DNA of 64,000 bases from positions 19,122,113 to 19,186,112 of the forward strand of contig CM044963.1 in NCBI GenBank assembly GCA_024516035.1, given 5' to 3'. Positions 1 to 64,000 of this stretch are shown one piece after another. Source of the DNA: Bactericera cockerelli (lineage: Eukaryota; Arthropoda; Insecta; Hemiptera; Triozidae). The position numbers and the translations under genes were made by a program. Below the pieces are notes generated by a model that had not been told where the DNA came from, did not search any database, and saw only the letters and a program-made list of their open reading frames with translations. Every line of letters starts with the position of its first letter. Position 1 is the stretch's first letter.

Positions 1-48
1 ATGGGCGACAAAAAATATTCAGGTTTTTTTTCAAACCTAAATGACATT

Positions 49-222
49 TTGTGTGTGTGTGTGTGGTGTGTGTGTGTGTGGTGTGTGTGGTGTGTGGTGT
101 GTGTGTGTGTGGTGTGTGTGTGTGTATGGTGTGTGTGTGTATGGTGGTGTGTGTGGTGTGTGTGTGGTGTGTGTGTGTGGTGTGTGTGGTGTGTGTGTGG
201 TGTGTGTGTGGTGTGTGTGTGT

Positions 223-308
<86 letters not shown>

Positions 309-470
309 TGTGTGGTGTGTGGTGTGTGTGTGTGTGGTGTGGTGTGTGTGTGGTGTGTGTGTGTGTGTGGTGTGTGCGTGTGTGGCGTGTGTGCGTGTGT
401 GTGGTGTGTGTTGTGTGTATGTGGATGTGTGTGTGGGTGGGTGGGTGTGTGTGTGCGTTGTGTGTGTTTG
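49..470. repeat. Compound (GT)n / GTGTGG microsatellite
   Basis: About 420 bases of GT dinucleotides broken by GTGTGG units, with a few GC and TA variants toward the right end. Long open frames of Cys and Val occur on the plus strand only because the repeat has no stop codons. No gene is supported here. Confidence 0.97.
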
Positions 471-502
471 ATGGGCTGGCGAAGCGGCGGGTGTAACCCG
501 CT

Positions 503-1350
503 AGTTAATTATAAAAAATGGGTTTTTTTGGAATAATAATCCACAGGCCTTTAAGACTTGGATTAAAGATCAGTCGATATTAAAGAATTTGAAATAAAAT
601 ATATATACGAGAAAGAATAATAATAATAATAAAGTAGTCACCGTGGCAGAGTGAGTTAGCGCGCTAGGCATTGCACACATGGTGACCTGAGTTCGATCCC
701 CGGCGGAGCAGGAATTTTTCTGCTCTATAGTAGTTCGGGGTTCACTCATACCTCGTGAGGAAAAATGAGTTTACTTGTATGAATTACGAAAAGTGGTGGC
801 ATTACCAGAGTAAAAAGAAAAGAATGTAATAGAATAATTGGAAAAAAATAAAGGAGGCTCTTAGTAATGCTGCGATACCCACAAAAATTGTGAAGAGGCC
901 TTGTGCTTCACCATAAATAAAACCATATATAATAATAATAATGCTTTTTCTTTGTGTTATTTTGTCACAATTTTAATGGGTAGCGCAGAATCATAGGACT
1001 CTACCACTTTAAATTTACAATATCTTGTATTTGTTTTTGCCTATGATTCTGCCACTGGTCGCTGCTTCACATCAAAGCAGCTACTCATTTTTCCTCACGA
1101 GGTATGAGTGGACCCCGAACATCCAAGTACAGAAAAATTCCTACACCGCTGGGGATCGAACCCAGGTGCGTGCAATGCCTCGTGCGCTAACTCACTCTGC
1201 CACGGTGACTACTTCATTAGTATTATTCTTTCTCGTTTATTTTATTTCAAATTCTCTAATATCGACTGATCTTTAATCCAAGTCTTAAAGGCCTGTGGAT
1301 TTTTAATATTATTATTCCAAAAAATCCATTTTTTGTAATTAATATTTCAA
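503..1350. repeat. Inverted repeat (about 270-bp arms) carrying opposed SINE heads
   Basis: The left arm (about 503-775) is matched in reverse complement by the right arm (about 1080-1350). Both arms hold the same flank (CCACAGGCCTTTAAGACTTG) followed by a tRNA-like SINE head, GTGGCAGAGTGAGTTAGCGC, with a B-box-like GTTCGATCCC. The left copy points plus and the right copy points minus. The loop (776-1079) holds SINE body sequence, including a run that also occurs at 41480-41790. Duplication by inversion of a SINE with its flank explains this better than two insertions, because the flank is shared. Confidence 0.8.
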
Positions 1351-1584
1351 TCACACTTTATTTACAAAAGAAGAAAAATATAATTAATTAATAAATTTCA
1401 TAAGACAAGTTTTTCTCTGAACATACAGAGATGCTACCAGATGCTGTCCAGATGAAGGAAATTTTTTACTTATAAATGTTATCATCTTGTTGTTTTAAAA
1501 TTAATTAACATAATTAATAATCGTCTTAAATATAATTACAGTGACTGCCAATAAATAATGGAATTTTGCTTTCAAACAACTCAC

Positions 1585-1813
1585 CCTCATTTGATTCTTG
1601 AGTGTCGCCAGGTCGGTTCCCTCGGCGGGCACGGGCACATTGTAGAACTCGCCTTCCTCCTCCGTGAGCAGCTTGTACCACCCGTCCACGGGCGCCTTGA
1701 TCAGCTCCGAGATCCCGAAGGAGAGAGAGCCCATGAAATCGTTCCTGGAGGTGCGGTCCCAGTCCCACACCTCTATGAGGAGGCGGCGGTCCTTGTCTTC
1801 AGGCTTGAGCTCA
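1585..1813 (-). CDS. Conventional protein kinase C, C2-domain exon (second half)
   Basis: This 229-bp internal exon encodes the second half of a type-I C2 domain, the calcium and phosphatidylserine sensor of a conventional PKC. The frame reads [20 protein letters not shown], then [13 protein letters not shown], then GWYKLL, and ends ATLKNQMR. The Asp residues of WDWD and RND correspond to calcium ligands of loop 3. The acceptor CCCCCAG lies at 1814-1820 and the donor GTGAGT at 1579-1584. It opens with one base that completes a Phe codon with exon 2876-3029 and closes in phase 0 after Arg. That end fits kinase exon 49085-49216 (phase 0, starting KTSITKK), although that exon lies 47 kb away on the wrong side. 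No in-frame damage is visible. Confidence 0.95.
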
Positions 1814-1814
1814 C

Positions 1815-2290
1815 TGGGGGAGGGGCGGGAGAGCAGAGAGGTAACACGGTACCAGTGATGATAAGAGTTGGGTGGAAGAGATTGTCGAAGCCAATAGCAC
1901 GCCCTTTACTTAACACATAGACGACCGGCATGTTTTTAGTAAGTTCTCCCGTGGGACCGGCGATGTTTAGGCTATTCACAGGCGTAGTACATGAGTGTAC
2001 CACCGGTGGTACACCCGGTCCATTCCGTACAGACACGCGTGTACCACCGGTGGTACACCCGGTCGTCCAAGTGTTAAGAGATTATGTATAGTAGGGAGAG
2101 AGGGAGAACAGAGAGATAACTGTGATGATAAGAGTGGGGTGGAAGAGATTGCCGAACCCAATAGCCCGCCCTTTACTTAAGAGATTATGTATAGTAGGGA
2201 GAGAGGGAGAGCAGAGAGGTACCAGTCATGATAGGGGTTGGGTGGAAGAGATTGCCGAAGCCAAGAGCCCACCCTTAGTTACGATATTAT
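1815..2290. repeat. Three about 100-bp tandem units derived from a LINE tail
   Basis: Three copies (starting near 1815, 2085 and 2185) carry GAGAGAGGGAGAGCAGAG followed by GGGTGGAAGAGATTGCCGAA and a CCCGCCCTTTA-like end. The second half equals the LINE 3' tail found at 33838-34010 and 35283-35675. The first copy begins at the pyrimidine tract of the C2 exon acceptor. Between units, two copies of the perfect palindrome GTGTACCACCGGTGGTACAC lie near 1994-2013 and 2039-2058. Confidence 0.7.
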
Positions 2291-2384
2291 AAGTATAAGT
2301 AGTGCTTTATTTAGACTGTCAGCGCAAGACAGATAGTCCCATTATGCCACAGTTTATTATGCATAATGGTATTTTTTAAAACCC

Positions 2385-2488
2385 ACCCAAAATTTCCAAG
2401 AAACCCCAGCAAAGATGGAATATACGTTGGGCGAGATCCCCTCAACCCCCCCCCCCCCCCCAAATTTGCTCTAGCTACGCCACTGGCT
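2385..2488. mobile_element. Partial copy of the CAGTGGCGTAGCTAG hAT MITE
   Basis: It shares AATTTCCAAGAAACCCCAGC, the GATGGAATATACGTT run, a C-tract and the terminal CTAGCTACGCCACTGG with the complete MITE at 50378-50620. The left terminus is missing. Confidence 0.75.
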
Positions 2489-2875
2489 GGTATAAAATTC
2501 CGAGAGAGTGGCGGGTAAAACCAAATGGAACCAACTGGTCACAAAAAAATTCATTGGATTGCAGTGTTCATTGTAGTAGTGAAGATATCTTAATTGAAAT
2601 GTATTTACATAAATCACAAAGGGCGGGATTTTAGCCTAAGGTAATCTCGATTGTGTGGAGTTTCTCTTTTTTTAAGTTTCCATGTATTTATATTTCACAA
2701 TAACATCTTCAACAAACAATAAGGGTATACAATACACCTTCAAAAGATAAAAGATCTTGTGTTGAAGGTGGGGAATTCTACAACCAGGTGAAAAAATAAA
2801 AGCTTTCATTTCGGTACAAGTAGATGGTGCCTAATACGAAAAAAAGAAAAGAGAAGGAAAAAAGCAACCACTCAC

Positions 2876-3029
2876 AAAGTGATTGTCTCGTTCCACACCG
2901 GGTTGAGGGAGGACCGAATGGTTTTGGTTTTCTTCTTGATGTTATCCGAGTCAGGGATGAGTTTCAGCTTCACGTAGGGATCCGACAGGCCGTTAGGGTC
3001 CATGGGAATGAGATTGGCGCCCTGTCGGA
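2876..3029 (-). CDS. Conventional protein kinase C, C2-domain exon (first half)
   Basis: This 154-bp exon encodes [20 protein letters not shown], then LKLIPD, and later [19 protein letters not shown]. This is the calcium-loop-1 half of a conventional PKC C2 domain: [10 protein letters not shown] supplies two calcium-ligand Asp residues, and the following Lys-rich strand is the lipid-binding patch. The acceptor TCTTCAG lies just above 3029 and the donor GTGAGT at 2870-2875. The first two bases complete a Val codon from an upstream exon that I could not find. The last two join exon 1585-1813 in phase. The C1 zinc fingers and pseudosubstrate that should precede it were not found between 3030 and 7990. 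Confidence 0.95.
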
Positions 3030-3654
3030 CTGAAGAGACAAAGGACAAGAAAAGTCAGATTAGTTAAAATCGTGGTTAACCCTTATTTTGGCAATGTGAC
3101 CATATGGCATATGGATATCATCCGTTTTGTTTACTCTTTTGGCCCAAAATTAATCCTAAAGCATTTTTTCTTCCACAAAACATTAAAACGCTTTACGCAT
3201 TTCCGCTTTATTTAAAGTGGCAAAATTGAGCTCTTCCATCCAATTATCATCAAGTAAAGGAGTACTTTTCAAAAATAAATGAAATATTAAAAAATGAAAT
3301 TATCTGCCAACAAGATAAGGCTTAAAATATTGACAGGTTAATAAAAATACGAGAAATAATGATCTGTAAGAAATCAAGGGTACTACGGCGAAGTGCATGT
3401 TGGGCGAACATCCAAAAAAAAAAAAAAAAAAAAATATCAAAAGAACCCTCAAAAGGGCAAGTTTACGTTCGGGTACATACCAGTTGGACAACCAAGTGCC
3501 CAAACCTTAGAAGAAATAATAATCGTTCGGTCATCAAACAATGGAAGAAAGGTCTCTCTTTACCTGCCTGTATTATTTCGATACAGGGTGAAAATTTAAC
3601 AACAAAGCGGAACTAAAAAAGTGCCTGAAATATAAATACCTACAAAATCTTTAT

Positions 3655-3882
3655 GATTTCATTCCCTTCGCCGTTGAAACCTTTGGCTCTTTTGGGCCAA
3701 GTGCTTTGGAAATGTTTAACAGCATATCCAAAACTTTGGTCCTTGAGACGAAAGACAGACGTGCCGGGGAATATTTCAGGCAACGGCTTAGTTTCGCTGT
3801 TCAGAGAGGTAATGTTGCCTCAGTGCTGAGCACACTGCCTCGGGAAGATGTCCTTGGAGAAGTCTTTTATTGTATATTGTAA
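3655..3882 (+). pseudogene. LINE reverse-transcriptase C-terminal remnant
   Basis: The plus frame reads DFIPFAVETFGSFGPSALEM, then DRRAGEYFRQRLSFAVQRGN and VASVLSTLP, ending at a TAA. The pattern QR(L/I)S.A.QRGN.A.V..TLP marks the C-terminal tail of many arthropod LINE polymerases. An A-rich tail follows to about 3925. No polymerase core remains, so this is a 5'-truncated insertion. A related piece lies on the minus strand at 35430-35624. Confidence 0.75.
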
Positions 3883-4106
3883 AAAAATATTAAATAAACT
3901 AAAAAAAACTAAAATACCCATTCTCTGTATGGAATATATTTTGGTACATTATAGGTACAGGGTGGTTCAGAACTTACTTTCCACAGTGAGTTTGCTCCCC
4001 GCGCATGTTATCTTGAGCTCTATTCGGCCACGCCTCTCTGTATGATCACACCCACACAGGTTCGGCACACTCTCCTCACACCTCTTGTGAACGTTCATAT
4101 CACAGG

Positions 4107-4654
4107 CTGCGAAATTTTAGATTAAGAGAAGGTCAGACGGCGAAATATTAGATTGGGGGACAATTAGACTGCGAAATATTAGATTGGGGGACAATTAGAC
4201 GGCGAAATATTAGATTGGTGGACAATTAGACGACGAAATATTAGATTGGAGGACAATTGGTCGGCGAAATATTAGATTGGGGGACAATTTGACTGCGATA
4301 TATTAGATTGGGGGACAATTAGACGGCAAAATATTAGATTGGGGGACAATTAGACGACGAAATATTAGATTGGAGGACAATAGGTCGGCGAAAATTAGAT
4401 TGGGGGACAATTAGACGGCGAAATATTAGATTGGAGGACAATTGGTCGGCGAAAATTAGATTGGGAGACAATTAGACGGCGAAATATTAGATTGGTGGTC
4501 AATTAGACCGCAAAATATTGAATTTGGAGACAATGCGACGACAAAATATTAGATTGGAGGACGATTAGACGCCGATATATTAAATTGAGGAACGGCTAAA
4601 TGACAAAATGTTAAATTGGAGGACAATTAGATGACGGAATATTAGATTAGAGGG
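4107..4654. repeat. 31-bp minisatellite, about 17 copies
   Basis: The unit is about CGAAATATTAGATTGGGGGA followed by CAATTAGACGG. Copies diverge progressively toward the right edge. There are no unique spacers, so it is a eukaryotic tandem array. Confidence 0.95.
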
Positions 4655-4659
4655 CGCAA

Positions 4660-4860
4660 TATACAATTTCAATTACAAGATAGATCAGGAAGAGAATGCC
4701 GTAGGCATTAGCACCGCCCTTGATCAAGTTTTGTTTAATAATTTCAAATTTGTTTCCTGTAAATTGTATATGTATATATTGTATTTTGTAAATAAGATCG
4801 TATAAGACGTGATTGAATCTGTTTGATAATAATAAAAATAATAATAGGTATAGGTAGGTA
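4660..4860 (+). mobile_element. Retroelement 3' tail (TTAGCACCGCCCTTGATCAA)
   Basis: GGCATTAGCACCGCCCTTGA, then TCAAGTTTTGTTT and an AT-rich tail, recurs at 36425-36505. In both copies AT-rich or TAA-rich sequence follows. It is probably a LINE or SINE 3' end, but no coding part is attached. Confidence 0.55.
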
Positions 4861-4987
4861 TTAGATTAGAAATAGTAGTGACTTATGAAAATATGTCGTG
4901 AATTATAACAACAAACTTCGTCAAATTTTAGAATTATGTGTAAATTTTATATTAAAAGAAGATAACAGACACTAATCTATCTAAATG

Positions 4988-5185
4988 AGTAGTAGTCACT
5001 TTGGCCTAGCTGTATCATGCTCGGCTTGCACTGCAGGTGACCCGGGTTCGAATCACGGCGGGATCAGATTTTTTTGGCTCTGTACTTTGGATGTCGGGGC
5101 CTATTATGGAGATATGATGCATAAGTTCTCGTAATTTCGATGCTACCCACTAAAAATTGTGACATAATAACACAAATAACTAGCT
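4988..5185 (+). mobile_element. tRNA-headed SINE (family S, diverged)
   Basis: GTAGTCACTTTGGCCTAGCT is followed by the B-box-like GGGTTCGAATC and an end CTACCCACTAAAAATTGTGA shared with family S at 41470-41790. The middle is diverged. Confidence 0.65.
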
Positions 5186-5689
5186 CTTATCTTATCTAAT
5201 TAGATGTAGGTAACCAGCTTCGTAAAAAATAGGAAGTTAGGTACAACAGACCTATATAATTTTATTTGAACCTGAAAAGAATGTCTTCTTTTTTACGATT
5301 ACCACTTTCAAAATACAAGTTTTATTACAAACACCCATAAAAAATAAGGAGACACGCAAAGTTCTGGTGCTCACCTAACATATGTTCTACATCTCAGACA
5401 AGCATAAATAAGAAGGGGGAAAAAAAGTATTTCCCCCATTTCAAATCATCCCTATCAGATGCCCCTATAAGCGTTTAACAATGGAGCACAGCACATTTCT
5501 GGAGTAGATCCTGCCTGCTCTTTCCATAAACCTCACAAGAACTTTGCTAGGATCAGGTGGAGTGGACGCCACTTTGTTCATAAACCCGGGACAAAAGAAA
5601 GAAAGAGGATTAGGAGAGAATATTTTTTCGAATTCTCTTCGATAAAAAACACAGGGAACAGGGGGATTGTGGGGAGGAGGCGAAGGAAA

Positions 5690-6061
5690 TGGGATGGAAA
5701 GACGAAATACGTGTAGAGGTGAAGAAGAGAGGGGAGATGGGGGGGGGGAGGGAGAGACAGAGAGAGAGAGAGAAAAAGAGAAAGAAAGAGAGGAAAAGAG
5801 AGAGGAAAGGGATTGAGTAGAAGGGTGGGGAAGAAGTAAGAAAAGATAAATAAGGAGAAGGAGAAAGAGAGAGAAGAGAATGTATTGAGGATTGGGAGGA
5901 GAGAGAAGAAAAGAGTAAGAAAAGAGATTGAGTAGAAGGGAGGGAAGCAAGTTAGAAAAGATAATCAGGAGAGAGGGAGAGAGATAAAAAAAAAATAGAG
6001 AGAAAGGGATTGAGTAGAAAGGTGAGGAGGAAGTAAGAAAAGATAAATAAGGAGAGGGAGG

Positions 6062-6095
<34 letters not shown>

Positions 6096-6175
6096 GAGAG
6101 GGAAAAAGAAAAGAGAAGAAGATGTAGGAAGGATAAATAAAAGAGGGAGGAAAGTTAGAAAAGATGAATGAGGAG

Positions 6176-6206
<31 letters not shown>

Positions 6207-6240
6207 TAAGTTAAGAAGGAAGGATAAAGAGAAGAAGGAG
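5690..6240. repeat. Polypurine (GA-rich) low-complexity tract with minisatellite structure
   Basis: Strand-asymmetric A/G sequence in which GGATTGAGTAGAAGGGTGGG recurs with AGAAAAGATAAATAAGGAG at about 5810, 5930 and 6008, between pure GA runs. Ser/Leu-rich open frames on the minus strand are artefacts of the purine bias. Confidence 0.92.
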
Positions 6241-6900
6241 GGAGGTAGAAAGAAAGAAAATCATCTCCCAGACGTATTCTCATCTGTATACAGACTCTCC
6301 TGTATAACTCTTCAGCGTATACAACTATACAGGTTGTAACGTTACCACAGTGTGCTGGAACAAAATTCAAAGGTTTAACGCTTATTTCCCCTTCGGGTGT
6401 TTGCAATTGTGTTGCAAATTCCTAAAAGGAATTAAAAACAGGTATTAACCAAGGTGGTTTTTTTTATTGTTTGTTTTTTTTTTTTTTCTTTTCTAAGACG
6501 AGTGTTTCACAGCCTTCTTTATTTCCTAGCCATGAAACAAGAGCTACTGTAGACGCTTGTCGTCTGTGTTGTAGCCTGATCACCCCGTAGTATGCCTCCC
6601 CAATTAGGTGCTGGGTTAACACGAGTGCACCGGAAGGTATGTATCCTTTACAAACAATAAAATTGTATCCAAATAAATATACAAATATCTGTCGGCACGG
6701 ACAATGAAATTCTTGACTATATGAGACAAAAGCAGATCCGATTTTTTATCTACCAAAGTTATTGTACATATTACAAACAGTCTCATAAAAATTATCTGTT
6801 TCTGGGACTCAAACTACCGATCTCCACGTTTCGAGACCGCTGCGGTCACGATCGAGCTACTGAAGGTGGGGGGGCGTTTAGAAAAAGAGCGCTCAATGTT
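6241..6900 (-). mobile_element. SINE fragments, including family H (6500-6640)
   Basis: The stretch GTGTTTCACAGCC ... CATGAAACA ... CCCCGTAGTATGCCTCCC ... GAGTGCACC is the reverse complement of the SINE at 45910-46190. A further tRNA-like run with GATCGAGCTACTGA lies at 6780-6870. An open frame at 6241-6406 (minus) matches nothing I recognise, and I do not call it a gene. Confidence 0.55.
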
Positions 6901-6904
6901 TCAA

Positions 6905-7200
6905 TATTCTCTCTCTGGTAGCGCACGGGGCTTGCACGCCCGGTAATCTGGGTTCGAATCCCTGCTGGGTTGTAATTTTCAAAATTTATACTTTGGATAT
7001 CCGACGTTCACTCATACCTTATGAGGAAAAATGAGTATAGTTTTTTCTATGAGTAACAACTCATTACCAGAGTAAAAAGAGAACACAATACTTCCCCGAT
7101 TTCTAATATTACAAATTTCTCGCAGTAATAATTAAAATTATAAAGAAAAGTAAAGGGGACTAAATGCTGGGCTACCCACAAATATTGTGAAAACGCTCAT
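6905..7200 (+). mobile_element. tRNA-headed SINE (family S-like)
   Basis: The head GGTAGCGCACGGGGCTTGCA and B box GGGTTCGAATCCC lead into CACTCATACCTTATGAGGAA and AAAATGAGT, shared with 740-770 and the 41470-41790 copy. It ends CTGGGCTACCCACAAATATTG. Confidence 0.7.
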
Positions 7201-7374
7201 GCTTGAGCCCAAAAAAATTATACTTCAGCTGTTGGTTCGATCCCAAGATTTGGAGACTTTCTTTTCCTTCGATTTTCCTTACACCTTGTACATACATATC
7301 TTGAATCACTATTCCAAATGTCAAATTATTTTCTTGGAGGTAAATAAGAAAATATGGAAGGAAAAGAAAATAAG

Positions 7375-7399
7375 AGAATGAGAGAGAGAGAGGGAGAGA

Positions 7400-7447
<48 letters not shown>

Positions 7448-7990
7448 GATAGAGAAAGAGAAGGAGAGAAACAGAGAAAGAGAAGGAGAGAAAGAGAGAG
7501 ACAGAAAAGGAGAGAAAGAGAGAGAGAGAGAAGGAGAGAAAGGGAGAGAAGGAAAGAAAGGAGAGAGAAAGAAAGAGAGAGAGAGAGAAGGAGAGAAAGG
7601 GAGAGAAATAGAGAGAGAGAGAGAGAGAAAGAAGGGAGAGAAAGAAAGAGAGAGAGAGAGAGGGAGAAATAGAGAGAGAAGGAGAGAGAGAGAGAGGGAG
7701 AAATAGAGAGAGTAAGTAAGGGAAAGAGCAGAGAAGCAGAGAGAGGGGAAGAAAGATAAAGAGAGGGAAACAGAAGAAAAGCAGGGACAGAGAGAGAGAG
7801 AGAGAGAGAGAGACATAGAGAGAAGGAGAGAGAGGGAGAGACATAGAGAGAAGGAGAGAGAGGGAACTGAGACTTTGAAGGAGAGAGAGGGAAGGAAAAG
7901 AAGAAGGTAGTAAGGGGTAAGGGACATTTCAACAGAAAAGACTAGAGAGATACAGAGAGTGGGAGGGGGAAGAGAGAAAGAGAAGGAGGC
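7375..7990. repeat. (GA)n low-complexity tract at the contig end
   Basis: About 600 bases of GAGA with GGA and AAA variants and one ACATAGAGAGAAGGAGAGAG unit repeated near 7813-7860. It runs directly into the N gap, so the contig probably ended because this repeat could not be assembled. Ser/Leu frames on the minus strand are artefacts. Confidence 0.95.
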
Positions 7991-8090
7991 NNNNNNNNNN
8001 NNNNNNNNNNNNNNNNNNNNNNNNNNNNNNNNNNNNNNNNNNNNNNNNNNNNNNNNNNNNNNNNNNNNNNNNNNNNNNNNNNNNNNNNNN
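7991..8090. other. Assembly gap of 100 N
   Basis: Exactly 100 N, the usual placeholder for a scaffold join of unknown size. The left side ends in a GA repeat and the right side begins inside a long inverted-repeat transposon. Both are repeats that break or mislead assembly. Order across this gap should not be trusted (see the PKC exon order). Confidence 0.98.
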
Positions 8091-9924
8091 CGTTAGTTAG
8101 ATTTTTTAGTACTTTTTCTATTTTCATAGGTTCAAAATATTGTTTTACACCATATGAAATCAAAAAAATATTCTTGTTTACTTCTAATCAGGGTCATAGT
8201 AAGGTTTTTGTAAAAGTACTTTTTTTCTCACGTCAATTTTTCCGTAAATTATTGGTGTTCTCGAAATTGGCATTTTTAGAGGTGAAAGTCTGCAGTGACA
8301 TATGTTTTTTATGCCTGAAATCGAAAGTAAACTTAACGGAGAAGCGATTAAGATCATAAAAAAAGCCATTTAACCTGCTGGTTTTTTCACGACAGTGTCC
8401 GGTAAAATGGGTGAATTTCGTATTGGATTTTTTTGTTGTTGAGGAAACACAATTGGCATAGAAAATAAAGAATACCTAATAAGGGAATAATACTTCAATA
8501 AAAATAACTAAATGCGAATATAAATGAAGATTATTTCTTCTAAATCAGTGCCGGATATTTTTTTTTCTCTCTCTCTCTCTCTCTTCTCCTCTTTATAATA
8601 ATTGAATTGGTTTAATTTTCACGCTCAAGAGTTTGGTACTTGACCTGGTATTTGTTTCTCTTAAATTTCGAGATAGTTAGATTTTTATTTAGAGACCTGG
8701 TATTCATTACTAGCAACACCAGTATGATTTTTTTTTTTTAATTTGGGTTTAATATCGCGTTTCAACTGCATGGTCATATCATAACGGGGGTGTTACCCTC
8801 CATTCGCAAGAAACTCACCAACCTGCTAAACACATTTATCTCACCCAGCCTGGGTTAGGCCGGAATGCCAGCATCACGAAGTCTTCTCTTCGCTGGTCGA
8901 TGCTTAACTTCGGTGATCCTACAAGAATCGTTGCATTCAAAACGCCATCGGACTGACTCCAGAATGATTGACAATGTGTTTTCTACAGATTTTACCAACT
9001 TACCAACTAAAATTGTCTCAATAAGGGACCCCTAGGCCGACTTTAGAAGCAGCATTATCCGATAATTATTTTTGATACAACTTGAACTTCGAAAAGTGAA
9101 AAAGAGAGAGAGAAAAAAAAAAAAAAAATATCCGGCACTGATTTACAAGAAATAATTTTCATTTAATTTCGCATTTAGTTATGTTTATTGAAGTATTATT
9201 CCTTTATTAGATATTCTTTATTTTCTCTGCCAATTGTGTTTCCTCAACAAAAAAAAAATCCAATACGAAATTCACCCATTTTACCGGACACTGTCGTGAA
9301 AAAACTAGCAGGTTAAATGGCTTTTTTTATGATCTTAATCGTTTTCTCCGTTAAGTTTACTTTCGATTTCAAGCATAAAAAACATATGTCACTGCAGACT
9401 TTCACCTCTAAAAATGCCAATTTCGAGAACACCAATAATTTACGGAAAAATTGACGTGAGAAAAAAAGTACTTTTACAAAAACCTTACTATGACCCTGAT
9501 TAGAAGTAAACAAGAATATTTTTTTGATTTCATATGGTGTAAAACAATATTTTGAACCTATGAAAATAGAAAAAGTACTAAAAAATCTAACTAACGCTGA
9601 AATACAGCGTGTAACAGTTTTGAAACTTGCACCCTACTAGCTCCGCCCCTGATAAGGTTTTTGAAAAATTTGAAAGCTCATTATACTCAGCCTAATTTGG
9701 ACTTTAATTAACAGGAATAAAAAATATAGCATTCCATTTAAAATTCTCGAGAAAAATGAAAAAATATGGCCTAAAAGCCGGAAGGGCCGACCGGGGCCAA
9801 AAATAAATATGACCACAGGATGGGCCATAGGGCACTTCCTATACTTAGGACTTTACAGAATTGAAAAATTCCGTCGCGTTCAAAAGTTACGAGGGGGTGG
9901 CCACCTTTTCTGAAACATACTGTA
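8091..9924. mobile_element. Long-TIR foldback DNA element, copy A (left end lost in gap)
   Basis: The right arm (about 8735-9924) ends CTGAAACATACTG next to a TA and is nearly identical to the right arm of 26830-29320. The remaining left arm (8091 to about 8565) is its reverse complement. The left arm jumps from one CTCTCT tract to another, skipping the 5S-SINE part found in copy B, as a recombinational deletion would. The right arm contains a minus-oriented 5S-derived SINE (about 8745-8950). No transposase is encoded. It ends 65 bp before a splice acceptor at 9990. Confidence 0.85.
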
Positions 9925-9989
9925 TATAAGTATTTCTTATCTATTTCTATGGTAGCACGTACTAATGATCCTCTCCTCTGCCCCCCCAG

Positions 9990-10189
9990 GAAAGCGAGAT
10001 CTATCAGAAGTGCGTCCGGGCGCCCCCGAACCGCACGATATTCGACGGGGGCGACTCCCCCCCTCCCCCCTACCGCTGCCACTCGGCGGGGGTGCTCTCC
10101 CCCCCTCCGCCCGCCCCCGCCCCCCCCACCTGTCCCGACTACAGCAGCAGTGCCTCCTCGGTGGTGCGGAGTCATAGCATGTCGAGCAG
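9990..10189 (+). CDS. PMEPA1/LDLRAD4-family protein, cytoplasmic-tail exon with PPNR and PPPPY
   Basis: This internal exon has acceptor CCCCCCCAG and donor GTGAGC. It encodes ESEIYQKCVRAPPNRTIFDG, then GDSPPPPYRCHSAG, a Pro-rich run, and VVRSHSMSS. The block VRAPPNRTIFD is the signature of the vertebrate PMEPA1 and LDLRAD4 tails. PPNR is their Smad-interaction motif and PPPPY is a PY motif that binds WW domains of NEDD4-type ubiquitin ligases. These membrane proteins sequester receptor Smads and dampen TGF-beta signalling. The 5' exons (membrane segment, usual first PY motif) were not found; they should lie to the left, through or beyond the gap. The exon is much more GC-rich than its surroundings. 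Family assignment rests on the short motif block only. Confidence 0.85.
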
Positions 10190-10224
10190 GTGAGCGAGGG
10201 TTCGATCCCGGGACCCATCACTAT

Positions 10225-10400
10225 TTTTTTTTTTTTTTTTTTTTTTTAAGCTTTATTAGGAGGACACAGTACAATGGTAACAGTATAAAATTAGGAAAAA
10301 CGAACAAACAAATGGCAAAATAAATAAGTAAAAAAGAAAATAAATAATGTCCTACCTACGGGGCGGGGTTATTGCCTGTGGCAATCTCTTCCACCCAACC
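10225..10400 (-). mobile_element. LINE 3' tail, T-tract first (minus strand)
   Basis: A T-run, then GCTTTATTAGGAGGACACAG, and CTACGGGGCGGGGTTATTGC with CAATCTCTTCCACCCAACCC at the right. This is the reverse complement of the LINE tail at 33838-34010. Confidence 0.7.
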
Positions 10401-10444
10401 CTTATTTTACTTATTTTACAACCCAACAACTATTCATCATCATG

Positions 10445-10690
10445 GGTGGCGCCAGCCTCTGTGTCGTAACGGTTGTGACTACTGCTCTTGGTCTAGAGAT
10501 TCGATTCCCGGTTGGAGCAAACTTTTCGCGCAAAAAATTCTGTTCCCTCCGAACATGTGAGGCTGGCAATTCCGGCCCTAGCCAGGCTGGGTGAGGTTAA
10601 TGTGGGTAGCTGGTTAATGTGGCAGCGAATGGAGGGAAACACCCCCGTCCTGTTTACGTCAAGTCAGGACGTTAAAACCAAATAGAATCA
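10445..10690 (+). mobile_element. tRNA-headed SINE (family T)
   Basis: The head is GGCGCCAGCCTCTGTGTCGT with AACGGTTGTGACTACTGC and a B-box-like run GATTCGATTCCC. The body CCAGGCTGGGTGAGGTTAAT, GTGGGTAGCTGG and CGAATGGAGGG is shared with the 5S-headed SINE at 43579-43842. The end TCAGGACGTTAAAACCAAAT is family-specific. Confidence 0.85.
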
Positions 10691-10804
10691 ATGGACATGA
10701 AAGGAGCCTCGATATTGGATATGGGCGTCCATATAATCCTCTCACCACCGTGATTTAAGGTATCAATACGTATCTCACGGACACGGAATTATTATTATTA
10801 TATT

Positions 10805-10972
10805 ATCATAGGGTGGCGTCATCGTGAACGATGACAGCCAGACAGTGGAGGAATGACTCAGCACTTCTACCACTGCCTTTACAAGAGGAGGCTAATAATT
10901 GACAAGGGCCCCAGAACCAAGCCAATGCTGGTCTACTCCCTGTTCATAGTCCCCCAGCCAGACCCGTCACTA
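10805..10972 (+). mobile_element. Dispersed repeat, family G (SINE-like)
   Basis: CATAGGGTGGCGTCATCGTG, then GAATGACTCAGCACTTCTAC, then AGTCCCCCAGCCAGAC. Other copies are at 14453-14617, 34535-34600 and 42100-42275, with tail fragments at 48762-48845. It has no clear tRNA head. A further repeat, AAGTGGGCTACTTGCAAGAT, lies nearby at 11050-11135 and recurs at 48855-48925. Confidence 0.75.
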
Positions 10973-11395
10973 TTACTTAATTTTTTTTAAGTTTAATAAG
11001 TTATTACTTTATTTTTATAATGGTTTACACCATTTTACATCTCCTAAGCTTTGAAAAGCTTCTAAAAAAAGTGGGCTACTTGCAAGATTGAATAACACAT
11101 GTAGCTGGCCAATCATGCATGCAGATTCTAATTAAAATAAATGGACGAAATCAGTTGAGTTTGGGTCAAATATACTCCGAAATTAAAACATTTTTTTAGA
11201 ATTGAATTGTAACATACTTTTTTTGCTTCAAATAAATGAGCGACATATTATTTATTTATTTACATACATATATTGGTTGAGTTTGGGTCAAATATCCTTA
11301 ATTTATTATTAATTATTTTTCACTCGGTGGTATGCTGACTTTATTGTTTTACATGGGATAAGATAAGATAAATAGTTTTTTTTAGAATCAATATA

Positions 11396-12313
11396 CGAGG
11401 TTTGGCTATTAAGTTCGTAGACGCGAGCCGCTACGCAAAAGCTGTCCATGCTAGGAAGATATGATAAACATATTTAGACAGCTTCAAGTCTTGTGTTTTG
11501 ATTCAAAGCTGACACATGCCTGTACTGTAATTAGTTCTGTTGTGATAGCCCGACGCGCAAGACACCTTTTTTAATTTTGCCGGAATTATGATTGATACAA
11601 ACGTTGAGCAACGAGTGATTATTGAATATTACGTAAAACTTGCTGGTGAAACTTTTTCTTTGTTAAAGACAGTGTACCAGGAGTCATGTTTGAAAAGATC
11701 AACGCTTTATAAGTGGTTTAAACGGTTTTAAGATGGTCAGGAAGATGTTGAGGACGATCCACGTCCTGGTCGCCCCCAAACCTCAAAAATTGACGAAAAC
11801 ATTGAAAAAAATTGTGTTATGATTCGTTCTAAGCGTAGGTTACCTCATACACTAATGGCTGATACACTTAAAATTGATTAAGAATGTGTGAGACAAATTT
11901 TGCACGAAAATTTCAACATGACAAAAGTTTGCGCAAAAATGGTGCCATGCGCCAGCCCACAGTGCCTTCTCCGTGAAGACGTTCCTGGCCAAGTACAACA
12001 TCCCAGTGTTGGAACACCCTCCTAACTCAACCGACTTGGCCCCGTGCGACTTTTCCTTATTCCCAAAAATCAAATCTGCCCTGAAAGGTACCAGATTTGA
12101 TAGCGTAGATGCCGTTAAGAAAAAACCGGCAAAAGTCTTGGAAGGCCTCACACAAAATGACCTCCACCACTGGTTCGATCAATAGAAAATTTGCTTAGAA
12201 CGTTATAGGGATAGAGGAGGGGAGTACATTGAAGGGGATAACTACTAAAGTTGGGTAAGTTAAACACACATCGTTTTATGGGAAGAGTCTACGAACTTAA
12301 TAGCCAAACCTCG
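11396..12313 (+). mobile_element. Mariner element, internally deleted
   Basis: Perfect 27-bp inverted termini (CGAGGTTTGGCTATTAAGTT then CGTAGAC) are flanked by TA on both sides. From about 11588 the transposase begins MIDTNVEQRVIIEYYVKLAG, with a helix-turn-helix (STLYKWFKRF) and DDPRPGRPQTS. It then stops and jumps from TKVCAKMVP to APAHSAFSVKTFLAKYNIPV and HPPNSTDLAPCDF, ending GGEYIEGDNY. The jump removes the first part of the catalytic core, and stop codons interrupt the N-terminal part, so it cannot make transposase. At 918 bp it is about 350 bp shorter than a full mariner. It lies in the intron of the PMEPA1-like gene. Confidence 0.95.
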
Positions 12314-12344
12314 TACATACTGATTACAAAGCAACACTTTCCCT

Positions 12345-12500
12345 GAGCTAATAGTTATCATATATTTGTGTTAATCACTATCGTGATATCACAACTACTC
12401 AAACTCGCTTTACTAAATCTACGCTGAAACCGAGACTTGACCCACCGACCTCCAGGTTACAAGTTCGCTGCCCTATCGATCAAGCTACTGAGGTCGGTAA
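12345..12500 (-). mobile_element. tRNA-headed SINE (family P)
   Basis: Read on the minus strand: CCGACCTCAGTAGCTTGATC, an A-box-like start, then a Cys-loop B box in GGTCAAGTCTCGGTTTCAGC, then GATATCACGATAGTGAT. Copies are at 30315-30462, 50767-50875 (plus) and 53130-53250. Confidence 0.8.
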
Positions 12501-12708
12501 ATAGAACAGAATAGTCTATAGAATATACCTTGTTTATACTGCCGAGGTAAGACTGAAAAGTCCCTTTACTCCAGCAGTCAAACAGCTTTTATATTTTCTG
12601 ATATAATGTGGGCTTCTAAGGAAATTTTCATGTATGTTGTTGATTCCATGCAAAGTGAATGACCTCACCTAACCCCCCCCCCCCCCCCTACATTATCTCT
12701 GCTTGCAG

Positions 12709-12812
12709 CCGGCACCCCCCCCTCTCCCCCGGTTCTGTCCCCTCTGTGATAATCCAACAAGCGACGCGTCCTCTAAACCAAAGTAACAAGTCCAGCGGAG
12801 ATCTGGCGATAG
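12709..12812 (+). CDS. PMEPA1/LDLRAD4-family protein, internal exon
   Basis: This 104-bp exon has acceptor TGCTTGCAG and donor GTATTT, a weak donor. Its first base completes a Ser codon begun by exon 9990-10189. It then reads RHPPLSPGSVPSVIIQQATR, PLNQSNKSSGDLAI, and ends on the first base of a Gly codon completed by exon 13808-14232. No stop interrupts the three-exon reading. The segment is low-complexity and has no domain I recognise. The call rests on phase continuity and splice sites. Confidence 0.75.
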
Positions 12813-13047
12813 GTATTTCATTCATTCATTTATTTTTATTTTCTTTTTTAACATGAACGGGGTTCCATTATATATGTTTACTTTTTTAAATTTATTTATT
12901 TAGTAACAGGATAACATATACAAAGGTATCTTTTCCTAAGCTGAAGCTTCTAAGACCAGAACTTAACATTATTTATATTAAAAGCTATATTAAAAAAACT
13001 AAAATCCTAACTAACGTAACTGGTTATTTAAACGTATAGGCCGTGTA

Positions 13048-13330
13048 TGCCACCGTGGCGTAATGATTGTGACTACTGCCCGTTGTTCAGAGATCCCGAG
13101 TTCAATTCCCGGTTGAAGCAGACTTTTCGAAGAAATTTCTCTGTACCAGCCTCACGTGTACCTCCAAACACGTGAGGCTGGTATTTCCGGCCCTACCCAG
13201 GCAGGGTGAGGTTAATGTAGGTAATTGGTATGATTCCCAGCGAATTTAGGGTAAAACCCCCGTCCTGACTATCTATCTCAATCAGGACTTTAAAATCAAA
13301 TAGAATCAACTGGTCACAATATATCTAATT
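13048..13330 (+). mobile_element. tRNA-headed SINE (family T)
   Basis: GCCACCGTGGCGTAATGATT, GTGACTACTGCC and the B box GAGTTCAATTCCC precede the shared body CCCAGGCAGGGTGAGGTTAA and the end CAGGACTTTAAAATCAAAT. It occupies most of the second visible intron of the PMEPA1-like gene. Confidence 0.85.
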
Positions 13331-13434
13331 AGGTCGCAGTGATAATTGTTAGGGTTTCATTGAAAACCCTGCAACCAGATCAGACAATAGTAAATAGGCC
13401 GTGCATTGGTAGTCAATAATAGTAAATTCTCTTT

Positions 13435-13620
13435 AATGGAAGGTAACAACCCGGCGAGGTTAATGCTCAAGGCATTTTCTACCACCTAACCCTCGGAGTC
13501 TTATTATTATGTGGTCACAAACTCAAATTAATGCACTGGTGGGATTCGAACCAACGGATCCCTACGCTACCTGGATTACCAGACAAGCACGTTAACCACT
13601 TGCCTACCAGCCACGGTCCA
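13435..13620 (-). mobile_element. tRNA-headed SINE (family V)
   Basis: Minus-strand reading: CTGGTAGGCAAGTGGTTAAC, then GTCTGGTAATCCAGGTAGCG, the B box GGTTCGAATCCC, TTTGAGTTTGTGACCACATA and AGGTGGTAGAAAATGCC. Copies are at 15190-15400 (minus), 25628-25865 and 40574-40775 (plus), with a fragment at 34195-34255. Confidence 0.85.
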
Positions 13621-13807
13621 ATCAATCTGGCCCTTAGAGTCTTATTAGTTATTATTATGTGGTCACAAACTCAAATTAATGAGGGAAATTTATGAGGGAA
13701 AGCTCAATCTTAAGAGCACAGCTTGTTAAAGTAACAAGAAGTTGTATACTCTACATTGTTTTGTTATTGTATAATAAAGCATCCAATGTTGATTATTGTC
13801 TCCCCAG

Positions 13808-14232
13808 GTCAATCAACTAGCATAGCCCGACATCACCATTACCACCAGCCCAGCAGCCTGGCGCCTCTGTCCAGCCAACCTTCCAGTGACCTTGACCCAG
13901 CCAGGTCAATAGCGTGGCCCAGACCCCTTGACTCCAGCTCCAGCAGTTCCAGCAGCATGAGGTCACTAGCCAAGCCCGTCGAGTCAAGTAAAGTGAGGTC
14001 AAAACCTTCCACTACGCACCTGGTGGACACGAGTGCGATCCACATGAGGTCAATGACCAAGCCGAGCAACCTGGTAGCCGCCTCCTCTAGTAGCAGCCTC
14101 GTTTTCAGCGCAGCTCCAGCCAGTTCCAATCAGTCCAGCCTTATGTCTAGCCAGCAGCCGCCCAGCCTCGTCCCCCCCTCCCCCTCCCCTAGACCCGCGG
14201 CTATCTATTCCTACTCGCCGCCCCATACATAA
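13808..14232 (+). CDS. PMEPA1/LDLRAD4-family protein, terminal coding exon
   Basis: The last 140 codons follow acceptor TCTCCCCAG at 13801-13807. The exon starts with two bases of a Gly codon, reads QSTSIARHHHYHQPSS, has a long Ser run (DSSSSSSSSMRS), and ends AAIYSYSPPHT before TAA. It is rich in Ser and Pro with repeated MRS.(A/T)KP motifs. No second PPxY is present, whereas vertebrate relatives usually carry two. The downstream GC-rich stretch (14233-14400) may be 3' UTR, but I see no convincing polyadenylation signal. Visible protein across three exons is 242 residues. Confidence 0.8.
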
Positions 14233-14452
14233 GGTCCACCGCGGGGGGCCCCCTGTGTGAGAGAGAGAAAGACTTGATCAGTGCTGCTGCGTGCGTGTGG
14301 TGCAATGGACATGCCACCAGGCTCATGCTGGCTAGTAGCTCCACGGGCATGGACTTCCACCAATCACAGCTGGTCTCCATGGAATAGGCATTGTATGTCG
14401 TGTGGCGTCATCACCATAACCACTCGACTACCAATACATGTAAAGCATATTC

Positions 14453-14617
14453 ATCATCATCATAGGGTGACGTCATCGTGAACAATGGTAGCCAGACAGT
14501 AGAGGAATGACTCAGCACTTCTACCACTGTCTTTACAAGGAGGCTAAAAATTGACAAAGGCTCTCCAGAACCAAGCCAATGCTGGTCTACTCCCTGTTTA
14601 TAGTCCCCCAGCCAGAA
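14453..14617 (+). mobile_element. Dispersed repeat, family G
   Basis: CATCATCATAGGGTGACGTC through GAATGACTCAGCACTTCTAC to CCCCCAGCCAGAAT, as in 10805-10972. Confidence 0.8.
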
Positions 14618-15189
14618 TAGGCATTGGTGAATCGTAAAGAGCGTCCAAGTAATAATGCTTGGGAAGTCATGGTGTAGTTTTCTGGAGAATATCAAAGTTG
14701 TTCAGGCAATCAATTATTATTGGTTTAAAGAACAGTGGAGCTTTGCCGTACTAATGTTACTTCATTCACACAAAAAAGATGCTGCATTGTGTTACTTCAT
14801 TCACACAAAAAAGATGCTGCACCTGATATTGTTTATCTTTTGTTTTATTATTTGGTAAAATTCAAATTGACATTTCCAATATTGTTCCGACGTCAGGGGT
14901 TAATTGTTTAGAAATTATTTCCAACTACCTCGTTGAAAATGCGAAACTGAATGATATAACTGTATGTGCTCTTGTTCTGATCGCTCACAGAGAAGAGTTG
15001 TTTGTACACCAAGAGTCACTGGTTCGATGTCCGGCTGTGTGAAAGTTTTTCCCGCCAGTATCATGCTTGTATCAGAGTCCACTAAATACTTTTTTCCATC
15101 TATTTTCTCTCATGTTCGAAGAGGATTTGAATAATTTATTATTATGCCTTTTGGTTTATCCTTATAATAATAATAATACTACTACTACT

Positions 15190-15400
15190 CTTTAGTAGAA
15201 GGCATCCACCAGGCGAGGTTAATGCTCAAAGCATTTTCTACCACCTAACCTTCAGGGTCTTATTATTATGTGGTCACAAACTCAAATTAATGAAGAAAAA
15301 TTCATGCATTGGGTGGAATTCGAACCAACGGATCCCTACGCTACCTGGATTACCAAACTAGCACCTTAACCACTTAACTACCAGTGCACGGTATCCTTCT
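15190..15400 (-). mobile_element. tRNA-headed SINE (family V)
   Basis: Reverse complement of the 25628-25865 copy, with GGATTCGAACCAACGG near the head turned to GAATTCGAACC, and CTACGCTACCTGGATTACCA. It sits in the intergenic region beyond the PMEPA1-like gene. Confidence 0.85.
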
Positions 15401-16374
15401 GCTGCTTTAGTAAAATTATAGACTCTTGAGAGGAAATTGGAAAATCAAATCTAAGAAAACAAAGCGAAGTGTGAAAACGTAGGCGTAACAAATGTCATTT
15501 ATTAATTATCTAATTTAAATAGATTGAAATTCATATAATATTTGAATTTAATATTATATTACAACATATAATATAATATTCATATAATATATATATGTCG
15601 TTTTTTACCATTCAAAGGCTGCTGGACCTAATTTAAGTTAAATAATCCAATCTGTCTCCTTTCTAGTTTAGCTGATATCTCTATTTATTTGTAAATAATC
15701 CCCATATCCTACATTAATTCTCCTGTTGTATATTGTCGTTTAAATCTTATTACTTTAAATAATTTAACTAGGAAAAATATTTCGGAGCTGTGAAAATACA
15801 AAACTGTGTACAGTGCCTGGCGTATTGCCAAGGTCATGGACGAAGTTTGGACTCTTTAGCCTTACCTAGGGTGGACATGGTTGTTTTGTCTTGGTTTTCA
15901 TCTTATGCAATGAAATTACATGTAGGTAAAATTGAGGCTTTCTAAATATTTTGTAATTTTTTACCAACAAATCTTATGCAATGGAATTATGAGTAGGTAA
16001 AATTGAGGCTCTCTAAATATTTGTATATTTTTTTTTTTACAAAAGTATCAAACGAGTTGGTATCACGAAATCTGGTGCAAGTTACATCTTTCAAAAGACA
16101 CTTTGCACCTATTGCTCGTTTGGAAAGCAAAGTTTTCAATCATAGCAGGTCTTTTGTGACATGCTCCTGTAACTTTAAAACATAAAAGCTATTAATGTAG
16201 CTTCAGGTTCTTTTAGACTGATTTCGGTAACTTGTTTAGGTGTTAGAATGAGCCTTGAGAAGTTTTTAATTTATATAAGTACCTGAGAAAGCGTTTCCCA
16301 ACTCATTGGTGTTTTTCCAATGTATGAAAGCTATTTATTATGTTATATTTTATGCACCTGTTTGAACTATTTTT
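15401..16374. other. AT-rich intergenic sequence with one short duplication
   Basis: No exon-like frame is visible. ATAT palindromes lie near 15535-15595. The phrase TAGGTAAAATTGAGGCT is duplicated at 15923 and 15993 along with CTTATGCAATG. Confidence 0.5.
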
Positions 16375-16590
16375 TTCTTCTTAATTTGGGTTATAACGTC
16401 GCTTTCAACTGCATGCTCATATCACGACGGGGTTGTTACCCTCCATTCGCAGGAAACTCAGAAACCTGCTACCCACATCAGCATCACGAAGTCTAGTCTT
16501 CACCTCGCTGGACGTTGCTTAACATCGGTGATCCTACGAGCACCGTTGATGACCGGTGCATTCAACGCTGGCTTTGTGAACTTTTTATTT
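16375..16590 (-). mobile_element. 5S rRNA-derived SINE
   Basis: On the minus strand it begins GCCAGCGTTGAATGCACCGG, contains CACCGATGTTAAGCAACGTC (5S A-box region), and continues to the shared SINE body and a GACGTTATAACCCAAATTAA-like end. Body and tail match 43579-43842. Confidence 0.8.
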
Positions 16591-16958
16591 ACTATAGTTT
16601 TCTTGGTCACCACCATCGATTTATCCCATTGTCATTTTGTCTCTATTTGACTCATTTGAAGGACCCGCAAAAGGCGAAGAACATCACCATTGAAATGGGC
16701 TCATTTATATCTTTCGTTAGATGCTCCACATAATGGTTCTTTATTATACTAAAAGTGTTGGCCCCTTTCGTACCCAAAGAGCTGTTGAAATTGGTTAAAA
16801 TAAATAAATATTTTACTAATTTATATTCATAGAGATCTTTTCAATCTCTTCAGTAAAAACGCGTTTGATAAAAGCGAATTTTTTTGTATGAACATAAAAT
16901 ATATTTACAAAATGGGAGTAAAAAAAATCGAAAAAAAACAAAACAAATAAAAAAAATC

Positions 16959-17600
16959 TGGTGTAAACATCACACGACTTTCCTTATCCCCCAAAAAAGA
17001 GTCGAATTCCGCCACTGGTGACTCAACGGTAACAGATAACTAAAAACCAATTCCAAATTCGTAATCAGCACTTCAAAATCATTGAATTTGATATGTCACA
17101 ACCCCCATTTAGGATGAATAATAAAAAAGTTAGTCAAAGCGGCTCCCCCCCAAATACCGGTAAATTGGGGCCGAGTTCCAAAAAGTTCAAGATATCAAAA
17201 AAATGATCAGAATAGACCCCTATTATTTTTTTAATCTAAGAAAATGTTGTTCTCTAAAAAAATTTGTATCTTTAACCAATTTAAAGAAGCGGCGCTTGCG
17301 GCTAGCATTTGCGGCCCTGTGGCCGCAGAATGCGGCCGATTTCAACCAAAAGTTTCGTGGTTCGTCTGGTGTATAAAATTAATTTGTGTACCAAATTTCA
17401 AGTTTCTAGCTTTTACCGTTCTTGAGATATCCTGTTTACACACAGACAGACAGACAGACAGACGCACGGACCAATGGCTGAAAACAACTTTTTTGGTATC
17501 CTGAGGCCATGATTCGTCCAGAAATGTGAAAAACTGGGTAGGTCAAATTTTCGACGAATACAATACTTTCCTTATTATAAGATAAGGAAAGTAAAAAAAC
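16959..17600 (-). mobile_element. Non-autonomous element with (GTCT)n and ACTTTCCTTAT/ATAAGGAAAGT ends
   Basis: Inverted copy of the element at 57832-58505. Shared features are an ACTTTCCTTAT end, a GCGGCCGC-like core (near 17310), ACAGACAGACAGACAGACG (near 17445), GGATATCTC (reverse) and a terminal palindrome TTATAAGATAAGGAAAGTA. No reading frame is conserved. Its class is uncertain; the paired end motif and internal microsatellite are typical of small non-autonomous DNA elements. Confidence 0.75.
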
Positions 17601-18250
17601 GATCTGGCTGCAAATACTTTCCATTTTTCGCCATTCATAAATAAAAAATTAACTTTTCCATCGCGATCCAGCTGCAAACAAGCAAATAAAACATAGCGGA
17701 AAAAGTAAATACAATTTTTTTTTTATATTCATAATTTTGGAAAATACTGGCAGCCTGATCGCGATCTGACTGCAAATATTTGTATTATGGCGCCATCTTT
17801 TATTTGTTTTATTTGATTTTTGCAGCCGGATCGCGATGGAAAAGAAAGATAGTATTTATATTATTTACTTAAAAATGGCGGACAATGGAAAATATTTGTA
17901 GCCAAGATCGCAATAGTAGAGAAAAATATTCGTTTTAATTGCTTTTTTTTATTCCTCTTCAAATTATTCACATAAAAAATACGCTATATTATGACATGAT
18001 TACTAATCTATAATTCTTCACAGAAGTCCAACGTATCGAAGGCTAGAGAGTTCTAGAACTTGTCCTATTTATGAAAACACTCCTTGTACAGTGTAAAATA
18101 CAATTTAAAACCACATAACTTCACTCTACCTACATTTTATTGTATTAAAAAAATAGTCAAGAACATAGCTTATTGTATGTAATACGTGGGGTTTTGTTTG
18201 AGAGATGGTTGGATAAGTTGGGTTTTTCTTTCATTCATTCGTACCAATGG
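17601..18250. other. Intergenic sequence with degenerate GATCGCGAT repeats
   Basis: GCGATC(C/T)GGCTGCAAA-like runs occur about five times between 17600 and 17910, in both orientations and AT-rich surroundings. Nothing coding is visible. Confidence 0.4.
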
Positions 18251-18251
18251 A

Positions 18252-18375
18252 ATATTGTTTCACTTCTCACCCATCAAGGGTAGCATACTACGGGACGAAA
18301 TCAATGTACAAGTTAGACCACAAGGTGTACAGAAGCTCCTGTTTCATAGTTTTACATATATAAAGGCTGGGTAAG
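18252..18375 (+). mobile_element. SINE fragment (family H)
   Basis: ATTGTTTCACTTCTCACCCA, CATACTACGGGA and CTCCTGTTTCATAG match 46058-46190. The tRNA-like head is missing. Confidence 0.7.
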
Positions 18376-18829
18376 ACTCATGTGCAAATATTAAATTAAA
18401 GTATAGCTTCCATGATTATTAGTTTTAAATCAGTATAAACAGAAAAGTGAGAATTGTACAAGATGTACATGAGTATGGGCCTTTAGTACCAGATAAAACC
18501 AACGTAAGGACTTAAATTTGTTTGGAACCCTTAAATTACTGCTTTAGCTAGACTGGTCCAATCTCTGTTTAGCCCTAAGCTAAACTTATTCCCCATCAAA
18601 CACTCATGATCTACAATACCTCTTGATTGATAAATAAAATAATAATAAAGATCTCTTTCAAGTTGCACAAACCCCAGGAATCTCCTTATAAATAACTGAG
18701 AATTTATTTCCATGTACATAGAACTGAAAAAAGTGTAAGTAAATTTTTAAATCAAATTATATTATTGCAAATATAAATAAATGAGAAAAATTAGAAATTG
18801 AATCAAGTTGTTCTTCTTTTCATTTATTT

Positions 18830-19035
18830 CAAGTCATTTTAATTTAACGTCGCTTCAACTGCATGGTCATATCACGAGACGCGATTTACCCTCCATTTGC
18901 AGGGATCTCACAAACCTGCAACCTACATTAATCTCACCCCGCCTGATTGAGCCGGAATGACAGCATCACGAAGTCGTGACCTCGCTCGGCGTTGCTGAGC
19001 TTCTGTGATCCTACGATGACTGGTGCCATCGACGC
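18830..19035 (-). mobile_element. 5S rRNA-derived SINE (diverged)
   Basis: TTTAACGTCGCTTCAACTGC, ACCCTCCATTTGCAGGGA and CCTCGCTCGGCGTTGCTGAG match the reverse complement of 43579-43842. The 5S head is partly decayed. Confidence 0.75.
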
Positions 19036-19170
19036 ATTTTCAAGTCAGTAGCTATTGAAAGTCATAGGCTGATCACTTGTCAGTAAATAACAGGGTAACT
19101 CTGTCTATGTCTTCTCAGTGAAATAGAAACATTTTTACAAGTGTACCACTGAATATTATAATCTTATTCA

Positions 19171-19612
19171 TCATTGTCATACAGACAGATATTTCTCAAA
19201 TTAATCACAGTGATAGATACTTTCTACGTGATCACACCGACAGATATTCTTGTACTTGATCACACTGACAGATATTCTTGTACTTGAACACAGGGGCAGA
19301 TATTCTTGTACTTGATCACACTGGCAGATATTCTTGTACATGATCACACTGACAGATATTCCTCTACTTGATCACACTGACAGACATTCCTCTACTTGAT
19401 CACTCGGACAGATATTCCTCTAATTGATCACACTAATAGATATTACTCTATTTGATCACACTGACAGATATTCTTCTACTTGATCACACGGACAGATATT
19501 CCTCTACTTGATCACACTGGCAGATATTCTTGTACTTCATCACACTGACAGATATTTCTCAACTCGATCGAACTGACAGATATTTCTCAACTCGATGAAC
19601 TGATGGATATTT
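19171..19612. repeat. 28-bp minisatellite, about 15 copies
   Basis: The unit is GATCACACTGACAGATATTC then TTGTACTT. Several subvariants (TTGTACTTG, CTCTACTTG, TCTCAACTCG) cluster in blocks, which shows step-wise expansion. Confidence 0.95.
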
Positions 19613-19639
19613 CATCTATGGGTCTCTTAGTTGGCCATA

Positions 19640-19845
19640 GACTTTTTTTTATTTGGGTTTAACGTCCGTCGCTCATATCACGCCGGGAGTGCTACCCTCC
19701 ATTCGCAGATTAAACTTACCCAGCCTTGGTTGGGCCGGAATGCCAACATCACGAAGTCTTCACCTCGCTGGACGTTACTTAACTTCGGTGAAGCTACGAG
19801 AACCGGTGCATTCAACGGGCCATCGACGCTGGCGGCCATACACTA
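19640..19845 (-). mobile_element. 5S rRNA-derived SINE
   Basis: TTTGGGTTTAACGTCCGTCG, GCTACCCTCCATTCGCAG, CCTCGCTGGACGTTACTTAA and ACCGGTGCATTCAACG form a minus-oriented copy of 43579-43842. It lies next to the 28-bp minisatellite. Confidence 0.85.
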
Positions 19846-20956
19846 TTGTCAGATGCAAAGAGCCAAAAGTTTAGAAATTTGAACTTGACCTCCTGTTTTG
19901 TAGGAATAAAATTTATGGAAGGTTGGTGGCTTTGTACAAATTATTTATAATTATTTGTGTCCTAAGTGAGAAATAGAGTGCAATCAAATTGAAAAAAATA
20001 CAAAATCGGGTTTAAAATATAAATAGTTTATTTATTAAATAAATAATAAAGAAAGTGGTTAAGAACAGGAAAATTAAATACGAGTTATAACTTTAAATTT
20101 AAAGAGATAAAAATAAATACAAAATTTGAATTAAATTCTACATAAGTCTAAATTAATATTTGTTAAATGTGTTTTCATTATGGTGTGGAACAAAACAAAG
20201 GATTTATCCAATATTCATTATCTAACCTCTACAATAATAATGGCATAGCTGCCTAAACTTACCTACACTTACAAGACTAGGAGAATAGCTGTCGACGGCT
20301 CTTTTATGTATGCCTTTTAGGATGAGTCGTTTGTTCAAAATCGTACATAAACTAAAAACGCTGCATTTCGTATTCACGATGAAAATAGTTTCCTCATAAA
20401 ATTCAAAACATTTCCTTTTAAAAAATATAAATATAGAATTAATGGCTGTGTGGTCAAATCATTAGGCAGGAGAGCAGTTCAGAGCAATACCTACAGTGTT
20501 GTTCTTCTCTTTTCATCATACATACAGTCACTAGTTCTAAATTAGCGAGGACACGAGTTAAACGTATCATACAATTTAAACATAACATAAAGACATCTTG
20601 TCTTTCTACCAAGACTTATAGTTAGGACCAGACCACGAAAAATGCACCACAACAAACTCAAGAGACAAAGTCTGTTGACATTATTGGAACTAAACTTTAT
20701 ATAGCTTAGTAACTTTTTGGTATTTTGGTAAACCTTTGTTTTAACATGGAACATCTCTGTATAAACATGTTTGAAAAAAATATTAAATGTAACTTTTCAG
20801 TACCTAGGTATCTCGTAGTCAGATTCTCTTTTGCTAAATTAGCCTTTCATGCTACGAGATGAACCCATCATAAAATATTCATGGATCTTGGAGAAATAAT
20901 ATATGATATCTAGGCATTTTTATCTTTTTCTGACAATTTTAGTCTGGTTCCTGTCA

Positions 20957-21384
20957 TTATAAGTCTTACTTTTGAAACTCATAAGTCTTACTTTTGTAAC
21001 TCATAAGTCTTACTTTTGAAACTCATAACTCTTAGTTTTGAAACTCATAAGTCTTACTTTTGTAACTCATAAGTCTTACTTTCAAAACTCATAAGTCTTA
21101 CTTATGAAACTCATACCTCTTACTTTGAAACTCATAAGTCTTACTTTTGAAACTCATAACTCTTGCTTTTGAAACTCATAACTCTTGTTTTGAAACTTAT
21201 AACTCTTGCTTTTGAAACTCATAACTCTTGCTTTTGAAACTCATAACTCTTGCTTTTGAAACTCATAACTCTTGCTTTTGAAACTCATAACTCTTACTTT
21301 TGAAACTCATAACTCTTACTTTTGAAACTCATACCTCTTACTTTTGAAACTCATAACTTTACTCTTGCTTTTGAAACTCCTCAT
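20957..21384. repeat. 22-bp minisatellite, about 19 copies
   Basis: The unit is ACTCATAAGTCTTACTTTTG plus AA. The left half carries AAGTCTTAC and the right half AACTCTTGC, which shows two amplification rounds. There are no spacers. Confidence 0.95.
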
Positions 21385-24006
21385 AAGGGGTTACCAGTAC
21401 CACTAATGAAACTTATTTGAATTTTTTATGGTGCTCAAGATTTGCTAAAAGGTCAAATTCTGTTTGCTCGTGAAAAAATCCACACATAATATTATTACCA
21501 CATTCTTGAACGCTCGATCAGTTTCTGGGGCTATCATAAATATTCAGTAAACAAAAGTCATCCTCTTGATATTACAGTTAACTTGTTTTTCGCGACATAC
21601 TGGTCTAATGTTTTGTTATTTTGATTGTCATGACCTTATTTAAAATAATTATAAATATTCTAATATATTATTAAATAATGAAAAATTATTTAAAAGACTA
21701 AAATATTAATTTCAAAATAGAAAGTTCAATGGAGACATACGAACCACACTGACTTGAAAATTTACTTGCTTTAAATTTACTTCATATAATGTTTTTACAA
21801 AAATGTATCGTTCTCCAGATTTAAGTGGAAAGGGACCGCATCTATTCACCTCCTTTACAACCCCCCCCCCCCCCCCCCCCCCCATCCCCCAATTCCATGT
21901 CAGTCGTCAGGGCTTTTAGTATATTTACTCTATCAGCCTCCTAAACATAAACAAGTCTCAGAAAATATTTGTCTCCATCGCCTCTTAGACTGTTCGCAGT
22001 AATTCATTAATCGGACTATAAAAAATTCTATACTAAAAAAAAAAGTTAAAGAAAACTCATTTTTAAATGCAACCAATCACTGATTCTTAGTTGAACTCCC
22101 AAGTCAATGTGGTTATTATAAACTTAGGTTAAATTAAAATTTAGTCAAAGCCTTGTACGGCAGGATTTTACCGAAAGCTTGGCCCCTCTCTCTCTCTCTG
22201 GCCTCTCCTCTCTATGATATCTCTCTTTCCCTCTATACAAAGCTTCGACTTGAACAAAAATCCACAACCACTGTGGAAATCATCTACAACTAAACCAACT
22301 AGAAGCTAATATAAAAAGTGAGAAAAATACTGATATAACATAATAATTCAAGTATATTCTGATAAATAATAAAGGAGGCGAGTAATTTATACCTTATCTA
22401 TTGGAATAAATTAACTATTTATCATTGCGGAATTATTTAAGTTAGAATACAACACACGCTTTACTTTCCGTCTCTTTTCCAAGAGTTATTTTAATCTTAA
22501 AGTAGAGAGAGCCCTAGGAACCGCCGCGATCTCGTATCATCATGTCCTAGCACATAATATATTCGCGTACGATTTTCCAAATAAAATTCACATCTCATCA
22601 ATAAATAAATTCAAATCTTACCAAAGAACCAATAACTGAGACTTTGTTTGAACTACTAGCAAAAAGAGACTCTAGTCCTAAAGTATTTGTGATTGTAAAT
22701 CTTAATAGATACAAGGAAAAGGTTCTGAATTGTTTGAAACAGAATAATAAAATACACATATTCTATTTAATAGATTTTCTATTAAATCACATATTCTCTA
22801 TTAAATCAAAATAGAATCTATTTTGATGTATTCTAATCCTGCCCAACTTCATTTTTCAAGATAAGACTAATGGCCCTTCTTTTAGGATATTCAGTCCATG
22901 GAGGATACAAAGTTTCAATATCTTGGCTTTAAATATTTGGAAGCTACGCTGAGTTTTGTACGGCCTCAGTCGTGTCCAAAATATTGTTCTCATGTGGATA
23001 GAATGTAGATCTTACTGTTCTAGAAGATAAAACTAAAGTGCTAACATAAAGACTTTAAAAGAAAACATTTCGTATCCTGATTCACTGCTTTCTGATTAAT
23101 GAGTCCGTATTAAAATGAGGTTTTTTATGGCTCAAGTGCAGAAATATTAGACTGGCTGGTATATAAATAATTTGACTCTTTAACCTTCCTTTAGAAATAT
23201 AGTTTAGGGTACCAGGAAGCTAGTTCACAAAAAAAACTCTCTTACTTTATAAGTACAAAAATTACTGCACGTTTAAGGAACTTTTCTTCTTCTTTATTGC
23301 TTTCTTTTTTTTTTGTTGTTGTAATGAACATTTATTTAAAGAGAAAACTGTACCACTAGAGTTCTTGGAAATTTGATTTTAAAAACTTAGGTAAACTTTC
23401 ATTTTATTATTGTTGGCATAAAAACTGTTGGCATACTGGGACTACCTGTCTTTCGCTGACAGTCAAATAAAGCACTACTATTTAATTCAAGATAGTGTTG
23501 GATTCCAGGTCATCATGAGCTTCCGGCACGGCCGTTCCTGAGGCTTTCTCTTTAAAATAATAGGAGTGTGTATTTATGGCACACTGTCATTTTGTGTTAT
23601 TTCGAAAGCTACATTTTGCAATACTGACAGTAATAGTAATGTAAAAAGTCTTTGACAAAGGCTGTTCAACCCAAAATGTTATCTTCACTAAACACTGGTG
23701 TTACACAAAAGTCATAAGACAGAACATTGAAACACTGCTTGAGGTTTGTCTGAATATTGTGGCAGTCTATATTGTTCTTAAAACGATATTTCATGAGAAG
23801 TTGGAAACGATGTTTGATATTGTAAAAAGGGAACACGCCAAGTAAACTATTTTTAGCCATGTATTTGTTTGTTTTTTTTTTTCAATTGCTGAGGTCATAA
23901 TAAAGCATTCCAAATATGTCGAGGAAAAGCTAGGAATGATGCAAAACTCTTTTTTGATATTTTATAACATTCGCAAATATTGGTGACAAGATTACCTTGT
24001 GAACTT

Positions 24007-24039
<33 letters not shown>

Positions 24040-25627
24040 CAAACTGAATTTAACTTCTTTTATATAGGTAATGAATGCAAAAATAACGTGTTAAAAAAAG
24101 ATAATCGAATTCTAATACTTTACTACTTCAAATATTACTACATTCTTATAAGTATTCCTTTTGACGCCTCATCACTTTTACAAGAAAATAGCTACTTCTC
24201 CCTTGTGTAGTGGAGGAACGGCAAATTAGGAATCTGTCCCTTAAAACAAGTCATACGTAATCCTGCCCTGAGAATCCAAAACAAACAATTGCTTTCACGC
24301 AAACGTATAGGTTATCATTTCGAACCATTACAATGTAATTTAAACTTAAGACCACATTATTATTGGTGTACTTTGTTATTTACCTACTATTTTTTAAATA
24401 ATCTATTACTTTATAGAACTTTATTATTAGCTTTTAGGTCAAAATTTTTTTAGGTAGGTACATTAATCTGTGATTGCACAAAAGGGAAATTTGGCACTAA
24501 GATTTTTTTAAATTTATTTTTGCCCATTATTTTTCAAGGGCATTACAAAATTTACGAAGAAAAAAAAAAGAGAATCTACTGTTTCAACCTTTTTTTGTCT
24601 CAATGGAATGAAATTACAAACTACATTAAAAAGTTGTGATTACAAAAATTAAAATGGAACCTATTATTTATATAAATATCAAAATAACTAAGTTTTAAAA
24701 TAATATGAGGATAATTTTAATGAACATACCTATCTTTTCAAACGATTAAAATTATTTAAAGTTGTACCTATTACATACATTGTATTGAAGTTACTTATGA
24801 AATCTTTTTCTGAGATTTTATGTTAAATTCATTAATATAATTTATTATACCCTAGAAAACACTAATGAAGGGGGATTTCTGTGAAGTTAAACCAAAAGAA
24901 ATGTGATTTTTCGAATATTACTAACTTAAGCGTAAGAATTTTCCGAAATAAAGTAGAACAAAAATAAAGTTAGAAATGCTACTCTTAACAAACTAACGAA
25001 GATATGGAATATTTTTGAAAATTTGCAAAGGAATTTCAAAAATCAATTTTCTCTTTTGGACTTTGATGAAAGAGATTAATAACGTTCTGAAATATCAATA
25101 TTGTTATCATTATTTATGAATTTTATAAGCAAAAATATATTACTCGCACATTTTGGGCATGGAAGATTCTGAAAAAGTTAGAATTAGATAGAGAAGTCAT
25201 GCAACAATATCCTCATGCACACATAAAGAGAGAAATTTCAGAAATATTCCATCTTCCAGTAAGGCAATGTCAACAACTGTAGGAATACCTACAAAAAACT
25301 AAATGATAAATTAATGAGGTTAATCTGTAGGAATACCTACAAACAAATAAATGATATATTAATACTTTATCATGAAGGAAAACTCAAACGCTGGAAACTT
25401 GGGCAATGAAATGAGAGGAGAGTTAAAGTATCCCCTTTTCGTCCAGATAAAAAATCAGGATAAAATCTTAATATTGGTTATATTATCTACAGGGGAAAAA
25501 ATGCACTTTGTAATCTATCCGTTTTACTCATTAATGTATTTGATGATTTAAATAGGAAGATATTAAAAATCTAGAAATATGTATTAACTGGCTTCACCTT
25601 GGTCACTGTGGTGGATGCTACATAATG
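21385..25627. other. AT-rich intergenic sequence with no recognised gene
   Basis: Contains a C-tract at 21860-21882, a T-tract at 24009-24039 and scattered AT-rich runs. I find no convincing splice-flanked exon or RNA gene. A short run (CAGTCAAATAAAGCACTACT, near 23460) recurs inverted near 2295-2345 and may be the end of a small dispersed repeat. Confidence 0.5.
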
Positions 25628-25865
25628 AATGTGTGCACTGGTAGTCAAGAGGTTAACGCGCTAGTCTGGTAATCCAGGTAGCGTAGGATACCCGTCAGTT
25701 TGAATCTCATTCAGTGCATGAATTTTTCCTCATTAATTTGAGTTTGTGACCACATAATAATTAGACACTGAGGGTTAGGTGGTAGAAAATGGCGGTAGAA
25801 AAAAAAGCCTTACCCTCGCCTGGTGGTTACCTTCCACTAAGAGTAAATATATTATTAATGATTTA
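25628..25865 (+). mobile_element. tRNA-headed SINE (family V)
   Basis: GTGCACTGGTAGTCAAGAGG, TTAACGCGCTAGTCTGG, the B-box-like run AGTTTGAATCTC, then AATTTGAGTTTGTGACCACA and GGGTTAGGTGGTAGAAAATG. The end is GGTGGTTACCTTCCACTAAG. Confidence 0.9.
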
Positions 25866-26829
25866 AAATGAAGTTTTCTACTAACAAGGTTCATAAGCTA
25901 AGACTAGACTTTTGACTATCAGCATGTAGATTGGATCTGATCAAAAACTTACTGTTTCATCTGATGATTTTCATTCGAACAAATCAGAATTCATTCAAAT
26001 ACATCAGCTAATATAATTGAAACAATCAAAATAAATGCATCAATAAAATTGATCTCGCAGATGTTCTGGTGTCATTATAATATATAATATATTATGGTCA
26101 AATTCTCAAAACAAAATGAAAAAAACGAGGAACAGAATAGATTTCCACACTACCAGACAGGTTTCACTTGGATAATAAGTGAAAAATTCTACATGCAATG
26201 TTATCTTTTTCAGCAATTTTTAATATCTTCCTATTTATACAGTACCTGGATATAATAGAACAAAATATAATAGCTATTTGCTCTGTCTGTTGGTTTCTAA
26301 TATATGTAAGTTTTACAGTAATAGGAAAACTTTTGAGACCATTTCATTTAAAATTCACTATTAAAATGTTAAATATTACAACAAAATAATGTAAGTATTA
26401 CATATTATATCCATATCATTCTGAAAATGGTGGAAAAAAGAAGTTCTGTCTCAGCAGTTGGTTTATAATTTGGATTTAATACTTTATTAGCCCTTTGTTT
26501 AAATATTCAATACATCTAATGAAGTTAGTTCTGAATGTTGCTTAGAATTTGAACATGTCATGGTTTTTGTAAAAATTAAATAGCCTTGAAATTTCTTTTA
26601 AAAAAATCCAATTTTAATATGAAAGGGTCTGGGAAGTTGAGATCAAAATAAATAATATTTTTTTTAAATATAGGTAATTTTATATACATTAATAATCTCC
26701 ACAAAAAATATAAGCCGCAATTTACTGTAGAACTTTTGATTGATTTCTTTTTTTTGTAAAAAGAAAAACAATAGAAGACTAGATAATAAAAAAATAATTA
26801 ATTAAAATATACGAATAACTTGGCTATTA

Positions 26830-29320
26830 TACAGTATGTTTCAGAAAAGGTGGCCACCCCCTTGTAACTTTTGAACGCGACGGAATTTTTCAATTCTGTA
26901 AAGTCCTAGGTATAGGAAGTGCCCTATGGCCCATCCTGTGGTCATATTTATTTTTGGCCCCGGTTGGCCCTTCCGGCTTTTAGGCCATATTTTTTCATTT
27001 TTCTCGCGAATTTTAAATGGAATGCTATATTTTTTATTCCTGTTAATTAAAGTCCAAGTTAAGCTGAGTATAATGAGCTTTTAAAAATTTCAAAAACCTT
27101 ATCAGGGGCGGAGCTAATAGGGTGCAAGTTTCAAAATTGTTACACCCTGTATTTCAGCGTTAGTTAGATTTTTTAGTACTTTTTTTATGTTCATAGGTTC
27201 AAAATATTGTTTTACACTATATGAAATCAAAAAAATATTCTTGTTTACTTCTAATCAGGGTCATAGTAAGGTTTTTGTAAAAGTACTTTTTTTCTCACGT
27301 CAATTTTCCATAAATTAATGGTGTTCTCGAAATTGGCATTTTTAGAGGTGAAAGTCTGCAGTGACATATGTTTTTTATGCTTGAAATTAAAAGAAAACTT
27401 AACGGAGAAGCGATTAAGATCATAAAAAAAGCCATTTAACCTGCTAGTTTTTTCACGACAGTGTCCGGTAAAGTGGGTGAATTTCGTACTGGATTTTTTT
27501 TGTTGTTGAGGAAACACAATTGGCATAGAAAATAAATAATATCTAATAAGGGAATAATGCTTCAATAAACATAACTAAATGCGAAATGAAATGAAAATTA
27601 TTTCTTCTAAATCAGTGCCGGATATTTTTTTTTTTTTCTCTCTCTCTCTTTTTTTCACTTTTCAAAGTTCAACTTGTATCAAAATTAATTATCGGATAAT
27701 GCTGCTTCTAAAGTCGGCCTAGGGGTCCCCTCTAGAGACAATTTTAGTTGGTAAGTTGGTAAAATCTCTAGAAAACACATTGTCAATAATTCTGGAGTCA
27801 GTCCGATGGCGCTTTGAATGCAACGATTCTTGTAGGATCACCGAAGTTAAGCAACGTCCAGCGAGGAGACTTCGTGATGCTGGCATTCCGGCCTAACCCA
27901 GGCTGGGTGAGATAAATGTGTTTAGGAGGTGTGCCGGATAATTTTTTTTTCTCTCTCTTTCTCTCTCTCTCTCTCTTCTCCTCTTTAAAATAATTGAATT
28001 TGTTTAATTTTCACCCTCAAGAGTTTGGTACCTACTTGACCTGGTATTTTTTTCTCTTAAATTTCGAGATAATTAGATTTTTATTTAGAGACCTGGTATT
28101 CATTACTAGCAACACCAGTATGATTTTTTTTTAAATTTGGATTTAATATCGCGTTTCAACTGCATGGTCATATCATAACGGGGGTGTTACATTCCATTCG
28201 CAAGAAACTCACCAACTTCCTAAACACATTTATCTCACCCAGCCTGGGTTAGGCCGGAATGCCAGCATCACGAAGTCTCCTCGCTGGACGTTGCTTAACT
28301 TCGGTGATCCTACAAGAATCGTTGCATTCAAAGCGCCATCGGACTGACTCCAGAATTATTGACAATGTGTTTTCTACAGATTTTACCAACTAAAATTGTC
28401 TCTAGAGGGACCCCTAGGCCGACTTTAGAAGCAGCATTATCCGATAATTATTTTTGATACAAGTTGAACTTTGAAAAGTGAAAAAAAGAGAGAGAGAGAG
28501 AAAAAAAAAAAAAAAAAAAAAAATATCCGGCACTGATTTAGAAGAAATAATTTTCATTTCATTTCGCATTTAGTTATGTTTATTGAAGTATTATTCCCTT
28601 ATTAGATATTATTTATTTTCTATGCCAATTGTGTTTCCTCAACAACAAAAAAAATCCAGTACGAAATTCACCCACTTTACCGGACACTGTCGTGAAAAAA
28701 CTAGCAGGTTAAATGGCTTTTTTTATGATCTTAATCGCTTCTCCGTTAAGTTTTCTTTCGATTTCAAGCATAAAAAACATATGTCACTGCAGACTTTCAC
28801 CTCTAAAAATGCCAATTTCGAGAACACCATTAATTTATGGAAAAATTGACGTGAGAAAAAAAGTACTTTTACAAAAACCTTACTATGACCCTGATTAGAA
28901 GTAAACAAGAATATTTTTTTGATTTCATATGGTGTGAAACAATATTTTGAACCTATGAACGTAAAAAAAGTACTAAAAAATCTAACTAACGCTGAAATAC
29001 AGGGTGTGACAATTTTGAAACTTGCACCCTACTAGCTCCGCCCCTGATAAGGTTTTTGAAAATTTTAAAAGCTCATTATACTCAGCCAAACTTGGACTTT
29101 AATTAACAGGAATAAAAAATATAGCATTCTATTTAAAATTCGCGAGAAAAATAAAAAAATATGGGCCTAAAAGCCGGAAGGGCCGACCGGGGCCAAAAAT
29201 AAATATGACCACAGGATGGGCCATAGAGCATTTCCTATACCTAAGACTTTACAGAATTGAAAAATTCCGTCGCGTTCAAAAGTTACGAGGGGGTGGCCAC
29301 CTTTTCTGAAACATACTGTA
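26830..29320. mobile_element. Long-TIR foldback DNA element, copy B (complete)
   Basis: The ends TACAGTATGTTTCAGAAAAG and its inverse sit beside TA dinucleotides. The left arm (26830 to about 27935) and right arm (about 28195-29320) are inverted copies of about 1.1 kb around a spacer of about 260 bp. Each arm carries a 5S-derived SINE segment (about 27795-27935 plus, 28130-28345 minus) in the same place, so the SINE was there before the arms were duplicated or homogenised. The arms encode only short shadow frames and no transposase. It is probably a non-autonomous Tc1/mariner-type (TA-target) element. Confidence 0.88.
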
Positions 29321-29329
29321 TACGTATAA

Positions 29330-30314
29330 TCTTAGATAACTGTACTCGGCAGGATTTTTTTTTTCTTTCACGCTAATTTTAATACTATAGTTTTTTTAGT
29401 ATCGAAGTATTAAAAAAACAAATCCGATCCAAGTTTTATAGTAAACTACGGCTAAAGTGTGCAGGTAGGCAAACTTTTTCAACCAATACACAAAAATTAA
29501 TTAATTATTCTGATTAGAATGTGTGATTTTTTTTTTAAAATAAAACCATTGATTGTGATTCTTACAAGTCAAATCAATTGCAGGTAAATGTATCAGAATC
29601 ATTTTATTATTCAAAACACATTACAAGAAAAGACAACATCATGTGTTTCTTATAGATTAGCCAGTACACACACTATGGGACACCTTTTGTAGAGGATATT
29701 TTTAAGCTGCTTGTTAAATTCTAGTATACATTTATATTGTTTCCGAAAGAATAAAACCATGGAAGGAAGCAAAAGTGGTTTAACAGTAAGTAGACTAAAA
29801 TTCAAAAGTTAATTTAAAATTAAACAAAGAATTATTTTAAGTGTAACAATCTTAAAAATTTAAATTTCTTTATTAAAATTTAAATGTGTGAATTATATGA
29901 AAGAAATAATTTGCGTTTAAAAAAATATACCCAACGAAATAAGTAAGAAAATTAATAGCAAACTTAATATCGATTAGTCAAATCAATACATTACTTATAC
30001 ATAATTTTAAAGAGAAAATAGAGATATACTTATAATAAATATCGTGACACAGAACTATGAAATATAAATATTTTTTCTAAACTTTCCTTTAAAAAATAAA
30101 TAAAAATAAGTGGTACCCAAAGAGAGAGAAGTAGGATAATAATATATGAAATATAATGATTCTTAAATGAAAATTAAACATTTGACCGATTCCTCAGCAG
30201 TAGGTATCTACTAGAATTACTGTGATATTCCATAAGCACTTATGAAATATCACTTTCTGTAAAATGAATAAAGTATTCTAATTTGTATAATTTATAAGTT
30301 AAAGTTAAGTTAAG
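29330..30314. other. AT-rich intergenic sequence, nothing recognised
   Basis: Very low GC, with no exon, RNA gene or repeat family that I can name. Confidence 0.4.
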
Positions 30315-30462
30315 TTATCATATTTGTGTTGATCACTTTCGTGATATCACAACTACTCAAACTCGCTTTATTAAATCTACGCTGAAACCGGGACTTGAAC
30401 CATCGAACTCCAGGTTACAAGTCCGCCGCCTTATCGATCAAGCTACTGAGGTCGGTATAATA
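30315..30462 (-). mobile_element. tRNA-headed SINE (family P)
   Basis: Reverse complement begins CCGACCTCAGTAGCTTGATC, GATAAGGCGGCGGACTTG, TAACCTGGAGTTCGATGGTT and ends GATATCACGAAAGTGATCAA. It is the best-preserved P copy here. Confidence 0.88.
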
Positions 30463-33117
30463 TATTATTCATATTTACTATGACACAATTCTTCAAAATC
30501 AAATAATACAGAATAAAATCTGTATTGAAATAACCGATTGAGAAGTTACTAGATTCTTCAGAGGAATACACAATGGTTGGAGGAATACTTGATACTGAGT
30601 TTGTGTTTACACTAACTTTTTATAGTAAAAATCACCATACTAAACTATTCTTGATAATAATTTTCTAATTCGGTAAAACATGTGATAAAAAACAGAGTGA
30701 AGCTACACAAGGATAATGAAAAGAAAGGACAGATAAATCAAGGCTTACGTTCAAAACGATGGTAGAAAACTAATCTCTAGGAGAAGGTATAAAAACTATA
30801 TATATTTTTTTAATGATAACCAAATAAAGTAGGTATTTTTCATTAAAAATAAAGGAGACAATGGTATATGAACTAGTCAACAAAAGTATTTGATTTTAAT
30901 TCAAAGAAGAAGAAAAATCAAAGTGAAAACAGTGTTTGAAACACAATTTGAGCTTAAAAATAAGGATTTGTAAAACATGGTAGTGAATCAATAACCACCC
31001 TACTTTTAAAAATGAATACCTTTATCTTTTCAAAGAAAAGTCGTGAAATTTTGAAAAGAATAATGATGCAAATACAATAAAATTGGTGTCATTAACAGAG
31101 TTGTTTTTTTAAACAAACTTCCATAAAATTTGAAAATAAATAGGTAAAAGTGATGAAAATGTAGTCAGTTAAATGAAAAACTGTGTCATTAATTTAACTG
31201 AAAAATTAAAAAAGATTAAAACGGTTCACAAGCTACGTACTCGTAAACGATTTATTCAATATTTTTTAAGTAATCTATGATGAAAGAGGGGTGGTAATTT
31301 TTTTTATATAAGGTAGGTAGAGTAAGATATCTATGTATACTTTGTTTTAAATTTTAAGGGAGAGGGGGGGGGGGGGGAATATATTCTTTCATTTAATAGG
31401 TAATTTGTAAATTACCTGCGTACATAATTCAACTATGTACTTTTGCAGAAAACGTGTTTTTATTTTATCAGTAGGAAGAGAGGATTATTTTATAACAGCA
31501 TTACAACAACAAAAACAAAAAATCTTGCAAAAAATGGAATGCTACAAAGTACAAAACAGTTTAAAAAAATCAAAACATTAAAAACGGAGTTGTTCGAAAT
31601 AAAACAAATATTTATTAGATAACAAAATTGCAGATTAAGTATTAAATTAGAAAACACTTTAGGAGCAAGGACTCTGATTGTTAAGTCTCCTCTGTTAATA
31701 AACATCATTAAAAAAAAAAAAACACTTTTCCATACCTCTGCATATCCAACAATTTCTCAAATGTAACAGTGTTTTATAATTTTGGTAAACATCCGCACAA
31801 ACGGGACGTTAAGTGTGTTACTTAAAATAGTAATATTGTTTTCCAATAAAAAAAATTCTCAGTGATCAGAAGGCAACTTTACTCGAAACCCTACCTCCAC
31901 ATTTCAGCGATTCAGGTGGGTATTTACTTCATACATTGTTTCTTTCGCTTTTGAAAGTTTAAGTATTGAAAACAATTGGATTCATCTCAAATTTTCTAGG
32001 TATTTTTGATATTTTGATAGACTAGAGCTAAATGAGGTAAATTACGTACGTACGTATGTGTAGTGTTTACCTATGTATATGGAACTGACTTGGTCTTGTA
32101 AATTACGTACGTACCTACCTATGTATATATATAGTATGTTATTTTGCCTTGAGATCACAGGAAACACATTAAAATTGTCCTTAAAATAATGGATACACAA
32201 AATCAGAAAGTAAAATTACAGGTAATACCGGGGCGGACACAAAAGCAAGATGTTAGAAACGATATCGCCGTGGCTAAAGCAACACCGCCTAAGTCGATTT
32301 TTTTTTTAAAATTAAGATTTTTGCTCGAATAGAAAATATGATCGTTTTGCACCTTGTGACGAAGTTTTTTTCAAAAATTCCAAAAGATAGCGTTGTAGTT
32401 TCATTTTTAGTATCTCCGCACATATGATTTTGGCTACCAACACCGCCTATCATTTCAGTTCTTATTGCCTCCTGTAAAATTGCAAAAAAAAAGATAGGCG
32501 GTGTTGCTTTATCTGCGACAATATGTAACTTCGTATTATACCAAATACAACGTCCATACAAGTTAAAACTAAAGAGCATTGGTTTTGATCGGAAGCAAAA
32601 AAAATCAAATGTATGGGGGCGAATCCAAACAGAAATTATCAGATAAGAGTCTGGTCATGTGTAGACACTTCTTCATGCTGCTTATGAGGGCGGAATGAAT
32701 AGACGTTCTTGTAATACCATTCACATTCTTTACAATAAACATGGTAAACCCGTTTATTTGTAAAAAAAAAAAAAAATACCTCTGTGGCACTAAGTCACAG
32801 ATTGCGTTCTGTGTGAGATAGGGAAAATCGACGCTTAGCAATCGACTGAGTTATAGAATTTGTCTATTAATTTCGCCATTTAACACGTGCTGAGTCCTGA
32901 TGTCTTGGTATAATACTGAAGATACAAAGAGAGTAGTTACAAAAATTGGGGTACAGCAGGGGACCATAGGTTACACAAGGGGGTATAATACAAAAGAGGA
33001 TATCTATATGGATGACATGGTAATCATTTCCAAGAAATTATAGAAGAATATGGAGGACTCTATAAGGAGAAAGGGAATGACGTGACAGAAAGAGTACACT
33101 AATACCGTGCATTGGCT
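30463..33117. other. AT-rich intergenic sequence with a small AACACCGCCTA repeat cluster
   Basis: No exon is visible. GCAACACCGCCTAAG (32280), AACACCGCCTATC (32440) and GATAGGCGGTGTTGC (32494) form direct and inverted copies within 230 bp. A G-tract lies near 31362-31376. Confidence 0.4.
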
Positions 33118-33434
33118 ATTAGACTTGTGCTGGGATCCATGACATCGGATCCGAAGGTCTAGTGCTGGGATCCATGACAGCGGATCCCAAGGTCTAGTGC
33201 TGAGATCCATGATAGCGGATCCCAAGGTCTAGTGCTGGGATCCTTGACAGCGGATCCCAAGGTCTAGTGCTGGGATCCATGACAGCGGATCCCAAGGTCT
33301 AGTGCTGGGATCCATGACAGCGGATCCCAAGGTCTAGTGCTGGGATCCATGACATCGGATCCGAAGGTCTAGTGCTGGGATCCATGACAGCGGATCCCAA
33401 GGTCTAGTGCTGGGATCCTTGACAGCGGATCCCA
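33118..33434. repeat. 35-bp hairpin-forming minisatellite, 9 copies
   Basis: The unit is GGTCTAGTGCTGGGATCCAT then GACAGCGGATCCCAA. Each unit contains TGGGATCC and GGATCCCA separated by eight bases, a perfect stem-loop. Variants with ACATCGGATCCG occur at both ends of the array. Confidence 0.95.
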
Positions 33435-33837
33435 GTCAATGCATGAGTTTTCCTACTCTACTCAAGTCCCACAGCATTTGAACACAGAATATTAGCACTC
33501 TAGGAGATTAGGATCTTGTGCCACAGTCATTCTACAAGTAATTTTACAATGTCTGGACACATTGTAAAGTTCACATGAAGTAGCAAAAAGAGGTAGAATG
33601 GAAGTTGTGTGCTTCATAGCACTCTTAGACTTAGAAAACCACTCAAGTCTATTTTTTTAAATTGTAAACTGACTACAAGTTACAAGTCAGATTATTTTAA
33701 AATTTAAAGCATTGAAACTGAACTCAAACAAGAAATAATTGGTGAATTGGAAGATGTTCTTTTTTTTAACTACAAGTTATTATTTATTTATCTTCTTTTT
33801 TTGTATATTATTACTGTTTATTTAGATAGGGAATTTT

Positions 33838-34015
33838 AAGGGTTGGGCGGAAGAGATTGCCAAAGGCAATAACCCGGCCCTTTAGTTAGGACATATATTA
33901 TGTATATTTTTTCTTTATTTTTTTCTCTTTTTACTTCTCTTGTATTGTATATTAATTTGTAATTATCTGTGTTGTATATAATATGTCCAACTAATAAAGT
34001 GTGAATAAATAAAAA
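33838..34015 (+). mobile_element. LINE 3' tail
   Basis: GGGTTGGGCGGAAGAGATTG, CCAAAGGCAATAACCCGGCC, AATTTGTAATTATCTGTGTT, TGTATATAATATGTCC and AATAAAGTGTGAATAAATAA. Other tails of this family are at 10225-10400, 35283-35675, 40790-40870, 41005-41195 and 44590-45140. The ORF portion is absent in every copy. Confidence 0.8.
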
Positions 34016-34250
34016 GTGTACTTTAGCGCGAACCTAGAAGTAAAATGTAGAAGTTCATTCAAGCTCAGTTCTCTGAATTTCTAAACCGTAACCTTACACT
34101 CTGCCGGGCTGTCGCTTTCTTTGTATAGGCGTTCTTCACACCTCGGCCGAGGTGTTTGATTGTAAACTTGAGACTTGTAGAATGCTTGTGACACAGTCTG
34201 AGGTGGTAGAAAATGCTTCGAGCATTAACCTCGCCTAGCGTGAGGTTATC

Positions 34251-34341
34251 CTACACTAGTGCTGACGCGATGCACACGTGCTGACGCGATGCACACGTGC
34301 TGACGCGGGGCACACGTGCTGACGCGGCTTACACGTGCTGA
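34251..34341. repeat. 19-bp tandem repeat overlapping the PKC stop codon
   Basis: Four units of about GTGCTGACGCGATGCACAC end in a partial fifth, GTGCTGAATG, which is PKC coding sequence. Read on the minus strand every unit begins with CAGCACGTGT, the codons for the last residues (Gln-His-Val). Only the first unit has TAA next; the others have TGC at that position. Confidence 0.9.
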
Positions 34342-34481
34342 ATGTACTCCGGGTTGAGGAAGGAGAAGCCCATGAATTCTGTCTGGTCCAGATTCATCAT
34401 GAAGAGTTTGTCCGTCGGAGTCAGATCTAGCTTCTCGCCCGTGAACTGTTTGTCGAAGTTGGACACGTCTTTCCGGTGTTT
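34329..34481 (-). CDS. Conventional protein kinase C, C-terminal exon
   Basis: This 153-bp terminal exon follows acceptor TTATTTCAG and encodes 50 residues then TAA. It reads KHRKDVSNFDKQFTGEKLDL, TPTDKLFMMNLDQ, EFMGFSFLNPEY and ends IQHV. TPTDK is the turn-motif phosphorylation site and FMGFSF is the hydrophobic motif with its Ser, so the AGC-kinase C-tail is complete. It joins exon 35681-35821 in phase 0. The terminal IQHV lacks a Ser or Thr two residues from the end, so it is not a classical PDZ ligand. Confidence 0.96.
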   Translation of the reverse strand, partial: KHRKDVSNFDKQFTGEKLDLTPTDKLFMMNLDQTEFMGFSFLNPEYIQHV

Positions 34482-34534
34482 CTGAAATAAAGTTGAATGG
34501 TAAGTGAGTTGAGAGTATTTACACTTTCATCATA

Positions 34535-34905
34535 GGGTGGCGTCATCGTGAACGCGATGGTAGCTAGACAGTAGAGGAATGACTCAGCACTTTACAACTT
34601 GAGCTACCAGGACAGACAAAATGCTGTATATTTCTTTGTTTTATTGTTAATTAATAAATAAACATTTGTTTCACTCACTGTTTTATAAAGAACACATAGA
34701 GTAATTTATTTTATATAAAAAAAAAGATAATATAGTCGGATCTAGATATAAGAGAAACCAGGGTAAAGGAGAACGATTTTCAGGTCCAACTTCCCTCTCC
34801 ATAGGGGAAAATAACCTCTCTAGAGGAATAACCTGAATATAAGAGAGAGAAATTTTCAGTTCCTTGAGTTTTCTCATATCCTGGTTCGATTGAATTTTGA
34901 TTAGT
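34535..34905. mobile_element. Family G fragment and a TATAAGAGA MITE
   Basis: At 34535-34600 lies CATAGGGTGGCGTCATCGTG with GAATGACTCAGCACTT. At 34735-34905 lies AGTCGGATCTAGATATAAGA, internal ATAAGAGAGA and TCATATCCTGGTTCGATTGA, a decayed copy of the MITE at 50045-50165. Confidence 0.65.
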
Positions 34906-35282
34906 ATTTAAAAATAGATAGATAGATAAATTTTATTTGTAATAAAATCAGACTTTGTTACAATGGCTATTAAAAAAATAAAAATAAAGAGAAGATGATC
35001 GGCCCTGTAAGCTCCGTAGTTGAAGTCATGAAGATATTCGGTTCCAAGTGCGGTTAGCTTTTAGAGAAGGTCCCACACCCCAGGCTGTATAGTGACCAAT
35101 CATACATCCCCCTCCTACTCTTACTCTTTCTCTCCACTTTTTCTCTGCCGCTCAATTTATTAATTTATTATCATTATATTAGTATTAAGCAAATTATATT
35201 GGAATGTTATTTTATTAGATTTAAGCAATTGTGTTCATACAATATGGTATATCATCACAATCAATTTCGATTCAATTCAATT

Positions 35283-35675
35283 CAATGATATTGCCAAAGG
35301 CAATAACCCTGCTCTTTAGTTAGGACACGTATTATGTATATATTTATTTATTTTTTCTTCTATTATATTGTATTTTAATTTGTAATTATGTGTGTTGTAA
35401 TTATAGTTTTATTTAATTTTTCTAAAATGTTACAAATAAAATATCTCTTCCATTTTCAAACAGCTTGGCAAGGTCCCCATGACGCATGCTGCATTGCCTT
35501 TCTGGATGGCGATGGATATTCTTTGATCCAGAAAGGCCCTGCTTCTTTTGTCTCCGGTCACTGATGTGAGGCGGTCACCCAGATCTTTCGTGAATTTTTT
35601 CGCTGCCTCACACCAGGGCCCCATTTGTGTTGTATATAATATGTCTTACTAATAAAGTGTAAATAAATAAATGGG
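35283..35675 (+). mobile_element. LINE 3' tail interrupted by another LINE fragment
   Basis: The tail starts at TTGCCAAAGGCAATAACCCT, runs to about 35400, is interrupted by the minus-strand fragment below, and resumes at 35622 with TTGTGTTGTATATAATATGT and AATAAAGTGTAAATAAATAA. It ends within about 10 bp of the donor site of PKC exon 35681-35821. Confidence 0.75.
35430..35624 (-). pseudogene. LINE reverse-transcriptase C-terminal remnant, nested
   Basis: The minus frame reads [53 protein letters not shown] and stops. This is the same tail motif as 3655-3882 (QRIS.AIQ.GNAA.V.GTLP), inserted in opposite orientation into a LINE tail. Confidence 0.75.
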
Positions 35676-35680
35676 CTTAC

Positions 35681-35821
35681 GATTTTGGGTTTGAAGGGCG
35701 GCTGCACCTCCCGGTTCTCTATCCTCTCCCAGTCTATCCTCCTGAAGAACACGTGCCCCTTCACATCTTCCTCCTCCCGGGGACTGCACCCCAGCCGCTT
35801 TAGGGGGTTCTTGGTCATGAA
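35681..35821 (-). CDS. Conventional protein kinase C, kinase C-lobe end and V5 start
   Basis: This 141-bp exon has acceptor GTCCTCCAG and donor GTAAGC, phase 0 at both ends. It encodes [40 protein letters not shown] and PPFKPKI. KRLGC is the end of the kinase C-lobe, and PPFKPK starts the AGC C-tail that wraps the N-lobe. A LINE tail begins about 10 bp into the following intron. Confidence 0.96.
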
Positions 35822-36505
35822 CTGGAGGACAGAGGACAGAAAATAGCATGGATTACTTATAATTCAGTATTAAAAAAAAAAAAACAAAGATAACAATAAC
35901 ATACCTAGTAAATTTGAATACTCATAAACTCATTTTTTTATAATAATAATAATAATAACTCTTTATTGACAAGAATAATATTGACAAAGGGCGTGATTAT
36001 TGCCTGAGGCAATCTCTGCCATCAAACCCATACGGTTTTTTTCCCTTGGTATTTGATTTCTAATCGTTTCTTGTACTTTAGGGACTACTACACACGTTAT
36101 GGCCAGGTTTATGGCGTGGGTTAATTTAATCTAAGTATAGCTGAGACTGGTAATTCATATTTTTTATTTTCAACCATAGACTCTTCAGTTATTGTATCGT
36201 ATCTCGCTAGAGGACCACTGAGCTCATTTTTTCCCCCTTGGTATTTGATTTTTAATCGTTTCTTTAATTCTTTTTTCTGACGGGTCATAATTTGTCCATT
36301 TGTCAAAAAAAAAAAGAAAGACCTCATAACGTATATCTCATAGCTAATAAATCTGTGCCCTAAAAGATTATCCAGTATGGGTAGTACCGCCGACCTCCGT
36401 GGTCAAGAGCATTGATTGCTGACCCGAAGGAAGAGAATGACGTTGGCATTAGCACCGCCCTTGATCAAGTTTTGTTTTGTTAATTTTAATTTCTATGTAT
36501 GTATA

Positions 36506-38924
36506 CAGGGTGGACCAAAAAAACGTTTACACCCGTTAATGGTAGATTACTGACGACATTTCTAGGACGGATTTGCAATCCGTTTTTTCGGATTCGCCTT
36601 TATAACTGCACAAAGTGATTTTTTGCAATTTTCTGAAAAAGTCCGACTTTGGCTTATTCTTCAGGTCAGAACTTTTTACCTGTTTAAGATGAGTTGATTC
36701 TGAACATTTCTGCAGAAAGCCAACAAAATTTCGATGTTTCTAGCTACACTACTTTGTTTTTTACGGTTTGGTTTGGCATCTTTTTTGACACCTGAATAGA
36801 AAAAAAATTCTCATGTAAATTTTTTACACTTTGAAACACTCAAGATTTGCCCGAGCAAATTTTGGCACAGACATGGGCAAGTTTGATAAAAGTTGGCGGC
36901 CAACCCAAGGATGCTAAAAAATAATTTTACGATTTTTTATCACGTGATCTTCTGGGTAAACAAACCAGGTAAGTCTCAAAAAATGATGTTCAAAATCTTA
37001 AAAGTGTTGACCGTGTAGGGTCGTCTTGTACTCAAAGAGTAATTAGCTATTTATGTCTGATAATTATTTTCCTTGGAATTAATTAAAGGCCAGTCAAATG
37101 AATGATTGTTTGTTTCTCAATGATAGTTTTCAAGCATATTTTTCTGCATTCTATGAAATATTATCTTTAAACTTCTTGAGTTTTTTTAGTACAAGTTACA
37201 TTATTATAATTCGGATGCTGAAATGGCAGATACGCATTTAGCATAATATGGAGTTGCCAACAGGAACATTTGGGATCACGTGAAAAACATAGTTTACGAA
37301 ATCTGGTAGCAAGAATCCTGTTGGCATTCGATGACCTGACAGAAAAACCTGGAATCTTCCGCAACATTCGACGGAAAATGATGAAGAAGTTCAACCTTTG
37401 CATCCAGGAAGGTGGACGCCACTTCCAACAGTTCCTCTAAGGGAATTGAGAAGGAGAGAGAGAGAGGCAAAGAGCGAAAGAGAGAGAGAGAGAGAGATAG
37501 AGGCAAGAAGGTAGAGAGACAGTTCTCAGTTAGAACTAAGGTACTAAAGTCACCATTGGTTTCAAAAATTTGTGTGAGGAGAATCCATATTGTGTACTAT
37601 GGCTAAATAAAAAATGGCAAAAGTCTTTTTTATTTTGTAGTCATGAATTTTTTGCTGGCTCTGGCGTTCGGACCGGGTGGACTAGCTTACCACTGAGCTA
37701 ATCGTGCGCATCTAATCGTTTCTCATTGAACATACTAACACAAAATGTTTTTTTAAATACCTTTTTGTTTATATCAAAATAGTATAAAACATAATAAAGA
37801 CTGCAAAAGAGTATTAATTTTACAAAATATTATCTTGTTTTTTTCAAGACTTCTATTAAGAGTTGGCAATCGGCAAATATTAATTGTTATTTAATTAGTA
37901 TTGTTTATAATAGAAGAACCTATCTACATATTTACCTGGATTTATTTCATAAACTCTATTTTCGTTTGGAAAATTCGTTAGTTTTTTTTTCTCTTGTAGG
38001 GAAAAAACCATCCTTACATTATCAAGGCAGTCTCTCAGGGGCTTACATGAATAATAATTATGTGTATTGTGATACCAATAGTATCTGATACAACTTAATT
38101 TACAGATGGTATTACCCCCAAAAAAACCATAAGTTGTTGGTGTTACAACAGGTCAGATACAGGTATGAATAAAATATTCCATCAGATTTTTTTGATAATT
38201 AAAATAATATTGACCGTCGATAATTGAACCTCGGTCATGCAACTAACACGCTTAGCACTACCACATCTGGCTAACACCACTGACAAACTGAGAAGCACGA
38301 AATTTATCATTTAAATTTTCCTAAACTGGCTGATGAAGGCATGTGAGACCGCGGTATTCAAAAAAAGCAATGTAAACAATTTTTGTAAACAATACAAGAC
38401 GCCCTTACACAGTCTACAGCTAGAAAACTCTCAGGATTTTTGATGAGTTTTTGGCAAACATCTAATAATTTTTCCCAGAAGATCACGTGATAAAAAATCG
38501 TAAAATTATTTTTTAGCATCCTCGGGGCGGCCGCCAACTTTTATCAAACTTGCCCATGTCTGTGCCAAAATTTGTTCGGACAAATGTCGAGTGTTTTATT
38601 TATTGAAAAAGTTTTTTTGGGTGTTTTTTTTTGTTCAGGTGTAAAAAAATATGACAAACCAAATCGTAAAAAACAAAGTAGTGTAGCTAGAAACATCGAA
38701 ATTTTGTTGGCTTTCTGCAAAATTGTTCAGAATCAACTCATCTTAAACAGGAAAAAAGTACTGGCCTGAAGAATAAGCCAAAGTCGGACTTTTTCGGAAA
38801 GATGCAAAAAATCACTTTGTGCAGTTACGAAGGCGAATCCGAAAAAACGGATTGCAGATCCGGCCTGGAAATGTCGTCAGTAATCTACCATTAACGGGTG
38901 TAAACGTTTTTTTGGTCCACCCTG
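36506..38924. mobile_element. Tc1/mariner-like transposon with about 460-bp TIRs
   Basis: The termini CAGGGTGGACCAAAAAAACG and inverse are flanked by TA. The arms 36506 to about 36970 and about 38462-38924 are inverted copies, sharing ATCACGTGAT and GGCGGCC landmarks. Inside are a transposase C-terminal relic (37264-37440), a GA microsatellite (37449-37502) and tRNA-like runs near 37665-37715 and 38219-38275. It lies in the PKC intron between exons 35681-35821 and 40351-40539. Confidence 0.85.
37264..37440 (+). pseudogene. Tc1/mariner-type transposase C-terminal relic
   Basis: NIWDHVKNIVYE is followed, after a frame break, by NLVARILLAFDDLTEKPGIF, RNIRRKMMKKFNLCIQEGGR, HFQQFL and TAA. The ending (cysteine, then GGRHF..(F/L)L stop) is typical of insect DDE transposases of the IS630/Tc1/mariner group. 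The catalytic acidic residues are missing. Confidence 0.75.
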
Positions 38925-39230
38925 TATATTCTATGTCATTTGTAAATAAAGCTTGATCCAACATGTTTAATAATAATAAGGTGGCGGGTTCAAATCCCGG
39001 GCGGAGCGGAAAATTCTGACCTAGTTTTTCCGTTTCCTGGATGACATAGATATAGAGGTAAAGTGCTCTGAAGTAATGTGAAAGCAGTTCCGATGAAAGA
39101 ACCTTTAAAAAAAATGTTTTTCAACGTTGCCGACTTACAGGCCGTTGTCCCACATTGTACTTTAGGGACTACTAGTCACGTTATGGCCAGGTCTATGGCG
39201 TGGGTTAATTTAATCTAAGTATGGCCAGCC

Positions 39231-40205
39231 TCCGTGGCGTAACTCCTTTGCTATTGGGAACATAAAAGCAAGACTCACTCCTTTGCACGCCTCCTTGGAC
39301 TATGAAGAATACATAAAAGCAAGACTCACTCCTTTGCTATTGGGAACATAAAAGCAAGATTCACTCCTTTGCACGCCTCCTTGGACTATGAAGAATACAT
39401 AAAAGCAAGACTCACTCCTTTGCTATTGGGAACATAAAAGCAAGATTCACTCCTTTGCACGCCTCCTTGGACTATGAAGAATACATAAAAGCAAGACTCA
39501 CTCCTTTGCACGCCTCCTTGGACTATGAAGAATACATAAAAGCAAGACTCACTTCTTTGCTATTGGGAACATAAAAGCAAGACTCACTCCTTTGCACGCC
39601 TCCTTGGACTATGAAGAATACATAAAAGCAAGACTCACTCCTTTGCACGCCTCCTTGGACTATGAAGAATACATAAAAGCAAGACTCACTTCTTTGCTAT
39701 TGGGAACATAAAAGCAAGACTCACTCCTTTGCACGCCTCCTTGGACTATGAAGAATACATAAAAGCAAGACTCACTCCTTTGCTATTGGGAACATAAAAG
39801 CAAGACTCACTCCTTTGCACGCCTCCTTGGACTATGAAGAATACATAAAAGCAAGACTCACTCCTTTGCACGCCTCCTTGGACTATGAAGAATACATAAA
39901 AGCAAGACTCACTCCTTTGCTATTGGGAACATAAAAGCAAGACTCACTCCTTTGCACGCCTCCTTGGACTATGAAGAATACATAAAAGCAAGACTCACTC
40001 TTTTGCACGCCTCCTTGGACTATGAAGAATACATAAAAGCAAGACTCACTTCTTTGCACGCCTCCTTGGACTATGAAGAATACATAAAAGAAAGACTCAC
40101 TCCTTTACTATTGGGAACATAAAAGTAAGAATCACTCCTTTGCACGCCTCCTTGGACTCCTTGGACTATGAAGAATATATAAAGGAAAGACTAGAGGACC
40201 ACTGA
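39231..40205. repeat. Minisatellite built from the donor end of PKC exon 40351-40539
   Basis: Two unit types alternate: about 51 bp (GACTCACTCCTTTGCACGCC, TCCTTGGAC, then TATGAAGAATACATAAAAGC) and about 35 bp (GACTCACTCCTTTGC then TATTGGGAACATAAAAGCAA). On the minus strand the start of each unit reads GCAAAGGA then GTGAGTC, the last coding bases and the 5' splice site of the neighbouring exon. The long unit includes about 22 coding bases. I count about 13 long and about 10 short units. It lies wholly in the intron downstream of that exon. Confidence 0.93.
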
Positions 40206-40350
40206 GCTATTGGGAACATAAAAGCAAGACTCACTCTTTTGCTATTGGGAACATAAAAGAAAGAGAGGGGCAAGGACTCTGAATGTTACAGACTTCTCTT
40301 TAAATAAATATTCACTAAAAGAAAAAAAAAAAGAAAAAAAAAAGACTCAC

Positions 40351-40539
40351 TCCTTTGCACGCCTCCTTGGACTCCTTGGACATGGTCTTAGGGTAGCTGA
40401 CGGAGTGGTCCGTGATGGCGGCGAACAGCTCCTCCTCGTCCTCCCCGTCAAAGGGCGGCTGCCCCACCAGCATCTCATACAGGAGGACGCCATACGCCCA
40501 CCAGTCCACAGACTTGCCGTACGGCTGATACAGGATGAT
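40351..40539 (-). CDS. Conventional protein kinase C, kinase-domain exon (C-lobe)
   Basis: This 189-bp exon has acceptor GCTTTCCAG and donor GTGAGT, phase 0 at both ends. It encodes [60 protein letters not shown] and [16 protein letters not shown] is the kinase subdomain IX helix. The 3' end contains a small internal duplication (TCCAAGGAG twice), which may have helped seed the downstream minisatellite. Confidence 0.97.
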
Positions 40540-40573
40540 CTGGAAAGCGAATGTGAGAAGAGATCTAGATTTA

Positions 40574-40775
40574 GGGATCCGTTAACGCGCGAGTCTGGTA
40601 ATCCAGGTAGCGTAGGGGTCCGTTGGTTCGAATCCCACCCAGTGCACGATTTTTTCCTTATTAATTTGAGTTTGTGACCACATAATAATAAGACTCTGAG
40701 GGTTAGGTGGTAGAAAATGCTTTGAGCATTAACCTCGCCTGGTGGTTACATTCCACTAAAGTGTATTATTATTAT
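40574..40775 (+). mobile_element. tRNA-headed SINE (family V), head trimmed
   Basis: TTAACGCGCGAGTCTGGTAA, the B box GGTTCGAATCCC, TTTGAGTTTGTGACCACATA and AACCTCGCCTGGTGGTTACA, then a (TTA) tail. Confidence 0.88.
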
Positions 40776-40784
40776 TATGCTTTA

Positions 40785-41195
40785 TTTATTTATTTATTTA
40801 CACTTTATTAATTGGACATATTATATACAACACAAATAATTAAAATACAATATAAGAGAAGAAATGAACGGATAAGCAAACAAGTCAGGCACTAGCTCGC
40901 AATTTCTTCAGGGTTTAATGGCTTATAAAAAAAAAAGTCCAAGTTCTCACGTTGGTTGGTGAGTTGAAGCTGCTTACAACAACAATAACAGGGGTTTATT
41001 TATTTAGAAACTCTTTATTAGTAGAACATAATTATATACAGACATATAATAGTTAAAATTAAATATAAAATTGACAATATTAATAATATAAACAAGAAAA
41101 AAAATAAACAAAATATACAGATATACACACATGTCCTAACTAAAAGGCGGGGATATTGCCTATGGCAATCTCTTCCGCCCAACGTTCTGACTATT
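40785..41195 (-). mobile_element. Two LINE 3' tails in a row
   Basis: TTTATTAATTGGACATATTA with ACAACACAAATAATTA at 40790-40870, and TTTATTAGTAGAACATAATT through GGCGGGGATATTGCCTATGG and CAATCTCTTCCGCCCAACG at 41005-41195. Both are reverse complements of the 33838-34015 tail. Confidence 0.75.
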
Positions 41196-41282
41196 AGTCA
41201 GGACAGGGGTATTACCCTCCCATTCGCTGGGACTCGTACCAGCTACCCACCTTACCCTCACCCAGCCTGAGTAGGACCTGCA

Positions 41283-41465
41283 GTCTGTCCCGGTAGCTCA
41301 GTGGTAAAGGCGGCACTCTGTGAATCCAGAGATTGCAGAAGTCGCGGGTTCGAAACCCAGCCGGGCCATGAGAAGTTATCCTCCCATTTGGGATTTTTAC
41401 CACATAGTAATATGTCTTGGGCTTACTGCTGGACTAATGGGACTTTAATAGTCCCAATCGGGCAG
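41283..41465 (+). mobile_element. tRNA-headed SINE (family C)
   Basis: The head GTCCCGGTAGCTCAGTGGTA is a near-perfect tRNA A box, followed by the B box GCGGGTTCGAAACCC. The body is CCCATTTGGGATTTTTACCA, CATAGTAATATGTCTTGGGC and CTAATGGGACTTTAATAGTC. Copies are at 53795-53945 and 55362-55545. The tRNA-like part has extra bases in the stem region and does not fold as a normal tRNA, so it is not called a tRNA gene. Confidence 0.88.
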
Positions 41466-41469
41466 TAAT

Positions 41470-42068
<599 letters not shown>

Positions 42069-42099
42069 TTATTATTATTTAACATATTATTGGTCAAAA

Positions 42100-42275
42100 A
42101 CACAACTGGCTGGGGGACTATAAACAGGGAGTAGACCAGCATTGGCTTGGTTCTGGGGGCCCTTGTCAATTATTAGCCTCCTTGTAAAGACAGTGGTATT
42201 AGAAGTGCTGAGTCATTCCTCCACTGTCTGGCTACCATCGTTCACGATGACGCCACCCTATGATGATGATTGGTC
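42100..42275 (-). mobile_element. Dispersed repeat, family G
   Basis: GGCTGGGGGACTATAAACAG, GTAGACCAGCATTGGCTTGG and CGATGACGCCACCCTATGAT are the reverse complement of 10805-10972. Confidence 0.85.
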
Positions 42276-42396
42276 AATTACTAATATTATATAAATAAAG
42301 GTTATGGTTGCGTGCTGTATTAAAGGTTATTTGCTGTGACGTGGCACGCAATGAGTTAAGCTAGTATTTTTGAACTAGAAAAAAGGATTCACTCAC

Positions 42397-42488
42397 ACCG
42401 CCACTGGCTCCTTGAACTTGCCTATCTGCTGTATCTGGAACATGAGATCTCCGCCATTCACATACTCCATCACGAAGTACAGGCGGTC
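42397..42488 (-). CDS. Conventional protein kinase C, kinase hinge exon
   Basis: This 92-bp exon has acceptor TTCACAG and donor GTGAGT. It encodes [20 protein letters not shown] and [10 protein letters not shown] plus two bases of Val. [11 protein letters not shown] is the ATP-site hinge, with Met as gatekeeper. Phase 0 at the start joins exon 47976-48149 (ending CFQTM). Confidence 0.97.
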
Positions 42489-42562
42489 CTGTGAACAGAG
42501 GCAGGACCAATTGTTATCTAACATTGGTAAAATAGAGTATTAATTATTATATTACTGTCGTT

Positions 42563-42772
42563 ATGGAAGAATTACAGAATTACAGGATGGAAGAACAAAG
42601 ATTTCCCAGAATTGCTCTTGTTGAAGAAGTAGAAGGAAGGAGATTACAAGTTGGACCAAAGCTCAGATGGAAGGATAACATTGGAAAAGATGCCCAAGAG
42701 ATGGGAATTGATCCCTGCTGTTGGGAGGAAGCAGCACGACAACGTCTTGTTTGGAGACAAGCTGTTGAGTAG
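42563..42772 (+). pseudogene. LINE reverse-transcriptase C-terminal remnant (second family)
   Basis: The plus frame reads MEELQNYRMEEQRFPRIALV, GPKLRWKDNIGKDAQEMGID and CCWEEAARQRLVWRQAVE, then stops. The pattern G.P.LRW.D....D...(L/M)GI....W...A..R..WR is the C-terminal end of many insect and cnidarian LINE polymerases. No A-tail is obvious. It sits within the PKC intron, antisense to the gene. Confidence 0.7.
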
Positions 42773-43578
42773 ACATAAAAAACAATTCCTGGTTAGGTTT
42801 TTTCCAAATATTTCCATTTTATTCCAAGGTCATTCGTGAAAGAAAAATGCGTTTGGTTACTTTTAAAGATAAACAATAGACTTAACCTATAAAAGAACTG
42901 GAAGCAAGAATTTTCTACTTCCACTTTGGTTAACTTTGGAAGTGGAAATTTTTCCTCTTCCAAAAGAAAAATGACTTGCTTCCAGTTTGGTTCATTTTAT
43001 TCCCGTTTGGTTAAATTTGGTTAGAAAGAAAAATACGGCAATATTATGGTCGCCCAGGCCCTAGTCACGGATAAGTAAAGTAAGTCGTTATTGTTATTTT
43101 TTTTACATACATCTACTACACTGATATATCCTCTGGGAGGATATATCAGCAATAACTGATGTGTATTTATATTAAACTATATAATGAGTGTCGGCCTATG
43201 AACAGTGTTGTTATACCTGACCATGGCAAGGACTATAGGTGATTTGAACATAATATATAATATGTTTCCTTTCTGTTTGGTATTTCAAAAATATGATTTT
43301 GATTTTCCCTAAATCTGTTATTATCATTATCATTTACTTATGTTTCTTTCGTTGTATATTCATGGCACCTTGTCATTTACCTAATTTAACTCTCTAAATT
43401 TATAGATATTTTTATTTGTTAATCTTTTTATAATTTACATAATATCTGACTCTTGTAATTTGTAAGTACTTTTTGCTAGTCAACCTTATGCATAAATCAC
43501 ATATAAATTCTTCATTTTTATATAGCTAGAGGGGCAAGGACTCTGAATGTTAGAGACCTCTCTTTAAATAAATATTCA

Positions 43579-43842
43579 GCCAGCGTCGATGGCATGTTGA
43601 ATACACCGGTTCCCTTCAGAACACCGAAGTTAAGCGACATCCAGCGAGGTTAAGACTTGGATGGGTGACCATTCAAATTCTAATTCTCGTGACGCTGGCT
43701 TTTCCCGGCCCCACTCAGGCTGGGTGAGGTCAATGTGAGTAGCAGGTTTGTAAGTTTCCTGCGAATGGAGGGTAAAACCCCGTCGTGATATGACCATGGC
43801 AGTTGAAAGCGACGTTAAACCCCAATTAAAAAAAAAAATAAT
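43579..43842 (+). mobile_element. Complete 5S rRNA-derived SINE with 13-bp target duplication
   Basis: The first about 122 bases mimic 5S rRNA: GCCAGCGTCGATGGCATGTT, GAATACACCGG, CCGAAGTTAAGCGACATCCA, CTTGGATGGGTGACC and a closing GACGCTGGC. The SINE body (CAGGCTGGGTGAGGTCAATG, GCGAATGGAGGGTAAAACCC) and the end GACGTTAAACCCCAATTAAA follow. The duplication AAATAAATATTCA occurs at 43566-43578 and 43843-43855 with no mismatch, so the insertion is recent. Two bases of divergence in the closing stem and a changed 3' half show it is not a working 5S gene. Confidence 0.93.
43625..43670 (+). promoter_or_regulatory. Internal RNA polymerase III promoter of 5S type in the SINE
   Basis: GAAGTTAAGC (A box) at about 43626-43635 and CTTGGATGGGTGACC (C box) at about 43656-43670 match the TFIIIA-type internal control region, with the intermediate element between. 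This is how such a SINE would be transcribed; activity is inferred. Confidence 0.7.
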
Positions 43843-44225
43843 AAATAAATATTCAATAAAAGAAAAGAGTATTAATAATGTGATAAAGCAAAGCCCAGAT
43901 CAAAACAGTTCTTTGTAGAAAGCATATTTCACAAGCAGTGCAGCTGAAGTAATACCTTATTAGCTTCCCAAGTACTGGTGGGTAGGGATGAGAAGATTGC
44001 CATAGGAAATCACACTGCCCTTTAGTTGAGTTTTACGTATTTGAAAAATGTATGTACGAATGACGCCGAGGGCAATTATATTTAAAATAATCGACAAATG
44101 CATAAAGATTTACATCCGTGCTCGGTCTTAGTACTCTTCATATCCTAGTAGACTTTCCCCAGATCGAAATCTGGTCCGGGCACCTCTAATACACATACTT
44201 TTTTATTCATTTTATTTATTTATGT

Positions 44226-44480
44226 AATACTCCGTGGCGTAATGGTTGTGACTACTGCCCGTAGTCCAGAGTTTCCGAGTTCAACTCCCGGCTGGGGCAG
44301 ACTTTTCGAAGAAAATTCTGTTCCATCCAAACACGTGAGGCTGCTATTTCCGGCCCTACCCAGGCTGGGTGAGGTTAATGTGGGTAGCTGGTACGATTCC
44401 CAGCGAATGGAGGGTAAAACCCCCGTCCTAATCCAGGACGTTAAATCAAATAGAATCGTTGGCGTTAGGAAGGGCATCCA
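44226..44480 (+). mobile_element. tRNA-headed SINE (family T), best copy
   Basis: ACTCCGTGGCGTAATGGTTG is the A-box region and CCGAGTTCAACTCCCGGC the B-box region. The body CCCAGGCTGGGTGAGGTTAA, TGTGGGTAGCTGG, CAGCGAATGGAGGGTAAAAC and GGACGTTAAATCAAATAGAA is the same as in the 5S-headed SINE 400 bp to the left. A further about 100 bases (to 44585) may be a LINE-like tail. Confidence 0.88.
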
Positions 44481-44589
44481 GCCGTAAAAAAAATGTGCCA
44501 AAACCAATCAACCTCAAAAAACCATGAGGTTGAACAACGTCGACCCTGCTTGAGCGGGATGAGACAGAGTAAAAGAAGAAGAAGATTTA

Positions 44590-45140
44590 TTTATTTAAAC
44601 TTTATTAATAGGACATATTATATACAACACAAATAATTACAAATTAAAATACAATATAATAGAAGAAAAAAAAAAAAAAAAAAAAAATACAGGGTGGTCC
44701 AGAATGTTTGCACCAAAATGATAGGGGTAATAAAAGAGACCATTTCCAACAAAAATATTCCCGGACATTTTCCATTATTTTTTGTCGTTTTCAAAATGGC
44801 GGCCAAAACATGTGTTTTTCAAATATTCCGACTTTGGTTTGGCTTTTGATTTTTTTTTTTAATTTTTCTGTACCACCTAGAAAAAAAACGGATTGCATTT
44901 TTGAATTGAGAATAAAATTCTAGGTAAAATAAATTAAATTAACCCTTTTGATGTTTTAATCTCATTTAGGCTGTCAAAGTTTTGGCCGCCATTTTGAAAA
45001 CGACAAAAAATAATGGAAAATGTCCGGGAACATTTTTATTGGAAATGGTCTCTTTTATTACCCCTATCATTTTGGTGCAAACATTCTGGACCACCCTGTA
45101 TACATAATATACGTCCTAACTAAGGGGCGGGGTTATTTTA
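44590..45140 (-). mobile_element. LINE tail split by a TA-target MITE
   Basis: TTATTAATAGGACATATTAT and CAACACAAATAATTACAAAT (44595-44660) run into an A-tract. The MITE 44690-45098 follows, and the tail resumes with ATACGTCCTAACTAAGGGGC and GGGGTTATT at 45105-45135. Confidence 0.75.
44690..45098. mobile_element. MITE with CAGGGTGGTCC termini and about 120-bp TIRs
   Basis: CAGGGTGGTCCAGAATGTTT opens and its inverse closes the element, with TA on both sides. The arms hold AAAATGGCGGCC and its inverse. The termini resemble those of the larger element at 36506-38924 (CAGGGTGGACC), so that family or a relative may have mobilised it. There is no coding sequence. Confidence 0.88.
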
Positions 45141-45909
45141 CTTCCAATAAATTTCTAATATCAGAAACACAAAGAACTATTTTTTCTCTTTTAATGAGGA
45201 CGGAGGACTTGTAACCGGAGTTACCGGTGTCAAATTTGAATGGTCACCCATTAGGGTGGCCCTTAGCTATAGAGGTGAGAAAAAAATCCGAGTATTTTTC
45301 TGAGCTCCCCCCCTCAAATGGTTCCAATTCATAAAAAAATGATACCTATAAAGTTTTAGCTCGATCGGAAATTGTTAACACGTGCCGCCGGGAGCTTAAA
45401 GTTTAGATATGCTAATTGAAGGGGTAATACATGTTTTTCCGCACTTTTTGTTAATTTTCTCTGTAATAGATCAACTTAGAATAAAAATTCAAAAAGTGAT
45501 AGAATTGTAACAAAACCATCTAACAAATTTATTCTCATCAAATTTCCTATTAAACCAACAGTTCCTTGGCAAATCAATAACAAAGGCAGATTTTTGCTCT
45601 ACCCCTCTGTATCTCGCCAGCAAAACTGTAAAATACGTCTAGATAAAAAAAAAATTTCCAAGATAATTAAAGAAAGCAGGTAAGTTCAATTATTTCATAC
45701 AAACAAAATACAGTTCTTTTATATTTTTAATCAATAATAAGAACAAAATAATTCTGAATAATGTTATATTTACCAATATACCAATATCCGTTTCTTCCTG
45801 TCAGGATACCTTGTTCTGTAGTCTTTTACTATTTGAATGATGAACTGTTTTAGATCTGCATTATTAGTAATATGTTATTACGTATTAACTCAATAATTTC
45901 ACCCCCTTT

Positions 45910-46195
45910 ATAATTTTTGTGGTTAAGCACTCGCTTGCCACGCGGAAGGTCCTGGGTTCGAACTCCCACGCCGACTAAAATTGGTAATAAAAATTTGGTT
46001 ACAGTTGTTTGTAAGGGATACCTTTTGGTGCACTCGTGTGACCCAACACCTAAATGGGAAGTATTGTGTCACTTCTCGCCCATCAGAAGGGAGGCATACT
46101 ACGGGATGGACAGAGTTTAACACAGACCACAAAACGACTACGGTAGCTCCTGTTTCATGGCTATCAAATAACAAGGCTGTGAAACACTTGGCTTT
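45910..46195 (+). mobile_element. tRNA-headed SINE (family H)
   Basis: TGGTTAAGCACTCGCTTGCC, ACGCGGAAGG and the B box GGGTTCGAACTCCC form the head. The body is GATACCTTTTGGTGCACTCG, CACTTCTCGCCCATCAG, GCATACTACGGGATGGA and TAGCTCCTGTTTCATGGCTA. The end CAAGGCTGTGAAACACTTGG recurs at 6500-6520 in inverse. Confidence 0.85.
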
Positions 46196-46544
46196 CTTTA
46201 AATTACCTTCTCTTTTCTTATCATCAATCCAGTATCCGTTCTAGTTGGTAATTCTTTCTCGAGTTCGTTTTTCAACCGCTAATGAAAGTGTTATTTTTTA
46301 AACTATAATTAATTTTTATATTAATTTATATATTCCTTAATAGCATCTTTTTAAAAAATTGTACAATAGAATAATATGTGCTAACGTTATTTCTAACACA
46401 AAAATAAATGTCTTTTAATCGTGGCAGTATATGTTGAAGCTTGTTATAAAGCTCCCAAGGTAATTAAAGCACCAAAGGGAGACTTAACTTGTAAAAAAAA
46501 AAAAAAAAAAATCATCAGCTTCCAAAACATAGATAAGGATATGG

Positions 46545-46980
46545 CTGCTATTAAAAAGATTGTTAACCATCTGTGGTAGTTAGGCCAAGAAGCTGTAGGT
46601 CCAGCATTCTTTGATGAAGAGGTACCATCTAATACGAAACAAAGATGGTTATTCATTATGAGAAGGATACAAATAAAAAATATGAATGCAAAGTAACCGA
46701 ACTTGCAACTTTAGTGAACAAAAATCTAGATTTTTTGGTTTCACGAGAAACAAAATCTTTCTTTAAAAGATTAGATCAAAATATATCATTCTTAAAGTAC
46801 CCGCCAACATCCTGGTCAACGAATGAAGATTACCTTGAAGGAAAAAACTTCTTGAAACAACTCAAAGTTGTTAATGATACAGCAGAAAGGGGAGTAAAAT
46901 TAATGGATGAGTATAATAACATACTTACTAAAAATGAAGATCAAAAACAGTTCATTATTAAAGTAATAATAATTCCGTGA
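46545..46980 (+). pseudogene. Transposon-encoded protein relic (NDxAERGV motif)
   Basis: A first frame near 46574-46645 reads LW, stop, LGQEAVGPAFFDEEVPSNTK. After a frame break, 46645-46980 reads 111 residues: KYECKVTELATLVNKNLDFL, SWSTNEDYLEG, VVNDTAERGVKLMDEYNNIL and TKNEDQKQFIIKVI, then TGA. From memory, the order FFDE...V / W....Y / V.ND.AERGVKL / (E/D)QKQ is shared by unassigned transposon-like proteins of many arthropods. No catalytic DDE residues can be assigned in this piece. It lies centrally between the TIRs, the place expected for a transposase. Confidence 0.55.
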
Positions 46981-47059
46981 CCGTGCGACAAGCAAAGATA
47001 CCTATATCACGGTGGTGAGAGGAATATATGGACGTACAGATCCAATGTCCAGGCTCCTT

Positions 47060-47312
47060 TCATGTCCATTGATTCTACTTGGTTTTAATGTCCTGATTTG
47101 AGATAGTCAGGACGGGGGTTTTACCCTTTATCACTGGGAATCGTACCAGCTACCCACATTAACCTCACTCACCCTGGGTAGGGCTGGAAATGCCAACCTC
47201 TCGTGTTCGGAGGGAACAGAATTTTCTATGCGAAAATTCTGCCGGGGATCGAACTCGGGATCTCTGGACTACGGGAAGTAGTCATAACCGTTACGCCACA
47301 GAGGCTGGTAAA
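47060..47312 (-). mobile_element. tRNA-headed SINE (family T), nested
   Basis: The minus strand reads CCAGCCTCTGTGGCGTAACG, the B box CGAGTTCGATCCC, CAACACGAGAGGTTGGC, the body, and AGGACATTAAAACCAAGTAG. It interrupts the right part of the transposon 45252-47890. Confidence 0.88.
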
Positions 47313-47920
47313 TGACTACAGAACAAGGTATCCTGACAGCAAAAAAAAAAAAAAAAAAAAAAAAACGGAAATCGGTATATTGGTAAATATATCCATTATT
47401 CAATATTATTTTGTTCCTATTATCGATTAAAAATATAAAAGAACTGTATTTTGTTTGTATAAAATAATTGAACTTACTTGCTTTCTTTAATTATCTTGGA
47501 TTTTTTTCATTATCCACACGCATTTTACAGTTTTGCTAGCGAGATGCAGAGGGGTAGAGCAAAAATCTGACTTTGTTATTGATTTGCCCAGAAACTGTTT
47601 GTTTGAGAGTTAATTTGATGGGAATAATTGTGCTAGATAATTTTGTTACAATTCTATCACTTTTTAAATTTTAATTCTAAATTGATCTATTACAGAGAAA
47701 ATCAACAAGAAGTGCGGAAAAACGTATATTGCCCCTTCAATTAGCATATCTAAACTTTAAGCTCCTGGCGGCACGTGTTAACGTTTTCTGATCGAGCTGA
47801 AACTTTTTAGCAATTTTTTTCTCATGAATTGGAACCACTTTGGGGGGGAGCACCTTTGATTTCCGACCTTCAAAAATAAGGGCCACCCTAGTCACCCATC
47901 CAAGTCCCAGAAATCGCTGG

Positions 47921-47988
47921 TCTGGAAAAGCTCACCATGGTCTGGAAAAGCTTACCATGGTCTGGAAAAGCTTACCATGGTCTGGAAG
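47921..47988 (-). repeat. 20-bp tandem repeat copying the 5' splice site of exon 47976-48149
   Basis: Three adjoining copies of CATGGTCTGGAAAAGCTTAC (the leftmost has CTCAC) run from the exon edge into the intron. On the minus strand this gives three donors in a row: GTAAGC at 47975, GTAAGC at 47955 and GTGAGC at 47935, each preceded by CCAGACCATG. Use of a distal donor would add 20 or 40 nt and shift the frame. Each unit also carries CTTTTCCAG, a weak acceptor. Confidence 0.92.
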
Positions 47989-48149
47989 CAGGAGTGCAGC
48001 TGAACGAGGAAAGGAGGCTTGAGGGAGAGAGCCAGGACCCTTTTCTCCACCATGGTGCACTCCACGTCGTCATCCTGAATGATGATGTCCTTCTTGAGGA
48101 TTTTGATCGCGTACAGCTCGTCAGTTCCTTTCCGTTCCGCCAGCATCAC
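47976..48149 (-). CDS. Conventional protein kinase C, N-lobe exon
   Basis: This 174-bp exon is in phase 0 at both ends. It encodes [66 protein letters not shown] holds the ATP-anchoring Lys and EKRVL the helix C Glu. The annotated acceptor is TACTTCCCAG directly before GTGATG, and the donor is GTAAGC. Both edges are themselves tandem-repeated (47921-47988 and 48141-48756), so splice-site choice here may vary. I chose the innermost pair because it alone preserves the family sequence. Confidence 0.96.
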
Positions 48150-48756
48150 CTGGGAAGTAACAATAGGAAAGAAACAATAGCATCACCTGGGAAGTAACAA
48201 TAGCATCACCTGGGAAGTAACAATAGCATCACCTGGGAAGTAACAGTAGGAAAGAAGCAATAGCATCACCTGGGAAGTAACAGTAGGAAAGAAACAATAG
48301 CATCACCTGGGGAAGTAACAATAGGAAAGTAACAATGGCATCACCTGGGAAGTAACAATAGGAAAGTAACAAGAGCATCACCTGGGAAGTAACAATAGGA
48401 AAGTAACAATAGCATCACCTGGGGAAGTAACAATAGGAAAGTAACAATAGCATCACCTGGGGAAGTAACAATAGCATCACCTGGAAAGTAACAATAGGAA
48501 AGTAACAATAGCATCACCTGAGAAGTAACAATAGGAAAGTAACAACAGCATCACCTGGGGAAGTAACAATAGGAAAGTAACAATAGCATCACCTGAGAAG
48601 TAACAATAGGAAAGTAACAACAGCATCACCTGGGAAGTAACAATAGGAAAGTAACAACAGCATCACCTGGGAAGTAACAATAGGAAAGTAACAATAGCAT
48701 CACCTGAGAAGTAACAATAGGAAAGTAACAAGAGCATCACCTGGGAAGTAACAATA
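48141..48756 (-). repeat. 37-bp minisatellite copying the 3' splice site of exon 47976-48149, about 18 copies
   Basis: The unit (plus strand) is AGCATCACCTGGGAAGTAAC then AATAGGAAAGTAACAAT, with some 23-bp short units. On the minus strand each unit is a pyrimidine-rich run, TTACTTCCCAG, then GTGATGCT, which are the acceptor and first coding bases of the exon. The unit nearest the exon merges with it. Variants (CTTCTCAG, CTTCCCCAG, CTTTCCAG) all keep AG before GTGATG, so each copy is a candidate acceptor. Confidence 0.94.
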
Positions 48757-48759
48757 GTT

Positions 48760-48930
48760 TTTTTATAGTCCCCCAGCCAGACTGCTGGTCTACTCCCTGT
48801 TCATAGTCCCCCAGCTAGACTGCTGGTCTACTCCCTGTTTATAGTCCACAAGCTTCTAAGAAAAGTGGGCTACTTGCAAGATTGAATAACACATGTAGCT
48901 GGCCAATCAATCATGCATGAAGATTCTAAA
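48760..48930. mobile_element. Family G tail fragments and a shared flank
   Basis: AGTCCCCCAGCCAGACTGCT occurs twice here, each followed by GGTCTACTCCCTGTT. Then comes AAGTGGGCTACTTGCAAGAT with AACACATGTAGCTGGCCAAT, also present at 11050-11135. Confidence 0.7.
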
Positions 48931-49084
48931 AGAAGCTTAATAAATTGAAGGTCAAATATTGGAAAATGCTTGAAGCATTTTTTTTCCATCAGGTTGTAGG
49001 TAATTTTTTTTAATGCTTTAGGTAAGCATGAACCTCGCTTAGGAGTGCGTTAAACTTCCAGTGAAGAGTCTAGACCGCGTTTAC

Positions 49085-49216
49085 CTTGCCGAAGCTCCCC
49101 TTGCCTAGAACTTGCAGGAAGTTGAAGTCCGAAGCCCGGATGACATCTTTCTTGCCCATGTTGTGAGGGACATCCTTGTCTGGGGCCACAGGGATCTTCT
49201 TGGTGATGGAGGTTTT
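49085..49216 (-). CDS. Conventional protein kinase C, V3 hinge and glycine-loop exon
   Basis: This 132-bp exon has acceptor CATTCCAG and donor GTAAAC. It encodes KTSITKKIPVAPDKDVPHNM, GKKDVIRASDFNFLQVLGKG and SFGK. LGKGSFGK(V) is the glycine-rich ATP loop, and the preceding Lys-rich piece is the V3 hinge. Phase 0 at the start accepts the phase-0 end of C2 exon 1585-1813 (ending KNQMR). No C2 or C1 exon was found between 49217 and 64000, where it should be if the map were right. Confidence 0.96.
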
Positions 49217-50040
49217 CTGGAATGGCGAAACCAGGGGGAGGTTTAGAATAATAACACTTTGAGTCCCAGAGCTGGGATCGGCTTTGATGGCGGAGATTGC
49301 TTCAGGCAATAATCACGCCCTTTGTCAATATTATTCTTGTCAATAAAGAGTTATTATTATTATTATTATTATTATTATATCGGCGAGTGAGCACGAGGAA
49401 CCACAAATTTCAGAACCCAACACTCATACATTGTTCCCAAGGACCACTAGAACCTATTCCCTATGAGAAACACATAGAAGCGAATACCATAGAGAGTAGG
49501 TACTCATGTCTTCAAAGTAAAGGAAGGTCGTGAATACGATATACTCGTAGAGTACTCATGTCTACAGTCAAATTTTGGGTGAGGGTCATACATGGTACTC
49601 ATGTCCTTTGTGAAATGTCAGCTGAGAGTCATATATGGTATTCATGGGCTCAAAGTGTTAATAATACAACTGCCACAGAATCTAGTCTACAAAATCCAGA
49701 AATCCGTCCTCCTGGAAAACTGTCGCCTGCTCAGAAGATTCCTTTCTCACTCGTCCTCTTCATAATATCTCATCTCCTCAAATCTCCTTGACAACATTGT
49801 AATCCTTCTATGTTTGCTATAATATCCTAGCCCATAGATGATGTTAATAATTGTTACCATATATAACAACAGAAATAAAACACAATAATAGAATTTGCAT
49901 CAGAAATATTGGTTTGGTTAAAATAATAAATTTGGAAGTGATTTTTTTATCTGGTAGGTCACTTCGAGCACTTTGTTAATGACATTGGATTGTAGAAGGT
50001 CGGCTTTAAATTGCTACCTATGTATTGCAGTCGAACGTGG
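49217..50040. other. PKC upstream intron, no recognised exon
   Basis: Contains a LINE-tail-like run, GGCGGAGATTGCTTCAGGCA with a (TTA)n tract (49285-49378), and a duplicated phrase GTACTCATGTC. No C2 or C1 coding is visible. Confidence 0.45.
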
Positions 50041-50044
50041 ATAT

Positions 50045-50168
50045 AAGAGAACGATTTCCACGTGAAATTTACCTCTTTGAAAGGGAAAATAAACTTTTTG
50101 TAAGAGAAACCACCTGGATATAAGAGAAACAAATTCCGGTCTCTTGAGTTCTCTTATATCCAGGTTCG
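50045..50168. mobile_element. MITE with CAGTCGAACxTGGATATAAGAGA termini
   Basis: CAGTCGAACGTGGATATAAG opens near 50028 and TCTTATATCCAGGTTCGACT closes near 50172, with further ATAAGAGAAAC repeats inside. Related copies are at 34735-34905 and 55205-55365. The terminal style resembles pogo-like elements, but the target duplication is unclear. Confidence 0.75.
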
Positions 50169-50377
50169 ACTGTTATTCCTTTGGTTGAAATAATTTTGAA
50201 AATGTTTTTTTTTTTACAACTGGTGGGCCGCTTTGTCCATTTAACACTGGACAGTGGGAGATTAGCTGTATCTAAATAAATGCTAACCCAACTTTAGTGG
50301 CAAAATGTAGAGCAAAAGAAGAAGACCCATTATATTGTACGAGTAGTCGGCCCGACTAGAAAAAAAAAGGATTGATA

Positions 50378-50620
50378 CAGTGGCGTAGCTAGGGAGGTTT
50401 TGGGGACAACCCCCCCCCCCTCCAAAATTTCCAAGAAACCCCAGCAAAGATGGAATATACGTTAGGCGAGATTTCTGAACCCCCCTCAAACCCCCCCCCC
50501 CGCCCTGTCGCGAATTGCGAAGTTGGTATTTTGGTCAGTTAATATTTTTAGCCTTCGAGAAACCGGGGAAAGCAGATTTTCGACCAAAGCAGACCAAATG
50601 TAGGTCTAGCTACGCCCCTG
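50378..50620. mobile_element. hAT-type MITE with perfect 8-bp target duplication
   Basis: The termini are CAGTGGCGTAGCTAG and CTAGCTACGCCCCTG. GATTGATA occurs at 50370-50377 and again at 50621-50628. An 8-bp duplication and a CAG...CTG terminus fit the hAT superfamily. The inside is C-rich and shares AATTTCCAAGAAACCCCAGC with the remnant at 2385-2488. Confidence 0.93.
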
Positions 50621-50766
50621 GATTGATACCATCTCCCCTCTACGAAATCGCATAATCACCTTCGTCTAGACAGGTCACACTTTCTGTATGATCTCGTAGG
50701 CTACAAAATCAAGAATTTTTCTTCTTCGATTTATGTACTACTGGATTTCTTTAATCTCTTTATGCA

Positions 50767-50875
50767 ACCGACCTCGGTAGCTTGATCGATAGGGTGGCGG
50801 ACCGGTTTCAGCGTAGATTTAGCTAAGCGAGTTTGAGTAGATGTGATATCATGAAAGTGATAAAAACAAATATGA
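50767..50875 (+). mobile_element. tRNA-headed SINE (family P), B box deleted
   Basis: ACCGACCTCGGTAGCTTGAT and GATAGGGTGGCGGAC join directly to GGTTTCAGCGTAGATTTAGC, then GATATCATGAAAGTGAT. About 20 bases carrying the B box, present in 30315-30462, are missing. Confidence 0.85.
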
Positions 50876-51149
50876 AAACTTTTTTCTTTTAATCTCTATA
50901 TTTAACAAAACTCAACAAAATACAATTACCCCTTCTTTTAGAATCCTTTTAAAGGTTATCATCGGTAAGCGATGTGTTATGGCCGTCAGTAAAGTCAGCT
51001 ATGCGCCACTTTGGAAAACCATTTCCTCAGCAGTTGTTAAAAATTTAGCTCCGAAAGCTGTATTACTTTCCTATCCGAGAAACGAGATGGGAATAATGGG
51101 CTATAAAGAGTGTACCAGTGGACCTACTAAAGTACTGAACGACCAAAAG

Positions 51150-51352
51150 ATGGAGAGAGACGGAAAAGGAGAAGAGAGATAGAAAGAGAAATAAAGGAAG
51201 AACGATAGAAAGAAAAAAGTGAGAGAGAAAAATCAAGGAAGAACGACAGAAAGAAAAGAGAGAGAGAGAGAGAGAGATAGAAGGAGAAATAAATGAAGAA
51301 CGGAAGAGAGAGAGAGAGACAGAAAGAGAAATAAAGTAAGAACGACTGAAAG

Positions 51353-51388
<36 letters not shown>

Positions 51389-52620
51389 GAAGAAGAAATA
51401 AAGGAAGAACGATAGAAAGGAAAAAGAGAGAGAGAGAGAGAGAGACAGAAAGAGAAATAAAGGAAGAACGATAGAAAGGAAGAGAGAGAGAGACAGAAAG
51501 AGAAATAAAGGAAGAACGACAGAGAAAGGGAGAGTAAAAAAAAGAGGATAACACTTAGACAGGATGAGAATTGATTAAACCTTTCTTCAGGTGGTCTCGG
51601 AAGCAAAGAAGAAAAAGAAAGGAAGCAGTTTCAGCATGGTAAAAAAGGAAAGTGTAGGATCATAAAAGTAAATGGCATGTGAAAGGAAGAAGGAAAATTA
51701 CTTAAAAAGCTCTCGCCGTTCCGAGAAGCCATGAAAGAGGTCCTGTCTGTTCTGATCAAGTCGAAGCTTATATCTCTGAAACACGTCCGCTAGGGAGGTA
51801 ACGCAAGGTGGATGAGGAAGAGATATTGGAGAAGATATTTGAAGGGAAGGAGGAAGAGATGAATAGGGGGAGAGAAAGAGAGATATGGGGAGAGGAAGAG
51901 AGAGAGATAAAAAGAGGGAGAGGAGTGAATGAGAAAAATAGGGAGGAAAGGAGAGGGAGAGATAAAGAGGGAGGAGAAAGAGAAATAGAGAGGGAGAAAA
52001 AGAGAGTTAGAACATAATAGAACAGAGGCACTGGAAAATTCAGAGGAAGTTCATCTCTTGATATGATAAAGTCTACCACCGAGTTGAAAGAAGGTATCTG
52101 TGCCTATATCACAGACAAGGACTTATATGTATACGTATACTAGAATGTTGAGTTTTTTGTATTTTTCCAAGTCAATAGATATTCTCCATAAATGAGGGAA
52201 ACAGAGAAAAAGAGAGGAGAGAGTACGCAAGGCATAATATAGAAGAAAAAAGTGTTAGAGAAAGGGTGAAGATAGAGGAAGGAGAGAGATACAGGGAGAA
52301 GATAGAGGAAGGAGAGAGATAAAGGTAGAATATAGAAGAAGGAGAGAGATGAAGGTAGAAGATAGAAGAAGGAGAGAGATAAAGGTAGAAGATAGAGATA
52401 AAGAGAGAAGATAAAAGATAAAAGAAGAAGAGTTATCAAAGGAGAAGATAGAGCAAGGAGAGAGATAAAGAGACAAGATAAAAGAAGAAGACAGATCAAA
52501 GGAGAAGAGAGATGACGAAGAGAGATAAAGGGAGAAGATAGAGGAAGGAGAGAGATACAGGGAGAAGATAGAAGAAGGAGAGAAAGATAAAGAGCGACAG
52601 ATAAGGGAATAATTTTGTTC
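51150..52620. repeat. Purine-rich minisatellites in the PKC upstream intron
   Basis: Units of about 40 bp (AGAGAAATAAAGGAAGAACG then ATAGAAAG) fill 51180-51530. Shorter GGGAGAGAAAGAGAGAT units lie at 51830-52010. GAAGATAGAGGAAGGAGAGA with GATAAAGG repeats at 52260-52590. Frames of Ser/Leu or Arg/Glu/Lys here are bias artefacts. Confidence 0.9.
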
Positions 52621-53129
52621 CAATGTTTCTGGGGATAAAAGTTTTTTTTTTAAAAAAATTCCACGAGCAGAATTGTTTCAAAAACTAGGCCAAGTTTTAT
52701 GTCAGTTAAAAAAAGTTCGAATTATTGGATTAAGTTGATTTTTATTTCCGCGTACCTATATTTATTTGTTTCGAAATAGAGGAGAGGTAGTAAAAATAAA
52801 TAAAGCCATCAAAAAGTTTTGCTCTTTCGATAAGAGTGTTTGCTCTTTATATTGACTGTAGTTTTAAATCGCACCACAGCTATTCTATTTAGGTATTCTT
52901 AATAAATATTACGGATTTACCTATTTTAATTTTACGGTTTTACCTATTTTAATTTAACCCTGTAATCACTAAGGTTCCACTTGTTAAAGCAGAAGCAAAA
53001 AAAAAAAAATAAGTTTCCCACATAAAAATGTAAAACAAAAAATGGCGGTAAAAAGGATAGCACAGCATGGAAGGAAGCCAGTCAGTCAATCTAGAAACCA
53101 TTCTTCTCTCTCACAAAAAAAAGTTATCA

Positions 53130-53250
53130 CATCTGTGTTACTCACTTTCGTGATATCACAACTACCCAAACTCGCTTCACTGCAACCACGCTGAAATAGG
53201 GACTTGAACCACCGACCTCCAGATTAAGGATCAAGCTACTGAAGTCTCTT
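53130..53250 (-). mobile_element. tRNA-headed SINE (family P), partial
   Basis: TTACTCACTTTCGTGATATC, CAAACTCGC and GGGACTTGAACCACCGACCT match the minus-strand P copies. The head is shortened. Confidence 0.8.
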
Positions 53251-53595
53251 TAAATAATACTTGTTGAAAGGGAAGATTTGAGATTTTCGACAGTGCTTTC
53301 TAGAGAGCGACCCTGGTCCCTTTTTATTTTTGATCCCGCTTACATCAAATTTGTTCCTCACTTTATTCTCCAATAAAAAGTCGGGCCAGAAAAGCGGGGA
53401 GTCGTGTGTAAATTGATTAAAAAGTTTATCCGACGTCGTCATTTTATGTTCTTTTCCGCGACATAAAACATGGCTGTCGATAGGGGACGCTGCCGACTAA
53501 CCCGACGGCAGTAAACAATCATGACGGCCAAGGTACCGGGCAGAGGGTCGAGTTTAATTTTCTGTTTCCTTTGATTTTATGTTGTGCTACCAGCA

Positions 53596-53738
53596 TTTTC
53601 TCTTCTACCCATTGGTCCTAATACCACAACGCTTCTCTTCTACCCATTGCTCATATTACCACAACGCTTCTCTTTTAACCATTGGTTCTAATACCACAAC
53701 GCTTCTCTTCTACCCATTGTTCCTAATACCAAGACGCG
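53596..53738. repeat. 36-bp tandem repeat, 4 copies
   Basis: The unit is ACGCTTCTCTTCTACCCATT then GGTCCTAATACCACA, with small variants. Confidence 0.93.
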
Positions 53739-53794
53739 ACGCGAAGTACACCCTATGAATCAGGGGTGGATGGAAAGTTAAAAAGTCTGTCTCG

Positions 53795-54100
53795 GACTCC
53801 CGGTAGCTCAGTCGTAAAAGGTACTCTGTGAATTCAGAGGTCACGGGTTTGAAATCCAGCCGGGACATAACAAGTTATTCTCCCTCCAATTTGAGATTTT
53901 TACCACATAATAATACCTCTTGGATTCATTGCTGCAATACACGAGTTCTCGTCAGATCACTTAAGTTAAGCAACGTCCACACTATTTCACAAACTGGTTG
54001 TGAAGTTTATTCCCCGACCAAATTGGGCTGGCCGAGGTTGATCTGAGTAGCTGGATTGTGAGTTTCCGGCGAATGGAGGGTAAAACCCCCGTCTTGAATG
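53795..54100 (+). mobile_element. Family C SINE followed directly by a diverged 5S-type SINE
   Basis: CTCCCGGTAGCTCAGTCGTA to ACCACATAATAATACCTCTT is family C (53795-53930). AATACACGAGTTCTCGTCAG, AAGTTAAGCAACGTCC, TTGGGCTGGCCGAGGTTGAT and GGCGAATGGAGGGTAAAACC follow (53935-54100), a 5S-headed SINE whose 5S 5' end is lost. Confidence 0.75.
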
Positions 54101-55200
54101 ACCTAGATGTTGACAAAGACATCAAGCAACATCATAAACCTTGCACCCAGCAACACTCATGTATAAAGAAAACTTATTTCTAGGAACACAACTATGACAC
54201 ATCAGCTAAGACTATAATAATATTGTAACTACATTTTAACCTGGATAAACAGGACTTGTGTGAGCAGGGAACTTGCGCATAAAATGGAAACAATCGTGGG
54301 CCTTATAGAGTTTTCCTGCTTAATAGTTTTTTCAAGCAGGAAAATATGGCCCATCCCTTGATTTCCTGTGTATACAGTACCTGGATACACAGGAATATTT
54401 CGGGCGTAAACCTAAACAAATTCTCTCTCCAGTTGTCTACTACGAACAGTAGCACAACTTTTTGTAGCGTTAAGATCTCAAGTTGGTGTGAAAAAACTGA
54501 ACTATTGTAAACTGCTGGAGGAGGTAGATTAATTTTAATTAAATTGGTAGACTACTCTGGTTTTTTAAAAACTAAATTAGAAATATGTAATACCAAATAA
54601 TAATATTCTGAAACCAAATAAAATATTACTGAGCTTTATAGATAACAGAAAGACTATCGAAAGAATAGAAGAACTAAGAAAAGAAAAACAATAGAAGCTG
54701 AAAATGAGAAATGGAAGAATGAAGAAAAACTAGGTATACAATAACTTTAGAATAATAAAGAAAAACTATATAAATTAAGAAAAAATATGGAAAAAAAAAC
54801 TATAGAATAATAAGTAAAACAATAGAAGAATACAGAAAAACTTTAGAATAAAAAAAAAAACTATATAAAAATAAAGAAATACTATATAAAATAAAGAAAA
54901 ACTGTAGAATAATAAAGAAAGTCTATATTATAAGAATAAAGAGGAAACTGTAAACCCACCGACATTCTTGATCCCTAGAAAGAGTGAAGAAGCATGCAGC
55001 GGAGAGAGATGGAAATGGCGAACAAGAGAGAAGACAAGTGATTAAAAAAACTAAAAAATAGATAAAATACAAGAGAATTCAAGTAACATAGATAAATAGA
55101 TTAGTTTTCGTGAGGTCCATTCTGTTTTTATAAAACTCAGATAAAACAAAATAGAGCCAAGTAGATTTATTATTAGAATTTAAATAAAACAGATACTTGT
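54101..55200. other. AT-rich intronic or intergenic sequence
   Basis: No exon is visible. TAGAATAATAAAGAAAAACT-like phrases repeat loosely from 54730 to 54930. Confidence 0.4.
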
Positions 55201-55204
55201 TTCA

Positions 55205-55545
55205 GTAGAACCTGGATATAAGAGATCTGCAGAGTTATAAGAGAAAAATTTCCAGTTCAAATTCACCTCTGTTTAAACTCTTTGTGAGGTTTATAACCTC
55301 TTTGTAAGAAAATCCTGTATATAAAAGAAAAAAAACTCCCTTTTGTCCAGTTTTGACTGTCTGTCCCGGTAGCTCAGTGGTAAAGGCGTCACTCTCTGAA
55401 TCCAGAGTATCCAGAATCCAGATGTCGTGCGTTCGAAACCCAGCCGGGATAAGTCATCCTCCCATTTGGGATTTTTACCACATAATAATATGTCTTGGGC
55501 TTACTCCTGGAATAATGGGACTTTAATAGTCTTAATTCTTTGTTT
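55205..55545 (+). mobile_element. TATAAGAGA MITE copy abutting a family C SINE
   Basis: CAGTAGAACCTGGATATAAG to TTTTGTCCAGTTTTGACTGT (55205-55361) is a diverged MITE. GTCCCGGTAGCTCAGTGGTA, the B box GCGTTCGAAACCC, CCCATTTGGGATTTTTACCA and TAATGGGACTTTAATAGTC (55363-55545) form the SINE. Confidence 0.8.
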
Positions 55546-55782
55546 TAACCCTTGAACGTCGCGACCCTTCGTTTCGATGGTCCTCATAATTGAAGGGACC
55601 TCAGTGAGCCGCTGAGATCTCTAGTCTTTGTAAAGCGTCTCAAGGTCTACTCCTGATAGTCTGAAGTCGCACAGCCGCCGCCGGGCGTCCTACACAAATA
55701 CGGCTCCGTATAATACCGATTTTATGTTCTAGAGCTATAGCCAGATTACTGGTTCAATCTATTTGACGCCTCAAACAGTTCC

Positions 55783-56110
55783 ACAGCCAGACTAATAAAA
55801 TTGTCTACCCTCAATTAACAGTTCCACAGCCAGACGAATGGTCTACCCTCAATCCTCAATTCCACAGCCAGACTAATTTGCCTCATTTCAGAGAGCACTT
55901 TCACTCTCATAATCCACAAATCTCTATTTCTTTCAAATAACCCAGTCAGTGTGTGTGTTTTTAACAGTTAAAAAGGGAATTTGGGGATTATGAGAGTGAG
56001 AAAGCCTTTTGGAACGAGGTTGTGGTCTACTCTCTGTTAACAGTTCCACAGCCAGACTACTCTCTGTTAACAGTTCCGCAGCCAGACTACTCTCTGTTAA
56101 CAGTTCAGAA
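55783..56110. repeat. Diffuse tandem repeat (CAGCCAGACTA / CTGTTAACAGTTC)
   Basis: AACAGTTCCACAGCCAGACT recurs about seven times at uneven spacing. The last three (56030-56105) are regular 30-bp units, CTACTCTCTGTTAACAGTTC plus CRCAGCCAGA. Confidence 0.8.
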
Positions 56111-57815
56111 GAAGGACCAAAATAAATTGAAAAGCACAAAACAATAAAACTCAGTATTGAAAATTTTCAGTTAATTTTGCAAAAAAAATCTTTATTTTCC
56201 TCTACATTGAAACACAATACAAAAATATTTCAATACTATCTTATTTAGATATACTAAACATAGTGTGTTCAAGGGTACAAAATTTAGAAAAAATAAATTG
56301 AAAACAAATATTATATTAATTTAAAATTGGAAGGACAGGAAAACACAATAAGTCTGAAAGGAAAATGAAAAAGAGACCAAAGCAGAAAATTGATAACAAT
56401 GATAACATATATGTAAATAAAATGAAATTGATAAAAATTTTCTGATGTTTTTTCTCTAGTCAATTTCGTTCAAAGAGAATATTAGATTAGATTATATGTT
56501 TTTCATCTTTAGGTATATTATTCATGTGGACTATTCTACATATTTACTATGCTGTTGTGTAGATGAATTCATATAAAGGTGAATATAATAATTTATTATT
56601 ATTATAATCTTCACTGTGTGATATTGTGAATACATATGATAAGTTTTACGGATGTACTGATGCAACCAACCAAACAATGTTTGTGAATTGGAATATTGAA
56701 AAATTAGAGAGTAATAATGGATAATATTTTTTATTAACCAAGTTATTTGTAATTTGTGGCCTGAATGTTAAACATACATACTGGAAGGAGTAAGTACCCT
56801 TGTAAAATATTGTGCTTTTTGATTAAAAAACTATAAATTAGAACTAAAAATAAGAATAGAACTCTGTCAAAAAATCTGTATAAAAATAATGTTTTAATTT
56901 AAAATGGACGGATTTAAAATACAAACATGTATACACAATTGTAATGAAGAACACAAAAAAATTTCATGTGTTTTCAAAAGAATATTGAAAACAGATTCAC
57001 TCTCAAACCTACAATAATTTAGAGAGATTACAAAACAACTTAGATAAAACTATATTTAAAACTGAACTACAATATTTTTAATAAATTAAGAATAGGGTAC
57101 ATAGAGACATAAAGGCTTAATGTATTCAATTTTCCCTGGATTTCAAATAATTTAGAATCAGTTTTTGTATACATATGTAAGTTCAGGTACCTAATCATAT
57201 CCTATCATTTTTCCTGGAGCTTTTTTTATCATTACATGATCAATTTAAATTTATTTAATTTAATTAAATAACTATGGGTACCAATTTTTCAAGGTGGAAA
57301 AATCAATGTCATCTGGGTAATAATACTTAGCACATCTAACAGTGTGAAAACCTTACCCTTGGTCAAACCAATTGTTTACAAGCATAATATCATGTTTCAA
57401 ACAGTAAACATGAGTCATAAGTGGTGAGTCCATAAGGTTATCCGGTTACAATGCACTCCAATGCAGCCAAGATATAAATTAAAATATAGAAAAATCTAGA
57501 TTACAAGTTCAAAGTACTTGTAAGTGTACAGCTTTGTACATTAAACATCATCCAAGGATATATAATTAATCTACTTGAGAAACATGTCTTATCTATTATG
57601 GAACATAGGTGCGTCTTCATCTCTATCATACCATGGAATGTAGGTGTGTGTGTGTACTGAATATAAAATTTAAATCACTCAACTTAAATATTTCAAAGCA
57701 AATCCTTCTAAACATTATTATGAATAGGATGTTTCTCTGATTATTTAAAATAAAATAAAAATAATAATAGCTAGTTGTGATTAACAATCAAGAGTTTAAA
57801 CCCAATGGGGTAAGA
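56111..57815. other. AT-rich sequence with no recognised gene or repeat
   Basis: Nothing coding, no RNA gene and no named repeat family seen. Confidence 0.45.
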
Positions 57816-57831
57816 AAATGGCACACTCATT

Positions 57832-57963
57832 TTTACTTTCCTTATCCTATAATAAGGAAAGTATTGTATTCGTCGAAAATTTGACCTACCCAGTTTTTCA
57901 CATTTCTGGACGAATTATAGCCTCAGGATACCAAAAAAGTTGTTTTCAGCCATTGGTCCGTGC

Positions 57964-58009
<46 letters not shown>

Positions 58010-58505
58010 GTGTAAACAGGATATCTCGAGAACGGTAAGAGCTAGAGACTTGAAATTTGGTATGCTAATTATAATTATACACCAGACGAACCACGAAACT
58101 TTTGGTTACAATCGGCCGCAGACTGCGGCCGCAGGACCGCAAATATTGGCCGCAAGTGCCGCTTCTTTGAATTGGTTAAAGATACAAAAAAATATTAGAG
58201 AACAATTATGTCTTAGATTAAAAAAATAATAGGGGTCTCTTCTGATCATTTTTTTGATATCTTGAACTTTTTGGACCTCGGCCCCAATTTACCGGTATTT
58301 TGGGGGGACCCGCTTTGATTAACTTTTTTATTATTTATCGTAGATGGGGGTTGTGACATATCAAATCCAATGATTTTGAGGTGCTGATTACGAATTTGAT
58401 ATTGATTTTTAGCTAAATGTTACCTTTGAGTCACCAGTGGCTTTTGGTCCTGTTCCAATTCCTTATAATTATGATAAGGAAAGTCGTGTGATGTTTACAC
58501 CAGAT
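57832..58505 (+). mobile_element. Non-autonomous element with (GTCT)n and ACTTTCCTTAT/ATAAGGAAAGT ends
   Basis: TTACTTTCCTTATCCTATAA begins it. A (GTCT)n run of about 11 units lies at 57967-58010 (about 5 in the other copy), then AAACAGGATATCTCGAGAAC, a GGCCGCAGACTGCGGCCGCA palindrome, CCAATTTACCGGTATTTTGG, and the end GATAAGGAAAGTCGTGTGAT. The full match to 16959-17600 in inverse defines the family. A third end-motif copy sits at 63762-63795. Confidence 0.82.
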
Positions 58506-58968
58506 TTTTTGATACTGGGTTGGGTAACATCTAGCTTCAATTCCTACCCAATGTAAATATTTCTGACAGAATATGGGCTTAACAGTTTCTTTTAAATCCT
58601 GTATTTGTTCTGATTTATTTTGGTATGATAAAATTCAAAAGTTTTTTTGTCATTGGTTTTTCCTACTTGAAATACCTGTGTCAAAAAATATAATACTATG
58701 CAGGTATGTATATTATAAAAATATTCTATTGCTGTTCATGGAGAAGGAATGTGGTAGTATTTATTAGAGCAATTCATAACAAATTAAAAATTAAAATTAG
58801 TAATTATTATAATATAAAGCTAAATAATATATTTAATAAAAACTATGGTACACACATTAGCTTCAAGAAAGAGATAGAGATTTATTCGACCAGTGAATAA
58901 ATTTGAGTTACCACGAAATAACTTTGCTCCGTCCAAATTTCCGAAATAATCGCGAAATAAATTTTACA

Positions 58969-59799
58969 ATGGTTCGTCCAAAGAAGACAAGAAAGTCAAA
59001 TATGTCAAATGTCAGCACAGAAAGTGAAGCATATGCAGAATTATTGGATAAAGAGCAAGATACAGGTGAGCTTACAAATAGAGAAATTCTGTTGAGTTTG
59101 AAACAAAAGTTAGAAGAAATGGATTCTAGAATGAATCAGGTACTCAAGATAGTTGAGAGTCAGAAATTGAGGATTTCAGAATTAGAAAAAGAACTGGGTA
59201 ATCAAAAGACTGAAAATGAAATTTTGAGAGAAGAATTTGAGAATTCACAGGAAATGATAGAAGAATTGCAACAGAGGTCAAGGCTGAATAATGTTATTAT
59301 TAATGGAATCAAGCAGGAGAAAAACGAAGATATTTACAAAGTAGTGGAAAAACTGGGAATTAAAATTGGTATAGAAAATCCGTTGAAAGACATTCAAGTA
59401 GCACACAGAGTTAATTCGACCAAGAAAGATAAAATAAAGCCCATAGTCATCCGTATGGCTAATTCCTCAACCAGAGATAAATGGACATGTGCATACCGGA
59501 AGAGTCAACTGTGGAACGACAAAATATTTGTTAATGAGCACCTGACCAAACGAAATCAAGATTTACTTTACAAGGTAAAACAATTTAAAAAGTCCAACAA
59601 CTTTAAGTATGTATGGGTAAAAGACTGTAAGATTTTGATCCGTAAAGATGAAAATGCAAGAATTTTTGCTGTAAGATGTGTTGAAGATTTGGAGAAGATA
59701 CTATCCGCGAGGTCAACTCGAACTAATTCAACTCAATCTCAGTCAACGTCTGCAGATAACACTGATAGTTATCACTCTGCTGTCTCATCAAATTTTTAA
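58969..59799 (+). CDS. LINE ORF1 protein: coiled coil plus FP-like nucleic-acid binding domain
   Basis: The product has 276 residues from ATG at 58969 (context ACAATGG). The open frame extends 22 codons upstream but only with a non-ATG codon, so this start is preferred. Residues 1-15 are basic (MVRPKKTRKS). Residues about 40-104 form a heptad coiled coil (LKQKLEEMDSRMNQVLKIVE, LEKELGNQKTENEILREEFE). RLNNVIINGI at 105-114 begins a domain with AHRV (145-148), FVNEHLT (187-193) and WVKDCKILIRK (216-226), the pattern of the FP-like ORF1 domain found in insect LINEs. Residues 247-276 are Ser/Thr-rich. In this family the protein trimerises and coats element RNA as a chaperone. Confidence 0.88.
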   Translation: MVRPKKTRKSNMSNVSTESEAYAELLDKEQDTGELTNREILLSLKQKLEEMDSRMNQVLKIVESQKLRISELEKELGNQKTENEILREEFENSQEMIEELQQRSRLNNVIINGIKQEKNEDIYKVVEKLGIKIGIENPLKDIQVAHRVNSTKKDKIKPIVIRMANSSTRDKWTCAYRKSQLWNDKIFVNEHLTKRNQDLLYKVKQFKKSNNFKYVWVKDCKILIRKDENARIFAVRCVEDLEKILSARSTRTNSTQSQSTSADNTDSYHSAVSSNF

Positions 59800-60212
59800 C
59801 ATTATCAATCAAAATGACGCAATTTGTTAAAATAATTTTATTTTTTTTTGCATCAAACATTTATTAACTTATTTTTCTGTAAAAATCTCAATTTGTTTTA
59901 TTGCCTTTTCATAATGATAATATTTAATAATTTTTTTTCTTTGTTAAGAAAAAAAACCAATTTTATTTCATAATATTGAAAACTCCATTGCTAACATTAC
60001 TTTAATTTGTCAATTTCCGAAAATTAACGTCCTTTCTAAGTTGATATATAATCCAGCTAAAATAATTAATTCATTTTCCAGAGATTATTCATTCTTAATT
60101 TTTCTACATATATTCATCAAATTTCAGTCCAAAAAATATAATAATACGATAGTGATATTTCCTATATTTACATTTAAATTTATTATTTATTTATTCAGAT
60201 CCTCTAAACCAA
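59800..60212. other. AT-rich spacer between LINE ORF1 and ORF2
   Basis: 413 bases, over 75 percent A+T by eye, with stops in all plus frames. Most two-ORF LINEs have overlapping or closely spaced ORFs, so this is long. It holds T-runs (59829-59847, 59931-59941) and no clear structure. Confidence 0.6.
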
Positions 60213-63206
60213 ATGAGTAATATTTCAGATATTATTTCGAATTCTATCGCAGAAGACTGCAAAATTTTCAAAAATATTATAGACGCTGAGGAATTTTGCG
60301 ATTCTCATGGACTGAAAGTATTTCATATGAATATAAATAGAATTAAAAGTAATTTCAATGAATTAATACTAACTTTAACACCTTTTTTACTCAGTATTGA
60401 CATTATCATACTAACTGAAACTTGGTATCACCCTTCATTCCCTTATTCTTTCTCTATAACAGGATTTAGCAGCTTCTTCACCACCAACCAATACAACGCT
60501 GCCTCTGGAATTGCTGTGTATACCAGATCTGACCTGAACATACAAACTGACGAAATAACAAATTTGACAATGACTAACTGCTTGAAAATTGACCTGAAAT
60601 TTAAAGACAAACAACTAACTATACTGACATTATATAGATCTCCTACTAGTAGTGCTGCTACATTTATAAATGAATTAGATATTTTGTTAACTGAGATAAA
60701 AAATGATAGATGTATGATAATAGGAGATACGAATATAAATATACTCGATGATAATATCAACAATATAGGACAAGACTACCTTGACATACTACACAAATAT
60801 AATTACGTACCAACTGTAAATAAACCAACTAGGGAAACAATTAATACACGACAAAACCGACAATCAACATACAAAACAACATCATGTATTGACCATATTA
60901 TGTATAAAAGTAATACTATTCAGGAGATAAAAACAGCAATTATACATACCAACATAACTGACCATTACTCGTTACTAGCTAAAATCGACTTTAACAAAGA
61001 CAAACCATTAGAACAAATAACAAAACAATACCTAAAAATTGACTACGATACCCTTAATAACAAACTGTCAAATCAAGACTGGTCTTGTATAACTAATTCT
61101 CAAAACGTTAATTACATGGCAAACCGACTTACTGAAATAATACAAGACCACATTAACACAAGCTCAGAAACAAAGACTTATACGAACAGACTTACACCAA
61201 TTAAACCTTGGATGACACTAGCACTTCTAAAATCTATTAGGAATAAAGACAGACTAGCCGAACTTACTAAAAGACATCCATATAACCCTAGACTACTTCA
61301 ATATTATAAAAAAGTGAGAAATATTGTATCCAAAGCCATCCGCACAGCAAGGGATTTAGAATTAAAACGAAACATTGACAATAACCAAGACGACAAAAGA
61401 AAATTATGGACAATTATACATGACGTCATAGACAAAACAAATAACAAATTTAATATAAGAACCATTACTCATGACAATACTGACTATGACTGCTATGAGG
61501 ACACAACTAACTGTGCTAATATTTTCAACAACTATTTTATCAATGTTGGAAAAAATATAGCAGAAACTATAAGTAAAAATAACATAATAACAAGTACTAC
61601 TACTAGACATAATGACACAGAACCATCACCATCAACTCAAACAATACTTTCAACTTTCGAACCTACTACTACAACTGAAGTGTATAAAACAGTTATGACT
61701 TTTAAAAACAATTCTGCTCCTGGTTATGACAGACTACAGACAAAAATAATGAAACACATAATAACACAAATACTAGACCCACTAACTAAAATTATAAACC
61801 GAAGTATGACTGACGGAATTTTTCCGGACTGCTACAAAAATAGTATTATAGTACCAATACATAAAAAAGGAAACAAAAAACTACTAACTAATTACAGACC
61901 TATATCACTCCTTACAATTTTCAGTAAAATTCTTGAAAAAATCATAAAAACAAGACTTGACAATTACTTACAAACTAACAATATACTTACAAATAAACAG
62001 TACGGCTTTAGGAAAACTATAGGAACAGAGGACGCCCTTCTTGACTTGACGACATACCTGTACAAAAACTTAGACCAAAAGAAGAAGGTTCTATCTGTAT
62101 TTTTAGACATTTCTAAAGCCTACGACTCAATTAAACACTCTAAACTAATACAACAACTATATAACATTGGACTGAAAGACACAGTACTTACCTGGTTTAC
62201 TTCATACTTGAAAAACAGGACTCAACAAGTAAGACTAAACTCCCACTTGTCGAATGTAACAAATTGTGAACCTTTTTCAATAATTCAAGGAAGTTGTCTT
62301 GGGCCTTGTCTTTTTAACTGTTTTATAAATAATTTACCTGGTATAAGTCAAGGCCAAGTCTTCTGCTATGCTGATGATGCAGTCATTTGTTACAGTTCAG
62401 ACACGTGGGAGGAGACTCATGACATAGCAACTACTGACTTAACAAACATAGGCAAATGGTATTCCCATATGTCTTTGAAGATAAATTTTGACAAGACAAA
62501 TTACATGACCTATTCCATTGACAATAGAGGACAACCACAGACATCATCACTTCAAATTAAAGACAGCACTAACTCTACAATAAAATTACAAAGACTAAAT
62601 AAGACACGATACTTGGGAATTACGATTGACCAACATTTGAAATGGACAGACCACATCATACAATTGAAAAACAAACTCCGTCATCTCATGTATGTTTTCC
62701 ATAATTTGAAAAGAATATGCAATAGATCTCATTTACGAGAAATATACTTTGCACTAGTGCAGTCGCTAGTGCAATACTGTATAGTTGCATGGGGCGGAGC
62801 ATACCAGAACTTACTGTCACCACTTAACAGGACCCTCAACATACTATTAAGAATTATACTAAACAAAGACAGATACTTTCATTCCGACGATTTATACAAA
62901 ACTTTTGACGTACCTACCATACAAGACATATACATTTATAAAACTTGCTTTTTTTCATTAAAAAAGCGAGATATGTGGACTTTTCGACAGACTAATTACA
63001 ATACAAGACAAACAGGACAAGCTTCACTAACAACCATACGTACATCACTAATGAGAAAACATTTTTCTTACATAGGAATTAAAATATACAATGTCATACC
63101 AGAAGAAATAAAAATATTATTAGATCCTAAACTTGTTAGATTAAGAATAAGGGAATGGCTAAAAAGCGCAAACGTCAAAAATGAAATAATAAATACCATC
63201 AAATAA
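60213..63206 (+). CDS. LINE ORF2 polyprotein: APE endonuclease and reverse transcriptase
   Basis: The product has 997 residues from ATG (context ACCAAATGA). Endonuclease (1 to about 260): N41 in HMNINRI, E69 in LTETW, Y141 in LYRSP, GDTN at 171-174, CIDH at 225-228 and the terminal TDHYS at 249-253, so the catalytic set is complete. Reverse transcriptase (about 490-800): NYRPISLL (560-567), FLDISKAYDSIKH with D632, QGSCLGPCL (692-700), YADD (719-722) with both catalytic Asp, and YLGITID (800-806). A connector and a C-terminal region with Cys/His (910-997) follow. It nicks target DNA and primes cDNA synthesis. No RNase H motif is present. Confidence 0.95.
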   Translation: MSNISDIISNSIAEDCKIFKNIIDAEEFCDSHGLKVFHMNINRIKSNFNELILTLTPFLLSIDIIILTETWYHPSFPYSFSITGFSSFFTTNQYNAASGIAVYTRSDLNIQTDEITNLTMTNCLKIDLKFKDKQLTILTLYRSPTSSAATFINELDILLTEIKNDRCMIIGDTNINILDDNINNIGQDYLDILHKYNYVPTVNKPTRETINTRQNRQSTYKTTSCIDHIMYKSNTIQEIKTAIIHTNITDHYSLLAKIDFNKDKPLEQITKQYLKIDYDTLNNKLSNQDWSCITNSQNVNYMANRLTEIIQDHINTSSETKTYTNRLTPIKPWMTLALLKSIRNKDRLAELTKRHPYNPRLLQYYKKVRNIVSKAIRTARDLELKRNIDNNQDDKRKLWTIIHDVIDKTNNKFNIRTITHDNTDYDCYEDTTNCANIFNNYFINVGKNIAETISKNNIITSTTTRHNDTEPSPSTQTILSTFEPTTTTEVYKTVMTFKNNSAPGYDRLQTKIMKHIITQILDPLTKIINRSMTDGIFPDCYKNSIIVPIHKKGNKKLLTNYRPISLLTIFSKILEKIIKTRLDNYLQTNNILTNKQYGFRKTIGTEDALLDLTTYLYKNLDQKKKVLSVFLDISKAYDSIKHSKLIQQLYNIGLKDTVLTWFTSYLKNRTQQVRLNSHLSNVTNCEPFSIIQGSCLGPCLFNCFINNLPGISQGQVFCYADDAVICYSSDTWEETHDIATTDLTNIGKWYSHMSLKINFDKTNYMTYSIDNRGQPQTSSLQIKDSTNSTIKLQRLNKTRYLGITIDQHLKWTDHIIQLKNKLRHLMYVFHNLKRICNRSHLREIYFALVQSLVQYCIVAWGGAYQNLLSPLNRTLNILLRIILNKDRYFHSDDLYKTFDVPTIQDIYIYKTCFFSLKKRDMWTFRQTNYNTRQTGQASLTTIRTSLMRKHFSYIGIKIYNVIPEEIKILLDPKLVRLRIREWLKSANVKNEIINTIK

Positions 63207-63542
63207 ATAATTATAAGGGAAAAAAAACAACAAGAATAAAACAGTATAAAAATTGATTATTATTAAATAATATGGAAATTAAATTTTTAATTATAAATAT
63301 TTTTTAACTCAAATTACATAATACATTATATTTTTACTATCTATAAGAGACCCAACACATGCTTGCGCACTTCGGGTCTCTTCTACTACAATTTCAATAA
63401 CAAAAAAACAATTTTAAGCATTTTATCTATGTATATAATATTATTTTATTTAAGTTATGTTTCTGTGCTTGATGATTGTTATATGTTTAAAAAAAAATAA
63501 ATGATGAAAAAGTATTTAAAAAAAAAAAAAAAAAAAAAAAAA
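63207..63542 (+). other. LINE 3' untranslated region and A-tail
   Basis: AT-rich. The phrase AGAGACCCAACACATGCTTG then CGCACTTCGGGTCTC forms a stem (GAGACCC with GGGTCTC) at about 63347-63382, a candidate reverse-transcriptase recognition hairpin. AATAAATGATG lies about 20 bases before the 25-base A-tail. Confidence 0.75.
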
Positions 63543-63761
63543 GAGGTTGATGATTGAAGTGAAAGAATCATACTCTTCAAATCTATCTCATTGTTTGAAA
63601 TGTTACATTGAGAACCAACTTCTATCCAAGGTACAAATTTATTATCTTTAAAATAAAATAGAAAATGGTGACCATTGTAATTTTGATTGCTAAGTGAAGT
63701 TTCTGTTCAAATTCATGAGATAGTATTGTATGTCTATTACTATACCTACTAAGATTTTTTA

Positions 63762-63795
63762 CTTTCCTTATCCTATAAAAAGGAAAGTAATGAAA
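63762..63795. mobile_element. End fragment of the ACTTTCCTTAT element
   Basis: TTTACTTTCCTTATCCTATA then AAAAGGAAAGTAATG repeats the first 30 bases of the 57832-58505 element, without the rest. It may be a solo end or an independent small palindrome. Confidence 0.6.
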
Positions 63796-64000
63796 TCACC
63801 AAATTTATATAAAAAAAAATCATACTATTTATTAGAGTTATAATCAGAGAATGTTGTTCATAAAGTTCCTACTGATTTAAAAGTGCTCATCATTAACCAA
63901 GGATTCTGAGTATTTAATCCAGGCAATCAATGGCACAAACCTATGTAAAAATTAGAATGGTATTAGAATTAGAAAAAAAAAAAAAAATTAGAATAAAATG

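Follow-up and report, generated by a model that had tools for sequence, protein, structure and literature searches.

Minisatellites that span exon-intron boundaries ("mirages") are described in amphioxus for Adh (as cited in PMC3087553), the globins BflGb6 and BflGb9, TnC, and PGBD5 (PMC3087553, PMC3902484). Their unit sizes are given as 10 to 160 bp (PMC3087553), the BflGb6 mirage contains 6 and 3 units depending on the haplotype (PMC3087553, PMC3902484), and the passages on these lancelet loci report no disturbance of splicing (PMC3087553, PMC3902484). Somatic length instability also counts among the defining features of mirages. Comparable systems are the VNTR in intron 18 of human ABCA7 (PMC5954066) and intron gain by tandem duplication (PMC4974935; the Rogers model as cited in PMC3087553). 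Among the titles returned from the open-licence literature, none concerned boundary-spanning arrays in insects; one dealt with intron gain in Drosophila (PMC3296678). The arrays described here, at a kinase-domain exon of a conventional PKC (cPKC) gene, share the anatomy of amphioxus mirages, in a lineage that is apparently new for it.

The window (the whole stretch of DNA analysed, 64,000 nucleotides) contains the following exons and the two arrays that were the focus of this study; copy A, named in one line, is a second copy of the gene described below.

47976..48149, minus strand: cPKC exon of the kinase domain, 58 codons, both ends in phase 0
49085..49216, minus strand: preceding cPKC exon, ending in GSFGK, donor GTAAAC
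42397..42488, minus strand: following cPKC exon, DRLYFVMEY...
40351..40539, minus strand: cPKC exon whose donor edge is also copied into an array
34329-34481, minus strand: last coding exon
3978..4106, minus strand: C1b exon of copy A, acceptor edge at 4106
48150..48757, minus strand: acceptor-side array, 17 decoy AG/GTGAT, units of 37, 38, 24, and 23 bp
47918..47975, minus strand: donor-side array, 2 decoy ATG/GTRAGC and a partial unit, 20-bp units

The product of exon 47976-48149 (starting with 21 residues not written out here and ending in CFQTM) belongs to a conventional PKC, and its best solved relative was PKC-beta II (residues 36-93 of 2i0e_A). The exon includes the Lys of YAIKILKK, the established ATP-binding Lys of the family. 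The gene was mapped as 10 exons from C1b on, and its C1, C2, kinase, and V5 segments were found in the order of a conventional PKC, with an open frame over every mapped junction.

On the minus strand, the exon is read as ...TTACTTCCCAG/GTGATGCTGGCG ... TTCCAGACCATG/GTAAGC (the slash marks the exon edge); in gene orientation, the acceptor is TTACTTCCCAG/GTGATGCT and the donor is TTCCAGACCATG/GTAAGCTT. An earlier note on this DNA had claimed that the exon is bracketed by repeats of its own edges, and this held: the acceptor unit comprises 8 exon and 29 intron bases, and the donor unit 12 exon and 8 intron bases. The numbers of sites in that note, about 18 acceptors and 3 donors, were also reproduced, each including the authentic site: 18 AG/GTGAT (17 decoys), with spacings of 37 (11 times), 38 (3), 24 (1), and 23 (2), and 3 ATG/GTRAGC (2 decoys), with a spacing of 20. 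By direct reading, the 37-bp unit consists of a 23-bp junction-spanning unit and a 14-bp internal duplication of CTATTGTTACTTTC. Several details needed correction. CCCAG, said to precede every acceptor copy, was present in 13 of the 17 decoys, but the other four carried CTCAG or TCCAG; GTAAGC, assigned to every donor copy, was found in two, whereas the outermost read GTGAGC; and units that are never a multiple of three were confirmed for all spacings except the single one of 24.

When the 565-Mb assembly was searched with exact patterns, the acceptor unit gave 21 matches and the donor dimer 12, all within two copies of the PKC gene, and the backwards-read control patterns for both units gave none. 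Since exact matches were confined to the PKC gene copies and the controls were negative, the arrays are beyond chance. Among the 37-bp units, 5 of the 37 columns varied in copy A and 6 of the 37 in the copy containing the exon above (copy B, the window copy); seven unit types were found in A and nine in B, two of them common to both. Selection on the decoys was considered and discarded as an explanation, because the invariance of AG/GT says little when few columns vary and the units themselves were located by the AG/GT motif.

The genome search gave a second match to the exon on the same strand, at a distance of 71 kb and with 97% identity (copy A). Both arrays were present there with other lengths: 32 acceptors including the authentic one (31 copies upstream), and an authentic donor followed by 33 intact copies and one broken copy (34 intact donors in all). 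An insertion in A separates the authentic acceptor from the nearest acceptor copy, which is therefore 250 bp away. For the window copy, the two introns flanking the exon were 935 and 5487 nt long; for copy A, they were 2217 and 1414 nt. That the arrays are an assembly artefact, the refuting condition named by the earlier note, is extremely improbable: repeats are prone to error in assemblies, but both copies carry the arrays, and these differ in unit variants, in length, and in the insertions next to them.

In copy A, the insert that separates the array from the authentic acceptor (L002, about 1690-1915) has an ATT-rich end, which forms the sequence directly before this acceptor. A tRNA origin was rejected for this insert, in which ARAGORN found no tRNA. 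Also in copy A, the first part of the exon that begins with ATCATCCTGTATCAGCC is repeated in a partial copy at C9:19092490, which is located 4.5 kb further upstream than the authentic exon and is identical to it for 44 bases counted from the acceptor; the junction string of this exon was found once in copy B.

The two copies of the gene (genome C9:19067098-19200215) are separated by a scaffold gap within the window:

7991..8090, no strand: 100-N scaffold gap, copy A to the left, copy B (window copy) to the right

All of the 10 mapped exons exist in both copies. Between A and B, 22 synonymous and no nonsynonymous differences were found in 530 codons, such that the mapped protein segment was identical, while 6 of 144 fourfold sites (about 4%) differed. 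The two copies are probably two haplotypes that the assembly placed one after the other, and the window probably mixes two alleles of a retained haplotype pair: positions 1-7990 from copy A and 8091-64000 from copy B. True tandem paralogues would equally lie on the same strand of the same contig, about 71 kb apart, and might be expected from the large insertions unique to each copy and from aligned blocks (22 kb in total, introns and exons) that were about 92.6% identical; however, the alignment of copy A with copy B extends to the very last base ahead of the 100-N gap; on the far side, copy B opens at once in a repeated element and, from 1.8 kb past the gap, runs colinear with A. The lack of amino acid differences over the 530 codons, together with several other kinase matches that similarly occur in close pairs on one contig, also argues against paralogues, which we consider to be quite unlikely and which would require that a gap fell by chance on the edge of the duplication. 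If the copies are haplotypes, the arrays are hypervariable between alleles, and if they are paralogues, the arrays diverged between recent duplicates; under both readings, they are present twice and labile.

Each site was then read out in frame. With the innermost pair, the 10 mapped exons were open over 530 codons in both gene copies and gave one identical 530-residue cPKC segment. None of the 48 outer acceptors (32 and 18 acceptors in A and B, respectively) and none of the 35 outer intact donors (34 and 3) left the frame open, and all 83 outer sites led to premature stops. The claim that a wrong choice would shift the frame was only partly correct: for 6 of the 17 decoys of the window copy (and 10 outer acceptors in A), the cumulative length kept the frame, but these also reached stops, as did the remaining 11. 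The stops result from unit lengths and junction codons and, therefore, are not evidence of design. On the other hand, the expectation of the earlier note that the innermost pair must be favoured was supported, since this pair is the only one with an open frame in each copy and, thus, the pair for a working kinase.

Homologues were compared using the best 120 of 716 found. Past CFQT[MT], the frame started with V, as a GTN donor gives, in 118 of these 120; the other two had D (P0014, which runs into the residues of the next exon) and A. An N-terminal intronic extension was found in 40 of the best 120; 34 of these ended in Q and 6 in K, the residues expected from CAG and AAG acceptors. Among the other 80, 8 continued from GSFGK and 72 started at the exon's own Met. 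A copy of the donor after the exon was found in none of the best 120 of the 716 homologues; 104 of these 120 extend at least 7 residues. Judged by this sequence comparison, the innermost pair is the exon boundary common to nearly all of the 120 best homologues.

The PKC arrays resemble the amphioxus mirages, as described in PMC3087553 and PMC3902484, in that tandem units of 20 and 37 bp, of minisatellite size, span the exon-intron boundary with bases of both exon edge and intron, are located at the acceptor or donor, and in many cases keep AG or GT. The copy number also differs between the two haplotypes, a status that is itself inferred here: 18 and 32 acceptors, and 3 and 34 intact donors. 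One difference is that separate arrays of short units occur at both edges of one exon, although repeats at the 5' and 3' splice sites are also described for lancelet PGBD5; other differences are the 34 intact donors of one PKC copy and a junction array at another exon of the same gene. The VNTR of ABCA7, as presented in PMC5954066, is similar in that its unit is short and contains the GT of the authentic donor, in its hypervariability between alleles (for PKC, on the haplotype reading), and the possibility of canonical splicing with a next donor that shifts the frame; it differs in being on the donor side only and in that effects of length on exon skipping and expression were measured for it. 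The duplicates in intron gain by tandem duplication, in the accounts in PMC4974935 and PMC3087553, also carry AGGT; in contrast to that process (PMC4974935), no new intron was seen in PKC and the copies lie inside existing introns.

The 19 splice junctions of the 10 exons were scanned for at least 2 junction-spanning 24-mer copies (5 mismatches or fewer) within 1.5 kb. Three of the 19 had local copies in both gene copies: both edges of exon 47976-48149, and the donor of exon 40351-40539. This last array and two others in the window are as follows.

39242..40242, minus strand: array from the donor edge of exon 40351-40539, starting about 110-190 bp from the exon and not abutting it
34259..34341, minus strand: 19-bp array across the stop codon of exon 34329-34481
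4107..4648, minus strand: 31-bp array at the C1b acceptor in copy A, intron-side sequence up to AG, no exon bases

The array 39242-40242 (copy B) contains 20 donor-like copies, and mini-exons of 21 nt, complete and with an acceptor-like AG, occur in it 13 times; the corresponding array in copy A, searched with the same patterns, had 9 donor-like copies and no complete mini-exon. Exact matches to its unit pattern were found only in the PKC gene. The 31-bp array abuts or nearly abuts the C1b acceptor, and both this array and the 19-bp stop-codon array occur in both gene copies.

Three further observations concern the neighbourhood. Beyond the stop codon of the gene, a 35-bp array of 8.8 copies, in which every unit contains a repeated GGATCC, was found at 33127-33434. 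An intronic 5S rRNA-like sequence at 43579-43700 (Rfam RF00001, 65 bits), the surroundings of which recur as near copies at other places in the region, is possibly a 5S-derived short repeat. Long open frames on the plus strand are located at 60156-63206 (1016 aa) and 58897-59799 (300 aa).

A splicing- or transcription-linked mutational process might favour the birth of arrays at splice junctions in this genome. In the gene body of the window copy (40.7 kb), 3 of 10 merged arrays have junction-spanning units, a number that random founders reach with P of 1.5e-5 to 1.2e-4; 4 of the 10 sit at an exon end and a fifth was made from one. This calculation is post hoc, however, because two of the three arrays are the original finding, and at least one junction hit is expected with P of 0.06-0.11 when 10 arrays are placed randomly. 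By position, 3 of 19 junctions is also not clearly above random, for which local copies were found at 261 of 3000 sites (B) and 346 of 3000 (A). Furthermore, no junction array was recognised near the ends of the mostly domain-length matches at 30 kinase loci; one low-complexity array (L035, 2.0 copies) was near a match end. We regard such a preference as rather unlikely.

The arrays are likely splice-junction-spanning minisatellites of the mirage type, tolerated as products of slippage. Each would have been seeded by a short duplication across the junction and expanded by slippage or unequal exchange, differently on each haplotype, and the near-identical splice sequences of the decoys would reflect recent copying, not use. 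With long flanking introns, the exon may be defined across itself, such that the closest pair would win and splicing would be mostly correct. In the exon-definition minigenes described in PMC9225289, the inner one of two identical strong donors was used exclusively, and in long-intron contexts, the sites closest across the exon were preferred; larger exons were skipped when donors were weakened. Competing acceptors showed an overall upstream preference that was only reduced under exon definition (PMC9225289). Since the preference for the inner acceptor described there is weaker, leakage at the acceptor is plausible. Leakage to outer sites would give premature stops and, presumably, mRNA decay, and longer arrays may lower the output somewhat, by analogy with human ABCA7.

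RNA structure was rejected as the selector of the inner donor, which was about as paired as the rest in the predicted folding. The long donor side (600 nt, 24 of the 34 donors) was predicted to fold better than shuffles (z -7.2), the 3-donor side like shuffles (z -0.03), and the acceptor sides worse than shuffles (z 5.2 and 2.4).

If the array were a length-dependent dial, the use of outer sites would set the share of PKC mRNA lost to nonsense-mediated decay, and copies with 3 and 34 donors would differ in kinase dose. Such a role, which appears doubtful, is compatible with the stops behind all 83 outer sites, although these follow from unit lengths and junction codons and, therefore, give no sign of design. 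In ABCA7, the 25-bp VNTR unit starts with the exon 18 donor, one-unit retention of about 2% is described, and longer VNTRs go with more exon 19 skipping and lower expression; however, one-unit retention itself was unchanged with length (PMC5954066), and, for Adh and TnC, the lancelet mirages are cited as being without aberrant mRNAs (PMC3087553, PMC3902484). A broader proposal, that junctions are hot spots of minisatellite birth and decoy arrays are heritable, rapidly mutating dials of the kinase, is decidedly improbable. If the dial were true, each added unit would be an extra competing site leading only to decay, and the 3- and 34-donor haplotypes would set different PKC doses.

The two probable haplotypes represent a natural experiment in which one exon, of almost identical sequence in both, occurs with 3 or 34 intact donors and with 18 or 32 acceptors. 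Allele-specific RNA reads would reveal how the spliceosome chooses among identical sites, and a genome-wide survey would reveal whether exon edges attract minisatellites outside lancelets.
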